Shown here: positions 1-47,838 of the stretch, in pieces
How positions within the stretch are numbered: the stretch's first letter is position 1
Layout of the letters: every line of letters starts with the position of its first letter
Virus record (IMG/VR): IMGVR_UViG_3300033388_002455
Coordinates: 1 to 47,838 of that record
Origin: a virus
Length of the DNA stretch: 47,838 nucleotides
Strand: one strand, 5' to 3'
Program-made: the position numbers and the translations under genes
The notes under the pieces: generated by a model
Seen by the model: only the letters and a program-made list of their open reading frames with translations
What the model was told of the DNA's origin: nothing
The model's database searches: none

Positions 1-96
1 ATCCCATAAAACCCCATAAAGCTCTCTTCCATTTTGCGCTAACCATAAATCATCTGCATCTTCTTGTGGATCAAATTCCATAATTATTTTACTCAT
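1..96 (-). CDS. Partial copy (start only) of the gene at 47596-47820
   Basis: The first 32 codons of a small leftward gene, cut by the window edge. The ATG is complementary to 94-96 and is preceded by the Shine-Dalgarno site GGAGGATAAAG. It overlaps the end of the rusA-like gene (stop at 89-91). The full-length copy is at 47596-47820; the two are one gene on the circle. Confidence 0.85.
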   Translation of the reverse strand, partial: MSKIIMEFDPQEDADDLWLAQNGRELYGVLWD

Positions 97-114
97 CTTT
101 ATCCTCCAATACTG
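1..114. repeat. 114-bp direct terminal repeat, left copy
   Basis: Bases 1-114 are identical to 47725-47838. The repeat cuts through a gene: bases 1-96 hold the start of the leftward gene found complete at 47596-47820. A repeat this short, falling inside a coding region, is most simply the overlap left when a circular or circularly permuted headful genome is assembled; a true short terminal repeat is the alternative. The unique genome is therefore 47,724 bp. Confidence 0.97.
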
Positions 115-586
115 CTTTATATATTACTATAGTAGCAAAATCAATGGCATCATTATCTGTATCGTAGAATTTACAAGTCTCTCCTTCAACAATTATATTA
201 TCATCTTTAAGAAACTTACCTACTACTAAAGCATCATTAATAGCTTTACAAAGATTATCATAATCGCCTAGATGTCTTTCAACAGCAAACTTACTCTTAC
301 AAGTTTTACATTTTGTAAATTGTATAAAATGATCTACTATTACAGGATAGTCTATAGGTTTAGGTGTAGGTTTGATTAGTGATCTTTCTTGCATTACTTC
401 ATATAAAAGAGATCTCTGGTTATCCTTGGGCTGGTAAATGTGACCCGCTGCTGCTTTTCTAGGTCTAGCTAGTGGACATACTTTACAGGAAAAGTTTAAA
501 AAATGTACTATTTCACCTCTTTTTGGTTTACGATCTTCTAAATATAATAATTGATCTTCTATGTCTTGTTTGTCTTGTTCGTTCAT
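89..586 (-). CDS. rusA: RusA-like Holliday junction resolvase
   Basis: 165 aa. RusA is a dimeric Mg2+-dependent endonuclease that cuts Holliday junctions and other branched DNA, here probably replication or recombination intermediates before packaging. The C-terminal half carries the family signature: GDYDNLCKAINDAL (about 107-120) followed by a DD pair at 128-129, matching the catalytic aspartates of E. coli RusA (D70, D72, D91). The N-terminal ARPRK (40-44) fits the KPRPR region. Two Cys pairs (CKVC about 34-37, CKTC about 93-96) look like an added zinc knuckle and make it longer than the roughly 120-aa prototype. It overlaps its upstream neighbour by ATGA and is the last gene before the circular join. 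Confidence 0.85.
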   Translation of the reverse strand: MNEQDKQDIEDQLLYLEDRKPKRGEIVHFLNFSCKVCPLARPRKAAAGHIYQPKDNQRSLLYEVMQERSLIKPTPKPIDYPVIVDHFIQFTKCKTCKSKFAVERHLGDYDNLCKAINDALVVGKFLKDDNIIVEGETCKFYDTDNDAIDFATIVIYKAVLEDKDE

Positions 587-795
587 TTCTTCTCCATTAG
601 TTCTACTAGGCTATTGTAAACTGCGAGTGGTATGTTAACATAATCTTTTCTTAGTATCTCAATTACGTCGTCAAATTTGATGTAGCCTTTGCGAGCTTCT
701 ATCCAAGCATCACGAGACTTGCTTTTTAATTTATTAATATGTCTATTTTCTGCTATATAATTATATCTTTTTTCAAACCATTCTTCAAAAGTCAT
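583..795 (-). CDS. Small unknown protein, paralogue of the next gene
   Basis: 70 aa, no recognised family. The segment ARKGYIKFDDVIEILRKDY (about 34-52) matches ARKGYVKLEDVVKIL in the adjacent gene at 792-974, so the two look like a tandem duplication. The ATG at 795 follows GAGGTGATGA, and both ends overlap neighbours by ATGA, showing tight translational coupling in the leftward operon. The N-terminus (EEWFEKRYNYIAENRH) is charged and probably helical. Confidence 0.75.
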   Translation of the reverse strand: MTFEEWFEKRYNYIAENRHINKLKSKSRDAWIEARKGYIKFDDVIEILRKDYVNIPLAVYNSLVELMEKK

Positions 796-974
796 TCATC
801 ACCTCGTAGTGCTTTGATTTCTTCTATGCTTAAGTTAATACAATCTGCATTTTTTAATATCTTAACAACGTCCTCTAACTTCACATAGCCTTTGCGGGCT
901 ATCTTAAACAATTCTTCTATACTAAACTCTTGAACACAGCTAAATGATTTATCACCAGCTCTAGGCTCGCTCAT
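792..974 (-). CDS. Small unknown protein, paralogue of the previous gene
   Basis: 60 aa from the ATG at 974, chosen because it forms an ATGA overlap with the stop of the M15 gene and follows AAGGTGAAGAA. A further in-frame ATG at 1004 has no such site. The shared core ARKGYVKLEDVVKIL lies at about 25-40. It carries no known domain, and its neighbours do not reveal its role. Confidence 0.7.
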   Translation of the reverse strand: MSEPRAGDKSFSCVQEFSIEELFKIARKGYVKLEDVVKILKNADCINLSIEEIKALRGDE

Positions 975-1441
975 TTCTTCACCTTTAATTGATAATGAGG
1001 CCAATCACGTAAAGTAACCCAATCACCGCCGCAGGTTATCTTAATACCTAATCTCTTAGCACATTTCTTAACAACTTTCACTAGCTTCTTAAATGATTTT
1101 AAATCTGTCCAATCTAGCGGATGTGGAACGACATCTACTGCTAGACTAGGGTAAGAGTTATGTTTACTATTAGGCCACTTTAGCTCACTGGCGCCGCTAT
1201 CAAAATACATATCCTGTTTAACTTTATTTCTATGTCCATCGATTACACTACAATCTATCTCTTTAATTACTTCTAGAAATAAGTGTTTTAAATCAGTGTG
1301 GCACGTATCAAGTAGTCTGTGACTCTTCTTGCTGTATCTGAACTCCTTCGCGTTTTTTTCTGTTGAGTTCTCTGGCTTTGAGCACTTCTTGTTTGAAATT
1401 TTGGATGGTCTCTTTAGTAGATTTTTTAAGCAGTTTAGCAT
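971..1441 (-). CDS. M15-family peptidase (endolysin, L-Ala-D-Glu or D-Ala-D-Ala type)
   Basis: 156 aa zinc peptidase expected to cut peptide bonds in the peptidoglycan stem. Zinc ligands are visible: H94 in NSKHNSYPSLAVDVV, D103 in the same block, and H149 in DWPHYQL. GHR (69-71) and Q76 match the family's early motif. There is no signal peptide, so a holin would have to release it. The ATG at 1441 has a very strong site (TTAGGAGGAAGC), yet places the first 45 residues (Lys/Ser-rich, outside the catalytic core) over 134 nt of the upstream gene in another frame. The gene sits in the leftward replication arm, not beside a holin. Confidence 0.85.
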   Translation of the reverse strand: MLNCLKNLLKRPSKISNKKCSKPENSTEKNAKEFRYSKKSHRLLDTCHTDLKHLFLEVIKEIDCSVIDGHRNKVKQDMYFDSGASELKWPNSKHNSYPSLAVDVVPHPLDWTDLKSFKKLVKVVKKCAKRLGIKITCGGDWVTLRDWPHYQLKVKK

Positions 1442-1625
1442 GCTTCCTCCTAAGTCTTGGATTATTATTTATAAAAGTTCTAACTGTATTTATTAGATAC
1501 TCAGCTTTATTCAGTGGATTTTTAATAGTGTACCACTTTATAGAAGTACCTAATTCTCTAGAAAGACTTAAGTACTCTCTAAAGAGCTTCTGGTTAGCTG
1601 TTAGTTTTGGTTTTGATGCACTCAT
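1308..1625 (-). CDS. Unknown basic protein overlapping the endolysin gene
   Basis: 105 aa, rich in Lys/Arg (for example RLRRKHAKLLKKS about 58-70), with a Gln/Glu tail; no family recognised. The ATG at 1625 follows GAGGTAACTT. Its 3' 134 nt overlap the start of the M15 gene in a different frame, and its LRRKH codons contain that gene's Shine-Dalgarno site. A basic, helical small protein could bind nucleic acid, but that is inference only. Confidence 0.65.
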   Translation of the reverse strand: MSASKPKLTANQKLFREYLSLSRELGTSIKWYTIKNPLNKAEYLINTVRTFINNNPRLRRKHAKLLKKSTKETIQNFKQEVLKARELNRKKREGVQIQQEESQTT

Positions 1626-1965
1626 AAGTTACCTCTTCTTCTTTATAGTCTACTTGTAGGAGTTCAATATTTCCTTGATAGTCTTCTGAAATAATTTCTT
1701 CCTTAAATTCGTCCCAAGTTAAATTAGTCCAATATCCATCCTTACACACAACTCTTTTATCAACATCAACACCATCATATTCATACATATATTTATGTAG
1801 CCTAATTTTCTTCTTAGGTTCTATTATCTCGAAATTCTCATCACCGTTTAACAATTCTGTTGTGTACCCATTCCTTCCAATTTCTGCAATATTACTAAAA
1901 ATATTATCACCATATTCTAGTTCTTTTCCGTCCTCTAAGGCTTTAATTAAATCACTTGCTTTCAT
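1594..1965 (-). CDS. Unknown acidic phage protein
   Basis: 123 aa from the ATG at 1965, five bases after GAGGT; ATGs at 1968 and 1977 lie too close to or before that site. It opens with KASDLIKALEDGKELEYGD, a pattern (…ALxxGKxI…) I have seen at the start of many small phage proteins of unknown function. It overlaps neighbours at both ends. Acidic and soluble, with no Cys cluster. Confidence 0.7.
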   Translation of the reverse strand: MKASDLIKALEDGKELEYGDNIFSNIAEIGRNGYTTELLNGDENFEIIEPKKKIRLHKYMYEYDGVDVDKRVVCKDGYWTNLTWDEFKEEIISEDYQGNIELLQVDYKEEEVTYECIKTKTNS

Positions 1966-2164
1966 CATGCACCTCATTTAAGTTCTGAATTATATCACCT
2001 CTAGCTCTAGTACCATACTTAGTAGTACCTATCATCTTATCTGGAGTTTTTCTATATCTATTTACTTGAGCTTTTAGATGTTTGGCTGCTCTCTCTTTTG
2101 TTCTACCATAACCAGTAAGTAGCAGGTTATATTGATCTATCCATTTTTCTTTTTTGAATTTCAT
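1952..2164 (-). CDS. Small basic unknown protein
   Basis: 70 aa, strongly basic (KFKKEKW, RTKERAAKHLKAQVNRYRK), directly downstream of the primase with a start after GGAGGAGTA. It ends inside the next gene. Charge and position suggest a nucleic-acid-binding accessory of the replication cluster, but no domain is recognised. Confidence 0.65.
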   Translation of the reverse strand: MKFKKEKWIDQYNLLLTGYGRTKERAAKHLKAQVNRYRKTPDKMIGTTKYGTRARGDIIQNLNEVHDESK

Positions 2165-3060
2165 TACTCCTCCGTACTATAAACACACAAAAATTTGTTA
2201 CACTTCTCTTTCAATAAACACTCATTTCTACACCCAAAAGTAGCTTTATTAGTAGACCCATAAATAGACTTAAACGCATTCCTTAACGCCGTTCTTCTAT
2301 ACCATAAATGAGAGTACTGAAATAAATAATCTAAAGCTTCATCTTTTGGTGTATTACAAGATCTAAAGAATCTAGCTACTAATACTAATGAAGGATTCCA
2401 TTTACCGTCAACTGTACCATTCTTAATTATATCTTCAATACACGGAACCATCTCTGTTTCAAAATTACCTGTAGCTTCAGTATACGTTTTTTCTGCTGCT
2501 AAAACTTCGTCAACCCTTATTTTAGTTTTTGCTATTTCTATCATGAGATGTAGTTCTTCCAGTTTTATGTTTGACATATCACACTTTTGTTCTCTAGTAT
2601 TAGTCTGTGTCTTTAGTCTGCCTCCTTTAGTATTAATAGTATTATCTATTCTCCACATATTTCTACTTTTATAAACTACTTGATCCCAAGACTTACCTGG
2701 ATTTAAAGAAGTTATTATGTTCTTAACTATTAATTCACATTTTTCGTGTCTTATACTTACTGGCACAATCAGATGTAGTCCTTTTGAACCGCTGTCATAA
2801 ATTTCTGGGAAGACACCAAGTTTTGTTTTAATCTTTTCTACTAAATCAAAAGCATCAGCTTGTGCTGAAGACCCGTCTAGATCTACATAAATTGGACATT
2901 CTTTATCGCTACCTTCTTTATCATAACTTTGTATAGATTTAAAACAATCATTAGTGTCTCCTAAAGTCTCAGTTAAAGACTCTATCGTCTGCTCAGATAA
3001 AAGTTTCCACTGAACAAAAACTCCATTTTTTTTCTTATAAGTCCACCAGTAATATCTCAT
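2164..3060 (-). CDS. Archaeo-eukaryotic-type (AEP) DNA primase
   Basis: 298 aa, predicted to make primers for the phage DNA polymerase. AEP motifs are visible: the metal-binding DxD in PIYVDLDGSS (D60, D62), the SxH-type motif SGSKGLHLIVP (90-100, H96), and a third motif MWRIDNTINTKGGRLK (about 135-150). The C-terminal part is helical and ends in four cysteines, C277, C281, C287 and C292 (CRNEC…KCNKFLC), which may hold Zn or an Fe-S cluster as in PriL or PriCT modules. It overlaps the SSB-like gene by one base (TAATG). I see no DnaG-type (Toprim) primase in the window, so this probably fills that role. Confidence 0.75.
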   Translation of the reverse strand: MRYYWWTYKKKNGVFVQWKLLSEQTIESLTETLGDTNDCFKSIQSYDKEGSDKECPIYVDLDGSSAQADAFDLVEKIKTKLGVFPEIYDSGSKGLHLIVPVSIRHEKCELIVKNIITSLNPGKSWDQVVYKSRNMWRIDNTINTKGGRLKTQTNTREQKCDMSNIKLEELHLMIEIAKTKIRVDEVLAAEKTYTEATGNFETEMVPCIEDIIKNGTVDGKWNPSLVLVARFFRSCNTPKDEALDYLFQYSHLWYRRTALRNAFKSIYGSTNKATFGCRNECLLKEKCNKFLCVYSTEE

Positions 3061-3557
3061 TAGAAGCTATTTTCCTTCTTAGTTTCAACTGTTGCATTTT
3101 CTGCAACTATTGGTTTATCTTCTTTCAATGTCTTAACATAAATCAAGTTTTGATATTCTCCATCTTGTTTAAAAAAAGCAATCTCAATTTCATTACCTAT
3201 GATAGATTCTAGTTGAGTTTTGAAAGTTTCAGGTAAATCATTTCCTCTACCTTCTTTAGTTTCACTTATTGCGAACTCTTTACAGAATCCTTGTAATACT
3301 TTCTTAAAACCATAAGGAACTTTAATACCGTCTTTATTTTTATACTTAGTATTTACAAATAGGTCGTAGTCTTTTCCTGCGTGATCACCATTTAGTACAC
3401 GACATTTAATCACGTAGTAAGGAAAACCTGATGCTTCTAGAATACCTTCTTTTGTTTCTAGTACTTTCATTTTTACTGGTATATTCTCAGCAAAAAACAG
3501 TTTTTCTCTATCATTACCACCATCTTCAAAATCATTAAGATCAAATAAATTACTCAT
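3060..3557 (-). CDS. ssb: Single-stranded DNA-binding-like protein (DUF669-like)
   Basis: 165 aa, beta-rich (about 20-140), with a flexible charged tail ending in ENSF; terminal acidic/Phe tails are typical of SSBs. The layout (FDLNDFEDGG at the start, then FPYYVIKCRVLNGDHAGKDY) resembles phage DUF669/SSB-like proteins usually found beside RecA-like annealing ATPases. It lies between the primase and the ATPase, each junction a 1-nt overlap, so it is probably made in step with both. Assigned by pattern and context. Confidence 0.6.
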   Translation of the reverse strand: MSNLFDLNDFEDGGNDREKLFFAENIPVKMKVLETKEGILEASGFPYYVIKCRVLNGDHAGKDYDLFVNTKYKNKDGIKVPYGFKKVLQGFCKEFAISETKEGRGNDLPETFKTQLESIIGNEIEIAFFKQDGEYQNLIYVKTLKEDKPIVAENATVETKKENSF

Positions 3558-4249
3558 TACTTAACTCCTCTCAACCATTCAGCAAACTCTTTACCAGTGT
3601 CTTCTGTTGGTATAAAAACTTTATTTTTAAACATTTGCGTTCTATCTTTTGTGGCCTCAGCACTATTATTAATAGCCATATCAAATACTGTTGTAAACTC
3701 AAAATCAACACCTTCTCTTTGTACTGGTTCCATACCTACCTTTTTCACTCCAGACTTACCATTTTTACCTGCTCCTTCTTCCATCATATACTGTGTTTTA
3801 GATCTCATAGTAGCGATAATATGAATGTCAGCTTGTAGAATACCCATAAGGAAAGAGTCATGTTTTTTGGTTATGGTTGACCAGTTGGTATACTTATTTC
3901 CTTTACCTGCACTATCAAGCAATTCTTTTTCTTTTAATAGTTGAACCCATTCATGACTGATCGTATCTATTATTAAACAATCATAACCTGCTTTGGTAGC
4001 CTCTTCTATAGACTTTAGATATTTATCAACTGTAAATGGATCATTCATGGTAACATGATCAAACTTAGTTACATCAGAATACAACTTAGCACTTCCTTTT
4101 TCACTATCGCATACTGCAATCTTACCTTTAGGGCCAACTAAACCACGTGCTATTTTTAAAGCACTCATAGTCTTGCCACTCCCTGCTGGTCCTGCTAACG
4201 CGATCTTGATTTTTACATCATCTCTTTTGGCCTCTTTGAAAAAACTCAT
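3557..4249 (-). CDS. RecA-fold AAA ATPase, Sak4-like recombinase
   Basis: 230 aa. Walker A is GPAGSGKT (20-27) and Walker B is CLIIDT (91-96). Size (one RecA core, no extra domains) and position next to an SSB-like gene fit the Sak4 group of phage single-strand annealing or strand-exchange proteins, often annotated AAA_24. With the PD-(D/E)XK nuclease it forms a likely two-component recombination module for repair or concatemer formation. The start follows GAGGAGTTAAGTA. Confidence 0.75.
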   Translation of the reverse strand: MSFFKEAKRDDVKIKIALAGPAGSGKTMSALKIARGLVGPKGKIAVCDSEKGSAKLYSDVTKFDHVTMNDPFTVDKYLKSIEEATKAGYDCLIIDTISHEWVQLLKEKELLDSAGKGNKYTNWSTITKKHDSFLMGILQADIHIIATMRSKTQYMMEEGAGKNGKSGVKKVGMEPVQREGVDFEFTTVFDMAINNSAEATKDRTQMFKNKVFIPTEDTGKEFAEWLRGVK

Positions 4250-5106
4250 TAAAACTCCTCACTTTCTTGCATTTTAAGTAAATCTACTTCGGCAAACCGT
4301 TTGTCGATTATGATTTCGATAGGCTTACGTTTTTGGTGAATAGTATGTATTTCTACAGAAAACCTATCTAATTTTTTTCTTTTATCCTCTTTTAACCAAA
4401 ACATCTTTTTCACAAATTTTGTTCCAGCAGGGAAATAACCTTCACGTTCTAGTATTTCTTGGCATAAATTTAGTTGTAAACCACAATGGTGATAGTTACT
4501 GTCCATAACACATTCTAACTCACCTAATCCTACTTTATACTCATTAGTGGCTCTATTATAGAAAGATTTCTTATCTAACTTTCCGTATGTTTTATAGTCT
4601 CCTAAAAGAATCGCACCTGTCTTCTTATGTTTAGCCAGCACATCAATCATAGTTGCTAAACGTAGATCAGGGGAGAATATGAGACACTCAGGGGAAAGAA
4701 TCTCATATTCTTTGAGGAGGGTATTATCTATAAAATTAGCCATACATCTTTTTGCTTGGACAGTTCTATTTTCATCTGGACCCCAAATAAATCTAGTATT
4801 TTCTACACTTTCTAGTAAATATTCAGCGAATTTATGTATATCTGTACCAAAATCAGCACTATTTTTAGCTTTTTCTGACCATTGTTGCATGATTTCTTCA
4901 GGTTTTCGTCCAAAATACTCTTTTTTCTTCTCATTTTGACTACATTTTAGTGCCATTCCTTCGCTGTCAAACTTTTCAAACCAAGAATGAATGAGAGTCG
5001 TAACTCCTGAGTATCTCACACCATTAGTGTCGTGGTATTGATGCTTTTCTTCATTAAAGCTTATTTCTAGATCAAGTGTTGGGTGTTTTGATTTTTTTAA
5101 TTCCAT
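4249..5106 (-). CDS. PD-(D/E)XK nuclease, RecB/Cas4-like exonuclease
   Basis: 285 aa. Core motifs in order: GTDIH (87-91), E140, D155 in ATMIDVLAKH, the D-x-K pair in GDYKTY (D170, K172), then QLNLCQEILE. These are the RecB-family nuclease signature. It probably resects DNA ends to feed the adjacent Sak4-like ATPase and SSB. N-terminal ISFNEEKHQYHDTNGVRYSG is common in phage PD-(D/E)XK exonucleases. The four Cys of Cas4 Fe-S clusters are not evident. Confidence 0.75.
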   Translation of the reverse strand: MELKKSKHPTLDLEISFNEEKHQYHDTNGVRYSGVTTLIHSWFEKFDSEGMALKCSQNEKKKEYFGRKPEEIMQQWSEKAKNSADFGTDIHKFAEYLLESVENTRFIWGPDENRTVQAKRCMANFIDNTLLKEYEILSPECLIFSPDLRLATMIDVLAKHKKTGAILLGDYKTYGKLDKKSFYNRATNEYKVGLGELECVMDSNYHHCGLQLNLCQEILEREGYFPAGTKFVKKMFWLKEDKRKKLDRFSVEIHTIHQKRKPIEIIIDKRFAEVDLLKMQESEEF

Positions 5107-5107
5107 A

Positions 5108-5386
5108 TTATTTTTTCTTCCCAGTAGGTATTAATATTTCATCAATTAGATTAAATCTACGATCCATTAAACGGAATACTACACTATTTTCATTAATCTC
5201 TTCTCGAATATGAAAGAGATCACTTAATTCTGATACTTTCCTCATAGCATATACTCTTAAGTTATTTGATAAAGTCTCATCTTTTAATTTATTAAAATTT
5301 TCATCTATTTCTTTTTGGATATTTGCTCTTTCAAGCTTATCCAATCTATCTAAAATATCGCTTAACATAATGTTACTTATAAACAT
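5108..5386 (-). CDS. Unknown helical protein, first gene of the recombination operon
   Basis: 92 aa, mostly charged helix (DILDRLDKLERANIQKEIDENF), probably a short coiled coil. The ATG at 5386 follows AGGAGGTAATT. It is the first gene after promoter 5406-5434 and lies one base from the nuclease gene, so it may be an accessory of the recombination module; no family recognised. Confidence 0.65.
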   Translation of the reverse strand: MFISNIMLSDILDRLDKLERANIQKEIDENFNKLKDETLSNNLRVYAMRKVSELSDLFHIREEINENSVVFRLMDRRFNLIDEILIPTGKKK

Positions 5387-5405
5387 AATTACCTCCTATT
5401 ACTAT

Positions 5406-5434
5406 ATAATATCATACTTCTTTCTTTTTGTCAA
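5406..5434 (-). promoter_or_regulatory. Leftward sigma70 promoter, recombination operon
   Basis: Minus strand: TTGACA (5434-5429), 17-bp spacer, TATTAT (5411-5406) with TGA before it (extended -10). Transcription would start near 5399 and read the genes from 5386 down to the join. The -35 and spacer lie within the 3' end of the zinc-ribbon gene at 5412-5585. Confidence 0.8.
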
Positions 5435-5585
5435 GGTTTTTCTCTAAACACACGTAGCAAATAGGATGCTTCCCTCGAAATGTCCACGGCTGCTTATATC
5501 TCTCACCAGTTCTAGTGTGATCTTTTTGTATTATATTCCTACATTTAGAGCACAGTATTATGGTGCAAGAATGTGATTTACTCAT
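5412..5585 (-). CDS. Small zinc-ribbon protein
   Basis: 57 aa with two CxxC knuckles, CSKC (12-15) and CYVC (43-46), spaced for one zinc ribbon, and a Lys-rich tail. It starts with ATG after AGGAG (10-base gap) and overlaps the upstream small gene by 8 nt. This is one of several tiny zinc-binding proteins in the genome. Role unknown; nucleic-acid binding is possible. Confidence 0.6.
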   Translation of the reverse strand: MSKSHSCTIILCSKCRNIIQKDHTRTGERYKQPWTFRGKHPICYVCLEKNLDKKKEV

Positions 5586-5733
5586 ATATTGAAAACTCCT
5601 TTATGTCTGTTTCACTAAGAATACCTACCTCAAATAATTTAGCTATTATATTAGAAAATATCATTCTCATTTCTGATAAATCGCAACCATATAATTTATC
5701 ACCTATAATAGTTTTTACCTGCTCTCTATTCAT
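5578..5733 (-). CDS. Small unknown protein after the DNA polymerase
   Basis: 51 aa, starting in an ATGA overlap with the polymerase stop (GGAGGCGAA before the ATG). Helical, containing SEMRMIFSNIIAKLFEVG. No known family. Translational coupling suggests co-expression with the polymerase. Confidence 0.6.
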   Translation of the reverse strand: MNREQVKTIIGDKLYGCDLSEMRMIFSNIIAKLFEVGILSETDIKEFSIYE

Positions 5734-7589
5734 TTCGCCTCCGCTAAATTATTACAAATAGTAGGCTCAGCCACAATAGGAACCTCCATCTGTCTAGTTA
5801 TTTCATTATCTTCCATACATTTTTTTAAAATTCCTGCAGCTTTCTCAGCATCTTTACTCTTAACATAAAGTATAAGTTCGTCATGTACTTGACCAACTAT
5901 TATACCATCAATATTTTGCTTTATAAGTTCTCTAGCTGTACTTATAGAAGCACAATTAGTAATATGTGCTCCAAATCCTTGTATGGGATGATTTTTAGAT
6001 AGATTTAGCATATGTCTTCTTGAGGCTTTACTAGCATTTTTATAATTAACATATATAACTCTACCAAATCTACTTACTATTTTATTATGAAGTATTAATT
6101 CATTCTCTTGTTTATTCATATATTCTCTAAGTTCTGGATATGTATCTAAATATTTATCAATTAGTACTTGTGCTTCTGCTTCCGTAATATTTAGTATTTT
6201 ACTAACTTTCCATGCTTTTGCACCATAAATAACAGCTAAGGCAAAACATTTTACTATATTTCTTTTCTCTGGGTCTACTTTTTTAAGAAAGTTTTTGTCT
6301 CCAGGCATAGCAGATAAATGAGTTAATCCAAGTACATCAATAGCTATTCTACTATAAAAATCTTCTCCTCGTTTATATGCTTCTATAAGTTTTCTACATT
6401 TACTAACTTCAGAAAAACATCTAGGCTCTAATGAACTAAAATCAGCACTTACTATCTTATATCCTTTTGGTGCTACTATACCTTGCTTAATTCTTTTGTC
6501 ATCTCTTGGAAGTTGTTGAAAATCACTACTATATCTACCACTTGAAGTTCCTGCTTGATTCCATTTAGGGTAAACCCATCCATCTATTGACTTTTCTAAA
6601 ATAGGTTTAGCATAAGTAGATAATAATTTATCTATTTTTCTTTTCTTGAGAAGTAAATCAACAAAAGGAACATGTTTATAATTTTCTAAAGCTTTAGCAT
6701 CTAATGTTGGCTTACCTGTTTTCTTAGATTTTTTTACTGGTTTTTCTTTGTATATTTTAAAAAGTAACCACGCTAATTGATCACTACTATTAATATTAAA
6801 TATGAAAGGTTTATCTGGATAATCTTGCAACCATAAAGAATATTTTATTTTTAATTCTAGTTTTCTATCTACCTCAATAGTTCCGAATAATTTTGTGCAT
6901 AGTTTACCAAACTTACTGTTCTTACTTGTCTTATAAGTCTCATCAAGTATTTTATTTTTTATATCATAAGTTTTGTCTGCTATCTCTTCATCAATACGTA
7001 AAGCTCTTAATTTCACGTCACTCTCTAGTAATTGTGTAAGATTCTCAAAATATTTAGTATTTACTTTTAAGCCTTTAATTTTCATAGGTATTGTAACCTC
7101 TTTATATAATGGCATTACTTCATTATAATATAAATCTTTTGGTAAGTCTGGGTTACTTAATAACAGTTCACATAATCTATAAGTTAATTCACAGTCTTTT
7201 AAACAATACTCTTCCATCGTTTCTGGTGGTAATTCGTGGTGTGGTCCTTTAATCACAATCTTCTTTTCTCCTAAGTACTTCTCTGATAGTGCATCTAGAC
7301 TTAGCTCTTGGTCTCGTCCAATCGTGTGAGCTAAAAGAAGTGAATCGTGCGCTAATTTCATTCTAAGGTCTACATTAAAGCTATGATAGATAGAGGATAA
7401 GTCAAATACTGCGTTGTGAGCTACTAATTTTCTATCACCTATCTTTTCTACTATTGCTAACATGTCCTCTTTAGTAGGCATGTAATAGAAAGCTTTACCT
7501 TTACTAGAATATAAACCTATACCATAAATAGTATTAGTCTTCTCGTTAAGGCTGTCAGTTTCTATATCTATTGAAATAATGTTATTCAT
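5730..7589 (-). CDS. polA: DNA polymerase I (family A) with 3'-5' exonuclease
   Basis: 619 aa replicative polymerase. The exonuclease domain has D8/E10 (SIDIETDSL), AHNAVFD (57-63) and Y128…D132 (YCLKD). Polymerase motif A is SADFSSLEPR (381-390, D383), motif B is RNIVKCFALAVIYG (443-456: R443, K447, Y455), and motif C is QVHDEL (567-572). No 5'-nuclease domain is present, as usual for phage PolA. The residue equivalent to E. coli Phe762 is Leu451; Leu at this site has been linked in marine phage work with slower, more accurate synthesis and less strictly lytic lifestyles. It overlaps neighbours at both ends. Confidence 0.95.
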   Translation of the reverse strand: MNNIISIDIETDSLNEKTNTIYGIGLYSSKGKAFYYMPTKEDMLAIVEKIGDRKLVAHNAVFDLSSIYHSFNVDLRMKLAHDSLLLAHTIGRDQELSLDALSEKYLGEKKIVIKGPHHELPPETMEEYCLKDCELTYRLCELLLSNPDLPKDLYYNEVMPLYKEVTIPMKIKGLKVNTKYFENLTQLLESDVKLRALRIDEEIADKTYDIKNKILDETYKTSKNSKFGKLCTKLFGTIEVDRKLELKIKYSLWLQDYPDKPFIFNINSSDQLAWLLFKIYKEKPVKKSKKTGKPTLDAKALENYKHVPFVDLLLKKRKIDKLLSTYAKPILEKSIDGWVYPKWNQAGTSSGRYSSDFQQLPRDDKRIKQGIVAPKGYKIVSADFSSLEPRCFSEVSKCRKLIEAYKRGEDFYSRIAIDVLGLTHLSAMPGDKNFLKKVDPEKRNIVKCFALAVIYGAKAWKVSKILNITEAEAQVLIDKYLDTYPELREYMNKQENELILHNKIVSRFGRVIYVNYKNASKASRRHMLNLSKNHPIQGFGAHITNCASISTARELIKQNIDGIIVGQVHDELILYVKSKDAEKAAGILKKCMEDNEITRQMEVPIVAEPTICNNLAEAK

Positions 7590-7779
7590 TTATATTCCTG
7601 CCATAATACTCTAGATAATCACTATACATATCATAGTCTTGTAGTATTGGTTTTATTGGTGGTAGTTCACTCCAGATATCTTCCTCTAAAGGTTCATACT
7701 GTTCTACTCGCATAAAATACTGCATTTCTCTTCTTACTTTCTCTCTGATTTCTGCTTCTATTTGTTCTAGTGTTTTCAT
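7582..7779 (-). CDS. Small acidic unknown protein
   Basis: 65 aa, acidic and Tyr-rich C-terminus (YDMYSDYLEYYGRN), helical charged N-terminus. The start is preceded by GAGGTGGAGAA and overlaps the stop of the upstream membrane-protein gene as ATGA. It lies immediately before the polymerase, overlapping it by 8 nt. No family recognised. Confidence 0.65.
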   Translation of the reverse strand: MKTLEQIEAEIREKVRREMQYFMRVEQYEPLEEDIWSELPPIKPILQDYDMYSDYLEYYGRNINE

Positions 7780-7952
7780 TTCTCCACCTCTTCTTTGTTA
7801 TAATAACTTATAAATAATATTGGCACAATAGCCCACCACTTTAAATTCCCCTCTAATTTAAAAAGAATAGTTGTAAAAATAATAAATAATGCTATATTTT
7901 GAAGAACCATCCACTTATAAACTTTATTTATATCTAGCTTTTTAGTTGTCAT
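7776..7952 (-). CDS. Small two-TM membrane protein
   Basis: 58 aa. Two hydrophobic helices, about 18-31 (NIALFIIFTTILF) and 39-52 (WWAIVPILFISYY), are joined by a short charged turn (KLEGNLK). The start follows GAGGAGTAAAT, and the stop overlaps the next ATG. The size and hairpin topology would fit a class II holin or antiholin, or a membrane-acting early protein; the position among replication genes makes lysis less certain. Confidence 0.65.
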   Translation of the reverse strand: MTTKKLDINKVYKWMVLQNIALFIIFTTILFKLEGNLKWWAIVPILFISYYNKEEVEK

Positions 7953-8139
7953 ATTTACTCCTCACGTGATTAAACAAATCATTTCTTGGTGCCATATCAA
8001 AGCCGTCATCCCATAATTTAAAATATTCCTCTTGAGTAAATTCCATCAGTTTTAGATACTTTTTCCAACACTCTCCAGACCTCTTAATTTCTTCCACAGT
8101 AAAGCTATTAGTAGATTTCTTTTTCTTCTTTTGAAACAT
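7942..8139 (-). CDS. Small unknown protein
   Basis: 65 aa. Starts with a lysine run (QKKKKKSTN), then an amphipathic, acidic and aromatic-rich body (EYFKLWDDGFDM). Overlaps the genes on both sides. No family recognised. Confidence 0.6.
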   Translation of the reverse strand: MFQKKKKKSTNSFTVEEIKRSGECWKKYLKLMEFTQEEYFKLWDDGFDMAPRNDLFNHVRSKYDN

Positions 8140-8272
8140 TTTTACCTTCCTTCTTTAGTTTCAGACTAGTAGGTTTTTCATATGGTATTGGTTTAATAAT
8201 GTCTCCTCTTTTTTTCTCATACTTAGGTTTAACTCCAAATATTCCCTTAAGAAACAAAATAATAAATGTCAT
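8108..8272 (-). CDS. Small protein with hydrophobic N-terminus
   Basis: 54 aa. A short hydrophobic start (TFIILFLKGIFG) is followed by a basic, proline-containing tail (KPIPYEKPTSLKLKK). Starts in an ATGA overlap with the upstream gene, behind AGGATAGT. May be anchored to the membrane; function unknown. Confidence 0.5.
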   Translation of the reverse strand: MTFIILFLKGIFGVKPKYEKKRGDIIKPIPYEKPTSLKLKKEGKNVSKEEKEIY

Positions 8273-8568
8273 ACTATCCTCTTTTTAGTAAAATCAATTT
8301 CTATAATATTATCATCTAGATTATAAGCAGTTCTAAAGTTAAAGGGATCTAAAGTAGATATATGATCATACAATTCAGTATAAGTCATTTTCTTTCTAAA
8401 TTTAGGCTCACCTTTAATTATCCAACTAGCTATATAAGTTTGTGAGTTTAATATATTCTTCTTAATCATTAAGTCTTCAGTAGCGCTTATAGTAACAAAT
8501 ATTGGCTTACCTGTCGATAATATCTTCATAGCATTCATATAAGTATCCTTAAATAAAGTTTTATCCAT
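8269..8568 (-). CDS. Unknown small protein
   Basis: 99 aa from the ATG at 8568, which has AGGATTAAAT before it. An in-frame ATG at 8583 overlaps the upstream stop (TAATG) but has no Shine-Dalgarno site. Mixed alpha/beta composition (IFVTISATEDL, IIEIDFTKKRIV); no domain recognised. Confidence 0.6.
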   Translation of the reverse strand: MDKTLFKDTYMNAMKILSTGKPIFVTISATEDLMIKKNILNSQTYIASWIIKGEPKFRKKMTYTELYDHISTLDPFNFRTAYNLDDNIIEIDFTKKRIV

Positions 8569-8573
8569 ATTTA

Positions 8574-8602
8574 ATCCTATCATTATTTAGACTTTTTGTC
8601 AA
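8574..8602 (-). promoter_or_regulatory. Possible leftward promoter
   Basis: Minus strand: TTGACA (8602-8597), 17-bp spacer ending TGA, then TAGGAT (8579-8574), a 4/6 match to the -10. Geometry matches the other phage promoters, but the -10 is weaker and the predicted start falls at the ATG of 8269-8568, so that gene would be leaderless and the downstream genes the more likely targets. Confidence 0.4.
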
Positions 8603-8747
8603 CATTTTTATTTAGATATTGCTGTATCTTATGTATTATCTGTGAACCTATTTGGTTGTGTAAGTTATAGCGTGAATCTTTCAGTGGTATGAAATTATCT
8701 AATGCTTTCTTAAGTAATGGGTTTTTTAATATTTTAGTTGTCGTCAT
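8583..8747 (-). CDS. Small basic unknown protein
   Basis: 54 aa, basic (KILKNPLLKKALDNF … KNVDKKSK), starting after AGGAGGCTTGAAA. Its 3' end contains the -35 of the promoter at 8574-8602. Overlaps the upstream gene by 14 nt. No family recognised. Confidence 0.55.
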   Translation of the reverse strand: MTTTKILKNPLLKKALDNFIPLKDSRYNLHNQIGSQIIHKIQQYLNKNVDKKSK

Positions 8748-8916
8748 TTTCAAGCCTCCTATTGTAACTGTCTATAGCGTCTGTAATGTATACTACTAAG
8801 TCTTCTACATACTCTCTATGATCTTCATTATACATATTACCTTTAGCTAAATGATCTTTTAAAGCTATTCTTATGGTTAATAAACTATGTTTATCTAAAT
8901 CAATAAAGTTATACAT
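8734..8916 (-). CDS. Small acidic helical protein
   Basis: 60 aa, acidic, probably two helices (SLLTIRIALKDHLAK and REYVEDLVVYITDAIDSYNRR). No Cys and no membrane segment. Unrecognised. Confidence 0.6.
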   Translation of the reverse strand: MYNFIDLDKHSLLTIRIALKDHLAKGNMYNEDHREYVEDLVVYITDAIDSYNRRLENDDN

Positions 8917-8922
8917 GTTATT

Positions 8923-9138
8923 TTACTCCTCTCCAAACGGTTTTCTTTGTTTTTTGTATTCCCTTTCTGGCATATCATCTGCTTTATCCTCATGAGTAGT
9001 AATACAAGTTGTATACGAACAGAAATTACACTTATATAGATTATTGAACTTAGTGTGTTTATAAATGTCTGCTTGCGGGTGGAGCATCATAGTTGCGTTA
9101 TTACAATTAGGACAAAACAAAGCTTCTAATTTAGTCAT
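8923..9138 (-). CDS. Zinc-ribbon protein
   Basis: 71 aa with CPNC (9-12) and CNFC (37-40), a standard two-knuckle zinc ribbon, plus a charged tail (PEREYKKQRKPFGEE). Such ribbons often bind nucleic acid or host transcription proteins, but nothing here shows which. Next to the lipoprotein gene in the leftward arm. Confidence 0.65.
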   Translation of the reverse strand: MTKLEALFCPNCNNATMMLHPQADIYKHTKFNNLYKCNFCSYTTCITTHEDKADDMPEREYKKQRKPFGEE

Positions 9139-9147
9139 TAAACACCT

Positions 9148-9498
9148 CTAGTTTGAAGTAAAGACAGTAGCTTCCGACCCATCAAATATTACTAAAGTAT
9201 CTTCAGATAAACTGTAATCATATGTCCCGTCAAGAATTGTACAAGTTGGGTCATCACTTATAGTTATCTCATTTGCAGTTATATCTACGTGAGGTCTACA
9301 AGCATGATTATTTATTACATTATAGAAATAACCATCCTCGTCAACGTTGTCTAGTTGTAAGGTTTGACCGCTAGGATATTCAACCCAATGTTTGTAGATA
9401 CTGTGTGTTTCAGTGTTATCTACTGTTTTAGTTTTAGTTTCTGTCTTGGTTCCGCAACCAATCTGGAAAACCATTAATACAAATAATAAGAATCTCAT
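9148..9498 (-). CDS. Lipoprotein (Sec signal with lipobox)
   Basis: 116 aa. Residues 1-14 are a short signal peptide ending in the lipobox QIGC (C15), then a Lys/Thr linker (GTKTETKTKT) and a beta-rich acidic domain with two cysteines (C67, C84 approx.) that could form a disulphide. Predicted to be lipid-anchored in the envelope. Phage lipoproteins of this size are often superinfection-exclusion factors; that role is inferred only from location and type. Confidence 0.75.
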   Translation of the reverse strand: MRFLLFVLMVFQIGCGTKTETKTKTVDNTETHSIYKHWVEYPSGQTLQLDNVDEDGYFYNVINNHACRPHVDITANEITISDDPTCTILDGTYDYSLSEDTLVIFDGSEATVFTSN

Positions 9499-9867
9499 TT
9501 AATACCCCTTTCTTTCATACTTATTACACCAGTCACTATGACTAGCAAAACCGTGCTTATCTTTACCACATTCACATTTATTGCCTGGTATGTCGTCGGG
9601 TGTGAATGCATAATCACAGCCGATGTATTGGTTTTCCTCTACTACGTCTACTGTTCGCTCCCAGTACCCATTATTAGGTATCTTATTGAATCCATTAACA
9701 ACGTACCAGCCAGCTCCTGTATCCCCTTCCATAAAGAAGCCAGTTGGTTCTTGGATGAGTTTAATTGGAGTAAACCTAGCTTCTGATTTTCCATGAGCGT
9801 GTACCCACCTTATCTCCTTACCTTTAACTTTATTGAAAAACTCTTCCGCTTGTTTCTTATCTAACAT
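9499..9867 (-). CDS. Unknown protein ending in CxCG…HSDWCxKY zinc motif
   Basis: 122 aa from the ATG at 9867, which follows GGAGAGTAGT; an in-frame ATG 30 codons upstream lies in the preceding gene and is rejected. The C-terminus carries CECGKDKHGFASHSDWCNKY, nearly the same as the end of the rightward gene at 16701-16922. The two CxC cysteines, the His and the final Cys could bind one zinc. The N-terminal domain (RWVHAHGKSEARFTPIKLI) is unrecognised. Confidence 0.7.
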   Translation of the reverse strand: MLDKKQAEEFFNKVKGKEIRWVHAHGKSEARFTPIKLIQEPTGFFMEGDTGAGWYVVNGFNKIPNNGYWERTVDVVEENQYIGCDYAFTPDDIPGNKCECGKDKHGFASHSDWCNKYERKGY

Positions 9868-9868
9868 A

Positions 9869-10036
9869 CTACTCTCCTTCCTTCCCAGAGCCATTACACT
9901 CTGGACATACGTCCTCAAACCTATCATCATTAGTTCTAACACAACCATAACCATCACATCTTATACAAGTACATGACTCTAGGAATTCAGTCTGAGCTTC
10001 TAATTCTTCAATTTGTTCTCGTATAGTTCTGGACAT
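9869..10036 (-). CDS. Small DnaJ-type zinc-finger protein
   Basis: 55 aa. A short N-terminal helix (REQIEELEAQTEFLE) is followed by CTCIRCDGYGC (22-32) and CPECNGSG (44-51), the CxxCxGxG pattern of the DnaJ cysteine-rich zinc domain. No J-domain is present. Such minimal modules occur in phages and may mimic or recruit chaperone or nucleic-acid functions. Starts after AAGGAGTTTTAA. Confidence 0.65.
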   Translation of the reverse strand: MSRTIREQIEELEAQTEFLESCTCIRCDGYGCVRTNDDRFEDVCPECNGSGKEGE

Positions 10037-10423
10037 TTAAAACTCCTTACCTACACCTATTAAAGCAGTATCATTATTTAAGATAACTATCTCACCAAAA
10101 TAACCATCAATAGTCATTCTGTATTCTAAACCTACCACTGGTTCGTTCTTAGTTTGTGATGTAACTGTTGTGTTGTTAACGTTTACATCTAGTCTAGATT
10201 GTGAATAACCACCAAGTAGTCCTATTGAATGCTTTATTCTACTTTTCTTTTGTCTACTTGTCTTGTTCTCTCTCTTTACTACTTTATACTTATTAGCTGA
10301 GAATTCGTATGTTTGACCATTCTTAAGTGTTACTTTTATCTTAGCATCTTTTAAATAGCTAGGTTGAGCTAGAGCAGGTACAGTAAATAACATTACTAAT
10401 AAAATTACTAATAGTTTTTTCAT
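10037..10423 (-). CDS. Secreted beta-rich protein (Sec signal peptide)
   Basis: 128 aa. Classical signal peptide at residues 1-19 with cleavage after PALA. The mature part begins with a basic segment (about 45-65, KRENKTSRQKKSR) and alternates short beta strands (HSIGLLGGYSQSRLDVNV, PVVGLEYRM), suggestive of a small periplasmic or outer-membrane beta protein. Envelope modification or exclusion of other phages is possible but unproven. Confidence 0.7.
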   Translation of the reverse strand: MKKLLVILLVMLFTVPALAQPSYLKDAKIKVTLKNGQTYEFSANKYKVVKRENKTSRQKKSRIKHSIGLLGGYSQSRLDVNVNNTTVTSQTKNEPVVGLEYRMTIDGYFGEIVILNNDTALIGVGKEF

Positions 10424-10656
10424 TTTTTACTCCTTTCTATAAAACTAATTAATTCTTGTAGACTCGCGTCAAGGAGGTCTTCACTAATAGATTTTATATA
10501 TGTTTGTTTAGTTATCTCAGTGTTTGAGGGATGCGCAAAAACTCGATACCCTCTATCTTTTATTAATTCTTTAATTTTTGAAATAGTGATATACTGTCTA
10601 GTATTATGATTATAGTACTTTCTATTTGTTGAGTATCTAGTTATAAAATTTTTCAT
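10420..10656 (-). CDS. PhaR-N-like (PHA/PHB accumulation regulator) DNA-binding domain protein
   Basis: 78 aa. Residues 5-60 follow the pattern of the PHB/PHA accumulation regulator DNA-binding domain (PF07879 type): RYSTNRKYYNHNTRQYIT near the start corresponds to the KYpNRrLYDtetSrYITL signature, and EITKQTYIKSI to dITrsvLlqIi. In bacteria, PhaR proteins repress polyhydroxyalkanoate granule genes. This copy is only the DNA-binding domain plus a helical tail. It may regulate phage genes or interfere with host carbon storage. Assigned from motif memory, without a search. Confidence 0.6.
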   Translation of the reverse strand: MKNFITRYSTNRKYYNHNTRQYITISKIKELIKDRGYRVFAHPSNTEITKQTYIKSISEDLLDASLQELISFIERSKK

Positions 10657-11400
10657 TTAAACCCCCTGACAGTTGAGGTTATCTATTTCAAATAATTTAA
10701 CGCCTTCTAAAGTAAATATATCTATTGTTGTATCTTCATAGATAGTCTGTTCTTCAATATAATTCCACTTTTTACAATAACCGAAACAAGACCATCTTGT
10801 ACATTCCTGGTATGCGGGAATTGTAGACATCTTAGTAAAAGTAACCTCTTCGCTAGTACCTTCGTAACCTACAGCAAATAAGCCATTAGGTGTGTCTAGA
10901 TAAGCTATACCGTCATCACATGGAGTTATAACTTTAACTGCATTTGCTTCTAAAATATCAATTTGGTTTTGTAAGTCATTATTAACGTTGTTAATCTTAT
11001 TATTTAGTGCGTTTACTATAACATTAAACTTGTTTTCAATTCTGTTAATCTCTGCTTGAAGATTATTCACTTTTCTATTTAGTAACTTCTTAAGGTCTGC
11101 AATTTTTCTTTCGTTAGCTGCAATCTTTCTATCCATTTTGTATAACCTAATATTTAAGAATATAGATTCCATGATTTCTACAAAGATAAGACCATTTAAT
11201 TTATTTTTCTCAATAGCTAATCCTTTTTCTAAAACAATTACTCTCTCCTCTACTAAACTAATTCTTTCTTCATTGGCTTGGCTTAATGCTGTGTTTAAAT
11301 CTATTTGTGCCTTGTGATCTTCTAAGGTAACTACTGATATTTCATCCTTACCACAACTAAAGACAAACAGTAAACTAACGATTAAAATAATAATTCTCAT
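10657..11400 (-). CDS. Coiled-coil lipoprotein
   Basis: 247 aa from the ATG at 11400, after AAAGGGGAATATT. Signal peptide MRIIILIVSLLFVFSC ends in lipobox VFSC (C16). Residues about 25-155 are a long coiled coil (heptad-like LEEHK…NNKINNVNNDLQNQ), followed by a C-terminal domain with four cysteines (two in CTRWSCFGYC). Predicted to be lipid-anchored and to extend into the periplasm or outward. Length and architecture resemble spanins or exclusion lipoproteins, but no C-terminal membrane anchor is seen, which argues against a unimolecular spanin. Confidence 0.75.
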   Translation of the reverse strand: MRIIILIVSLLFVFSCGKDEISVVTLEDHKAQIDLNTALSQANEERISLVEERVIVLEKGLAIEKNKLNGLIFVEIMESIFLNIRLYKMDRKIAANERKIADLKKLLNRKVNNLQAEINRIENKFNVIVNALNNKINNVNNDLQNQIDILEANAVKVITPCDDGIAYLDTPNGLFAVGYEGTSEEVTFTKMSTIPAYQECTRWSCFGYCKKWNYIEEQTIYEDTTIDIFTLEGVKLFEIDNLNCQGV

Positions 11401-11416
11401 AATATTCCCCTTTCGA

Positions 11417-11545
11417 TTAACAGTTACTAAAGATTTGGATAAGATAATACAATACATCACTTCTTAGGATTAGATAAAACATTGCAATTACATAAGCTGC
11501 AAATGCACCACAAGCTAACCAGAAGATTCTGTCAAAAATATCCAT
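11417..11545 (-). CDS. Small single/double-pass membrane protein
   Basis: 42 aa from the ATG at 11545, chosen because it follows AAAGGAGTTGAA. The same frame stays open to an ATG at 11635 that lacks a good site, so a 72-aa form is possible. The body is hydrophobic (IFWLACGAFAAYVIAMFYLILR), with a second short hydrophobic stretch at the end. Upstream of a lipoprotein gene, suggesting an envelope role. Confidence 0.5.
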   Translation of the reverse strand: MDIFDRIFWLACGAFAAYVIAMFYLILRSDVLYYLIQIFSNC

Positions 11546-11622
11546 TTCAACTCCTTTCATGCTAATATCTATCTTTCGTACACCATTATACTCAATTAGA
11601 TAGTTAGCTAGTGTTTTGTTCT

Positions 11623-12036
11623 TTACTTTTCGCATACATAGTATCCATTATTAGTAAAATCATGAGTGTAATTGTCTTGTTGTAGAGCTTCATGCTTTGA
11701 TACTTGTTTGAGTTTGCCTAATGTTTGAGCAGTTCCATCATTTAAGTATATCAATGTTGCTTTTCTGTGTTTATCTATACATAGTACTGATTCTTGAGCA
11801 AAGGATTGAGCAATTTTGTGCAACTCTGCAAATGAGTCAAGATCTGGACAGTCAACATATAAACTCAACTCTTTCCTACCTTTATAGCAACCTTCAACCT
11901 CTTTAAAGATAAACCCTTCAGTTTCCAAGTCTCTTTTAAGGTGTTCGTGCGTTATTCTGTTGCCCGATTCGGTACAATCCTTAGTATAAGCACTAATTAG
12001 TACAAATGGTCGATGTAATTGGTCAATGTTATTCAT
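11623..12036 (-). CDS. DUF3293-like protein
   Basis: 137 aa. Opening RPFVLISAYTKDCTESGNRI, then ELSLYVD and FAQESVLCID, follow the layout of the DUF3293 family (N-terminal …vITAwNP…eN…, later gQ.avf). Biochemical role of that family is not established. The ATG follows AAGGAGTTAAACT. Lies early in the leftward arm, so it could act on host functions soon after infection. Confidence 0.6.
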   Translation of the reverse strand: MNNIDQLHRPFVLISAYTKDCTESGNRITHEHLKRDLETEGFIFKEVEGCYKGRKELSLYVDCPDLDSFAELHKIAQSFAQESVLCIDKHRKATLIYLNDGTAQTLGKLKQVSKHEALQQDNYTHDFTNNGYYVCEK

Positions 12037-12062
12037 AGTTTAACTCCTTGGTTAAAGTTTAA

Positions 12063-12668
12063 TTAATAAGCCTCACTTACATTACATATAAATAAATTAA
12101 TATCATCTCTCTTTAGTACTTCCTTAAGTTGTTGTTTTAAATTAGCTGTAGTTTTAAACTCTATATCTATTTTAATTATATCATCATATTGTCTATGATA
12201 GGGCGCATCTTTTACACATACACAAGCTCTAATATCCAATTCAGTCTCACTAGTAACCATAACATCACATGAGAATAGAACACTTGCTTCACTGTCTTCT
12301 TGTCTATAATTCCAGAATTTTTCTAAGTCTTCTTGACTCCATGTATCCAAATCTGTACTTAGATCATGCTCTTTAGCGAATGTTTCAGCATCATAGTCAA
12401 AATACTCCTTGAGAGCGTTATCTGCATTTTTAAAACCAGTACCCTCAATTTCAGCGTCATCTTGTGACTTATAAGATATAGCCCCAAGTCCACCTTTATT
12501 ATGTGAATATGCCCTGAAACCATCATAACTGCGACATTCAAGTGGCTCAATTCGCTCTTGATTATATCCTAATTCACTTAGGAAATCGCCAATACATTTA
12601 ACTATTTTATTAGCTCTAGTTTCCGTTAAATCTAAATCTTCTACTTTTAAGACATGTAGTTCATTCAT
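12063..12668 (-). CDS. Unknown early protein
   Basis: 201 aa, acidic (FDYDAETFAKEHDLSTDLDTW), with an alpha-helical N-terminal half and a beta-rich C-terminal half (DVMVTSETELDIRACVCV). No motif recognised. Second gene of the leftward arm and slightly overlapping the first, so probably among the earliest expressed. Confidence 0.65.
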   Translation of the reverse strand: MNELHVLKVEDLDLTETRANKIVKCIGDFLSELGYNQERIEPLECRSYDGFRAYSHNKGGLGAISYKSQDDAEIEGTGFKNADNALKEYFDYDAETFAKEHDLSTDLDTWSQEDLEKFWNYRQEDSEASVLFSCDVMVTSETELDIRACVCVKDAPYHRQYDDIIKIDIEFKTTANLKQQLKEVLKRDDINLFICNVSEAY

Positions 12669-12844
12669 ACCAACTCTCCTTTCAAGTTATTTAGATCATA
12701 AGTAGTCTCAGTCACTTGGCCGTCATAAGTCTTTAGTCTAATACTAATTTTATGTGTCTGTGGATCGTGGTAGGTTGATAGTATTTGGCATCCGTCTGCT
12801 TTTAGTCTTTTAAGTAGTGTGTTAATCTTTTGTATTTTGTTCAT
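12665..12844 (-). CDS. First gene of the leftward arm, unknown
   Basis: 59 aa from the ATG at 12844, preceded by GGAGGTTATT; the in-frame ATG at 12856 lies within that site. Basic N-terminal helix (KIQKINTLLKRLKADG) and a beta hairpin-like remainder (KISIRLKTYDGQVTETTY). Directly behind promoter 12863-12891. Small basic immediate-early type protein; no family recognised. Confidence 0.65.
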   Translation of the reverse strand: MNKIQKINTLLKRLKADGCQILSTYHDPQTHKISIRLKTYDGQVTETTYDLNNLKGELV

Positions 12845-12862
12845 AATAACCTCCATTAAGTT

Positions 12863-12891
12863 ACATTAACATGGTTTGACTTTATTGTCAA
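12863..12891 (-). promoter_or_regulatory. Leftward early promoter
   Basis: Minus strand: TTGACA (12891-12886), 17-bp spacer, TAATGT (12868-12863), with TGT just before it (extended -10). The -10 hexamer is weak (3/6), but the position before the first leftward gene fits. The -35 lies in the inverted repeat TTGAC-tttatt-GTCAA (12876-12891), a possible operator. Confidence 0.55.
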
Positions 12892-13113
12892 GTGTTATTT
12901 TTGCCTTAATCAGCATTTAATTATATGTATTGCATATTGTGTGCCAAGTGTAAGTCGTTGTAATCATTAGATGGTGATTTATAGTGGTGACAATTTGTTG
13001 TACACTTTTTATGTTTATAGCTGTATAAATGTATGATATAATTATGTATATATACGTATGTCAATAAAATATACATAGTGTAACAAATATAGTCATAAAT
13101 AATGCTTTAGGAT
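12892..13113. other. Divergent intergenic control region, AT-rich
   Basis: No gene seen. This is the core of the only divergent gap between the arms. It is extremely AT-rich around 13020-13080, with iterated ATGTAT/ATACAT words and a near-palindrome around TATATATACGTATG. A weak leftward -35-like TTGACA (13064-13059) has no good -10. Candidate for operators or a DNA-unwinding element; nothing conclusive. Confidence 0.6.
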
Positions 13114-13142
13114 TTGACAAACGCTTAAAAATATGTTATATT
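13114..13142 (+). promoter_or_regulatory. Rightward early promoter
   Basis: TTGACA (13114-13119), 17-bp spacer, TATATT (13137-13142), preceded by TGT (extended -10). Would start transcription near 13149, about 30 bases before the GTG-start gene. Main rightward promoter of the divergent region. Confidence 0.85.
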
Positions 13143-13177
13143 AATAGTATAGTATAAACATCCGATGGAGGAACGAA

Positions 13178-13489
13178 GTGAACGACGTAAAGAATATAAA
13201 TGATGTGAGTAAGAAGACACTTGAGGACATCAAGAAGAGATACAATATTAATGATACAGAGATTCCACATGTTAAGAAGTTGTTATGGAGACTTAAATGT
13301 AAACTGCCTCGTATGAGCAGTTCAACTAAACAAATATATGCTTCACTTAGGGGTTTGATTCGATGTGGGTATGAGTTAACACCTAAACAGTTTAGTTTAT
13401 TGGAGACATTAGCTAATAAGAGTACATATACTACTAAGTGTGGTGATTCTGAGATACTTACTAATCGTAAGAAGAGTACAGTCGAGTAA
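13178..13489 (+). CDS. First rightward gene, unknown basic protein
   Basis: 103 aa, GTG start at 13178 placed seven bases after GGAGG. Basic and helical; residues about 30-75 (HVKKLLWRLKCKLPRMSSS … GLIRCGYELTPKQF) suggest a compact helical DNA- or protein-binding domain. As the first gene behind the rightward early promoter it is a good candidate regulator, but no family is recognised. Confidence 0.7.
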   Translation: MNDVKNINDVSKKTLEDIKKRYNINDTEIPHVKKLLWRLKCKLPRMSSSTKQIYASLRGLIRCGYELTPKQFSLLETLANKSTYTTKCGDSEILTNRKKSTVE

Positions 13490-13648
13490 TGATATAAAGC
13501 ATTAGGTTAGTATACTAGTACGCGTATGATAACGTCAAGTCAATTGTAAGTATATAATGATTTCATTTGTAAGCTCAAATAGCTATTAACGTTTTGTGGT
13601 ATATATGTTAATATCGTACTAAGTCATTAACGTTTATGTAAATAATGC
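13490..13648. other. Intergenic region with repeated ATTAACGTTT
   Basis: No gene seen between the early protein and the next promoter. ATTAACGTTT occurs at 13585-13594 and 13626-13635, 41 bp apart (about four helical turns) and the second 14 bp upstream of the -35 at 13649. A pair on the same DNA face would suit a regulator binding site; this is inference from spacing only. Confidence 0.45.
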
Positions 13649-13677
13649 TTGACATTCAGTCGAGTGTGTGTTATTAT
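13649..13677 (+). promoter_or_regulatory. Promoter of the micro-ORF array
   Basis: TTGACA (13649-13654), 17-bp spacer, TATTAT (13672-13677), with TGT before it. Predicted start near 13684, giving a leader of about 135 nt before the first micro-ORF. Confidence 0.8.
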
Positions 13678-13683
13678 GTAGTT

Positions 13684-13808
13684 AGTAAGTAACTTATTTC
13701 CTGCAACCTACAGGCAGAAGTCAAACTTGAGGTCTTTTTCGGTTGTGAATACATCCGTCATCGGTTTTGAGGGGATTACTCGATGTCAAACAAAATCCCC
13801 GTACTACT
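13684..13808 (+). ncRNA. Structured 5' leader of the micro-ORF transcript
   Basis: About 125 nt without a convincing gene. Possible stems: GCAACC near 13702 with GGTTGT near 13741, and a strong hairpin GGGGATT (13771-13777) with AATCCCC (13794-13800), which ends 8 bases before the first AAGGAG. No known riboswitch class is recognised. It could control access to the first micro-ORF or act as a small RNA. Confidence 0.4.
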
Positions 13809-13819
13809 AAGGAGTTGTT

Positions 13820-13924
13820 ATGTTAATATTTAAGTTATGTTTACTATCAGTGCCTTTTATACTTGTAGCTTTAATGATATTGACTATGATAATACTAATA
13901 AGATTAATATTTGATAGAGTGTAA
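13820..13924 (+). CDS. Micro-ORF 1: single-pass membrane peptide
   Basis: 34 aa, almost wholly hydrophobic (LLSVPFILVALMILTMIILI) with a positively charged end (RLIFDRV). Start follows AAGGAGTTGTT. The stop overlaps the next Shine-Dalgarno site (gTAAGGAG), so the array is translated as a coupled series. Length and topology are like toxin-antitoxin peptides, small holin-like or regulatory membrane peptides. Confidence 0.6.
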   Translation: MLIFKLCLLSVPFILVALMILTMIILIRLIFDRV

Positions 13925-13933
13925 GGAGTTGTT

Positions 13934-14032
13934 ATGAGTGATAGAGTATTTATATTCCTTTTAAAATGTTATTGTTATTTCATAGTTACTGTGATAACAT
14001 CAAGTCTGATATTGTTAGCGGTTATTAACTAA
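13934..14032 (+). CDS. Micro-ORF 2: single-pass membrane peptide
   Basis: 32 aa. Polar start (MSDR), then one membrane span with two Cys (FIFLLKCYCYFIVTVITSS). Same leader as micro-ORF 1; its TAA again overlaps the next site (cTAAGGAG). No similarity to its neighbours beyond the hydrophobic character and the leader. Confidence 0.6.
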   Translation: MSDRVFIFLLKCYCYFIVTVITSSLILLAVIN

Positions 14033-14041
14033 GGAGTTGTT

Positions 14042-14119
14042 ATGCATGATGTTATAATAATATGTTGGTTTATATTTTGTTGTATAGGTATTCTATTATT
14101 GTGGATAGCGCCTAAGTAG
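14042..14119 (+). CDS. Micro-ORF 3: single-pass membrane peptide
   Basis: 25 aa: MHD followed by a Trp/Cys-rich span (VIIICWFIFCCIGILLLWIA) and PK. Same AAGGAGTTGTT leader. The shortest of the four; barely long enough to span a membrane once. Confidence 0.55.
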   Translation: MHDVIIICWFIFCCIGILLLWIAPK

Positions 14120-14163
14120 TCAACTACTATAACTAGTCGTTACAGGTAACCAGAGGAGTTGTT

Positions 14164-14265
14164 ATGTATGATAAGTTACTTGAATGCCTTGCTATGCCAA
14201 ACTGTATGATTATAGTTATAATTATTGGGTTCATAGGCTATATACTAGAACATGTCCTTTACTAG
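14164..14265 (+). CDS. Micro-ORF 4: single-pass membrane peptide
   Basis: 33 aa: amphipathic start MYDKLLECLAMPNC, then IIVIIIGFIGYIL and EHVLY. Leader is GAGGAGTTGTT. Last of the array; the GC-rich island begins just after it. Confidence 0.55.
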   Translation: MYDKLLECLAMPNCMIIVIIIGFIGYILEHVLY

Positions 14266-14629
14266 TTGCTACAGGTAAGCCTACTCCCTCCCCACACTCA
14301 CCTTCACTGCGCTCAGGATACCCACCTCAAGCCCTCAGATCTCACCACAACTACAGCACACAAGCGCACACCACAACCAAACGTCCTATCTATACTATAT
14401 AAGTAATACTACTAAGGTATGGCAAATAGTGCTTGTTTATGCCGAATATTAGTACAGCCGCAGGCACTGCGTAGCAGTAGTATAATGCTTAGTGGTGCGT
14501 AGAGTGAGATGAGCAGGTGGGGGGGTAGGGGTTGGTTTATTGTTGGGGTTGTGGGGGGTACCCTCCTTCGTAAATTCACAAAAAAAAGCAGAATATGCTC
14601 ACATCCTAAGCAATTAGCCCTACTCAGAC
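14266..14629. other. GC-rich intergenic island with C-rich then G-rich strand asymmetry
   Basis: About 364 bases without a credible gene; open frames here are composition artefacts without Shine-Dalgarno sites. Bases 14277-14385 are C-rich and almost G-poor on the top strand; 14495-14560 are G-rich and nearly C-free, with G runs at 14519-14525, 14528-14531, 14545-14548 and 14553-14558 that could form a G-quadruplex (loops 2, 13 and 4). CCACAACC (14371-14378) is exactly complementary to GGTTGTGG (14547-14554), and the flanks are partly complementary. Unlike anything else in this AT-rich genome. Possible replication origin, packaging site, structured RNA or acquired DNA. Confidence 0.6.
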
Positions 14630-14658
14630 TTGACACCTCTCCTAATGCATGTTATAAT
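14630..14658 (+). promoter_or_regulatory. Rightward promoter
   Basis: TTGACA (14630-14635), 17-bp spacer ending TGT, TATAAT (14653-14658): consensus in both hexamers plus an extended -10. It restarts transcription after the GC island. Confidence 0.92.
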
Positions 14659-14680
14659 ACTAATAGGAGTACAAAATAAC

Positions 14681-14824
14681 ATGACAGAAGAAATTAGAAT
14701 AGATGTAAGTCCAGGCGAGTCAGTAATAGATGCGGCATTTAAATGGCATAAAGATAATCCAAATATAACAATAATACATGTATTGTTCGGAATTGGTTAC
14801 GTGATCTTAATAATTAAAAAGTAA
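14681..14824 (+). CDS. Small membrane-anchored protein
   Basis: 47 aa from the ATG at 14681, after AGGAG with an 11-base gap. The frame is open upstream to 14630, but that part contains the promoter, so the shorter start is chosen. Acidic N-terminal part (EEIRIDVSPGESVIDAAFKW) and a C-terminal membrane helix (IIHVLFGIGYVILII) ending in KK. No family recognised. Confidence 0.65.
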   Translation: MTEEIRIDVSPGESVIDAAFKWHKDNPNITIIHVLFGIGYVILIIKK

Positions 14825-14828
14825 AAGG

Positions 14829-14857
14829 TTGACTTCTACTTCACTATATGCTATACT
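14829..14857 (+). promoter_or_regulatory. Rightward promoter
   Basis: TTGACT (14829-14834), 17-bp spacer ending TGC, TATACT (14852-14857). Begins five bases after the preceding gene stops. Confidence 0.85.
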
Positions 14858-14875
14858 AGGTATATTGGCCCGTTT

Positions 14876-14906
14876 TGGTAGTTTTGGGGCTTGTAGAAAA
14901 CTGCCA
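14876..14906 (+). promoter_or_regulatory. 5' leader hairpin
   Basis: TGGTAGTTTT (14876-14885) pairs with AAAACTGCCA (14897-14906), 10 bp with one G-U, loop of 11. It sits between the predicted transcription start (about 14864) and the Shine-Dalgarno site of the next gene (AAAGGAG, about 14910). Could stabilise the mRNA or tune translation. Confidence 0.5.
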
Positions 14907-14921
14907 TTTAAAGGAGACTAA

Positions 14922-15218
14922 ATGAACCAAAACGATTATATACCAAGACAAGCACTTATAGACGACATAAAAGATTTCCATAAAGATCATGAAGCAATGG
15001 ACACCTATATAAAGTTAAGTACTTATGAATATTTACTTCCTATAATCAAAGATCTTATCTGTTTTATAGGTACTGAAGAAAAATTAACATATGATCTCTC
15101 CTTCATGTATGATAATATGGTTTTAGTTCTAGTATCTGTTTTAAAAGAAATAGATATATTTAAAGAAATAACAATAAATAAAGATAACTATTTAATAATT
15201 AAGTCGAAGGAGAACTAA
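14922..15218 (+). CDS. Unknown acidic helical protein
   Basis: 98 aa, helical (RQALIDDIKDFHKDHEAMDTYIKL, YDNMVLVLVSVLKEIDIFKEI), with no Cys cluster or motif. ATG after AAGGAGACTAA. First gene of a two-gene transcript; its stop directly abuts the next ATG (TAAATG). Confidence 0.65.
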   Translation: MNQNDYIPRQALIDDIKDFHKDHEAMDTYIKLSTYEYLLPIIKDLICFIGTEEKLTYDLSFMYDNMVLVLVSVLKEIDIFKEITINKDNYLIIKSKEN

Positions 15219-15311
15219 ATGAAATGCCACAAATGCGGATCTACCGAGACAATAGAAAAGTTACACTGCTGGATATGTGCTGATTGCCGCGTCATTATAA
15301 CTTATAAGTAG
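15219..15311 (+). CDS. Tiny zinc-ribbon protein
   Basis: 30 aa: CHKC (3-6), then C17, C20 and C23 in CWICADC. A minimal zinc ribbon. ATG follows AAGGAGAACTAA, which overlaps the end of the previous gene. Too short for the usual gene-calling cut-offs, but the start site and cysteine spacing support it. Confidence 0.6.
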   Translation: MKCHKCGSTETIEKLHCWICADCRVIITYK

Positions 15312-15356
15312 TTCAACCGAACTAGTATATAGTACACAGTATACTGTAAATAAAAC

Positions 15357-15385
15357 TTGACATTATAACAGTTTTGTGTTACAAT
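15357..15385 (+). promoter_or_regulatory. Rightward promoter
   Basis: TTGACA (15357-15362), 17-bp spacer ending TGT, TACAAT (15380-15385). Preceded by a short inverted repeat TAGTTC-aacc-GAACTA just after the previous gene. Confidence 0.85.
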
Positions 15386-15403
15386 CACTATAAAGGAGTA
15401 ACT

Positions 15404-15634
15404 ATGCAAAAACTAGTAGGAAAAACAACATTTTTTGACGACCAGGAAGTAGAAGTATATTACTATGATAAGTATATAAATGAGCTATTAATATGGAATG
15501 AAGAGATGGGTCTTAAGTGGATAACTGGTTCTGAGTATCAAGAAAAAAGGTGTGGTATTAACGAAGGATGGAAGCAACTAGAAAACGTAGATAAGATGTT
15601 GAATTCTAAAGTAAAAGTACCTAATTTTAAGTAG
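15404..15634 (+). CDS. Unknown small protein
   Basis: 76 aa from the ATG at 15404, after AAAGGAGTAACT; the frame is open to 15374, but that lies within the promoter. Beta-rich start (KLVGKTTFFDDQEVEVYYYD) and aromatic content suggest a small barrel. Followed by a perfect 12-bp palindrome ATTGTTAACAAT (15640-15651), a possible operator for the next gene. Confidence 0.65.
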   Translation: MQKLVGKTTFFDDQEVEVYYYDKYINELLIWNEEMGLKWITGSEYQEKRCGINEGWKQLENVDKMLNSKVKVPNFK

Positions 15635-15663
15635 TTGTAATTGTTAACAATGTGAGGTGAGAA

Positions 15664-15837
15664 ATGGGCGAAGATTTAGATGATATCTATGAAGAAGTAA
15701 GTAAAATAGTAGAAGAGGTGACAGGCAGAAATATACGTGATACTAAACCAGAAGTATATGTAACAGCTATACGAAATGCACTAGTATCTTTAAAAAAGAA
15801 AGCTTGTAAGTGTTTAAGAAAGTGTGATATTAAATGA
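15664..15837 (+). CDS. Small unknown protein with Cys/Lys-rich tail
   Basis: 57 aa. Acidic N-terminus (GEDLDDIYEEVSKIVEEV) and a basic tail with three cysteines (KKKACKCLRKCDIK). ATG after GAGGTGAGAA. Overlaps the next gene by ATGA. Confidence 0.6.
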   Translation: MGEDLDDIYEEVSKIVEEVTGRNIRDTKPEVYVTAIRNALVSLKKKACKCLRKCDIK

Positions 15838-15935
15838 GAGATAATACAGGTAAGTTTATTAAAACATCAGATGCAGAAGAAGAAGCTATTTTAGCTTGTG
15901 AAAAATATAAAAACAGTAAAGGAGTAAGTGTATGA
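15834..15935 (+). CDS. Very small unknown protein
   Basis: 33 aa, beginning and ending in ATGA overlaps with its neighbours, so translation is coupled through three genes. Helical (SDAEEEAILACEKYKN). Its end encodes the Shine-Dalgarno site (AAAGGAG) of the next gene, so it may mainly be a coupling ORF. Confidence 0.5.
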   Translation: MRDNTGKFIKTSDAEEEAILACEKYKNSKGVSV

Positions 15936-16423
15936 TTATAATAGCAAAAAGCATGTATTTCGGCATACCAGGTAAAACTAAATCAGTAGCGCAAGCAAAA
16001 ACTAAACTAATGCGCAAATTTGCCGTAGTAAAACACGGAGATAATAATTACATCAAAGCTCCAGGAGAAGCTACTTCTACAGGTGCATATATGTTTGATT
16101 TTACTCTGGATAATCCTGTAGGTATTACCTTTAAAGATCTATTTGAGATATACAATAGTATACCTAAAAACTTAATGGATGAGTATAAACAAGTACTTAA
16201 GTCTATTGAGGAAGTAAATCCTGATTTAGATGATGATGAGAATGTTGGCGAAGAAGGCACTGTATCAGATCAAAAGTATTGGTTCCTTAATATGAAGAAA
16301 CAAGAGTATGAAGGATTTATTGAAGAATATCTTAACAATATCAGAAAAGAAGCTGAAGAAGAACGCGAAGATGTCATGAAAATGATCGAAGAAGGTGAAA
16401 ATGCTAAAAAAGATAGTAAGTAA
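15932..16423 (+). CDS. Unknown protein with acidic coiled-coil tail
   Basis: 163 aa. Globular N-terminal part (IIIAKSMYFGIPGKTKSVAQ) and a long acidic helix from about 115 (KKQEYEGFIEEYLNNIRKEAEEE). No family recognised. Last 23 nt overlap the following membrane-protein gene. Confidence 0.7.
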   Translation: MIIIAKSMYFGIPGKTKSVAQAKTKLMRKFAVVKHGDNNYIKAPGEATSTGAYMFDFTLDNPVGITFKDLFEIYNSIPKNLMDEYKQVLKSIEEVNPDLDDDENVGEEGTVSDQKYWFLNMKKQEYEGFIEEYLNNIRKEAEEEREDVMKMIEEGENAKKDSK

Positions 16424-16544
16424 CTTATTATTAATTACCACTGCCGTATTATTTATAGTATTATTCAATGCCATAGTGTGGACAGTATTTGTAGAAACTG
16501 GTAAAATTATTAGAGAAAATGGTGGAATTGTGCATATAGAATAA
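16401..16544 (+). CDS. Small single-pass membrane protein
   Basis: 47 aa. Basic start (MLKKIVSN), one membrane helix (LLLITTAVLFIVLFNAIVWTVFV), then a short polar tail. Starts inside the previous gene behind GAAGGTGAAA. Topology is N-in, C-out by the positive-inside rule. Ends three bases before a promoter. Confidence 0.6.
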   Translation: MLKKIVSNLLLITTAVLFIVLFNAIVWTVFVETGKIIRENGGIVHIE

Positions 16545-16546
16545 AC

Positions 16547-16575
16547 TTGACTTTACTACACATATGTGGTATAAT
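16547..16575 (+). promoter_or_regulatory. Rightward promoter upstream of a leader peptide
   Basis: TTGACT (16547-16552), 17-bp spacer ending TGG, TATAAT (16570-16575). Transcription would start near 16582, just before the leader ORF's AAGGAG. Confidence 0.88.
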
Positions 16576-16602
16576 ATAGACATAGTGGAAGGAGAAATCA
16601 CT

Positions 16603-16632
16603 ATGAGGTACCAAACTCTCAAAAGGCCCTGA
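16603..16632 (+). CDS. Nine-residue leader peptide ORF
   Basis: MRYQTLKRP and a TGA stop. It has a full AAGGAG (16589-16594) eight bases before the ATG, as good as any real gene here. Its last codons and stop (16621-16632) cover the 5' arm of the long hairpin at 16622-16684, so a ribosome on the leader would block that stem. This is the layout of an attenuator or translation-dependent switch; no repeated amino-acid codon run is present. Confidence 0.5.
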   Translation: MRYQTLKRP

Positions 16633-16684
16633 CGTATTTCCCATAAACATCCATACTTTCGGATTGGGACGAATTAGGGCCTTT
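16622..16684 (+). promoter_or_regulatory. Long hairpin, possible attenuator or structured RNA
   Basis: Outer stem AAAGGCCCT (16622-16630) with AGGGCCTTT (16676-16684), nine perfect pairs; inner stem TCCCA/TGGGA, and an apical ATCC/GGAT. It is followed by GCTTTAGG, not a U-run, so it is not a standard terminator. The Shine-Dalgarno site of the next gene (AGGAGG, 16690-16695) begins six bases later and is left free. Confidence 0.55.
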
Positions 16685-16700
16685 GCTTTAGGAGGTTAAT

Positions 16701-16922
16701 ATGGCTAATGGTTTCTATGCTTTCTATGGTGGTTGGCTAGATGAATTAGATGATGATCTACTGGATGAACTAGATAAATTTGGAGTTATTAAACCTTCTA
16801 GTGAACCTTACGTTGCGCCAGATATAGTAGGAACAAAGAAATGTGAATGTGGAGCTGAATCAGTAGGATCTAAAATACACAGTGACTGGTGTCCTAAATA
16901 CGAGAAGAAATATGCGAACTAA
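16701..16922 (+). CDS. Small protein with CxCG…HSDWCxKY zinc motif
   Basis: 73 aa. Acidic N-terminal half (DELDDDLLDELDKFG), then CECGAESVGSKIHSDWCPKY near the end, matching the tail of the leftward gene at 9499-9867. Two CxC cysteines, His and Cys may form one zinc site; similar tails occur in many phage proteins. ATG follows AGGAGGTTAAT. Overlaps the metallophosphoesterase start by 11 nt. Confidence 0.75.
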   Translation: MANGFYAFYGGWLDELDDDLLDELDKFGVIKPSSEPYVAPDIVGTKKCECGAESVGSKIHSDWCPKYEKKYAN

Positions 16923-17544
16923 AATATTCTTCTACTCTGACCCTCACTTCTGGCACGAGAACATAATACACTACTGTAAAAGACCTTTTGATAATGTAGT
17001 AAGGATGAATGAAGAGTTAATAAAGAGATATAACTACTTGGTCCAAGATAATGATATAGTTTACTTTCTTGGTGATATTGGATTTGATAAGTATGATAGA
17101 CTTGGACCTATCTTTAAAAGACTTAAAGGTAAGAAGATATTGATTCGTGGCAATCATGATAAAGCTAGTAAAACCTTTTATAAGTCATTAGGATTCTTTG
17201 ATGTACTAGATTCAGCCAGAATAACTTTAGGGAAAAATACCAGAGTTAATTTACAGCATTTTCCAAGTAGAAATTTTAGAGAAATGCTATCTGTGCTTAA
17301 GTGTTATATGTTTAATGATAGTAGAAGAAGACCTTTCAGGCAACGTTGGAATAGAGTTAAGAAAGAATTTAAAAGGTATTCAGACTTTAATCAGAGTAAG
17401 AAATACTTTACACTCTGCGGCCATGTCCACGAACGTTGGAAATTTAGAGGTAAGAATATTAACTGTTCCGTAGACCAATGGAATTTTAAACCAGTATCAG
17501 CAGATGTGATATTAGGTATTATCCAGAAGGAGGACAAGAAATGA
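16912..17544 (+). CDS. Calcineurin-like metallophosphoesterase
   Basis: 210 aa from the ATG at 16912 (the next upstream ATG at 16882 lies deep in the previous gene). Dinuclear-metal motifs in order: SDPHFWHENI (D10, H12), GDIGFD (D55), RGNHDK (N81, H82, D83), LQHFPS, and CGHVHERW near the C-terminus. It would hydrolyse a phosphomonoester or phosphodiester; phage members act on DNA/RNA ends or nucleotides. Coupled to the HAD gene (4-nt overlap), suggesting joint end-repair or nucleotide processing. Confidence 0.88.
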   Translation: MRTKIFFYSDPHFWHENIIHYCKRPFDNVVRMNEELIKRYNYLVQDNDIVYFLGDIGFDKYDRLGPIFKRLKGKKILIRGNHDKASKTFYKSLGFFDVLDSARITLGKNTRVNLQHFPSRNFREMLSVLKCYMFNDSRRRPFRQRWNRVKKEFKRYSDFNQSKKYFTLCGHVHERWKFRGKNINCSVDQWNFKPVSADVILGIIQKEDKK

Positions 17545-18083
17545 AACCTAAAGCAATAGTGCTAGATATTGATGATGTCTGTCTAAATTTCTGTCACGTA
17601 CTTATGCAACTAAGAAGAGGACTATTTGGAGTCAGCGAGAACGTAGATCAATTAAAGGAATGGAAACTGTCAGCAGAACAAGCAGAAACATTTCAATCAT
17701 ACGAATCTTGGATATATGCCAGAATGCAACCAAAAAGAGGAGTTAAGAAAGCTCTTAGATTAGCTAGAAAGAAAGGTTATTATATAATACTAATGACAGC
17801 ACGAAGTGATGAGTTTAGAACTGAGACAGTAGCTAGTTTAAGATATCATGGAATAATTAGTGATGAAGTACTATTTAATAAGAACAAATCTTTAAAGATT
17901 AACAGATTACAAGAGAAATTTGATATAAAAGTATTTGTCGACGATAAGCCTTATACAGTAAATAAAGTTAGTACAGAAACTAATGTTCCAAATATCTATA
18001 TTATGGACATGCCGAGCAACAGAGAAGTAGAGTTTGATAGTAAAGTTAAAAGAATTAAATCCTTAACAGAAATGGAGATATAA
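17541..18083 (+). CDS. HAD-superfamily phosphatase
   Basis: 180 aa. Motif I VLDIDDVC (D9 nucleophile, D11), motif II LMTARSDE (T86), motif III around K118 (KSLKINRLQ), motif IV FVDDKP (D134, D135). Candidate roles are 5'(3')-deoxyribonucleotidase or polynucleotide 3'-phosphatase. ATG follows AGGAGGACAAGAA. Works next to a metallophosphoesterase and a nucleotide-hydrolase-like protein. Confidence 0.82.
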   Translation: MKPKAIVLDIDDVCLNFCHVLMQLRRGLFGVSENVDQLKEWKLSAEQAETFQSYESWIYARMQPKRGVKKALRLARKKGYYIILMTARSDEFRTETVASLRYHGIISDEVLFNKNKSLKINRLQEKFDIKVFVDDKPYTVNKVSTETNVPNIYIMDMPSNREVEFDSKVKRIKSLTEMEI

Positions 18084-18439
18084 TGTCACTAAAGAAACCA
18101 GAAGATGACAATCTAAAGTTTGATCACGGAAAACTTAGAATGGATCTATTTCCAGTAGAACTGATAACTGAATGGTCAAAACCAGCTACGTATGGAATAA
18201 CAAAAGGTTATAAAGAAGAGAGCTGGAAAGATGTAGACATTAAAAGGTATAAAGCTGCTTTTCTTAGACACCACGTAGCCAGCGAAACAGGAGTATATTT
18301 AGATGAAGAAGGAAATGAACACAAATGTGAAAAGATTGATGGATTATATATAGATCACGAATCTACAATACCACATAGAACTATGGCCTTTTGGAACTAT
18401 AGTGTAATACTATATTTAGAAAAATATAAAAAAGAATAG
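18083..18439 (+). CDS. DUF5664 / dATP-dGTP diphosphohydrolase N-terminal-like protein
   Basis: 118 aa. The pattern KFDHGKLRMDLFPVE at 13-27, then ATYGITKGYKEESWK, YKAAFLRHHVAS and HRTMAFWNYSVILYLEKY follows phage DUF5664 proteins (usual form KyDxGKxRxDLlPpeal…G…Y…W…R..aA.lRHl…H..haawn..~ll.y). The family has been tied to dATP/dGTP hydrolysis in 2-aminoadenine phages, but it is also common in ordinary phages and no PurZ-like gene is present here. Start overlaps the HAD gene stop. Confidence 0.65.
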   Translation: MSLKKPEDDNLKFDHGKLRMDLFPVELITEWSKPATYGITKGYKEESWKDVDIKRYKAAFLRHHVASETGVYLDEEGNEHKCEKIDGLYIDHESTIPHRTMAFWNYSVILYLEKYKKE

Positions 18440-18442
18440 AGC

Positions 18443-18471
18443 TTGACAAACTCGACATGATATGTTATAAT
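18443..18471 (+). promoter_or_regulatory. Rightward promoter, protease/packaging transcript
   Basis: TTGACA (18443-18448), 17-bp spacer ending TGT, TATAAT (18466-18471): both hexamers perfect. Reads the signal-peptide ClpP-like gene, the exonuclease, the second ClpP-like gene and the terminase genes. Confidence 0.93.
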
Positions 18472-18488
18472 TAGTAAAAGGAGACAAA

Positions 18489-19307
18489 ATGCGAAATATA
18501 TTAATTTTTATGTTAACATTATTTATGAGTTTTAGTGTATTTTCTAAAACATTAACTCTTACTAAAAAGAATTCAGTCCTATTAAGTGGTCCAATTTATG
18601 GGAGCAATACTGCTAAGGTTATGAATAAATTACTCAAATTAGATAATATAAAAACTGATGAACCTATTTATTTAATACTAAGTTCTCCAGGTGGTTCTAT
18701 TAATACTGGCTTAGAGTTTATTGAACTTGCTAAGAACTTAAGAAGACGAGTAGATACTATTGTTATATTTGCTGCTAGTATGGCTTTTATAATTCATGAG
18801 ACATTAGGGACTCGTTATATAATTAATTATGGAACATTAATGGCACATAAAGCTTCTGGTGGATTTAGAGGAGAATTTCCCGGTCAACTAGATAGTCGAT
18901 ATAATTTCTGGAAAAATAGAATCAATCAAATTGATAAAGATATAGTAACCAGATTAAATAAATACACCCTTAGTCAATGGAAGAATATGTATGAAAATGA
19001 ATATTGGATTAATGGATATAATGCTGTAGAAAAAGGAATGTCAGATAAGAAAGTAAAAGATAGATGCGGAAGAGGACTAAAAAGAATTCGCATAGAAACT
19101 TTTCTATTCTGGGGATATACTTTTAAAATTAAATGGTCCACTTGTCCATTAATTACAGAGCCTTTAGATATTAAAGTAGTTAGTCCAGACAAGACAACTG
19201 AGCAAAGAGAGGCTTTAACTAAAGTTGTTAATATGTATAATTATAAGAACTGGTCAACAGATGAGATTAGAAAGATAAACAAATTTAACTACAGCCCGGG
19301 AGAATAA
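18489..19307 (+). CDS. ClpP/SppA-fold serine protease with signal peptide
   Basis: 272 aa. Residues 1-19 form a Sec signal peptide (NILIFMLTLFMSFSVFS). The rest has the ClpP-fold pattern: SSPGGSINTGLEF (65-77, oxyanion loop), AASMAF with S97 as nucleophile, and MAHKASGG with H120. The place of ClpP's catalytic Asp is filled by N170/E171 (YENEYWINGYNAVEKG). A C-terminal extension of about 80 aa follows. If exported it acts in the periplasm, unusual for a phage ClpP-like protease; most phage members are head proteases. ATG after AAAGGAGACAAA. Confidence 0.72.
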   Translation: MRNILIFMLTLFMSFSVFSKTLTLTKKNSVLLSGPIYGSNTAKVMNKLLKLDNIKTDEPIYLILSSPGGSINTGLEFIELAKNLRRRVDTIVIFAASMAFIIHETLGTRYIINYGTLMAHKASGGFRGEFPGQLDSRYNFWKNRINQIDKDIVTRLNKYTLSQWKNMYENEYWINGYNAVEKGMSDKKVKDRCGRGLKRIRIETFLFWGYTFKIKWSTCPLITEPLDIKVVSPDKTTEQREALTKVVNMYNYKNWSTDEIRKINKFNYSPGE

Positions 19308-19308
19308 T

Positions 19309-20106
19309 ATGAAGAAAACCAACACAGGCCCAAAAGTATTAGTATACGATATAGAGACTGCGCCTATGTTGGCGTATGTCTGGGGATTGTGGGACCAGAA
19401 TGTAGGTCTTAGTATGATCAAATCTGATTGGCATATCTTAAGTTGGTCAGCTAAATGGTTAGGTGAAAAGAAAGTAATGTATGCAGATCAAAGGGAAGCT
19501 AAGAATATAGAGGACGATTCAAGGATATTAGCGATGATTTGGCAATTGTTAGACGAGGCTGATATAGTAATAACTCAGAATGGTAAGAAGTTTGATCAAA
19601 AGAAATTAAACGCTAGATTTATTCTTAATGGATTTAAACCAACTAGTCCCTATAAGCACATAGACACTTTAGAGATAGCTAAGAAACATTTTAAATTTAC
19701 TTCTAATAAATTAGAATATATGACAGATAAATTATGTAAGAAACATAAGAAACTAACTAAGAGAAAGTTCTCAGGATTCTCTCTATGGTCAGAGTGTATG
19801 AAAGGTAATAAGAAAGCTTGGAAAGAAATGGAAAAGTATAATAAATTAGACGTTACTTCATTAGAAGAATTATATAATAAATTGATACCTTGGGATAATA
19901 GTGTAAACTTTAATCTGTATAGAGATGATGAAGTTAATGAGTGTAAATGCGGATGTAGTGAGTTCAAGAAAAAAGGATTTGCTTACACACAAAAAAGTAA
20001 ATTCCAAAGATATATTTGTACGAAGTGTGGTGCTAATTCAAGAGGTAGTGTTAATTTGTTTAGTACTAAAAAGCAGAAATCCCTAAATTGCAAGATAATT
20101 AATTAG
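19309..20106 (+). CDS. DEDD-type 3'-5' exonuclease with C-terminal zinc ribbon
   Basis: 265 aa RNase H-fold exonuclease (DnaQ/PolB-exo group). Exo I VYDIETAP (D14, E16), Exo II TQNGKKFDQKKL (D96), Exo III YNKLDVTSL (Y177, D181; DEDDy type). Residues about 214-250 form a zinc ribbon (CKCGCSEF … YICTKCGANSRG). Seen in phages as a stand-alone RNA/DNA exonuclease of uncertain role. Lies between the two ClpP-like genes, one base after the first. Confidence 0.82.
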   Translation: MKKTNTGPKVLVYDIETAPMLAYVWGLWDQNVGLSMIKSDWHILSWSAKWLGEKKVMYADQREAKNIEDDSRILAMIWQLLDEADIVITQNGKKFDQKKLNARFILNGFKPTSPYKHIDTLEIAKKHFKFTSNKLEYMTDKLCKKHKKLTKRKFSGFSLWSECMKGNKKAWKEMEKYNKLDVTSLEELYNKLIPWDNSVNFNLYRDDEVNECKCGCSEFKKKGFAYTQKSKFQRYICTKCGANSRGSVNLFSTKKQKSLNCKIIN

Positions 20107-20114
20107 GAGATACT

Positions 20115-20663
20115 ATGAGAAAGAAAAGTTTTGAGAGTATAGAATTTTATATACAACATGGTATAGACGTAGAAAAAAGACGTATTACTTTAGATGAAGA
20201 AGTAGATGAATATTCAATAGGATGGGCCTTTAGAGGAATGCAAATAATGTTAGACAAATCCGAAGATCCTATAGATATCTATATTAGTAGTTTTGGTGGA
20301 AGTGTTTATGATGGTTTATCTCTTATAGGGTTTATAAGGCGTTGCCCCGCTTTAGTCAGAACGCATGCAATGGGAAAGATTATGTCTATGGCCTTTCTTA
20401 TTTATTTAGCTGGCCACGAAAGATACTCAGATGAGTTTAGTACTTTCATGAATCATTCTATTAGTAGCATGGCTTGGGGTAAACTTCATGAGATGGAGAC
20501 TGAGGTTAATGAATGTAAAAGACTTGAAGAATTATCTTTAGGATTATTAGAAGAATATACATTTAAAGATAAGAAATGGTGGAAACGCCAAAGTAAGTAT
20601 GAAGATAAATATTTTGATAAAACAAAAGCTGTAGAATTAGGGATTGTAATAAATGAGTATTGA
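20115..20663 (+). CDS. ClpP-like serine protease (cytoplasmic)
   Basis: 182 aa, about ClpP size. Oxyanion loop ISSFGGSVYDGL (57-68), nucleophile S91 in GKIMSMAFL, H114 in FMNHSISS, D164 in YEDKYFDKTKAVELG: a complete triad in ClpP order. No signal peptide. Its position just before the terminase genes suggests a head maturation or scaffold protease, although P22-type phages usually have none; it might instead cooperate with or replace host ClpP. ATG after TAGGAGATACT. Confidence 0.82.
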   Translation: MRKKSFESIEFYIQHGIDVEKRRITLDEEVDEYSIGWAFRGMQIMLDKSEDPIDIYISSFGGSVYDGLSLIGFIRRCPALVRTHAMGKIMSMAFLIYLAGHERYSDEFSTFMNHSISSMAWGKLHEMETEVNECKRLEELSLGLLEEYTFKDKKWWKRQSKYEDKYFDKTKAVELGIVINEY

Positions 20664-21228
20664 TGATAAAAGTTTAGTAACAGTAATTAGTTCTTCTTTA
20701 CTAGAACAAATATGCAAGATACCGGATGAAGTAAATGAACTAACAGAAGAAGAATTAATTGAGGAAGTGGGACCAAATAGAAATCTAAAGAGATTGAGAG
20801 CTAAGTTTAATCATGAGAGGAACGTAGCTCAATATGAGAATAGAAAGCTTTGTATATCTACAGTTTGTGATGGAGTTATACATCCTAATTATTGGACCAG
20901 GCTCACAGAAGATAAAACTAAATTAGCTTATATAACCAGACCATTAGCCTTAATTCAAGAAGAATTTCAAGTATTAGAATCAGATTTTATGGTAGGTCTT
21001 AGAAAAATAGCAGAACTAGATCCAACTAGATTACCTCTAGGGATGAAAGTAAGTGAGTGGCTAAATGCAGTTAAGATGGTTATAGACAGAACTGCTCCTA
21101 TAGTACAGAAGATACATCAGTTAAACGAAAATAAGAACAATAAAAATGAACAACCTAAAGAGATAGAAGATATAAACGACAGGATAAAGAAATTAGAGGA
21201 AGATCTTGAAGAAAAGAAAAGACAATGA
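20653..21228 (+). CDS. terS: Probable small terminase subunit
   Basis: 191 aa. Sequence not recognised directly; the call rests on position immediately before and overlapping terL, size, and architecture: a helical N-terminal part, a central helical region (LIQEEFQVLESDFMVGLRKIAELD), and an acidic/basic coiled-coil tail (EIEDINDRIKKLEEDLEEKKRQ) suitable for oligomerisation. TerS would recognise the packaging site and hand DNA to TerL. Confidence 0.55.
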   Translation: MSIDDKSLVTVISSSLLEQICKIPDEVNELTEEELIEEVGPNRNLKRLRAKFNHERNVAQYENRKLCISTVCDGVIHPNYWTRLTEDKTKLAYITRPLALIQEEFQVLESDFMVGLRKIAELDPTRLPLGMKVSEWLNAVKMVIDRTAPIVQKIHQLNENKNNKNEQPKEIEDINDRIKKLEEDLEEKKRQ

Positions 21229-22771
21229 AGTAGCGGTCACTGAAGAGCGACTAAAGTATTTAGAACAATTAGAGAGTGAAGTTAAACTAAGTGAGATGAA
21301 GTATGAACTTCCTCATTTGTATTTACATAAATATTACCCCTGGCAAGATGAGTATTTTAAAGAAACAAATAGTCAATGCTGGTTAACTTGTGCTAATCAG
21401 ATAGGAAAATCATCAGCTCAAATAATAAAGTGTATTATGTTAGCTACAAATAAGAAATTATGGAGTAAATACTTTAAAATAAGAACACCTAGTACCTTTT
21501 GGTATTTTTATCCCAAAAAAGGCACATGTACAGTAGAATTTAAAGAAAAATGGAAAAAGACATATCTACCAAAAGGGACAATGAAAAATGATCCTGTATA
21601 TGGATGGAAAGAAGATATAAGGCAAAAAGACATCAATTGCATAGAGTTTAACTCTGGCATAACTGTTTACTTCATGTCCTATGAAATGAAAGACATACAA
21701 TCTGTTACTGTAGATGCTATGTTTTGTGATGAGGAAATTCCAGAAGATATGTACGCTGAAATAAAAGCACGTCTTTTCGCTACAAGAGGTCCATTCTCGT
21801 GTGTTTTTACTGCTACTAAAGGTCAGGATTGGACTAAAAGGATAATAGAAGGTACAGGCGAAAATAGAGTTTTTCCACATAGTTGGAGAAGACAAATAAG
21901 CATGTATGATTGTCAATATTATACGGATGGAACTCCTACTAAATTCACTGATGAATATATTAATTGGGCAAAATCAGAATGTCCTACTGATTTAGAGATA
22001 CAACGAAGAATATATGGAAAGTTTGTAATTTTAGGTGGTTTAGTATATACTGAGTATAAAATGTCTGTTCATTTTTTAAAATCACACCCTCTACCTTCTA
22101 ACTGGTCAGTATACGCTGGTGTAGATATGGGAAGTGGAGGAGAAAACAATCACCCTGCAGCTATAGCATTTGTAGCCGTGAATCCAGAAAGAACTAAAGC
22201 TAGAATATTTAAAACTTGGAGAGGTGACTATATAACTACTACTGCTACCGATATTTTAGACAAATATCTTGAGATGTCAAAAGATATGAATGTAGTAAGA
22301 GCAGTTTATGATTATGCTGGTCAAGGTCAAGATTTTAAGGCCGTAGCTAACTCTAGAGGAATTCCTGTAGTTCCTGCAGATAAGAGACATAGAGATGAAG
22401 GTATAGATCTTATGAATGTTCTATTTAAAAACAACATGTTAGCTGTATATGATGTATATGATGGGACTAAATTAAATGATGAGCTAACAGCATTAAAACA
22501 TGAAACCCCTAAAACTAAAGCAAAAGATGATTTAATTGATGCTGCTAAGTACATAATAAGAGAAATACCATTTGATTATTCTATATTAAACTTACCTGAA
22601 CCTAAAAGAGAACACGTACATAAAGGTATAAGCGAAAGAGAAAAGGCTAAATTACGTGGACAAGGTATAGATATTGATGATGGTTTTACTGATGATTGTG
22701 AAGCTGAAGATATTTTATTGTCAGAATTAGATGAATTAAACCAATATCATGATATAGATGAAGATTTTTAA
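21206..22771 (+). CDS. terL: Large terminase subunit (ATPase and nuclease)
   Basis: 521 aa. It starts with TTG at 21206, five bases after AGAGGA; no ATG lies in frame before the ATPase. ATPase: Walker A ANQIGKSS (63-70), Walker B AMFCDEE (171-177), coupling motif TATKG (202-206). Nuclease: D307 (AGVDMGSGG), D369 (AVYDYAGQG), D441/D445 (KDDLIDAAKYI). Drives headful-type packaging into the procapsid and cuts concatemers. Overlaps terS by 23 nt. Confidence 0.93.
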   Translation: MKKRKDNEVAVTEERLKYLEQLESEVKLSEMKYELPHLYLHKYYPWQDEYFKETNSQCWLTCANQIGKSSAQIIKCIMLATNKKLWSKYFKIRTPSTFWYFYPKKGTCTVEFKEKWKKTYLPKGTMKNDPVYGWKEDIRQKDINCIEFNSGITVYFMSYEMKDIQSVTVDAMFCDEEIPEDMYAEIKARLFATRGPFSCVFTATKGQDWTKRIIEGTGENRVFPHSWRRQISMYDCQYYTDGTPTKFTDEYINWAKSECPTDLEIQRRIYGKFVILGGLVYTEYKMSVHFLKSHPLPSNWSVYAGVDMGSGGENNHPAAIAFVAVNPERTKARIFKTWRGDYITTTATDILDKYLEMSKDMNVVRAVYDYAGQGQDFKAVANSRGIPVVPADKRHRDEGIDLMNVLFKNNMLAVYDVYDGTKLNDELTALKHETPKTKAKDDLIDAAKYIIREIPFDYSILNLPEPKREHVHKGISEREKAKLRGQGIDIDDGFTDDCEAEDILLSELDELNQYHDIDEDF

Positions 22772-22836
22772 TACTTAATATCTCCCAAAAAACTTAACTC
22801 ATTGAAATCATTAATATTCATAAAGTAGTCATAGAT

Positions 22837-22865
22837 TTGACAACTATGTTTTAATATGCTATAAT
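22837..22865 (+). promoter_or_regulatory. Rightward late promoter, portal/capsid genes
   Basis: TTGACA (22837-22842), 17-bp spacer ending TGC, TATAAT (22860-22865). Start near 22872, at the edge of palindrome 22874-22893. Reads the portal, scaffold and capsid genes. Confidence 0.92.
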
Positions 22866-22873
22866 AGTATCTA

Positions 22874-22893
22874 TATGGTATTATTATACCATA
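22874..22893. promoter_or_regulatory. Palindrome between face-to-face promoters (possible operator)
   Basis: TATGGTAT-tatt-ATACCATA: eight-base perfect arms with a four-base centre. It covers the start point of the rightward promoter and includes the extended -10 of the leftward promoter at 22883-22911, so a bound protein could block both. Confidence 0.6.
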
Positions 22894-22911
22894 AATTTGC
22901 CTGGGAGTCAA
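22883..22911 (-). promoter_or_regulatory. Leftward promoter antisense to terL
   Basis: Minus strand: TTGACT (22911-22906), 17-bp spacer ending TGG, TATAAT (22888-22883). Same geometry as the other phage promoters. It points into the 3' end of terL, with no convincing leftward gene below it, so it would make antisense RNA. Confidence 0.7.
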
Positions 22912-22918
22912 GAACTTT

Positions 22919-23224
22919 ATGGAAAAAAAATCAATCAAATCAAAAAAAGAACACGATATAATAAAGATAATTGAGAAATGTGCTAAATGCAATGTACATA
23001 AGATAAAAGTTGGAGATATTGAGATAGAATTTAATAAATCAGAACAAGAAAAACCTAAAGTTATTAAAGCAATATCTGAAGACCCAGAATTCAATGAAGA
23101 TGCAAAAAAACACAAAAAAGAAATTGAAGACTTCCATGATGGAATTCGCGAAGAAAATGAAGTACTTCTTGATTTTGACGCTCATGAAGAAAAAGCGATA
23201 AGACAAGCTATGGGAGATAAATAA
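22919..23224 (+). CDS. Conserved small protein upstream of the portal
   Basis: 101 aa. The segment KCAKCNVHKIKVGDIEIEF (about 20-38) is like a short motif often seen in small phage proteins encoded just before portals (…CaknGVsklkvGdieieF…). The rest is a charged helix (KKHKKEIEDFHDGIREENE). Function unknown; may be a minor head protein or packaging accessory. The Shine-Dalgarno site is weak (GGGAG, 12 bases). Confidence 0.65.
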   Translation: MEKKSIKSKKEHDIIKIIEKCAKCNVHKIKVGDIEIEFNKSEQEKPKVIKAISEDPEFNEDAKKHKKEIEDFHDGIREENEVLLDFDAHEEKAIRQAMGDK

Positions 23225-25290
23225 TGCCTGAAAAAACTGCTCATGATTTAGATCAAGATTTTATACAAGCCGAAAAGACTGATCATTTAGTACTAAGAGA
23301 AATGCGCCAAAACGTTAAATTAGTTAATGCTGATCATTATAGTCACCTTAATAAAGATAACAATAGAGTGAGACAGAGACTTAAAGTTAAAGGAAAACAA
23401 CAACTTAGATTAACATTTAACTTTATACACAGGGTCAGGACTTTTTATACTAATAGAATATTTAATTTAGCTCCTGGCGTAGTTGTAGGACCTAGGTCTG
23501 AGAGTGAAATACAAGATCAAAAAGCTGCTGAACAACATGGATATGTATGGGATTATATTTGTAATACTCATAATATGAGAGATAAGTTAAGACGTTGGAT
23601 TGATGACTTTTTTGATATTGGTGAAGTAGCTTTAAAATTATCCTGGAATCCAACATTAGGAAAACCTTATGCTGGTCCTGTTCAACAAGAAATGGAACAA
23701 TCTATTGATGAAAATGGTAATGTAGCAGAAATTCCTATTGGTGAACCTTTTCAAGAAATGACAGTTCCTGGAGATATTGAATTTGAACGTATATTTGCGT
23801 TTGATTTATTTAGAGATCCAGCAGCTAAATCAATGGACGAAGCTAGATATCTTATCTGGAGAAAATTAGTAGATAAGAAAGAATTAGCTAAACAATATCC
23901 TGATGCTAATATTAAAGAGATTTCTGAAGATAGTTATGAAGATACATTTGTAGTTTTTAATACAAATAGTGGTAGTTACGAAAAGAGTAGAGAAACACAA
24001 GTATTAGTTAGAGAACACTATTTTAAACCAAGTCTAGTATACCCTAATGGTTATTATTACATAGCCACAAAAAATGACATATTAGCCGAAGGTGAACTTC
24101 CTGGTGGAATCTTTCCTATTATATGGAGAGGTTTTGATGAAGGTCAGACTAGAGCCAGAGCTTTTAGTTTAATTAGACAAATTAAATCACCACAAGCTGA
24201 AATTAATAGATGTTTAAGTAAAATAGCAGAACATCAGATAACTTTAGGAGATGATACAGTTTATATTCAAAAAGGTACACAAGTAGCTCCTGGAGGATAC
24301 GTTAATGGACAAAAAGTTGTTAAACATACAGGACCACAACCATTTGTTTCCCAGGGTCGTAGCGGTGAACAATATGCGAACCATTTGCTTAGAATGGTCG
24401 AATGGATCGAAAAAATTGCTGGCATCGACTTATTTAGTGAGAAGGCAGGTGGTCAGGATGCTTGGGCTCAAGTACATAAAGGATTAAAAGAAAAAGAAAG
24501 ATTCTCTAAATATGGAGAGAAAATAGAAAGTATGTTAAAAGAAGTATGTGAAATGTGTTTACAATTATATAAAGCTAATTCTCCTGATGAACTTTTGGTA
24601 AGAGTATTTGGTAGGAAAGAAATACCTAATTTAGAAGAATTTAGAAATGTAGACAACCTAGCTTATCAAATAAGAGTAGATCCAGGTAATAAGGATGCTG
24701 ATGAGCAAATGAGAGAACAATTAGTAGCTAATACAATACTTCAATATTCACCAGATATGCCCTCAGAACAAAGAGCTTTATTAATTAGAAATATGCCTCT
24801 TGGTGGTAATAATGAGGACTTTGAACAGGAGTCTTTAGCTAAATATGATCAAGCTAAGAATCTTGCTTTAGCTATAGAAAGACCTAATTCACCTTTACCT
24901 AAAATAAACAATTACGTAGATAAAGACTATGTAAGGAATTATTTAGTAACACGTAGAACTAGACCTGAGATGGATTTTCTACCACCAGAAGTTATACAGA
25001 AATATGATATTACTATAGCTGAATTAGAGAAACTAAAAGCAGAAGAAGTTAGAAATGAACAAGCCTTAAATGCAGATTTTATACCAATAGGTGGTGATCA
25101 AATAAAATTAGATATATATCAAGAAGTTCCTGCTTCTGGAGGAGGTACTAAATCAGAGAGAGCAACCATAAGCCAACAAACTTGGTTTTGGTTAAAAGAT
25201 AGACTTGAATCACAACACGGTGTTCAACAAGACCTTGATCTCGCAAATGATGCGGACGTAAGTAATATGGGAAAATTGTTTGAAGGTTAA
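23224..25290 (+). CDS. Portal protein (P22-like)
   Basis: 688 aa, close to the 725 aa of P22 gp1. The order fits podovirus portals: N-terminal helical wing (HYSHLNKDNNRVRQRLKV, FIHRVRTFYTNRIFN), a central segment with EFERIFAFDLFRDPAAKSMDEARY, the crown/stem region, and a helical C-terminus. Twelve copies would form the ring for packaging and tail attachment. Located between terL and scaffold as expected. TTGAAG-18 bp-TATTAT near 25280-25309 could be a weak promoter at its end. Confidence 0.82.
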   Translation: MPEKTAHDLDQDFIQAEKTDHLVLREMRQNVKLVNADHYSHLNKDNNRVRQRLKVKGKQQLRLTFNFIHRVRTFYTNRIFNLAPGVVVGPRSESEIQDQKAAEQHGYVWDYICNTHNMRDKLRRWIDDFFDIGEVALKLSWNPTLGKPYAGPVQQEMEQSIDENGNVAEIPIGEPFQEMTVPGDIEFERIFAFDLFRDPAAKSMDEARYLIWRKLVDKKELAKQYPDANIKEISEDSYEDTFVVFNTNSGSYEKSRETQVLVREHYFKPSLVYPNGYYYIATKNDILAEGELPGGIFPIIWRGFDEGQTRARAFSLIRQIKSPQAEINRCLSKIAEHQITLGDDTVYIQKGTQVAPGGYVNGQKVVKHTGPQPFVSQGRSGEQYANHLLRMVEWIEKIAGIDLFSEKAGGQDAWAQVHKGLKEKERFSKYGEKIESMLKEVCEMCLQLYKANSPDELLVRVFGRKEIPNLEEFRNVDNLAYQIRVDPGNKDADEQMREQLVANTILQYSPDMPSEQRALLIRNMPLGGNNEDFEQESLAKYDQAKNLALAIERPNSPLPKINNYVDKDYVRNYLVTRRTRPEMDFLPPEVIQKYDITIAELEKLKAEEVRNEQALNADFIPIGGDQIKLDIYQEVPASGGGTKSERATISQQTWFWLKDRLESQHGVQQDLDLANDADVSNMGKLFEG

Positions 25291-25349
25291 GCGCAACTTA
25301 ATCTATTATATTAATTATAAAGTAGTCGCAAGCTACGAAAGGAACTCAA

Positions 25350-26504
25350 ATGAGTAAAGATGAATTTGGAACATTTAATGACATGGTTAATGACATTGCT
25401 AGCGCCGCCGGTGTTGGTGATGACAATGTAGATTCATTAGACGAAATCAATGAATACAGCGAAGTTGTTAAAGAAGCTAAAGAAAAAGACGTCGAAAGCG
25501 TTGAAGTAAAAGAAGAGGTTTCAGAGCCTGACGTAGAGTTAAAAGAAGAAATAGTAGAAGAAGTAAAAGAAGAAGTAGACGAGAAACTCGAACTCGAATC
25601 TGAAGAAAAAGAGGAACAAGATCAGTCGCAAACTGATGAGTCCGAAAAGTATGAACCTAATTTTAAGTACTCTGTTAGAGGCGAAGAGAAAGAAATTCCT
25701 GAGTATCTAAAGAGTTCTATAGTTAACGTCGAAAGCGAAACACAAATTAGGGATATATTGACTAAGGTAGATGGAATTGATGGAATTAAAGAAGGCAGAG
25801 ATAAAGCTCTTTTAGAACGTGATGAAGCTAAAGATATTAATGTACAGCATGATGAATATTATGATGGTCTTAACTCTCTTATTAAAGGTAAGGATTGGGA
25901 TAATTTTTATAAACAAGCTGGAATCACTGAAAATGATATTCTTGATCACGCAGAAGAATTATTAAAAAGAAAAGAATTAACTCATGCTCAACAAACATCT
26001 ATTCAAAAAGATGCTGAAGTTAGACTGGAAAATATCCACACAAGTAATACAAATAACTCAATACAAAAAGAAAATGGTGAACTACAAGATAAAATAGATA
26101 GACTAGAAGTTGAAACTGTTTTTAATAGAGAAGAAGTAGTAAGAGCTGAAAAGTTATTTGACGAAAGATGTGGTACTCCTAATAGTTTTAGACGTGCAGT
26201 AGGCGAAATTGGTAACTCTGCATATAATACTAAGAATAGATTATCAGTTCTTGAAGCTTGTCAAGAAGCGATTAAAAGATATGATATTAAAGATAATGTC
26301 GCAGCTCCCGCAACTACAGAATCTAATAATGTTCCGAAAGAACATAAACAAGTTGAAGGAGTAGAAAAAAGAGTAATAGTTAGAGACGTAAAACATATAC
26401 CATCAGCTAAGCATAATGCATCTAAAACTCCAGTAAAAAGAGTTATTAAAGATGTAGATGCTTTTGTAAAATATGCTGATGAGTATTTATCAAACCAAAA
26501 TTAA
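25350..26504 (+). CDS. Scaffolding protein
   Basis: 384 aa. First about 110 residues are strongly acidic and disordered (KEEVSEPDVELKEEIVEEV), then FKYSVRGEEKEIPEYLKSS, a module common near the start of phage scaffold cores, then long helices (ERDEAKDINVQHDEYY; IQKENGELQDKIDRLE) and a basic C-terminus (KTPVKRVIKDV) of the type that binds capsid protein. It directly precedes the capsid gene. Start after AAAGGAACTCAA. Confidence 0.78.
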   Translation: MSKDEFGTFNDMVNDIASAAGVGDDNVDSLDEINEYSEVVKEAKEKDVESVEVKEEVSEPDVELKEEIVEEVKEEVDEKLELESEEKEEQDQSQTDESEKYEPNFKYSVRGEEKEIPEYLKSSIVNVESETQIRDILTKVDGIDGIKEGRDKALLERDEAKDINVQHDEYYDGLNSLIKGKDWDNFYKQAGITENDILDHAEELLKRKELTHAQQTSIQKDAEVRLENIHTSNTNNSIQKENGELQDKIDRLEVETVFNREEVVRAEKLFDERCGTPNSFRRAVGEIGNSAYNTKNRLSVLEACQEAIKRYDIKDNVAAPATTESNNVPKEHKQVEGVEKRVIVRDVKHIPSAKHNASKTPVKRVIKDVDAFVKYADEYLSNQN

Positions 26505-26515
26505 GGAGATAAAAA

Positions 26516-27802
26516 ATGGCAAGTACTATTGTACAAACCTTCTCAGATTTAATGAAAGCTTACGAGCCTCACATGCTTATTAGAGCATCTTTGCCTAAGT
26601 TTAGTTATCTTTGGAAGAATTTAAGAAAAGACAAAAGTTGGTTCGCTGGACAAGTTTATTATGTACCATTTGAATCAGGTGAAGCAAGTAACGCTTCTCT
26701 TGGATCATTAACAGACGAAGACGAGATTACAGAATCTCAAGTACAAAAAGGTAGTATTAGTACACAACCTGAAATGTACAACGCTATGGTTTTTAATCAT
26801 AAAGATTTAGACAGTGATAATCCAAAAGCTTCTTTTATGAAGTTGTATCCACAAAAGCTAAGACAGTTTACACAATGGATTTCATCTTTACTTTCACAAC
26901 AGCTTTTAAATGGACCTGCTATTTCAGCAATGCTTCCAGTAGCTGATGGTGGAGTAGATCCAGTAGCTGATGATGGCGTTATTTATTTTAAATACCCTGA
27001 AAGACTTAGGGTTGGACAAAAAATAGCTTTACATGATGATGTTAAAAATCTTATTCAAGATGCATACGTAAAAAGTATAGTTATTTCTAGTGGTGAATGT
27101 GTTGTATGTTCAAATATAACTTTAGCAACTGTTTTTCAGTTCTCTTCTACTGCGGCTTTACAAATTACAGCAGCTAACAATGGTGCTGCTTATATTCCTG
27201 GTGGAGATCCAGTAACAGCTAATAACTTTACAAGTTTAAGTTCTATCTTTCTTCCTTCAGGGATTGGTGATGGATCTGCAAGTCTTTATGGAATCACTAA
27301 AACATCTTATCCTTTTCTACAATCTGTAGCTTTGGATGGATCTGCTATTGATGAAGACAACATTCTTGATGAACTTATGGATAATTTTTCTGAAGTTTCT
27401 AGGCTTGGACAAGGTAACCCTAGTGTTATGTTAATGTCTATTAAGCACGCTAATTCTATTAGTAAACTTATCAAAGAAAACTTTAGAGGATCTTACACAG
27501 CTAGTCCTCAGAAAAAAGTTGGTTTTGGTCAAAAATCATTTATGATTAGTGGACCTGAAGGCGATATCGAAATAGTTTCAATTAGAGAAATGAATAACGA
27601 CCTTATTTATATTATCGATTGGGCTTCTTTAGTATTTGCTGGTTCTAAGTTTTTTGAACCAATGGATTACGGTACAGATAGAAACTTTTATGTTAAGAGA
27701 GCAACTACAGGCGTAAAATATATCACAGATTTGAAATTTTACGGAGATCTTGTATGTATAAACCCAAGTCATAACGGTATTATTTATAGTATTAGTTATT
27801 AA
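26516..27802 (+). CDS. Major capsid protein
   Basis: 428 aa, matching the 430 aa of P22 gp5 (HK97 fold plus insertion). Placement after scaffold, strong Shine-Dalgarno site (AAGGAGATAAAAA) and balanced, Cys-poor composition with beta-rich blocks (YVPFESGEASNASLGS; VMLMSIKHANSISKL; FYVKRATTGVKYITDLKFYGD) support it. Followed by two hairpins that may adjust expression of later genes. Confidence 0.85.
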   Translation: MASTIVQTFSDLMKAYEPHMLIRASLPKFSYLWKNLRKDKSWFAGQVYYVPFESGEASNASLGSLTDEDEITESQVQKGSISTQPEMYNAMVFNHKDLDSDNPKASFMKLYPQKLRQFTQWISSLLSQQLLNGPAISAMLPVADGGVDPVADDGVIYFKYPERLRVGQKIALHDDVKNLIQDAYVKSIVISSGECVVCSNITLATVFQFSSTAALQITAANNGAAYIPGGDPVTANNFTSLSSIFLPSGIGDGSASLYGITKTSYPFLQSVALDGSAIDEDNILDELMDNFSEVSRLGQGNPSVMLMSIKHANSISKLIKENFRGSYTASPQKKVGFGQKSFMISGPEGDIEIVSIREMNNDLIYIIDWASLVFAGSKFFEPMDYGTDRNFYVKRATTGVKYITDLKFYGDLVCINPSHNGIIYSISY

Positions 27803-27818
27803 GTGAAATAAGGAACAA

Positions 27819-27878
27819 GGGAGGGTCTTTTGGCCCTCCTAACCAATGCCTTTAGCTGACAGAGTTGGTACAGGCATT
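27819..27878 (+). terminator. Two hairpins after the capsid gene, possible partial terminator
   Basis: GGAGGGTC (27820-27827), loop TTTT, GGCCCTCC (27832-27839), with one G-U pair; then AATGCCT (27845-27851) with AGGCATT (27872-27878). Neither is followed by a U-run, so these may instead protect the capsid mRNA or mark processing. Confidence 0.4.
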
Positions 27879-27899
27879 TAAATAAAGAAAGGAGGCCGT

Positions 27900-28640
27900 A
27901 TGGCCTTATCAGATAGACTTAGATCTTATTTAAATAGTATGAATAGTTCAGCTAAACAAGCTAGACTAGGAGATAAAATTAAAGCACTACAAGTGTCTAT
28001 AGTGGCAGTTGAAGATGCAGACACAAGTTCAAGAGAAGAAAATGTAGCAGGATTAAGTTCTGCAATAGATTTAGCAAATGATATTAAAAGTGTTATTAAT
28101 GTACATTATGCAGACACGGGTAGTGGCGGGGAAGAACATAAAGCAGCTACAGTAAGTGCCGCTATAACAGCAGCAGATGCTTCAAGTATTGCTACTTTAG
28201 TAACATTAATCAGTGCAATACAAGATTCTTACGTAGCACATGATGATGATGCCGATGACGTAACTCCAACAGATCATATAGCTCAAGGCGGTGGAGATGC
28301 TCTTGCAAGTGCTTCTAACCCAACTAACTTACAAACATGTATAACAGTATCTAATGACATTAAAGCAAAATTAGATCTACATATGGCTGACGCAACTGCA
28401 CATACTGCTGGTGATTCACCTTCAGTTTCAGAATCTGATGCAGCTTATGCAGCGGCTAACTTTTTTCCAGTATCTGGTGTTTTAGCTGGAGATCTTGTAT
28501 CATTCAGTATCTTAGATAGTGGAACTGGAACTGTAACTGGCGTAAGTGCTGTGGCTGGAGCTGCTGGCATTACCGTAACATTTAGTGCAGATCCTCAGAA
28601 TGATGCTATTATATCTTATGTAATATATAGAGCTGTATAA
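27900..28640 (+). CDS. Virion-associated repeat protein
   Basis: 246 aa, rich in Ala/Ser/Asp. Contains two copies of a pattern (S)NDIK…H-AD: ANDIKSVINVHYADTGSG and SNDIKAKLDLHMADATAHTA, a repeat common in phage virion accessory proteins. The C-terminal 60 residues (FPVSGVLAGDLVSFS … GITVTFSADPQND) resemble the 86-aa protein at 29299-29559. Possibly a head decoration or fibre-associated protein. Very strong start site (AAAGGAGG). Confidence 0.65.
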   Translation: MALSDRLRSYLNSMNSSAKQARLGDKIKALQVSIVAVEDADTSSREENVAGLSSAIDLANDIKSVINVHYADTGSGGEEHKAATVSAAITAADASSIATLVTLISAIQDSYVAHDDDADDVTPTDHIAQGGGDALASASNPTNLQTCITVSNDIKAKLDLHMADATAHTAGDSPSVSESDAAYAAANFFPVSGVLAGDLVSFSILDSGTGTVTGVSAVAGAAGITVTFSADPQNDAIISYVIYRAV

Positions 28641-28641
28641 A

Positions 28642-28821
28642 ATGACTAATAAAGAAAGACTTGCAACAATAGAAGCCTACCAAGTTGATATGAAAGATGA
28701 CCTTTCATACATAAAATTTAATATGGTAGATAGAGGAACAGTAAATATTTTAAAATGGGCTACTGGTATAATAGGTAGTATAGCTGTTACTTCTTTAATT
28801 ATGGCAGCAAAGTTAGGTTAA
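28642..28821 (+). CDS. Small membrane protein, XhlA/holin-like
   Basis: 59 aa: a polar helix (RLATIEAYQVDMKDDLSYIKF) and one membrane segment (NILKWATGIIGSIAVTSLIMAA), ending KLG. This layout fits the XhlA type of phage membrane protein, which helps holins, or a small tail-region membrane protein. It begins one base after the previous stop without a clear Shine-Dalgarno site, so coupled translation is likely. Confidence 0.55.
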   Translation: MTNKERLATIEAYQVDMKDDLSYIKFNMVDRGTVNILKWATGIIGSIAVTSLIMAAKLG

Positions 28822-28829
28822 TTTTAATT

Positions 28830-28847
28830 GGGGGCGTAAAAACCCCT
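28830..28847 (+). promoter_or_regulatory. Short intergenic hairpin
   Basis: GGGG (28831-28834), an eight-base A-rich loop, CCCC (28843-28846), extended by a G-U pair. Precedes the AAGGAG of the next gene by about six bases; no U-run, so termination is doubtful. Confidence 0.35.
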
Positions 28848-28864
28848 ACTTTAAGGAGAAATAA

Positions 28865-29299
28865 ATGGCAGTTAAGCATTTGAATTACAAGAGATCATGG
28901 GGAGCAGTAAGTCTTTTAGATGCTACTAGTGATCCAGTAGAAATAACAAACACATTTGCAGTTTTAGGTGGAGTAGGTAACGTAAAAGGAGTTAAATCAC
29001 TATTTGTATGGTTAGACATAGATGTAAATTCTAGTACTGATGTACAGATAAAAGCTTTAACTGGTTTTACTAGTACTAATATTAATTATCAACTTCCTAT
29101 AGAGACTGCTAGTGCTTCCAAGGTTGATGTTCAGGCGCAGGTACACGAATTTCCTGATGCAGATAATAAATTTGTAGTTGAAATACCTTTAAATGAAGGA
29201 ATTTCTTATGTCCAACTTTATGTAAAAGACGCCGCTACTGGATCTGGGCAAATAGAAAGCGCTTATGCGACTTTTAAAGTTAAACAAAGGAAAGCATAA
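28865..29299 (+). CDS. Unknown virion-region beta protein
   Basis: 144 aa, beta-rich, nearly Cys-free (VEITNTFAVLGGVGNVKGVKSLFVWLD), fitting a jelly-roll or Ig-like decoration or fibre accessory protein. No family recognised. ATG after AAGGAGAAATAA. Stop overlaps the next ATG by one base (TAATG). Confidence 0.65.
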   Translation: MAVKHLNYKRSWGAVSLLDATSDPVEITNTFAVLGGVGNVKGVKSLFVWLDIDVNSSTDVQIKALTGFTSTNINYQLPIETASASKVDVQAQVHEFPDADNKFVVEIPLNEGISYVQLYVKDAATGSGQIESAYATFKVKQRKA

Positions 29300-29559
29300 T
29301 GAGTAATAGAATAGGAACAGGACTACCTAATTATAGGATATTTTCTTGTGCTAATTACACGTCAACAGGCGGAAACGCAGTAGAAGATTTTTCTATAACT
29401 GGTGTTTTAGCTTCAGATAAATGTTTTGTAGTAATAACAGATGACGGAACAAATAATGTATCCGTAGTTACGGCTATATGTGGAACAGATAAAGTTACTG
29501 TAACATTTAGTGGAGATCCAGGTGGAGATCTAGATATAAATATTTTGGTAATAAGGTAA
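29299..29559 (+). CDS. Small beta-domain protein, paralogue of 27900-28640 C-terminus
   Basis: 86 aa. DFSITGVLASDKCFVVITDDG … TDKVTVTFSGDPGGD parallels the C-terminal domain of the protein at 27900. Probably a compact beta module from fibre or decoration proteins, here stand-alone. Lies directly before the large fibre gene. Confidence 0.65.
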   Translation: MSNRIGTGLPNYRIFSCANYTSTGGNAVEDFSITGVLASDKCFVVITDDGTNNVSVVTAICGTDKVTVTFSGDPGGDLDINILVIR

Positions 29560-29561
29560 AT

Positions 29562-32500
29562 ATGTCTAGTGCTTGTAGTTATAGAGTAGGAACATTAACA
29601 GGAGGAGGAGTAATACAACCATTAGGATGGGGTTGGCAAGATTTCTCTACACCTGGCGGAACAAGTTTAACTCTTACTGCAAATGAGAATGGTAATAATG
29701 TTACTTTTAACTCAACAAAAATAATATCTAGTACTGCCGTTATAGTTAGAAAAGATAATCCTGATTCTTTTGCTTATAGCGGCGCTATTAGATTGTTTAG
29801 TACTAAAATAAGTGTGTCTAGTCACACAGCAGACAGCATTACTTTAAATGCTATACCTCACGCAAGTTGGGGTGATTTACGAGTATATTATCTTTATAAT
29901 TATGGAGTATTACCAATCAATTATACGTTGGCTCCTAAATTCATAAGAAATACTAACATAGTTGAAATTGATAATCTATTCGTAACAGAAGAAGAATTCG
30001 CAGCTCAATTTCCTTTAGATCATACAAATCCTGCAGATGTTATGAATACTGGAACTAAAACTCATGTAGAAATAGATGATCATATTACAGATACAATAAT
30101 AGATGACCACACTCAATATGCACTTCTTGATGGAAGAAATTCAGATATTTTAAAGATTGGCGCTATCAATGAAGTTAATGCAGATACTGGTGTTACTGTT
30201 GAAGATAGACTATTTCCAGATGTATTTATCGATTCAAAAGAACCTACAGGTTTTAATGCAGCAGCTACAAATAAAGGAAACCTTTCTTTTAATGACGGCA
30301 ATAGAACTTTTACTCATAGTTTAAGTGGCGGTCAACCATTCGATCTTTGGATATATGGAAAAAGGTTTGTAAAATCAGCATCCGAAACCTTGGTTATTAG
30401 TGACGTAGAAGGAAAACATTATGTTTATTATGACGAAGATGGAATTTTACAAGAATCTGTCAATCCAGACATTGTAACTTTATTTATTTTTTTAAAAACA
30501 GAAGCTTTTGTAGCTCTAATATATTGGAATGCTACAGACAATGAACAGGTTTGGTTTACTGATAAACGCCATGAAAATCAAATGGACGGTGCGACACAAG
30601 CATGGATAGCTTTTATTGAAGGAACTCAAGCTGTTCTAGGTGGAGTTCTTTTTGGTTTTTCAGTAGATGGAGATGGTAGTAATAATAATCACGCTAAATT
30701 CACTGTTTCTGGAACAGGTTATATAGTTGCTGATCTGCCAGGCATTAGTTTTGGAGGTTCCACCGGTCAAGCAATATATAGAACAGGATCTTTTTCTTAT
30801 TGGAGAAAAATACAAGAATCTGGTTATTTCGTTGTAACTGATACAACAGCAGGAGTAGGTTCAACTGGAAGACTTGTTTATAATAAAAAAACTGGCTCAT
30901 CTTGGGGACTTTCAACAGTAACAGATGGATATTTTGTTAATTGTCATATTGTAGTATATTTAGGTGCATCTGGGTCTAACTTTGGTTCAGTTATTGGATC
31001 TAACGAATATGCTACATTAGAAGAAGCAAGATTAGGTATTGCAGATGAAATATTTAATATGTCCACCAGCATACTTCCTGATCCAGAGCATACATTTTTA
31101 GGAACAGCAATATTTCAAACATCTAGTGGTTTTACTAATGATGTTAAAGCAATAGTTGCGTCTACAGACTATGGTGAAGACTATATGAATTTGTTACCAG
31201 CAGATTTTAATGGAACACATTCACCTATTCCTCACTATTTATTCAATAATTTAGATAATGATGATCATTATCAATATGCCAAACTTTCAGGGAGAGATGG
31301 TGATGAACTTTTAATAGATGATATTAATGAGTTTACAGCAGATCACGGTATTGATATTGAAGGAACAAATCTTAAAGATAAGCATATTAAAATTGGTGAT
31401 GGAACAACTTTTTTAGATTTTTATTCAAAAGAAGGCGATATATATTCAGAAAATGGTAAAGCTTTTTTAGGTAATGGTATAAATGTCAGAGCAGAACAAT
31501 ATGGTATTGCATTTCAAGCAAGAGAATCTAGTCCCGCAAAAACATTATCATATGCTGGGATAGATGCTACTTTTACAGCTGCTACTAAAACTATTACAAA
31601 AATAGGAGAGACATTTGTATCAGATGGAGTACTTGCTGGAGATTTTGCAGTTCTTACTTCTGGTATTGATGCTAGTCTTAATGATTATACTGGTGCAACT
31701 GGTGAGATATTAGAAGTAACAGAGACAACAATTGTAATCAGTGCTGCGTCAGCTGGAGCTGGTCCATTTTTTGATCTTACAGAAGTCGGTTTTGTGGTTA
31801 TAAATGAACCTATATTTAGTGTTTTAGATAATGGTGATATCCATATGAATATAGGCCCAAGTCCAGAAGCGAGATTACATATAGAATCTGAGACTGGTGC
31901 GAACATTCATGCTATTGATGCAGATATATTTGCTGGTATTGATGGACACGCTGGCTTTAATATGGACTTTGATGCTGATGATAAAAGTGGAACAACTGGA
32001 TTTGAATTAAATTATAATGCCACACAATTTGATAATGAAGGAAAATTAGGTCAAGGTTTTAGAATTAATGTAGATAATACAGGCGCAACTGCTGGTGATT
32101 TTCACGGAATGGAAGTTTCTTTAGCAGATCCATCAAATACAGATGTAGAAGTTGAAGCTATTGCTACTAATCAAGGCGTAGCTCCAATAGCTCAATATTT
32201 AGCAGAAGCTGCATCATTAGATGTTGGATATGTATATGATGCTTCACTGACAGCTTATACTGATAGAACCACAGAGTTTGATTCAGCAGTAAGCGACATA
32301 CAAATATTTGCAGAAAACGACGATCAGATTTTATTAGCAGCAACAGCTAAATTTTCAATTTCAACAATAGCTCTAGCTGTTAATAGCAGTCAAAGCATTA
32401 TTCCAACGTTTGAATATGTAACAGATGCCGGAGCTTGGGTTTTATTTAGTGCATCAGATGGAACTAATGGTTTTACTCAACCTGGATCTATAACGTGGGA

Positions 32501-32834
32501 AAGCGATGATTTAACAACATGGGGTCAAAGAACTGTAAATGAAGTGACTGGTGATGCAGGAGCTGTAGATTATTATTGGATAAGGATAACAAGAAATAGA
32601 GCTGTCATAAGTCCTAATGTTCCAACAGAAAGTATTATAGGAATAAGTACAGCGGGAGCTAAATTTGAATGGGACTCAGTTGGTAATATAAATTGTAATA
32701 CTATAGCAGTATCAGATGGAATAACTGAACCAGATACAATAGTTGGGCAGGGTATCATTTATGTAGATAGTGCTGATGGTAGTCTAAAAATAAAATTTGG
32801 TGATGGGACAGTAAAGACAATAGTTACTGATTAA
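29562..32834 (+). CDS. Large tail fibre / spike protein
   Basis: 1090 aa. Low-Cys, beta-rich; carries two DDH-x-QY-x-L-x-GR fibre motifs: DDHTQYALLDGR (about 183-194) and DDHYQYAKLSGRDGDE (about 566-581), sequences typical of phage fibre shafts. The end GDGTVKTIVTD is usual for fibre shaft/tip modules. Likely the receptor-binding fibre or its major subunit. No pectate-lyase or sialidase motif seen. Weak start site (AAGG). Confidence 0.72.
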   Translation: MSSACSYRVGTLTGGGVIQPLGWGWQDFSTPGGTSLTLTANENGNNVTFNSTKIISSTAVIVRKDNPDSFAYSGAIRLFSTKISVSSHTADSITLNAIPHASWGDLRVYYLYNYGVLPINYTLAPKFIRNTNIVEIDNLFVTEEEFAAQFPLDHTNPADVMNTGTKTHVEIDDHITDTIIDDHTQYALLDGRNSDILKIGAINEVNADTGVTVEDRLFPDVFIDSKEPTGFNAAATNKGNLSFNDGNRTFTHSLSGGQPFDLWIYGKRFVKSASETLVISDVEGKHYVYYDEDGILQESVNPDIVTLFIFLKTEAFVALIYWNATDNEQVWFTDKRHENQMDGATQAWIAFIEGTQAVLGGVLFGFSVDGDGSNNNHAKFTVSGTGYIVADLPGISFGGSTGQAIYRTGSFSYWRKIQESGYFVVTDTTAGVGSTGRLVYNKKTGSSWGLSTVTDGYFVNCHIVVYLGASGSNFGSVIGSNEYATLEEARLGIADEIFNMSTSILPDPEHTFLGTAIFQTSSGFTNDVKAIVASTDYGEDYMNLLPADFNGTHSPIPHYLFNNLDNDDHYQYAKLSGRDGDELLIDDINEFTADHGIDIEGTNLKDKHIKIGDGTTFLDFYSKEGDIYSENGKAFLGNGINVRAEQYGIAFQARESSPAKTLSYAGIDATFTAATKTITKIGETFVSDGVLAGDFAVLTSGIDASLNDYTGATGEILEVTETTIVISAASAGAGPFFDLTEVGFVVINEPIFSVLDNGDIHMNIGPSPEARLHIESETGANIHAIDADIFAGIDGHAGFNMDFDADDKSGTTGFELNYNATQFDNEGKLGQGFRINVDNTGATAGDFHGMEVSLADPSNTDVEVEAIATNQGVAPIAQYLAEAASLDVGYVYDASLTAYTDRTTEFDSAVSDIQIFAENDDQILLAATAKFSISTIALAVNSSQSIIPTFEYVTDAGAWVLFSASDGTNGFTQPGSITWESDDLTTWGQRTVNEVTGDAGAVDYYWIRITRNRAVISPNVPTESIIGISTAGAKFEWDSVGNINCNTIAVSDGITEPDTIVGQGIIYVDSADGSLKIKFGDGTVKTIVTD

Positions 32835-32877
32835 ATAAATATTTGGCGCAAGTTAAGCGAAGCGTAAGGAGGAATTA

Positions 32878-35655
32878 ATGGCACGAGATGGGTATGGAGA
32901 AGAGAAACGAAAACAGTTTGAGAACTTAACAACTGTTGAAAGAGGTGCTACTTCAGCACTAAGTGGACGTAAAGTCTACGACACTGATTTAGATAGAATA
33001 TTTGTAGGAGATGGTTCCAATTGGAAGGAAGTCGCTAACACAGATGATTTATCTACTGATTATTTAGAGGATAATTTTATATCTAATATTAAAGAAGCTA
33101 CAGCTAATACTTCTTTAACTGATACTGCAGCAACTAATCCTATGAAAAATACCTATGGATTAGAAGGATTAAACTTTGCTGATTTAAATTATAGAGTGGG
33201 AAGATCTAGAATAGAAGTTTATAGTATTATATTAACGGATGAATTTTTAGATGGGAGTCCTACTTATAAAATAGCTGCTGGATGCGGCCCTAAAGGATTT
33301 AGAGATCATGTTAGATTTGTAGGACCAGGATGGGTTAATGTAGTATCCGCTGCGGCTGGAGCACATGTACAAACAACAGTAGACGGAGATTACATTTTAG
33401 TTACTGGTATTATGGATGATTTTTCGATACTAGTAGCTCCTCACGCAAATGCTCCTGATGATGTAGATATAGTAATAGATGGAGTAGATACTGGAACTGA
33501 TTTATCTTTAGTTCAATCTTCTGGTTTATTAACTTATAATATAAGACCTAACGTAATAATTGCGGATAGTTCTATTAGAACTGCTTTAAGTTCAGTAGAT
33601 TTACATACAGTAAAAATCACTAATAGCGATAGTGGAGCTGATTTAACAATGAATATATGTGGTTTTGAACTAATAGTAGAAACTGCACAAGAACAAGCCG
33701 GAAACGCTTTTATTGGAGTAACAGATACTCCTTTTACACAAGAAACCGTAATAGATCCTACTCTATCAAATGAGATGGGAGGACTATCATATAGATATAT
33801 AGATCCAGCAGACAGTACAAGAAAATGGTCTACGAGAGAAGGAACTGATTTATCTACAACGCTAAGTGCTGTTTTTAATAATGGAACTAATTCATTAACA
33901 GTAGCAGATTCAACTGGATTTGTTGTAGATGATTTAGTTATAGTAATAGATGATTCATTAGGATATGACATTACAGAAATATTTAGAGTAACTGTAGTAC
34001 CTGATGGAACTCATCTAACAGTACAAGATAACGCTTCTCATTTGGATAGAACAGGTGCGGGACATAATTTTGCTTCTGGAGAAGTTGTTAAATTTTACGG
34101 GAAATGTGATACTGCTATAGATCATAGTAATGAAGTAATAGTTAGAAGTTCTCATCCTAGAAGATTTGGAGCAGGGGACTCTGGTGATTGGCAAATTTCA
34201 GCAGAGGGTTTTGCAGCAGTTAGTTTTTCTTTAGATGATGGCAGTACTTCTCTTTATGGAGATGACTCAAGATTAGGATCAACTACAGGACAGATACAAA
34301 ATCAGAATGGAGTTCGTATAGATGATACAGATGGAACTGATCCAATTTTATCTTTTATCTTCGGTGGTACTGGAGTTGCTATAGATCTTAATACAGGAAG
34401 TTCTGGACTTAATTCAGATGATGCGGATATATATTTAGATGGTGTAAAAATAAAAGATGCTTATGCTTCTGCTGACAGCACTATATTAAGATTAGATTTA
34501 GCTAGTGGACTACCAATGGGTACTCATGTTCTACAAATAATAAATAGAGACGCTACATCGGGGCATGATTTTGGATCAATTATAAGATTCATAGAATATA
34601 CTTTAAAAGATTCATCAGTTATAAATGCTTTAGGTAAAGGCAATTTAATAAGTAAAAGATATATTCCCGCTGATTATGTATTCAATAGCGGAACTGTATC
34701 AGAAGACTTTTCTAAAGGATTAACTTATTACGCCCCTAATAGAGGATGGAAATGTACGGATAGTAGCACAGCTTGGGGTGTAACTACGGAAGACATAGAT
34801 TTTCCTTTTTTTAAAGCATTAAAAGGTGAGTATGATGCAACCGCAGCAGTAGCTGAAACTTGGTTCTTTGGAACCGGATTCGAGTTAATCTTAGAAAGAA
34901 ATGCCAATAATGGACAGCCTTTATTAGAACTAGATGATAGTGCAGATTTTTCTGGGGAAACTCTTCATTATGCTTTAACTACCGATGTAGAGGCCACTAA
35001 TCCAATGCAGTTAGATGCTTATGCAGCAGCGCAGAGTGTATTAAAATTTGGAGTATCTGGATTAACTCTAGGATGGCATAAATTAAAAGTTACTGATAAT
35101 AATGATAAAGATGGAGCATCTGGTGATACTGATTTAGTTATATTAGGATTAGGAGTTATAGGCGGATCTGCTAATATAGTAGAACCTACACAATCCTTAC
35201 AGCAAATATCATCATGTATGATAGGAGATAATCAAGATATTAGAAAAATTAAAAGTTTAATAAGTGAGGAGGACATAGTAAGTTATTCTGAAGCAATTCA
35301 AATAACAGTGAATCCAACAACAACTAGCTCCACATATGTACCGATAACAGATTTTTCGGTAAGCCTTAGAACAAAAGGAAATCCCGTAGAAGTTTCATAT
35401 GTATGTAATTGTTCAAACAATGGCGCAAGTAATGAATATATAATTTTATATATCGATGGGACTGAATATCAAATACCTAATTACAAATTTGATACAGCTA
35501 ATTTTGTAGGAACAGTAACTTATAATAAAAAAATACCTCTATCTGCTGGTATACATGTATTTACTGGATACGTAAAAGTTGGTGGAAATACTGAAACGTT
35601 TCATGAACGTATGATAAGTGTAATGGAATTACCTGGAGTAAAAAATGAAAACTAA
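32878..35655 (+). CDS. Tail fibre-like protein
   Basis: 925 aa, beta-rich. N-terminal region (TSALSGRKVYDTDLDRIFVGDGSNW) is a short fibre-tip-like motif (…G…vydt…l.vydG..W). Contains repeated DDGSTSLYGDDSR and IYLDGVKIKDAY segments that look like internal beta-domain duplications. Probably a second fibre or a partner of the upstream protein. Strong start site GGAGGAATTA. Confidence 0.62.
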   Translation: MARDGYGEEKRKQFENLTTVERGATSALSGRKVYDTDLDRIFVGDGSNWKEVANTDDLSTDYLEDNFISNIKEATANTSLTDTAATNPMKNTYGLEGLNFADLNYRVGRSRIEVYSIILTDEFLDGSPTYKIAAGCGPKGFRDHVRFVGPGWVNVVSAAAGAHVQTTVDGDYILVTGIMDDFSILVAPHANAPDDVDIVIDGVDTGTDLSLVQSSGLLTYNIRPNVIIADSSIRTALSSVDLHTVKITNSDSGADLTMNICGFELIVETAQEQAGNAFIGVTDTPFTQETVIDPTLSNEMGGLSYRYIDPADSTRKWSTREGTDLSTTLSAVFNNGTNSLTVADSTGFVVDDLVIVIDDSLGYDITEIFRVTVVPDGTHLTVQDNASHLDRTGAGHNFASGEVVKFYGKCDTAIDHSNEVIVRSSHPRRFGAGDSGDWQISAEGFAAVSFSLDDGSTSLYGDDSRLGSTTGQIQNQNGVRIDDTDGTDPILSFIFGGTGVAIDLNTGSSGLNSDDADIYLDGVKIKDAYASADSTILRLDLASGLPMGTHVLQIINRDATSGHDFGSIIRFIEYTLKDSSVINALGKGNLISKRYIPADYVFNSGTVSEDFSKGLTYYAPNRGWKCTDSSTAWGVTTEDIDFPFFKALKGEYDATAAVAETWFFGTGFELILERNANNGQPLLELDDSADFSGETLHYALTTDVEATNPMQLDAYAAAQSVLKFGVSGLTLGWHKLKVTDNNDKDGASGDTDLVILGLGVIGGSANIVEPTQSLQQISSCMIGDNQDIRKIKSLISEEDIVSYSEAIQITVNPTTTSSTYVPITDFSVSLRTKGNPVEVSYVCNCSNNGASNEYIILYIDGTEYQIPNYKFDTANFVGTVTYNKKIPLSAGIHVFTGYVKVGGNTETFHERMISVMELPGVKNEN

Positions 35656-35673
35656 TAAGAGAAGAGGTTTATA

Positions 35674-36048
35674 ATGGCTTTAACACACGGAACTGAGATA
35701 CCAAATGCCGGTGAATCTGGTAATATATTTTGCCCTAAATTAGAAAGAAACTGGGCTAGATATGATGCTCATGATCATACCGGTGGAGATAAAGGATCAA
35801 TGTTAGATCCAGGAACAGCTTTTACTAAGCAAACTGATAAGGCTTTGATAGCTGGCTGGGCACTAGATGCAAATGATGTCTATAAACAAGACATAACACT
35901 TCCAACAGGATATGATTATGACACTACTTTTATTAGAACTTTAATATCTGATGAAGAATATAACCTAAGAATTGAAAAAGTTAGCAGTAGCATATTTACT
36001 ATTTATTGTAATGATAATACAGTAGATGTAGATATAGTTTACATGTAA
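35674..36048 (+). CDS. Small fibre-associated protein
   Basis: 124 aa. ARYDAHDHTGGDKGSML (about 28-44) includes the HDHTGG element that appears near the start of many fibre and fibre-attachment proteins. Remaining sequence is beta-rich (LRIEKVSSSIFTIYCNDN). Possibly links the fibre to the tail. Confidence 0.55.
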   Translation: MALTHGTEIPNAGESGNIFCPKLERNWARYDAHDHTGGDKGSMLDPGTAFTKQTDKALIAGWALDANDVYKQDITLPTGYDYDTTFIRTLISDEEYNLRIEKVSSSIFTIYCNDNTVDVDIVYM

Positions 36049-36056
36049 GGATTAAT

Positions 36057-38354
36057 ATGGCTAGAGATAAAATAGATCGTTTTGATTTTGGAATAACAGA
36101 TTATATCTATAGTGGTAATAAATTCCAATCAGAACTATTAGATAACTTTTTAATAACTAAAGAACGAGGCATTAGAACTAGACCAGGCTCTGAAGTAATG
36201 GATATTGATTATCCGCAGTTACCAACTGGAAATCAAAAAGTAAATGATGTGTTTGTATTTAGAGATACTCTATTTGCTAGATCTGCTTCAAAATTATATA
36301 GTTATACATCCGTTGCTGGCTGGGTAGAGATACAAGGACCAAGTGGAGGAGATGCTATACCAAATGGAACAGTTAGTACAGAAATGTCAAGAGCTGAGTT
36401 AGCTAATATACTTATATTAACTGATTACGGCAACGCTCCTCAAAAACTTTATAAAGATAATTCTGGAGATTTTCAATTAAGGACTGCAGGACTTCCTGAA
36501 ATGTCTTCAGATCCAGCCGTTGCTCCAGATGCAAATGATGGTAAAACACATATTTATAGATTTGTATATAAATATACTTATAATGTAGAAGGAGTTACTT
36601 TTGTGGATGTAAGTTCATATGTACAAGTAGTGGTTCCTGATTCAGTAGACTTTTCCGCAGCGGGTCACTATAACCAAGTAACAGCTATACCTAATGATGT
36701 TAGTGGTGATAACTACGACTCCGCTAATATTAAAGTAGATATATATAGAACTGTGGATAATGGTCAAGTATTTTATTTATCAGGTGAAATAGCTGCTGGA
36801 GTAGCTACTTATGAGGATACAGTAACAGATGCTGATATAGCATTAAAGCAAAAGTTATATACAGAAAATGGAGCAAAACAAAATGACGCTCCACCTAATA
36901 CAAATTTTGTAGCTTCTGCTAATAATTGTATATACTACGCAAGTGCAGATGAACCTAATAAAGTACTACAAAGTATACAAGATGATCCAGATAGTGTTCC
37001 AGTTACTTTTTATAGATTTGTAGATAGTGATATAACTGGCATTGGAGCTATAGGTAAATATCCAATAGTTATGTGTGAATCAGGAAAAGTCTATAGATTA
37101 GAAGGAATAGTAACATTTACAGGTAGAGGTACTATAAGAGCAGTACCAATACACGATATAGCTGGATGCAATAGTCAAACTAGTATTATTAGAACAGACC
37201 GAGGATTAGTATGGGCTGGAGTAGATGGTTTTTATTATACTGATGGATTTAGAGTTTATAAAGTATCTTCTAATATTGATAAGACTTATAGAGATACTTC
37301 TGTTGAATTAACAGACAGAAATACTTACGTAGCATATGACCCGAAACAAAGACGAGTATTTTTTGCTTGTGATATAGATAGTAATGACCATAACACAAAG
37401 CTTTATATATCTGATGAGGATTTTATATGGGCTGGAGAGGATGATAATATACATGCTCCATTTACTACGTGGTCAGGACAACAATATGATTGTGATTATG
37501 AAGAGACTACAGATACAAGTTTCAGACCAACAGCAATATGTTTCTTTAATGATTACTTAATAAGAGGAGATTCCAGAGGTTATGTATTCCAACATAGAGA
37601 TACTTATTATACTGATCCTTTAGTAGATACTTCTGAAGCTGTGGCTGATTGGTTTGAAGAAGTTATAATGTATAATTGGAAACATATAGCTAATGATTTT
37701 GGAGTAGCAGATGTTCAAAAATGGGTATCTAAAGTAAGTGCTATATGTCAAAATGAATCTAATTTAACCGCTAAATTTAATAGTTTTGATGATGGTGCAA
37801 TAGTTCCAAAAAGACTAAAAACAGTAGTATTTACAAATACTATGACATGGAGAAATCCTTTATGGTTATGGAGAGATGCTGCTGCTATATGGAGAGAAAA
37901 TCTAGAAATTAAGAAAACTAGATGGATGGTTAAAGGTAAATTAATGACTCGATATAAGCAACTTCAGATAACTAATGCTTATGATGTTATATCAGTGTCT
38001 AGTGACTCAGATACAGCAACAGTAACTACTGGAGCTACTAATTATGTAGTATTGGATAGTTTAGATTATTCATTCGATCCAAGATCACATGGATATTTTA
38101 TTAGATTTAAAGATGATGATTATACTAATGAATTCGAGGTGTTAGATATAGATACTGATGGATCAGGATATAGTAGATTAACTGTAGCAGATCCTAATAG
38201 TGTATTATCTGCTGCCGCCAACGCAGAATGGAAAATATATGGTTTTGAGAAGGGTCAAGTACTACATTTGAATAAATTAGTATTTGAATATGAAGTTTTT
38301 TCTGATAGAGATGAAGGATATTATAGGTCTTCAGAAACAAAGAGTAATAGTTAA
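36057..38354 (+). CDS. P22 gp10-like DNA-stabilisation / tail hub protein
   Basis: 765 aa. N-terminal region (ARDKIDRFDFGITDY … RGIRTRPGSEV) and repeated beta-propeller-like blades (VFVFRDTLFARSASKLYSY; CFFNDYLIRGDSRGYVFQH) fit the packaged-DNA stabilisation/tail accessory proteins of P22-like phages, which close the portal after packaging. P22 gp10 is about 470 aa, so this is longer. Position between fibres and adaptor fits. Confidence 0.6.
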   Translation: MARDKIDRFDFGITDYIYSGNKFQSELLDNFLITKERGIRTRPGSEVMDIDYPQLPTGNQKVNDVFVFRDTLFARSASKLYSYTSVAGWVEIQGPSGGDAIPNGTVSTEMSRAELANILILTDYGNAPQKLYKDNSGDFQLRTAGLPEMSSDPAVAPDANDGKTHIYRFVYKYTYNVEGVTFVDVSSYVQVVVPDSVDFSAAGHYNQVTAIPNDVSGDNYDSANIKVDIYRTVDNGQVFYLSGEIAAGVATYEDTVTDADIALKQKLYTENGAKQNDAPPNTNFVASANNCIYYASADEPNKVLQSIQDDPDSVPVTFYRFVDSDITGIGAIGKYPIVMCESGKVYRLEGIVTFTGRGTIRAVPIHDIAGCNSQTSIIRTDRGLVWAGVDGFYYTDGFRVYKVSSNIDKTYRDTSVELTDRNTYVAYDPKQRRVFFACDIDSNDHNTKLYISDEDFIWAGEDDNIHAPFTTWSGQQYDCDYEETTDTSFRPTAICFFNDYLIRGDSRGYVFQHRDTYYTDPLVDTSEAVADWFEEVIMYNWKHIANDFGVADVQKWVSKVSAICQNESNLTAKFNSFDDGAIVPKRLKTVVFTNTMTWRNPLWLWRDAAAIWRENLEIKKTRWMVKGKLMTRYKQLQITNAYDVISVSSDSDTATVTTGATNYVVLDSLDYSFDPRSHGYFIRFKDDDYTNEFEVLDIDTDGSGYSRLTVADPNSVLSAAANAEWKIYGFEKGQVLHLNKLVFEYEVFSDRDEGYYRSSETKSNS

Positions 38355-38674
38355 TGAGAGATATAAATTTAGAAACTATAACAAATCAATCAGTTAGAGA
38401 TGCTTTAGAAGCAATTAAAGAAATACTTACTGAAGATTCACCTTTATTAAAGGGAGATTGGATATACTATGAGGTTGAAGTTAATGCCGCCGGAACTCAT
38501 GAAAGAGATCACGGACTTACTTATACCCCAAAAGATTATCTTATTACCTTTGATACTGCTGGATCTAGTATAAATTATGCAGATGCTAATGATGAAACTT
38601 TTAGCTTCACAACCACAAGTAGTGGAATTTTAAGGTTATTTTTAGGGAGGTACAGTGAAGAGTCTAGAATATAG
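38354..38674 (+). CDS. Unknown small virion-region protein
   Basis: 106 aa: helical start (ETITNQSVRDALEAIKEIL) and beta-rich rest (LITFDTAGSSINYADANDETFSF). Starts at the previous stop (TTAATGAG). Looks like a small structural protein attached to the tail hub; no family recognised. Confidence 0.55.
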   Translation: MRDINLETITNQSVRDALEAIKEILTEDSPLLKGDWIYYEVEVNAAGTHERDHGLTYTPKDYLITFDTAGSSINYADANDETFSFTTTSSGILRLFLGRYSEESRI

Positions 38675-38678
38675 CGAT

Positions 38679-38707
38679 TTGACATGTGGGTTAAAATATG
38701 GTATAAT
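38679..38707 (+). promoter_or_regulatory. Rightward promoter, adaptor/ejection genes
   Basis: TTGACA (38679-38684), 17-bp spacer ending TGG, TATAAT (38702-38707). Begins five bases after the preceding stop and drives the adaptor and ejection-protein cluster. Confidence 0.92.
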
Positions 38708-38733
38708 AGTAACTAATAGGGATAGGTATATAT

Positions 38734-39438
38734 ATGGCTAGTACTTTACTACAATTGAGAACAAAGGTTTTAGAGCCAATTGATGCTATTGAGTCAATTA
38801 GCGATAATGACGATACAATGTATAGTGTCGATGAGGTAAATCGTTATATTAATAAGGGAATTCAGAAAGCAGAAGCTTTAATTCATAATATATATGAAGA
38901 TTACTTTTTAGCTTCTGAATACTTTAATATAGTATCTGGTACGGCTAGTTATTCTTTACCTTCAGATATGTATGTTAATAAAATTAGAAGTATTCAATTT
39001 GATGATGGGAGTAATCAATATATAGTTAGAAAACACAAACATCTAGATAAATTAATAAATGTAATAGATGGAGATTTTCATAAATATTTAATAACTAATA
39101 TAACAGGTACGGGCACAAAAATTAAGTTTACTCCTGATCCTAATTTTACTTCTGCTTCAACTATATTAGCATATTATATTAGACAAGCTGCTCAATTAGT
39201 AAATGATACGGATGTTATTGATATTCCAGAATTTGAGGATTTTGTAGTATTATATGCTAGACGTGAGTGTCTTAAAAAACAAATAGGTAATCCTATGTTA
39301 ATTGATTGTAAAGCTGAATTTAAACAAGAAGGTAAGGATATGGTAGATACTTTATCTACTATGATACCAGATGAAGATTATACTCTAGAAATAGATACTT
39401 CTTTTTATGAAGATTACTATAGTTCGGAGTTACTATAA
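38734..39438 (+). CDS. Head-tail adaptor (P22 gp4-like)
   Basis: 234 aa. Helical N-terminus (LLQLRTKVLEPIDAIES, VDEVNRYINKGIQKAEALI), then the strand-rich segment EYFNIVSGTASYSLPSDMY, which is typical of podovirus adaptor/head-completion proteins, and a helical end. Longer than P22 gp4 (166 aa). Would bind under the portal ring. Own promoter just upstream. Confidence 0.6.
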   Translation: MASTLLQLRTKVLEPIDAIESISDNDDTMYSVDEVNRYINKGIQKAEALIHNIYEDYFLASEYFNIVSGTASYSLPSDMYVNKIRSIQFDDGSNQYIVRKHKHLDKLINVIDGDFHKYLITNITGTGTKIKFTPDPNFTSASTILAYYIRQAAQLVNDTDVIDIPEFEDFVVLYARRECLKKQIGNPMLIDCKAEFKQEGKDMVDTLSTMIPDEDYTLEIDTSFYEDYYSSELL

Positions 39439-39439
39439 A

Positions 39440-39766
39440 ATGAGTTTATATAAAGAGTATTTAGAAGAGATTGAAGGAGCTGAAGTATTAGAACTAGAAG
39501 ATGGTTTTATAGCTTATAGTTTCAAAGATTTTGAATGCTTTATACATGAAGTGTATGTTAGAAAATCCGCAAGACAAACTAACTGCTTTAGAACATTAGG
39601 AGATGTTGTGTTAAATATGGCTAAAGAACGTAATTGTTCTGCTATTAAATGTGAAGTATGGACTGATAATAAGAATCCTACTTTATCTTTAAAAGCCGTA
39701 TTATCATTTGGATTTAAGGTAGCTAAAGCTACTGAGAATAGAATACATTTAGTGAAGGAGTTATAA
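39440..39766 (+). CDS. GNAT-family acetyltransferase-like protein
   Basis: 108 aa from the ATG at 39440, which directly follows the previous stop; the ATG at 39407 lies in the adaptor gene. The core CFIHEVYVRKSARQTNCFRTL and ERNCSAIKCEVWTDNKNPTLSLKAVLSFGFK follows GNAT order (strand 4, acetyl-CoA loop, strand 5, helix with N-x-x-x-x-L-x-x-x-x-GF). The Q/RxxGxG/A loop is degenerate (RQTNCFRT), so activity is uncertain. Similar small GNAT proteins lie beside internal virion genes in other podoviruses. Confidence 0.65.
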   Translation: MSLYKEYLEEIEGAEVLELEDGFIAYSFKDFECFIHEVYVRKSARQTNCFRTLGDVVLNMAKERNCSAIKCEVWTDNKNPTLSLKAVLSFGFKVAKATENRIHLVKEL

Positions 39767-39767
39767 T

Positions 39768-40760
39768 ATGCCTTTTGGAATAAGTGCAAAGAGTTTAAGA
39801 GGATTACGACAAAGACAAGATGAAAGATCAAAAACACATAACCTACTAGGTCAGAAAAGGCTAGAATTTGAGGGTATATCAGAACCAGGAGGACAATTAA
39901 AAACTCCATTTAGTATGTTGCAACAACAACCTGGAGAATTTGAAACTGCATTACAACAAAGAGCTAGAGCAACAGGATTAAGTCCAGAAGCTCAACAAGA
40001 ACAACAAAGACAATTAGAATCAGCTCAAAAAGGCGGTTTAGGATTACAAGCTCAAACAGAAGAACAACTAGCTATGCGTGGGGGTTTAGGCGGAGGAGCT
40101 AGAGAAAGACTCGCAGAAGCTGGATCTGAACAATTAGCTTTACAAGAACAAGGTATTAGAGGACAAATAGGAGCACAAGATGTTGAACAAAGATTAGGAC
40201 TTCAACAAAGACTTGGTGGATTAGAAGCAGAAAGAGGAAGATCAGACATAGAAGCAGCTAGAGATGAACAAGCTAGAAAACAAGAATTTGGATTAAGACA
40301 ATTTGAAAAAGAATCAGAGGCTATAGCAGCTCAAAGATCAGCCAAAGAACAGGCTAGAGCCGCATGTTTTATTGCTGGAACTCTTATTGATTTATCTGAT
40401 GGTTCAAAAAAACCTATAGAAGAGATTGATATAAAAGATGAATTATCACATGGAGGTTTTGTATACGGATGTGGTAAATCTATTGGGAATGAATTCTATA
40501 ATTATAATGATATAATTGTAACTGGTAGTCATGCTGTATATGAAGATGGTTATTGGATAAGAGTAAGAGATAGTAGAATAGCTAATCCAGTCCCAGAACC
40601 TATTGATAATACAGTACATATGATAGCATGTGAAAATCACACTCATATAATTAATGGAATTTTATTCTCTGATTATGATGAAATAGATGAAGGACAGAGC
40701 GTATCTGACAACGAAAGATTAGAACTTAAAAATAAAAGAGAATTTTTGGAGGTTGTATAA
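39768..40760 (+). CDS. Ejection-region protein with C-terminal Hint (hedgehog/intein) domain
   Basis: 330 aa. Residues 1-198 are Gln/Glu/Gly-rich and helical (LQQQPGEFETALQQRARATG), like podovirus ejection or internal proteins. From C200 a Hint domain begins: CFIAGTLIDLSDG (block A), VTGSHAVYEDGYW (about 251-263, block B with H255) and HTHIINGILFSDYDE (about 291-305, block F). There is no terminal HN plus Cys/Ser/Thr, so splicing is not expected; N-S acyl shift and cleavage or attachment of the N-part is possible. About 25 charged residues follow. Confidence 0.75.
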   Translation: MPFGISAKSLRGLRQRQDERSKTHNLLGQKRLEFEGISEPGGQLKTPFSMLQQQPGEFETALQQRARATGLSPEAQQEQQRQLESAQKGGLGLQAQTEEQLAMRGGLGGGARERLAEAGSEQLALQEQGIRGQIGAQDVEQRLGLQQRLGGLEAERGRSDIEAARDEQARKQEFGLRQFEKESEAIAAQRSAKEQARAACFIAGTLIDLSDGSKKPIEEIDIKDELSHGGFVYGCGKSIGNEFYNYNDIIVTGSHAVYEDGYWIRVRDSRIANPVPEPIDNTVHMIACENHTHIINGILFSDYDEIDEGQSVSDNERLELKNKREFLEVV

Positions 40761-41341
40761 TGAGTGTTTTTGATACAATACTGGAATTTGCTCCAGCAGT
40801 AGGATTAACTACAGCAGGAGTTATGACTGGTAATCCAGCCCTTATAGGTGCTGGAGTAGGTTCTGGAATAGGGGCTGTTAAAGGAAGAGAAGCTAGATCA
40901 CAAAGAGAAGCTGGAATAAAAGCAGAAGCTATAAAAACTAAATATTCTCCATTTACTGGTCAACAAGGTGATATAAGTAGAGTACCTCAAGCTAATGTAT
41001 TTAGTGATATATTAGGTGGTGGTTTACAAGGAGCTGCTATTGGTAGTATGTTTGGTGGAGCAGGTGCAAAAGTGGCTGAAGAAGGAGCTACACTTGGTGG
41101 CGGTGAAGTTACCGCTCAGACTCTAGGTGAGACTATTCCAAGTAGAGCAGTAACTAGCGGAGTACCTATTAGTCAAGCAGCACCAATAGCAAGCACAGCG
41201 GCGCAAGCACCAATAGCATCTCAGGCTGGAGCTCCATATAATCCATTTGAAAGTTTATTATCTGATATTAGTTCTGCAGCTAAAAGAAAACCAGCGCCGG
41301 TAGATACTAATAAATTTGCTAACATATTAGGAGCGTTATAA
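40760..41341 (+). CDS. Ejection-type protein (Gly/Ala-rich)
   Basis: 193 aa. N-terminal hydrophobic Gly-rich stretches (LTTAGVMTGNPALIGAGVGSGIGAV; GGGLQGAAIGSMFGGAG) resemble membrane-active segments of internal virion proteins, then an Ala/Pro/Gln-rich tail. In P22-like phages proteins of this kind pass into the cell with DNA. ATG after TTGGAGGTTGTATA. Confidence 0.6.
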   Translation: MSVFDTILEFAPAVGLTTAGVMTGNPALIGAGVGSGIGAVKGREARSQREAGIKAEAIKTKYSPFTGQQGDISRVPQANVFSDILGGGLQGAAIGSMFGGAGAKVAEEGATLGGGEVTAQTLGETIPSRAVTSGVPISQAAPIASTAAQAPIASQAGAPYNPFESLLSDISSAAKRKPAPVDTNKFANILGAL

Positions 41342-41619
41342 TGCCATTTGTAAGACCAGAAATACTAGAAGGAATAGAACTTAGTGAAGAACAAAAAAGA
41401 GAATTATCAAAGAATTTCGCTAAACAACAAATGAATAACTTTGATCTTAACGAAGAAGAAAGAAAAGAATGGAAATCTAATTATTCTAAATTCCTAAAAG
41501 AAGATGTAAAAAGACAACAAACTGTTTTTGATAGATTAATAGAAAAAGCAGAAAGTGAAATAAAAGATTTTGCTGGAAGAGCGGGACAAGCTTTAAATAG
41601 ATTTTCAGAACAACAATAA
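41341..41619 (+). CDS. Small helical virion-region protein
   Basis: 92 aa, charged and helical throughout (ELSEEQKRELSKNFAKQQMN, VKRQQTVFDRLIEKAESEIK). Starts on the previous stop (TTATAATG behind AGGAG). Possibly an ejection protein or chaperone for the neighbours. Confidence 0.6.
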   Translation: MPFVRPEILEGIELSEEQKRELSKNFAKQQMNNFDLNEEERKEWKSNYSKFLKEDVKRQQTVFDRLIEKAESEIKDFAGRAGQALNRFSEQQ

Positions 41620-41628
41620 GGAAATAAT

Positions 41629-42573
41629 ATGGCAGATGAACGTAAAATATTAGAAATGTTACAACAAAGAAATCAACCAGAACAAGTTGAACCTTCAGCA
41701 ATTGAACAATATCAAGAACGTTTGAAAACTGGACCATCTGATCAAGAAAGATGGAGTAGAGTTTTAGCGGCTGCTGCTGATACATTTGGTGGAGGTGGTG
41801 GAATTTTCACTAGGCTACAACAAGCTCAAGGTAGTGAGACAGATAGACTAGAAAAAGCAGCTAAATTAGAACTAGCACAAAATAAAGCTACAGAAAAATA
41901 CTCACGATTACAACAAAAAGTACAAGATAAAAAAGCAACAAAGAAAGAATCTGAAAATTTTAGACGTAGATCAAAAGATGAATCTATGTTTGTTAAGGCT
42001 ATGGCACAATTAGAGACTACTGGTAGAGGAACAACTTTTTCTAGAAAAGTCAGAGAAGAACTAATGTCAGCTAAATTAGTACAAAATAGATTAGACGCTA
42101 TAGAGGATGGAACATTAACTGCAGATAAACAAACAGCTACTGAAATATCTAATGCTGTATCTAGATTAATAGCAGGAGGACAACCAGCTATACAATTAGT
42201 AGATGCTACTTTATATCACAGTCTTGGTGGAGAAGCTAATGATTGGGCACAATGGATATCTGGTAATCCACAAGAATATATGAATACCCTACAACGTAAG
42301 GAAATAAGAAGTCAGATAAATAATATAGAAAAAACCAAAAGAGATGAATATAATGACTGGAGAGTAGGTATAAAAGGAAGTGTTAATTTTATACTTAATA
42401 GAAACAAAGATCTAAATGAAGAATTTAATGCTTTTCATCCTGACCTAGCAGAAGTAAATAAAAGAGATAAAATTGAAGCTGTTTCAACAAAAAAAGCTCC
42501 ACATGGTCAACGTGTTAGACAAGGCGGAGTTAATTATGTTTGGAACGGTTCTGAATATGTAAGGGAGCAATAA
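41629..42573 (+). CDS. Ejection-type protein
   Basis: 314 aa, Gln/Lys-rich and helical, with a Gly-Gly run (ADTFGGGGGIFTRL about 46-59) and a possible partly beta C-terminus (GVNYVWNGSEYV). The order of helical, Gly-rich proteins after the adaptor matches the ejection cluster of P22-like phages. No enzyme motif seen. Confidence 0.6.
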   Translation: MADERKILEMLQQRNQPEQVEPSAIEQYQERLKTGPSDQERWSRVLAAAADTFGGGGGIFTRLQQAQGSETDRLEKAAKLELAQNKATEKYSRLQQKVQDKKATKKESENFRRRSKDESMFVKAMAQLETTGRGTTFSRKVREELMSAKLVQNRLDAIEDGTLTADKQTATEISNAVSRLIAGGQPAIQLVDATLYHSLGGEANDWAQWISGNPQEYMNTLQRKEIRSQINNIEKTKRDEYNDWRVGIKGSVNFILNRNKDLNEEFNAFHPDLAEVNKRDKIEAVSTKKAPHGQRVRQGGVNYVWNGSEYVREQ

Positions 42574-44018
42574 TGCCATTTGATCCAAATCAACCTTTTG
42601 ATAACTTAGATAAATTTGATAGTAACCAAGCCTTTGAGGAAATAGAACCTACAGATGATGGTGAAGACACTTTAGGGAAAATAACTGATTTTGTTCATAG
42701 ACAAGCTAAAGGAGCTATATCTGGATTAAATCAATTAATACCATTTTCTGATCAGATAGTAGCCGCTAGTGTTACTGCTAGACAAATGCTTAGTGGAGAA
42801 ATATCAGAAGACCAATTACTAGAGCAATATAGAAATAATGTTACAGGAGCAATAAAAGCTAAAAAAGAAGCAGTAAAAGAAGCTCCCGTTGCCGCCGGAG
42901 TTGGAATGGGATTAGGAGCTGTAGGACAAGCTGTTGCTACTGGTGGAGCATCAATACCAGCACAAGCTGCTTTAGCTACTGGTCAATCTGCTGGAATAGT
43001 TGGTGGAGAAGCTTTAGCTGAGGGTAAATCTGGTATAGAGGCCGCTACAGAAGCAGCTTATGGTGGATTAACTGCAGCAGCATTATCAGGATTACCAGAA
43101 GCAGCTAAGTTAGCTAAAAAAGGCGGAAAAGCCGCAATAAATAAATTAAAAGACATTATTAAATATCAAGGATCTGGATTATCACAAGAAGAAAAATTTG
43201 GTAGAGGTGCTTTAAAAGTACTAGGTGCCAGTAAACAACAATCAGTTGATTTATTAGATGATGCTCCAGACATAGCTAAAACACTAAAAGATCAAAATAT
43301 ATTAAAGAGTGGCTTTGAACAAAAATCATTAATATGGAAGAGAGCTAACCAGAAAAAAACAGAAATTGGTAAGGAAGTTAAAAAGGTTTATTCTAGACTT
43401 AAAGAACGTATATCTAATGAGGAAGTTCACAAAAGAATAATGTTAAAAGCAGACAAACTAAGAAAACAAGCTCCTAAAGCTAACGATGCTAAAATAAAAG
43501 CACTAGAAAAACATGCAGCAAAATTTAGAGATGATAAAAGTGTTACAGCTAACCAATTATGGGAAGAACGTAAAGCTATAGATAGCCAAATATATAACAC
43601 AAATAGAGCTATTAGTAAAACAGGAACTGGTACAACTAAAAAAGAGGTTTTATCCGACGTAAGAAATTCTATTCAAGATTCAATAAATGATAAAATCGTT
43701 GGGAAATATGGAAAAGAAGCTTTAGAGAATCTTCAGGGATTAAATAGAGATTTTGGTAATCTATCAACTATAAATAAATTAGCTAAGAGTAATCAATTCT
43801 CATCTAAAGCTGGATTTATAGATAAAATTACTGTTGGTTCTGGTATAGCCGCTGCTCATAGTCCCGTAGTAGGTGGAGCTTTATTAGTAGGTAGACCTGC
43901 TCTGCAATATTTTGGACCTAGAGCAAAATTTACACCTAAAATAAAACTTGGTGGAGGTCCTTCTAAACAAGCTTTAGTAGCCCCTACAGCGAAGACTATT
44001 TTTGATAAATTAAAATAA
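42573..44018 (+). CDS. Large ejection-type protein, last rightward gene
   Basis: 481 aa. A hydrophobic Ala/Gly region (about 105-150, VAAGVGMGLGAVGQAVATGGAS) is followed by long charged helices (KEVKKVYSRLKERISNEEV; LRKQAPKANDAKIKALEKH). Size and composition fit the largest ejection protein. Ends the rightward arm; its last nine bases overlap the leftward micro-gene at 44010. Confidence 0.62.
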   Translation: MPFDPNQPFDNLDKFDSNQAFEEIEPTDDGEDTLGKITDFVHRQAKGAISGLNQLIPFSDQIVAASVTARQMLSGEISEDQLLEQYRNNVTGAIKAKKEAVKEAPVAAGVGMGLGAVGQAVATGGASIPAQAALATGQSAGIVGGEALAEGKSGIEAATEAAYGGLTAAALSGLPEAAKLAKKGGKAAINKLKDIIKYQGSGLSQEEKFGRGALKVLGASKQQSVDLLDDAPDIAKTLKDQNILKSGFEQKSLIWKRANQKKTEIGKEVKKVYSRLKERISNEEVHKRIMLKADKLRKQAPKANDAKIKALEKHAAKFRDDKSVTANQLWEERKAIDSQIYNTNRAISKTGTGTTKKEVLSDVRNSIQDSINDKIVGKYGKEALENLQGLNRDFGNLSTINKLAKSNQFSSKAGFIDKITVGSGIAAAHSPVVGGALLVGRPALQYFGPRAKFTPKIKLGGGPSKQALVAPTAKTIFDKLK

Positions 44019-44081
44019 TCGCATACCTGTAAATATTACAAAAGCTATAACTAGACCTAATATATAACCTATAAATATCAT
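44010..44081 (-). CDS. Tiny membrane peptide at the convergence point
   Basis: 23 aa, hydrophobic (FIGYILGLVIAFVIFTGM), after AAAGGTATAAT. Last gene of the lysis-region operon, two bases after the previous one, and overlapping the end of the opposite gene by nine. May be an accessory of the holin. Confidence 0.4.
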   Translation of the reverse strand: MIFIGYILGLVIAFVIFTGMRLF

Positions 44082-44082
44082 A

Positions 44083-44286
44083 TTATACCTTTCTAGACTT
44101 TAGCCATTCTGACATATTAGGAGTGTTACTTTTAATCCATTCTTGATATAATTTAAAATCATCTTCCGTTTGTAGTCCAACTGTTAGATTTCCAAAATCA
44201 ATACTAGTAATTCTAAATTTTTGTTTAGTTCTAGTTATTGTTATCTCATCTCCCATATTTACAGTATATAAATCTTCTCTAATCAT
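44083..44286 (-). CDS. Small unknown protein
   Basis: 67 aa, beta-rich start (GDEITITRTKQKFRITSIDFGNLTV), helical end. No family recognised; follows the holin gene by two bases. Start site AAAGGTTAACT. Confidence 0.6.
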   Translation of the reverse strand: MIREDLYTVNMGDEITITRTKQKFRITSIDFGNLTVGLQTEDDFKLYQEWIKSNTPNMSEWLKSRKV

Positions 44287-44288
44287 AG

Positions 44289-44684
44289 TTAACCTTTCTT
44301 CTTATCTACTAAAGATCTTAGCGAAGTATATATACCTAGAAAACTACCAGCAATACCAGCTAAAAATTGATTATACTCTACTACACCTAATCCCATAGCT
44401 ACTAATAATATTACAAATACTATACTACATACAGGACGCCAGGATTTACTTAAAAGATTTCCATGTTCTTGTTCGGCTACAGCTATTTTAGCGTTAGCTT
44501 CTATTACTAGACTTTGTAGTTGTAAAACTTTACTAGATACTTGTGCTTCTATCTCAGCTAACTTGTTTTTTAACTCAGCTTTCTTAACTGCTATATTACC
44601 AAGTTCTTCTTTTGAATCGTGTAAGTTGTCAATAAGATCTGCTGCGGGTTTAAATATACTACCCAGAAAACTAAAAATCGACAT
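44289..44684 (-). CDS. Holin of the 3-TM (GTA-holin-like) superfamily
   Basis: 131 aa. A charged coiled region (ELGNIAVKKAELKNKLAEIEAQ) is followed by SWRPVCSIVFVILLVAMGLG and LAGIAGSFLGIYTSLRSLV; the W-R-P before the membrane part is a hallmark of 3TM holin-like proteins. N-terminal FLGSIFKPAADLI may dip into the membrane. It would form lesions that let the M15 endolysin out. Encoded late in the leftward arm, far from the endolysin gene. Confidence 0.7.
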   Translation of the reverse strand: MSIFSFLGSIFKPAADLIDNLHDSKEELGNIAVKKAELKNKLAEIEAQVSSKVLQLQSLVIEANAKIAVAEQEHGNLLSKSWRPVCSIVFVILLVAMGLGVVEYNQFLAGIAGSFLGIYTSLRSLVDKKKG

Positions 44685-45108
44685 TAAGTACCTCCTTAAC
44701 TTTTAAAATAGCTTTTTCTTTTATTTTAAATCTACCGTAATATTTTCCTTTTATAAGGACCGTCCAATCATTATTAAACTTACAAAAATAATAACCTTTA
44801 AATGGTCTAGCTCTTTTGTTAGTGTGTTGATTTTTCCAAGTTTCCCATCTACAGTTCTCTTTATAGTATCCTTTATCATTATCTATTCTATCTAAAGTTA
44901 AACCGCTCGGTTTTTCTCCCATATCTTTGAGGAATCCTCGAAAGTCTAACCATTTTTCACAAACAGTAATACCTCTACCTCCGTAGTTTTTGTATCCAGT
45001 TGCTTTAGGATTTGAGCATCTATTCATCATTCCATGCCAAGTATTATAAGTAGGAGAAGTTACTTTAGAGGTTCTATGGCCATGTTTCGTATTTCCTACA
45101 TTATTCAT
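44671..45108 (-). CDS. HNH homing-type endonuclease
   Basis: 145 aa. TYNTWHGMMNRCSNPKATGY and LTLDRIDNDKGYYKENCRW (about 71-89) are the AP2/HNH-type free-standing nuclease signature of phages; C31, C50 and C86 may belong to zinc or core folding. The C-terminus (YYFCKFNNDWTVLIKGKYYGRF) looks like an AP2 DNA-binding domain. Inserted between two operon genes with small overlaps and no intron evident, so a free-standing mobile gene. Confidence 0.8.
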   Translation of the reverse strand: MNNVGNTKHGHRTSKVTSPTYNTWHGMMNRCSNPKATGYKNYGGRGITVCEKWLDFRGFLKDMGEKPSGLTLDRIDNDKGYYKENCRWETWKNQHTNKRARPFKGYYFCKFNNDWTVLIKGKYYGRFKIKEKAILKVKEVLNVDF

Positions 45109-45539
45109 TATTCTGTAACTCCTTTAGATATGTATCTAACTAGTTTAGTATCCTTACCATTTTTACCTACTTTAACTACTTTATAACATGTGTCTATTAC
45201 TCTATATTTTATATCATCTTGTAATAAGAAAGTAGGAGCTACATTAATAGACTCTATTTGTTGAGGAACTTCTTTTTCTGAGGAGTTTAAATTAGTAGGC
45301 ATTTCTACCTCTAATAAAGTTCTAAGTTTTTCCTCTTTATTCATTGCTTTCCTTAAAGCTTTTTCTAACGTTAATTTTGATGATTCTAACCTATTAACTT
45401 CTCCTACTGCTCTAGAACCAGTACCGCTAGATAGATTTTCCTCAACAGTGTCAAGTTTAACTTTCATTTTAGACATAGATTTATGTAGCCTAGTTAATTC
45501 CAAATTCATAGTAACTCTTTTTACATCTGCACCAGTCAT
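45108..45539 (-). CDS. Unknown coiled-coil protein
   Basis: 143 aa: N-terminal coiled coil (LELTRLHKSMSKMKVKLDTVEENL; RLESSKLTLEKALRKAMNKEEK) and a small beta C-terminus (YRVIDTCYKVVKVG). Second gene after the promoter at 45903. Start after GAGGAGAAAAAT. Confidence 0.6.
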   Translation of the reverse strand: MTGADVKRVTMNLELTRLHKSMSKMKVKLDTVEENLSSGTGSRAVGEVNRLESSKLTLEKALRKAMNKEEKLRTLLEVEMPTNLNSSEKEVPQQIESINVAPTFLLQDDIKYRVIDTCYKVVKVGKNGKDTKLVRYISKGVTE

Positions 45540-45551
45540 ATTTTTCTCCTC

Positions 45552-45884
45552 TTATTTTTTACAATAATAACATTTACCATTTTCATCTTCTAATCTTCCT
45601 AATTTATCTTTAGTTAATTTTTTTTGTAAATCTTCGTTTAAGCATACATATACATCTTCATGAAGTCCGAAATCTACTATAAAACAAGTATCAATACAAG
45701 TCCTTATTGTAAAATAAGCTTTTCCTGTACCATAGTCTGGGGATGAAAATTTATCAGCTATTCCCTTAAATACTTTTTTTAACTCTATTTCTGCGTGTTT
45801 TTTAACTACTTCTTCGGTAGTAACACTAGATTCAAAATCCATCTTTTTTCTTTCTAATTTTACCATATAAAAATAATCAACCAT
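45552..45884 (-). CDS. Unknown protein with terminal CYYC
   Basis: 110 aa. Mixed alpha/beta (AYFTIRTCIDTCFIVDFGLHEDVYV) and a final GKCYYCKK, which might bind zinc with another chain. First gene behind the leftward promoter, start site AAGGAGAACAT. No family recognised. Confidence 0.6.
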   Translation of the reverse strand: MVDYFYMVKLERKKMDFESSVTTEEVVKKHAEIELKKVFKGIADKFSSPDYGTGKAYFTIRTCIDTCFIVDFGLHEDVYVCLNEDLQKKLTKDKLGRLEDENGKCYYCKK

Positions 45885-45902
45885 ATGTTCTCCTTTTTCT
45901 AT

Positions 45903-45931
45903 ATTATACCATTATTTTAATAATAAGTCAA
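45903..45931 (-). promoter_or_regulatory. Leftward promoter, holin operon
   Basis: Minus strand: TTGACT (45931-45926), 17-bp spacer ending TGG, TATAAT (45908-45903). Lies at the end of the helicase gene and drives the genes from 45884 to 44010, probably late given the holin. Confidence 0.88.
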
Positions 45932-47421
45932 GCTTTTTTAATGTTTCTTTTTAGTCTCCAGTATGATTTTATTAGTTGTTTAGTTCTAGGAGAAGTTCCT
46001 TTACTCCTAACTAACTTAAGTAAATGAAAATTGTGCATACGGCGAATATCCTTCCCAACGTTCAATCCATCTGATATAATCCAGCTCTGTCCTGAATCCT
46101 TTTCAATTTGTTGTCTAACGTTCCTAATAAACCCCTCCATAGTATCATCGAAATTACCAGTAAGTCCTTGTTTTAATAAAGCTGGATTCCTCAAATAACG
46201 CTTAGGAAATTGCTTGTATCGTATTAATTTATCTATTTCTACCTTACCTAACTTCTGTAGCTGTTTACTAACTTCACATATTTCAGATGTCCATACATAA
46301 ATTGATGATGATTTATCTTCATCCAATATTTCCATAGTTTCTAATTCTTCGTGAACATCTAACTTATCTTTATCAGATCCATCATTTAAAGCAAAATGTT
46401 CTAATTTCTTATAGAATCCATTCTTAATACTAGGAGCATCACCAAACATATAAACTCTGCAGTCTTGTTTTGAATGCTCAGATTTAACTGAATCGCCATC
46501 TTCCGGCCGGCTCCCTCTTCCTATTCTTTGTAGAAATAAAGTAGGTGAATTTGTACCATAAGGCATCATAATTACTTCTAATTTATGGCTATCAAAACCT
46601 TTACTTATAACATTACAAGTACATAATATATCAATATCACCATTATTAAAGCCCTCTATTATCTTAGTTCTAGTCTTTCTATTAGTATTCCCTAGTATAA
46701 CTTCTGCATTTACATTGTTTTGTTGGAACAAATTTCTTAATAGTTTAGCTTCTTCTTGTGTTTTTAAAAAGATACCTGCTTTACATCCTAATTCATTTCT
46801 CATATATAATTCAACACATTGTGCTAATTTATCTTCTTTCTTAAGTATTTGTTTTAAATTAGGTGGTACTAAGTACTTCATTTCTATTAATTCTTGCATC
46901 GAAATCGTGTAAGAAATTTTATCAAAATAATTAGTCATTAATTGTCTGCTTCGATAAGGAGAAGCGGTAGTTCCATATTGTATCGCATGTTTAAAATAAC
47001 TTAAAGCTTTATCATATGATTTAGTATCTAAACAGTGGCATTCATCTATTATTACTAGTCCTATTTCATCTTTATTATCACCTAACCAAGACATTATTTT
47101 AGTTTCAATTTTTGATGATTGAACAGTAGCTATTACTACATCACAATCTCTGTCGGGTATTTGGTCAGCTTGTAATATACCAGTTTTTAATTCTGGATGG
47201 AATTGTCTAAATCTGGTGGCGTTTTGCTCGGTAAGTATGGAAGAGTCTGATAATACTAATACTTTTTTTCCATACAGAGCTTTGTATCTATATGCTATGT
47301 CTATAAATATTATAGTTTTTCCACTCCCTGTACTAAGTACTGAACATACTTTCTTTAGTCCAGAAGTAATGTCCATTATAGCATTGTCTGCTGCATCTTG
47401 TTGATAGGGCCTAAGCTTCAT
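45928..47421 (-). CDS. SF2 DNA helicase (UvsW/RecG-like, DEAH box)
   Basis: 497 aa from the ATG at 47421 (GAGGATAAAGAAG before it); a longer frame from GTG at 47460 would run deeper into the zinc-ribbon gene. Motif Q/I: LRPYQQDAADNAI and STGSGKT (30-36); motif II DECH (126-129); motif III TTASPYR (151-157); motif VI QRIGRGSRP. Probably remodels replication forks or R-loops, as UvsW does, alongside the RusA and Sak4 modules. Confidence 0.87.
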   Translation of the reverse strand: MKLRPYQQDAADNAIMDITSGLKKVCSVLSTGSGKTIIFIDIAYRYKALYGKKVLVLSDSSILTEQNATRFRQFHPELKTGILQADQIPDRDCDVVIATVQSSKIETKIMSWLGDNKDEIGLVIIDECHCLDTKSYDKALSYFKHAIQYGTTASPYRSRQLMTNYFDKISYTISMQELIEMKYLVPPNLKQILKKEDKLAQCVELYMRNELGCKAGIFLKTQEEAKLLRNLFQQNNVNAEVILGNTNRKTRTKIIEGFNNGDIDILCTCNVISKGFDSHKLEVIMMPYGTNSPTLFLQRIGRGSRPEDGDSVKSEHSKQDCRVYMFGDAPSIKNGFYKKLEHFALNDGSDKDKLDVHEELETMEILDEDKSSSIYVWTSEICEVSKQLQKLGKVEIDKLIRYKQFPKRYLRNPALLKQGLTGNFDDTMEGFIRNVRQQIEKDSGQSWIISDGLNVGKDIRRMHNFHLLKLVRSKGTSPRTKQLIKSYWRLKRNIKKA

Positions 47422-47587
47422 CTTCTTTATCCTCATTAGCATTAAACCCGCACCAAGCACAAAAACCAGATATCACTGCCATAGAATAATTTTCTTTACC
47501 ACATCTAAAGCATCTTTCCATACATTTTTTACCTTCCTTAGAGATAAAACCATGTCCTTTACCTTCATTTATATTTTCAGATGACAT
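47411..47587 (-). CDS. Small zinc-binding protein
   Basis: 58 aa. C22, C26 and C29 (CMERCFRCG) and C43, C46 (CAWCG) form a zinc ribbon. Start after AGGAGGAAGT is very strong. Overlaps the helicase start by 11 nt, so it may be translated with and act on the helicase. Confidence 0.65.
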   Translation of the reverse strand: MSSENINEGKGHGFISKEGKKCMERCFRCGKENYSMAVISGFCAWCGFNANEDKEDEA

Positions 47588-47595
47588 ACTTCCTC

Positions 47596-47820
47596 CTAAC
47601 TTACTTTATCAAGTAAATCTCCAATTTTTTCACATACTTCATTGTAAATTTTGTCTAATAGTGCATATTCTTTATCGCTATAGTCTCCATATTTCCATCT
47701 TCTTCTTAAAGTCTCATGCTTAATATCCCATAAAACCCCATAAAGCTCTCTTCCATTTTGCGCTAACCATAAATCATCTGCATCTTCTTGTGGATCAAAT
47801 TCCATAATTATTTTACTCAT
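47596..47820 (-). CDS. Unknown small protein spanning the circular join
   Basis: 74 aa: acidic start (FDPQEDADDLWLAQNG), then helices (LYGVLWDIKHETLRRRWKYG). FDPQEDxDDLxLAxNGxxLYxVLWDI is a pattern I have seen in many phage small proteins of unknown role. The first 32 codons are repeated at 1-96. Start after GGAGGATAAAG. Confidence 0.75.
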   Translation of the reverse strand: MSKIIMEFDPQEDADDLWLAQNGRELYGVLWDIKHETLRRRWKYGDYSDKEYALLDKIYNEVCEKIGDLLDKVS

Positions 47821-47838
47821 CTTTATCCTCCAATACTG
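47725..47838. repeat. 114-bp direct terminal repeat, right copy
   Basis: Identical to 1-114; see that entry. It includes the start of the small gene at 47596-47820 and the last bases of the RusA-like gene, placing these two genes next to each other on the circle. Confidence 0.97.

Follow-up and report, generated by a model that had tools for sequence, protein, structure and literature searches.

Near the junction of the two gene arms of an uncultured phage, four very short open reading frames (ORFs) begin behind exactly the same sequence, and each encodes a hydrophobic peptide unlike the other three. What kind of locus repeats its start sites and nothing after them? It could be an operon of membrane peptides, a regulatory target, a toxin–antitoxin locus, a set of lysis proteins or a by-product of repeats in AT-rich DNA. 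Here we analyse IMG/VR virus record IMGVR_UViG_3300033388_002455, the 47,838 bases of which constitute the window. The four-unit array behind one promoter-like site is genuine. Our belief is evenly divided for and against the reading that we develop below, in which the array is an operon specific to one lineage, its micropeptides being co-translated, spanning the membrane once and acting at the host inner membrane.

Genome context

The left arm, on the minus strand, carries primase-like, Sak4-like, exonuclease, DNA polymerase, helicase and RusA-like resolvase genes, as well as genes for an endolysin (971–1441; phrog_465, E 9.7e-33) and a holin-family protein (44289–44684; phrog_3427, E 1.9e-15), both on the other strand from the array. 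On the plus strand, the right arm includes a terminase-like gene, which matches annotated phage terminases weakly (only 23–25% identity), and long virion-like ORFs. The array is on the plus strand, near the junction of these arms. The G+C content of the window is 0.326.

Four units with the same start cassette

The start cassette AGGAGTTGTTATG occurs in four exact copies (Table 1), at the 108–122-bp intervals that an earlier sequence-only reading had described (114, 108 and 122 bases between successive copies), and no fifth exact copy is present elsewhere in the 47.8-kb record. Cassettes 1 and 3 are identical over 17 bases (ACTAAGGAGTTGTTATG). Identity between units ends at the ATG. The Shine–Dalgarno (SD) motif AGGAG is common in this phage, and the spacer AGGAGTTGTT (TTGTT) follows it in the array only. 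The first two stops had been said to overlap the next SD, and the sequence bears this out for the TAA codons of ORF1 and ORF2. The second repeat, ACTAGT...TACAGGTAA, which had been taken to mark the units in general, does so for units 3 and 4 and not for units 1 and 2: it is present in two copies, one after ORF3 and one after ORF4, and the sequence common to these two units is ACTAGTNGNTACAGGTAA. Separately, a cassette copy with one mismatch (AGAAGTTGTTATG) lies at 13275–13287, within the preceding 103-amino-acid ORF; its ATG opens just three codons and it is probably a chance occurrence.

Table 1 Features of the array and of the region that precedes it
Feature	Positions	Strand	Remarks
Sigma-70-type promoter-like site, TTGACA-17-TATTAT, with TG before the -10	13649–13677	+	11/12, consensus match only
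7-bp hairpin GGGGATT/AATCCCC upstream of the array	13771–13800	+	z -0.68, not more stable than shuffles
Possible 16-codon leader ORF, MSNKIPVLLRSCYVNI	13783–13833	+	Mechanical ORF, SD-like GAGGGG, overlaps ORF1 start
Start cassette 1, AGGAGTTGTTATG	13810–13822	+	Exact repeat
ORF1, 34 amino acids, MLIFKLCLLSVPFILVALMILTMIILIRLIFDRV	13820–13924	+	One transmembrane segment, net +2
Start cassette 2	13924–13936	+	SD overlaps ORF1 stop
ORF2, 32 amino acids, MSDRVFIFLLKCYCYFIVTVITSSLILLAVIN	13934–14032	+	One transmembrane segment
Start cassette 3	14032–14044	+	SD overlaps ORF2 stop
ORF3, 25 amino acids, MHDVIIICWFIFCCIGILLLWIAPK	14042–14119	+	One transmembrane segment
Tail repeat copy 1, ACTAGTCGTTACAGGTAA	14132–14149	+	After ORF3
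Start cassette 4	14154–14166	+	Exact repeat
ORF4, 33 amino acids, MYDKLLECLAMPNCMIIVIIIGFIGYILEHVLY	14164–14265	+	One transmembrane segment, net -2
Tail repeat copy 2, ACTAGTTGCTACAGGTAA	14261–14278	+	Overlaps ORF4 stop

The products agree with the earlier description of four hydrophobic membrane peptides of 25–34 codons: their best 18-residue Kyte–Doolittle (KD) means are 2.97, 2.49, 2.99 and 2.41 for ORF1 to ORF4. They were also said to have no obvious sequence in common, and their pairwise similarity is indeed no greater than that of shuffled sequences (P 0.27–0.88). The sole common feature is an N-terminal M-x-D in units 2–4. Coding DNA shows no homology among the units, except between units 3 and 4 through the common tail repeat, and searches of Pfam, PHROGs and NCBIfam returned no family match for any of the four peptides.

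The consensus promoter attributed to the array is present as a promoter-like site with 11 of 12 matches, from which a transcript would be expected to start near 13684. Strong sigma-70-like sites are found at 13114, 13649, 14630 and 15357, as expected for a host-transcribed region; overall, the array region has 20 promoter-like sites, compared with 13.1 in shuffles. The accompanying claim of a structured leader did not hold: the leader (13685–13840) is no more stably folded than its shuffled versions (z +0.43), and the same is true of the whole transcript (z +1.13) and of the hairpin listed in Table 1. The short ORF that overlaps the start of ORF1 may, at a stretch, encode a leader peptide.

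Comparison with chance

When the whole window was subjected to 200 dinucleotide shuffles, none of the 200 contained three or more close copies of any 13-nucleotide start site; the best result, in a single shuffle, was two close copies, compared with the four observed. Exact repeated start regions never exceeded two copies in the other 123 phage records of a comparison sample (1.1 Mb and 124 records including the window), most of which had been chosen for carrying one copy of the motif and are therefore non-random.

With each ATG held fixed and the rest of the unit shuffled, the probability of an ORF of at least 25 codons with a KD value of at least 2 was 0.008, 0.025, 0.020 and 0.014 for the four units, and the joint probability is around 5e-8, a product that assumes independent units. 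Hydrophobicity by itself is less striking because T-rich DNA yields hydrophobic peptides readily: a KD value of at least 2 is reached by 16% of mechanical ORFs of 25–34 amino acids. Among small ORFs outside larger genes that are preceded by an SD, all four in the array pass a transmembrane cut-off of 1.9 (KD), as do two others in the window (14681–14824, and 7776–7952 on the minus strand).

Distribution among relatives

Searches of IMG/VR with the portal, capsid, terminase and a neighbouring gene led to a single close relative, a contig of 21 kb (L001/L127) in which the portal, capsid and terminase are 79%, 84% and 72% identical to those of the window. The equivalent interval in the relative is bounded on one side by a weakly similar gene (13178–13489 in the window, 157–417 in L001; E 6e-4) and on the other by a 30-amino-acid zinc-ribbon-like peptide that is 67% identical (15219–15311 and 1141–1233). 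Neither the array nor the cassette is present between these flanks. We therefore regard the array as accessory to a single lineage, whether it was gained here or lost from the relative. The relative has other small hydrophobic ORFs past the zinc-ribbon peptide (1230–1364 and 1488–1691). Within its equivalent interval is a perfect 11-bp tandem repeat (CTACTAGCATA) of 7.6 copies (L001 569–652).

Two distant terminase matches in IMG/VR (33–39% identity) are on short contigs. The portal had no match in deposited phages or in genome contigs, and the DNA of the array region had none in deposited phages or the array in plasmids. The paired-cassette pattern was absent from the viral and genome contigs searched. 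The single-cassette pattern was found at 120 loci in viral contigs, which served as a control sample; none is a relative with the array. One other phage record (L071) has two exact copies of a different start region (GGAGGATTCTATG), with ATGs at 4373 and 4484, the first of which opens a 33-amino-acid hydrophobic peptide; this pair is possibly a two-unit analogue of the array.

Neighbouring features

Beside the array is a non-coding tract (14280–14560) in which a C-rich half is followed by a G-rich half. Its counterpart in the relative (L001 660–900) has the same layout but little sequence identity to it, and the G+C content of the two is 0.44–0.46. The tract is a possible replication origin or large hairpin, but the two versions fold only slightly better than shuffles (z -0.9 in the window and -1.9 in L001). 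Two small ORFs near the array (14681–14824 and 16401–16544; 47 amino acids each) encode single transmembrane segments without homology by eye to the array peptides; the former has a sigma-70 promoter match of 12/12 at 14630–14658.

Further along, a leader is kept in both phages (16552–16700 in the window, 2364–2515 in L001). It has a TTGAC(T/A)...TATAAT promoter followed, at 16581–16700 in the window, by a promoter-proximal 7-bp hairpin (CATAGTG...CACTATG) with an SD in the loop, by a 9-codon ORF (MRYQTLKRP in the window, MRYHILRAL in L001) and by a larger hairpin with arms that differ between the two phages yet pair in both. The fold has z values of -3.0 and -2.4, no Rfam family was matched at the gathering score, and among viral contigs the exact motif occurs in the relative only. 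This looks like a real regulatory leader, and as a finding it is stronger than the array.

A proposed micropeptide operon and its alternatives

The array consists of co-directional units of SD, start, ORF and stop behind one promoter-like site, as in translated small-ORF operons, and the four ORFs are likely to be translated. We propose that host sigma-70 polymerase would transcribe the array early from 13649–13677, a timing suggested by the promoter matches alone. On the resulting single mRNA the same translation-initiation region would occur four times, and four unrelated single-pass peptides of 25–34 amino acids would therefore be made side by side; ORF1, ORF2 and ORF3 lie close together, each of the first two stops overlapping the SD that follows. 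During takeover the peptides may then enter and alter the inner membrane of the host, where they could, for instance, block a second phage or a membrane process. In favour of this proposal are the four exact start regions with a spacer confined to the array, the open hydrophobic frames behind them, the fusion of the ORF1 and ORF2 stops with the next SD, as in a translated operon, the strong sigma-70-like sites nearby and the location of the lysis genes elsewhere. Counting against it are the sole close relative, which lacks the array, the absence of paired cassettes from the collections searched, the ease with which AT-rich, T-rich DNA gives hydrophobic peptides, and the lack of family matches.

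How the units arose is a separate matter. The array had been interpreted as copied leaders with diverged coding parts. Comparisons with shuffles and with other start sites give statistical support to the copying of the start regions in front of membrane peptides, whereas divergence is just one option: the coding parts may never have been copies, because no residual homology exists between them. It is conceivable, though rather unlikely, that a start region of 13–15 nucleotides was copied ahead of T-rich DNA, or that gene conversion kept its copies there identical, and that the peptides were born from non-coding sequence. If so, the locus would be a nursery in which new membrane genes of the phage find a ribosome site already in place, and several peptides would be produced at matched levels.

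The repeated 13–15 nucleotides could instead be the functional element, an mRNA target through which an RNA-binding regulator or small RNA governs all four starts, such that the peptides may matter less. The TTGTT spacer is identical in all four units, the coding parts of which lack any likeness, and this identity exceeds what SD strength alone needs; elsewhere in this phage, AGGAG is often followed by other spacers. We nonetheless consider such a target unlikely: the record contains no convincing complementary RNA (the best unrelated duplex has -19.1 kcal/mol, compared with -18.5 kcal/mol for the best of five shuffled queries), and every copy coincides exactly with the start of a frame that is open and hydrophobic, a placement for which a purely regulatory site has no need. 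A type I toxin–antitoxin-like locus, in which hydrophobic toxins of 25–35 amino acids are repressed by antisense RNA, would account for the small hydrophobic transmembrane peptides (18-residue KD means of 2.4–3.0 in all four), which resemble LdrD (35 amino acids) and Fst (33 amino acids) in size and in their single transmembrane segment (PMC8309996). There is a weak antisense promoter-like site, TTGACT-17-AATAAT, on the minus strand (14123–14095; 10/12). No antisense site reaches 11–12 matches, however, in a region that is generally rich in promoter-like sites, and neither Rfam nor the toxin families of Pfam, NCBIfam and PHROG yielded a match; we judge this explanation distinctly unlikely.

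Frames might also have been left open by chance among short direct repeats of AT-rich, non-coding DNA next to a putative replication origin. The array adjoins the G+C-rich, strand-asymmetric non-coding tract at 14280–14560, and the same interval in the relative holds the 7.6-copy tandem repeat instead of genes, indicating an interval that accumulates repeats. An artefact of this kind is quite improbable in light of the joint probability obtained from shuffles for all four frames being open and hydrophobic once their starts are fixed; moreover, the repeats run precisely as far as the start codon, and two of the stops border directly on the SD that follows. A role in lysis or its timing, which the sequence-only reading had raised, is the most improbable explanation. 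Phages need membrane-acting lysis factors, and small hydrophobic peptides could act in the manner of holins or pinholins. However, lysis is disfavoured because the holin and endolysin genes sit elsewhere, on the other strand; the array is served by a sigma-70-like promoter of its own, one of several that look early, is not placed with the endolysin, and its peptides match no holin profile.

Comparison with known systems

The proposed operon can be set beside the host takeover module of SPO1, which comprises 26 genes with products that include soluble proteins, such as the 25-kDa Gp53 (PMC6873191). By analogy, the array might be a compact phage gene cluster of the same kind, thought to alter host processes and expected to be expressed early. 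It differs in that it consists of only four membrane peptides of 25–34 amino acids with identical start regions, and at the DNA level the region matches nothing in the collection of phages. The type I toxins of the Ldr/Fst and Ibs families are similarly short (around 20–35 amino acids) with one helical transmembrane segment, and Ldr genes lie in long direct repeats (PMC8309996). In Ldr, however, the peptide is repeated too (LdrA–LdrD are 57% identical; PMC8309996), whereas the array peptides are unrelated, the start region alone repeats and there is no recognised antisense RNA gene. Like phage holins (PHROG 3427 and others), the array peptides are hydrophobic and would act on membranes; unlike them, they are separate from the recognisable holin gene of this phage.

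To our knowledge, small membrane proteins are usually encoded by isolated genes with unrelated start regions, not by arrays with one exact start sequence. In size and in their single transmembrane segment, the array peptides resemble the small bacterial and phage membrane proteins listed in catalogues such as PMC11364881, which gene callers often overlook. A set in which the start region alone is repeated had no match in the literature searched, coverage of which was partial. Small membrane peptides and takeover clusters are thus already known, and identical start regions before unrelated coding parts are the unusual element. Small membrane peptides of phages often escape annotation; an array with a common ribosome site and unrelated coding parts would illustrate how a phage can acquire several membrane effectors in one step, and repeated exact start regions provide a simple sequence signature for finding more such arrays.
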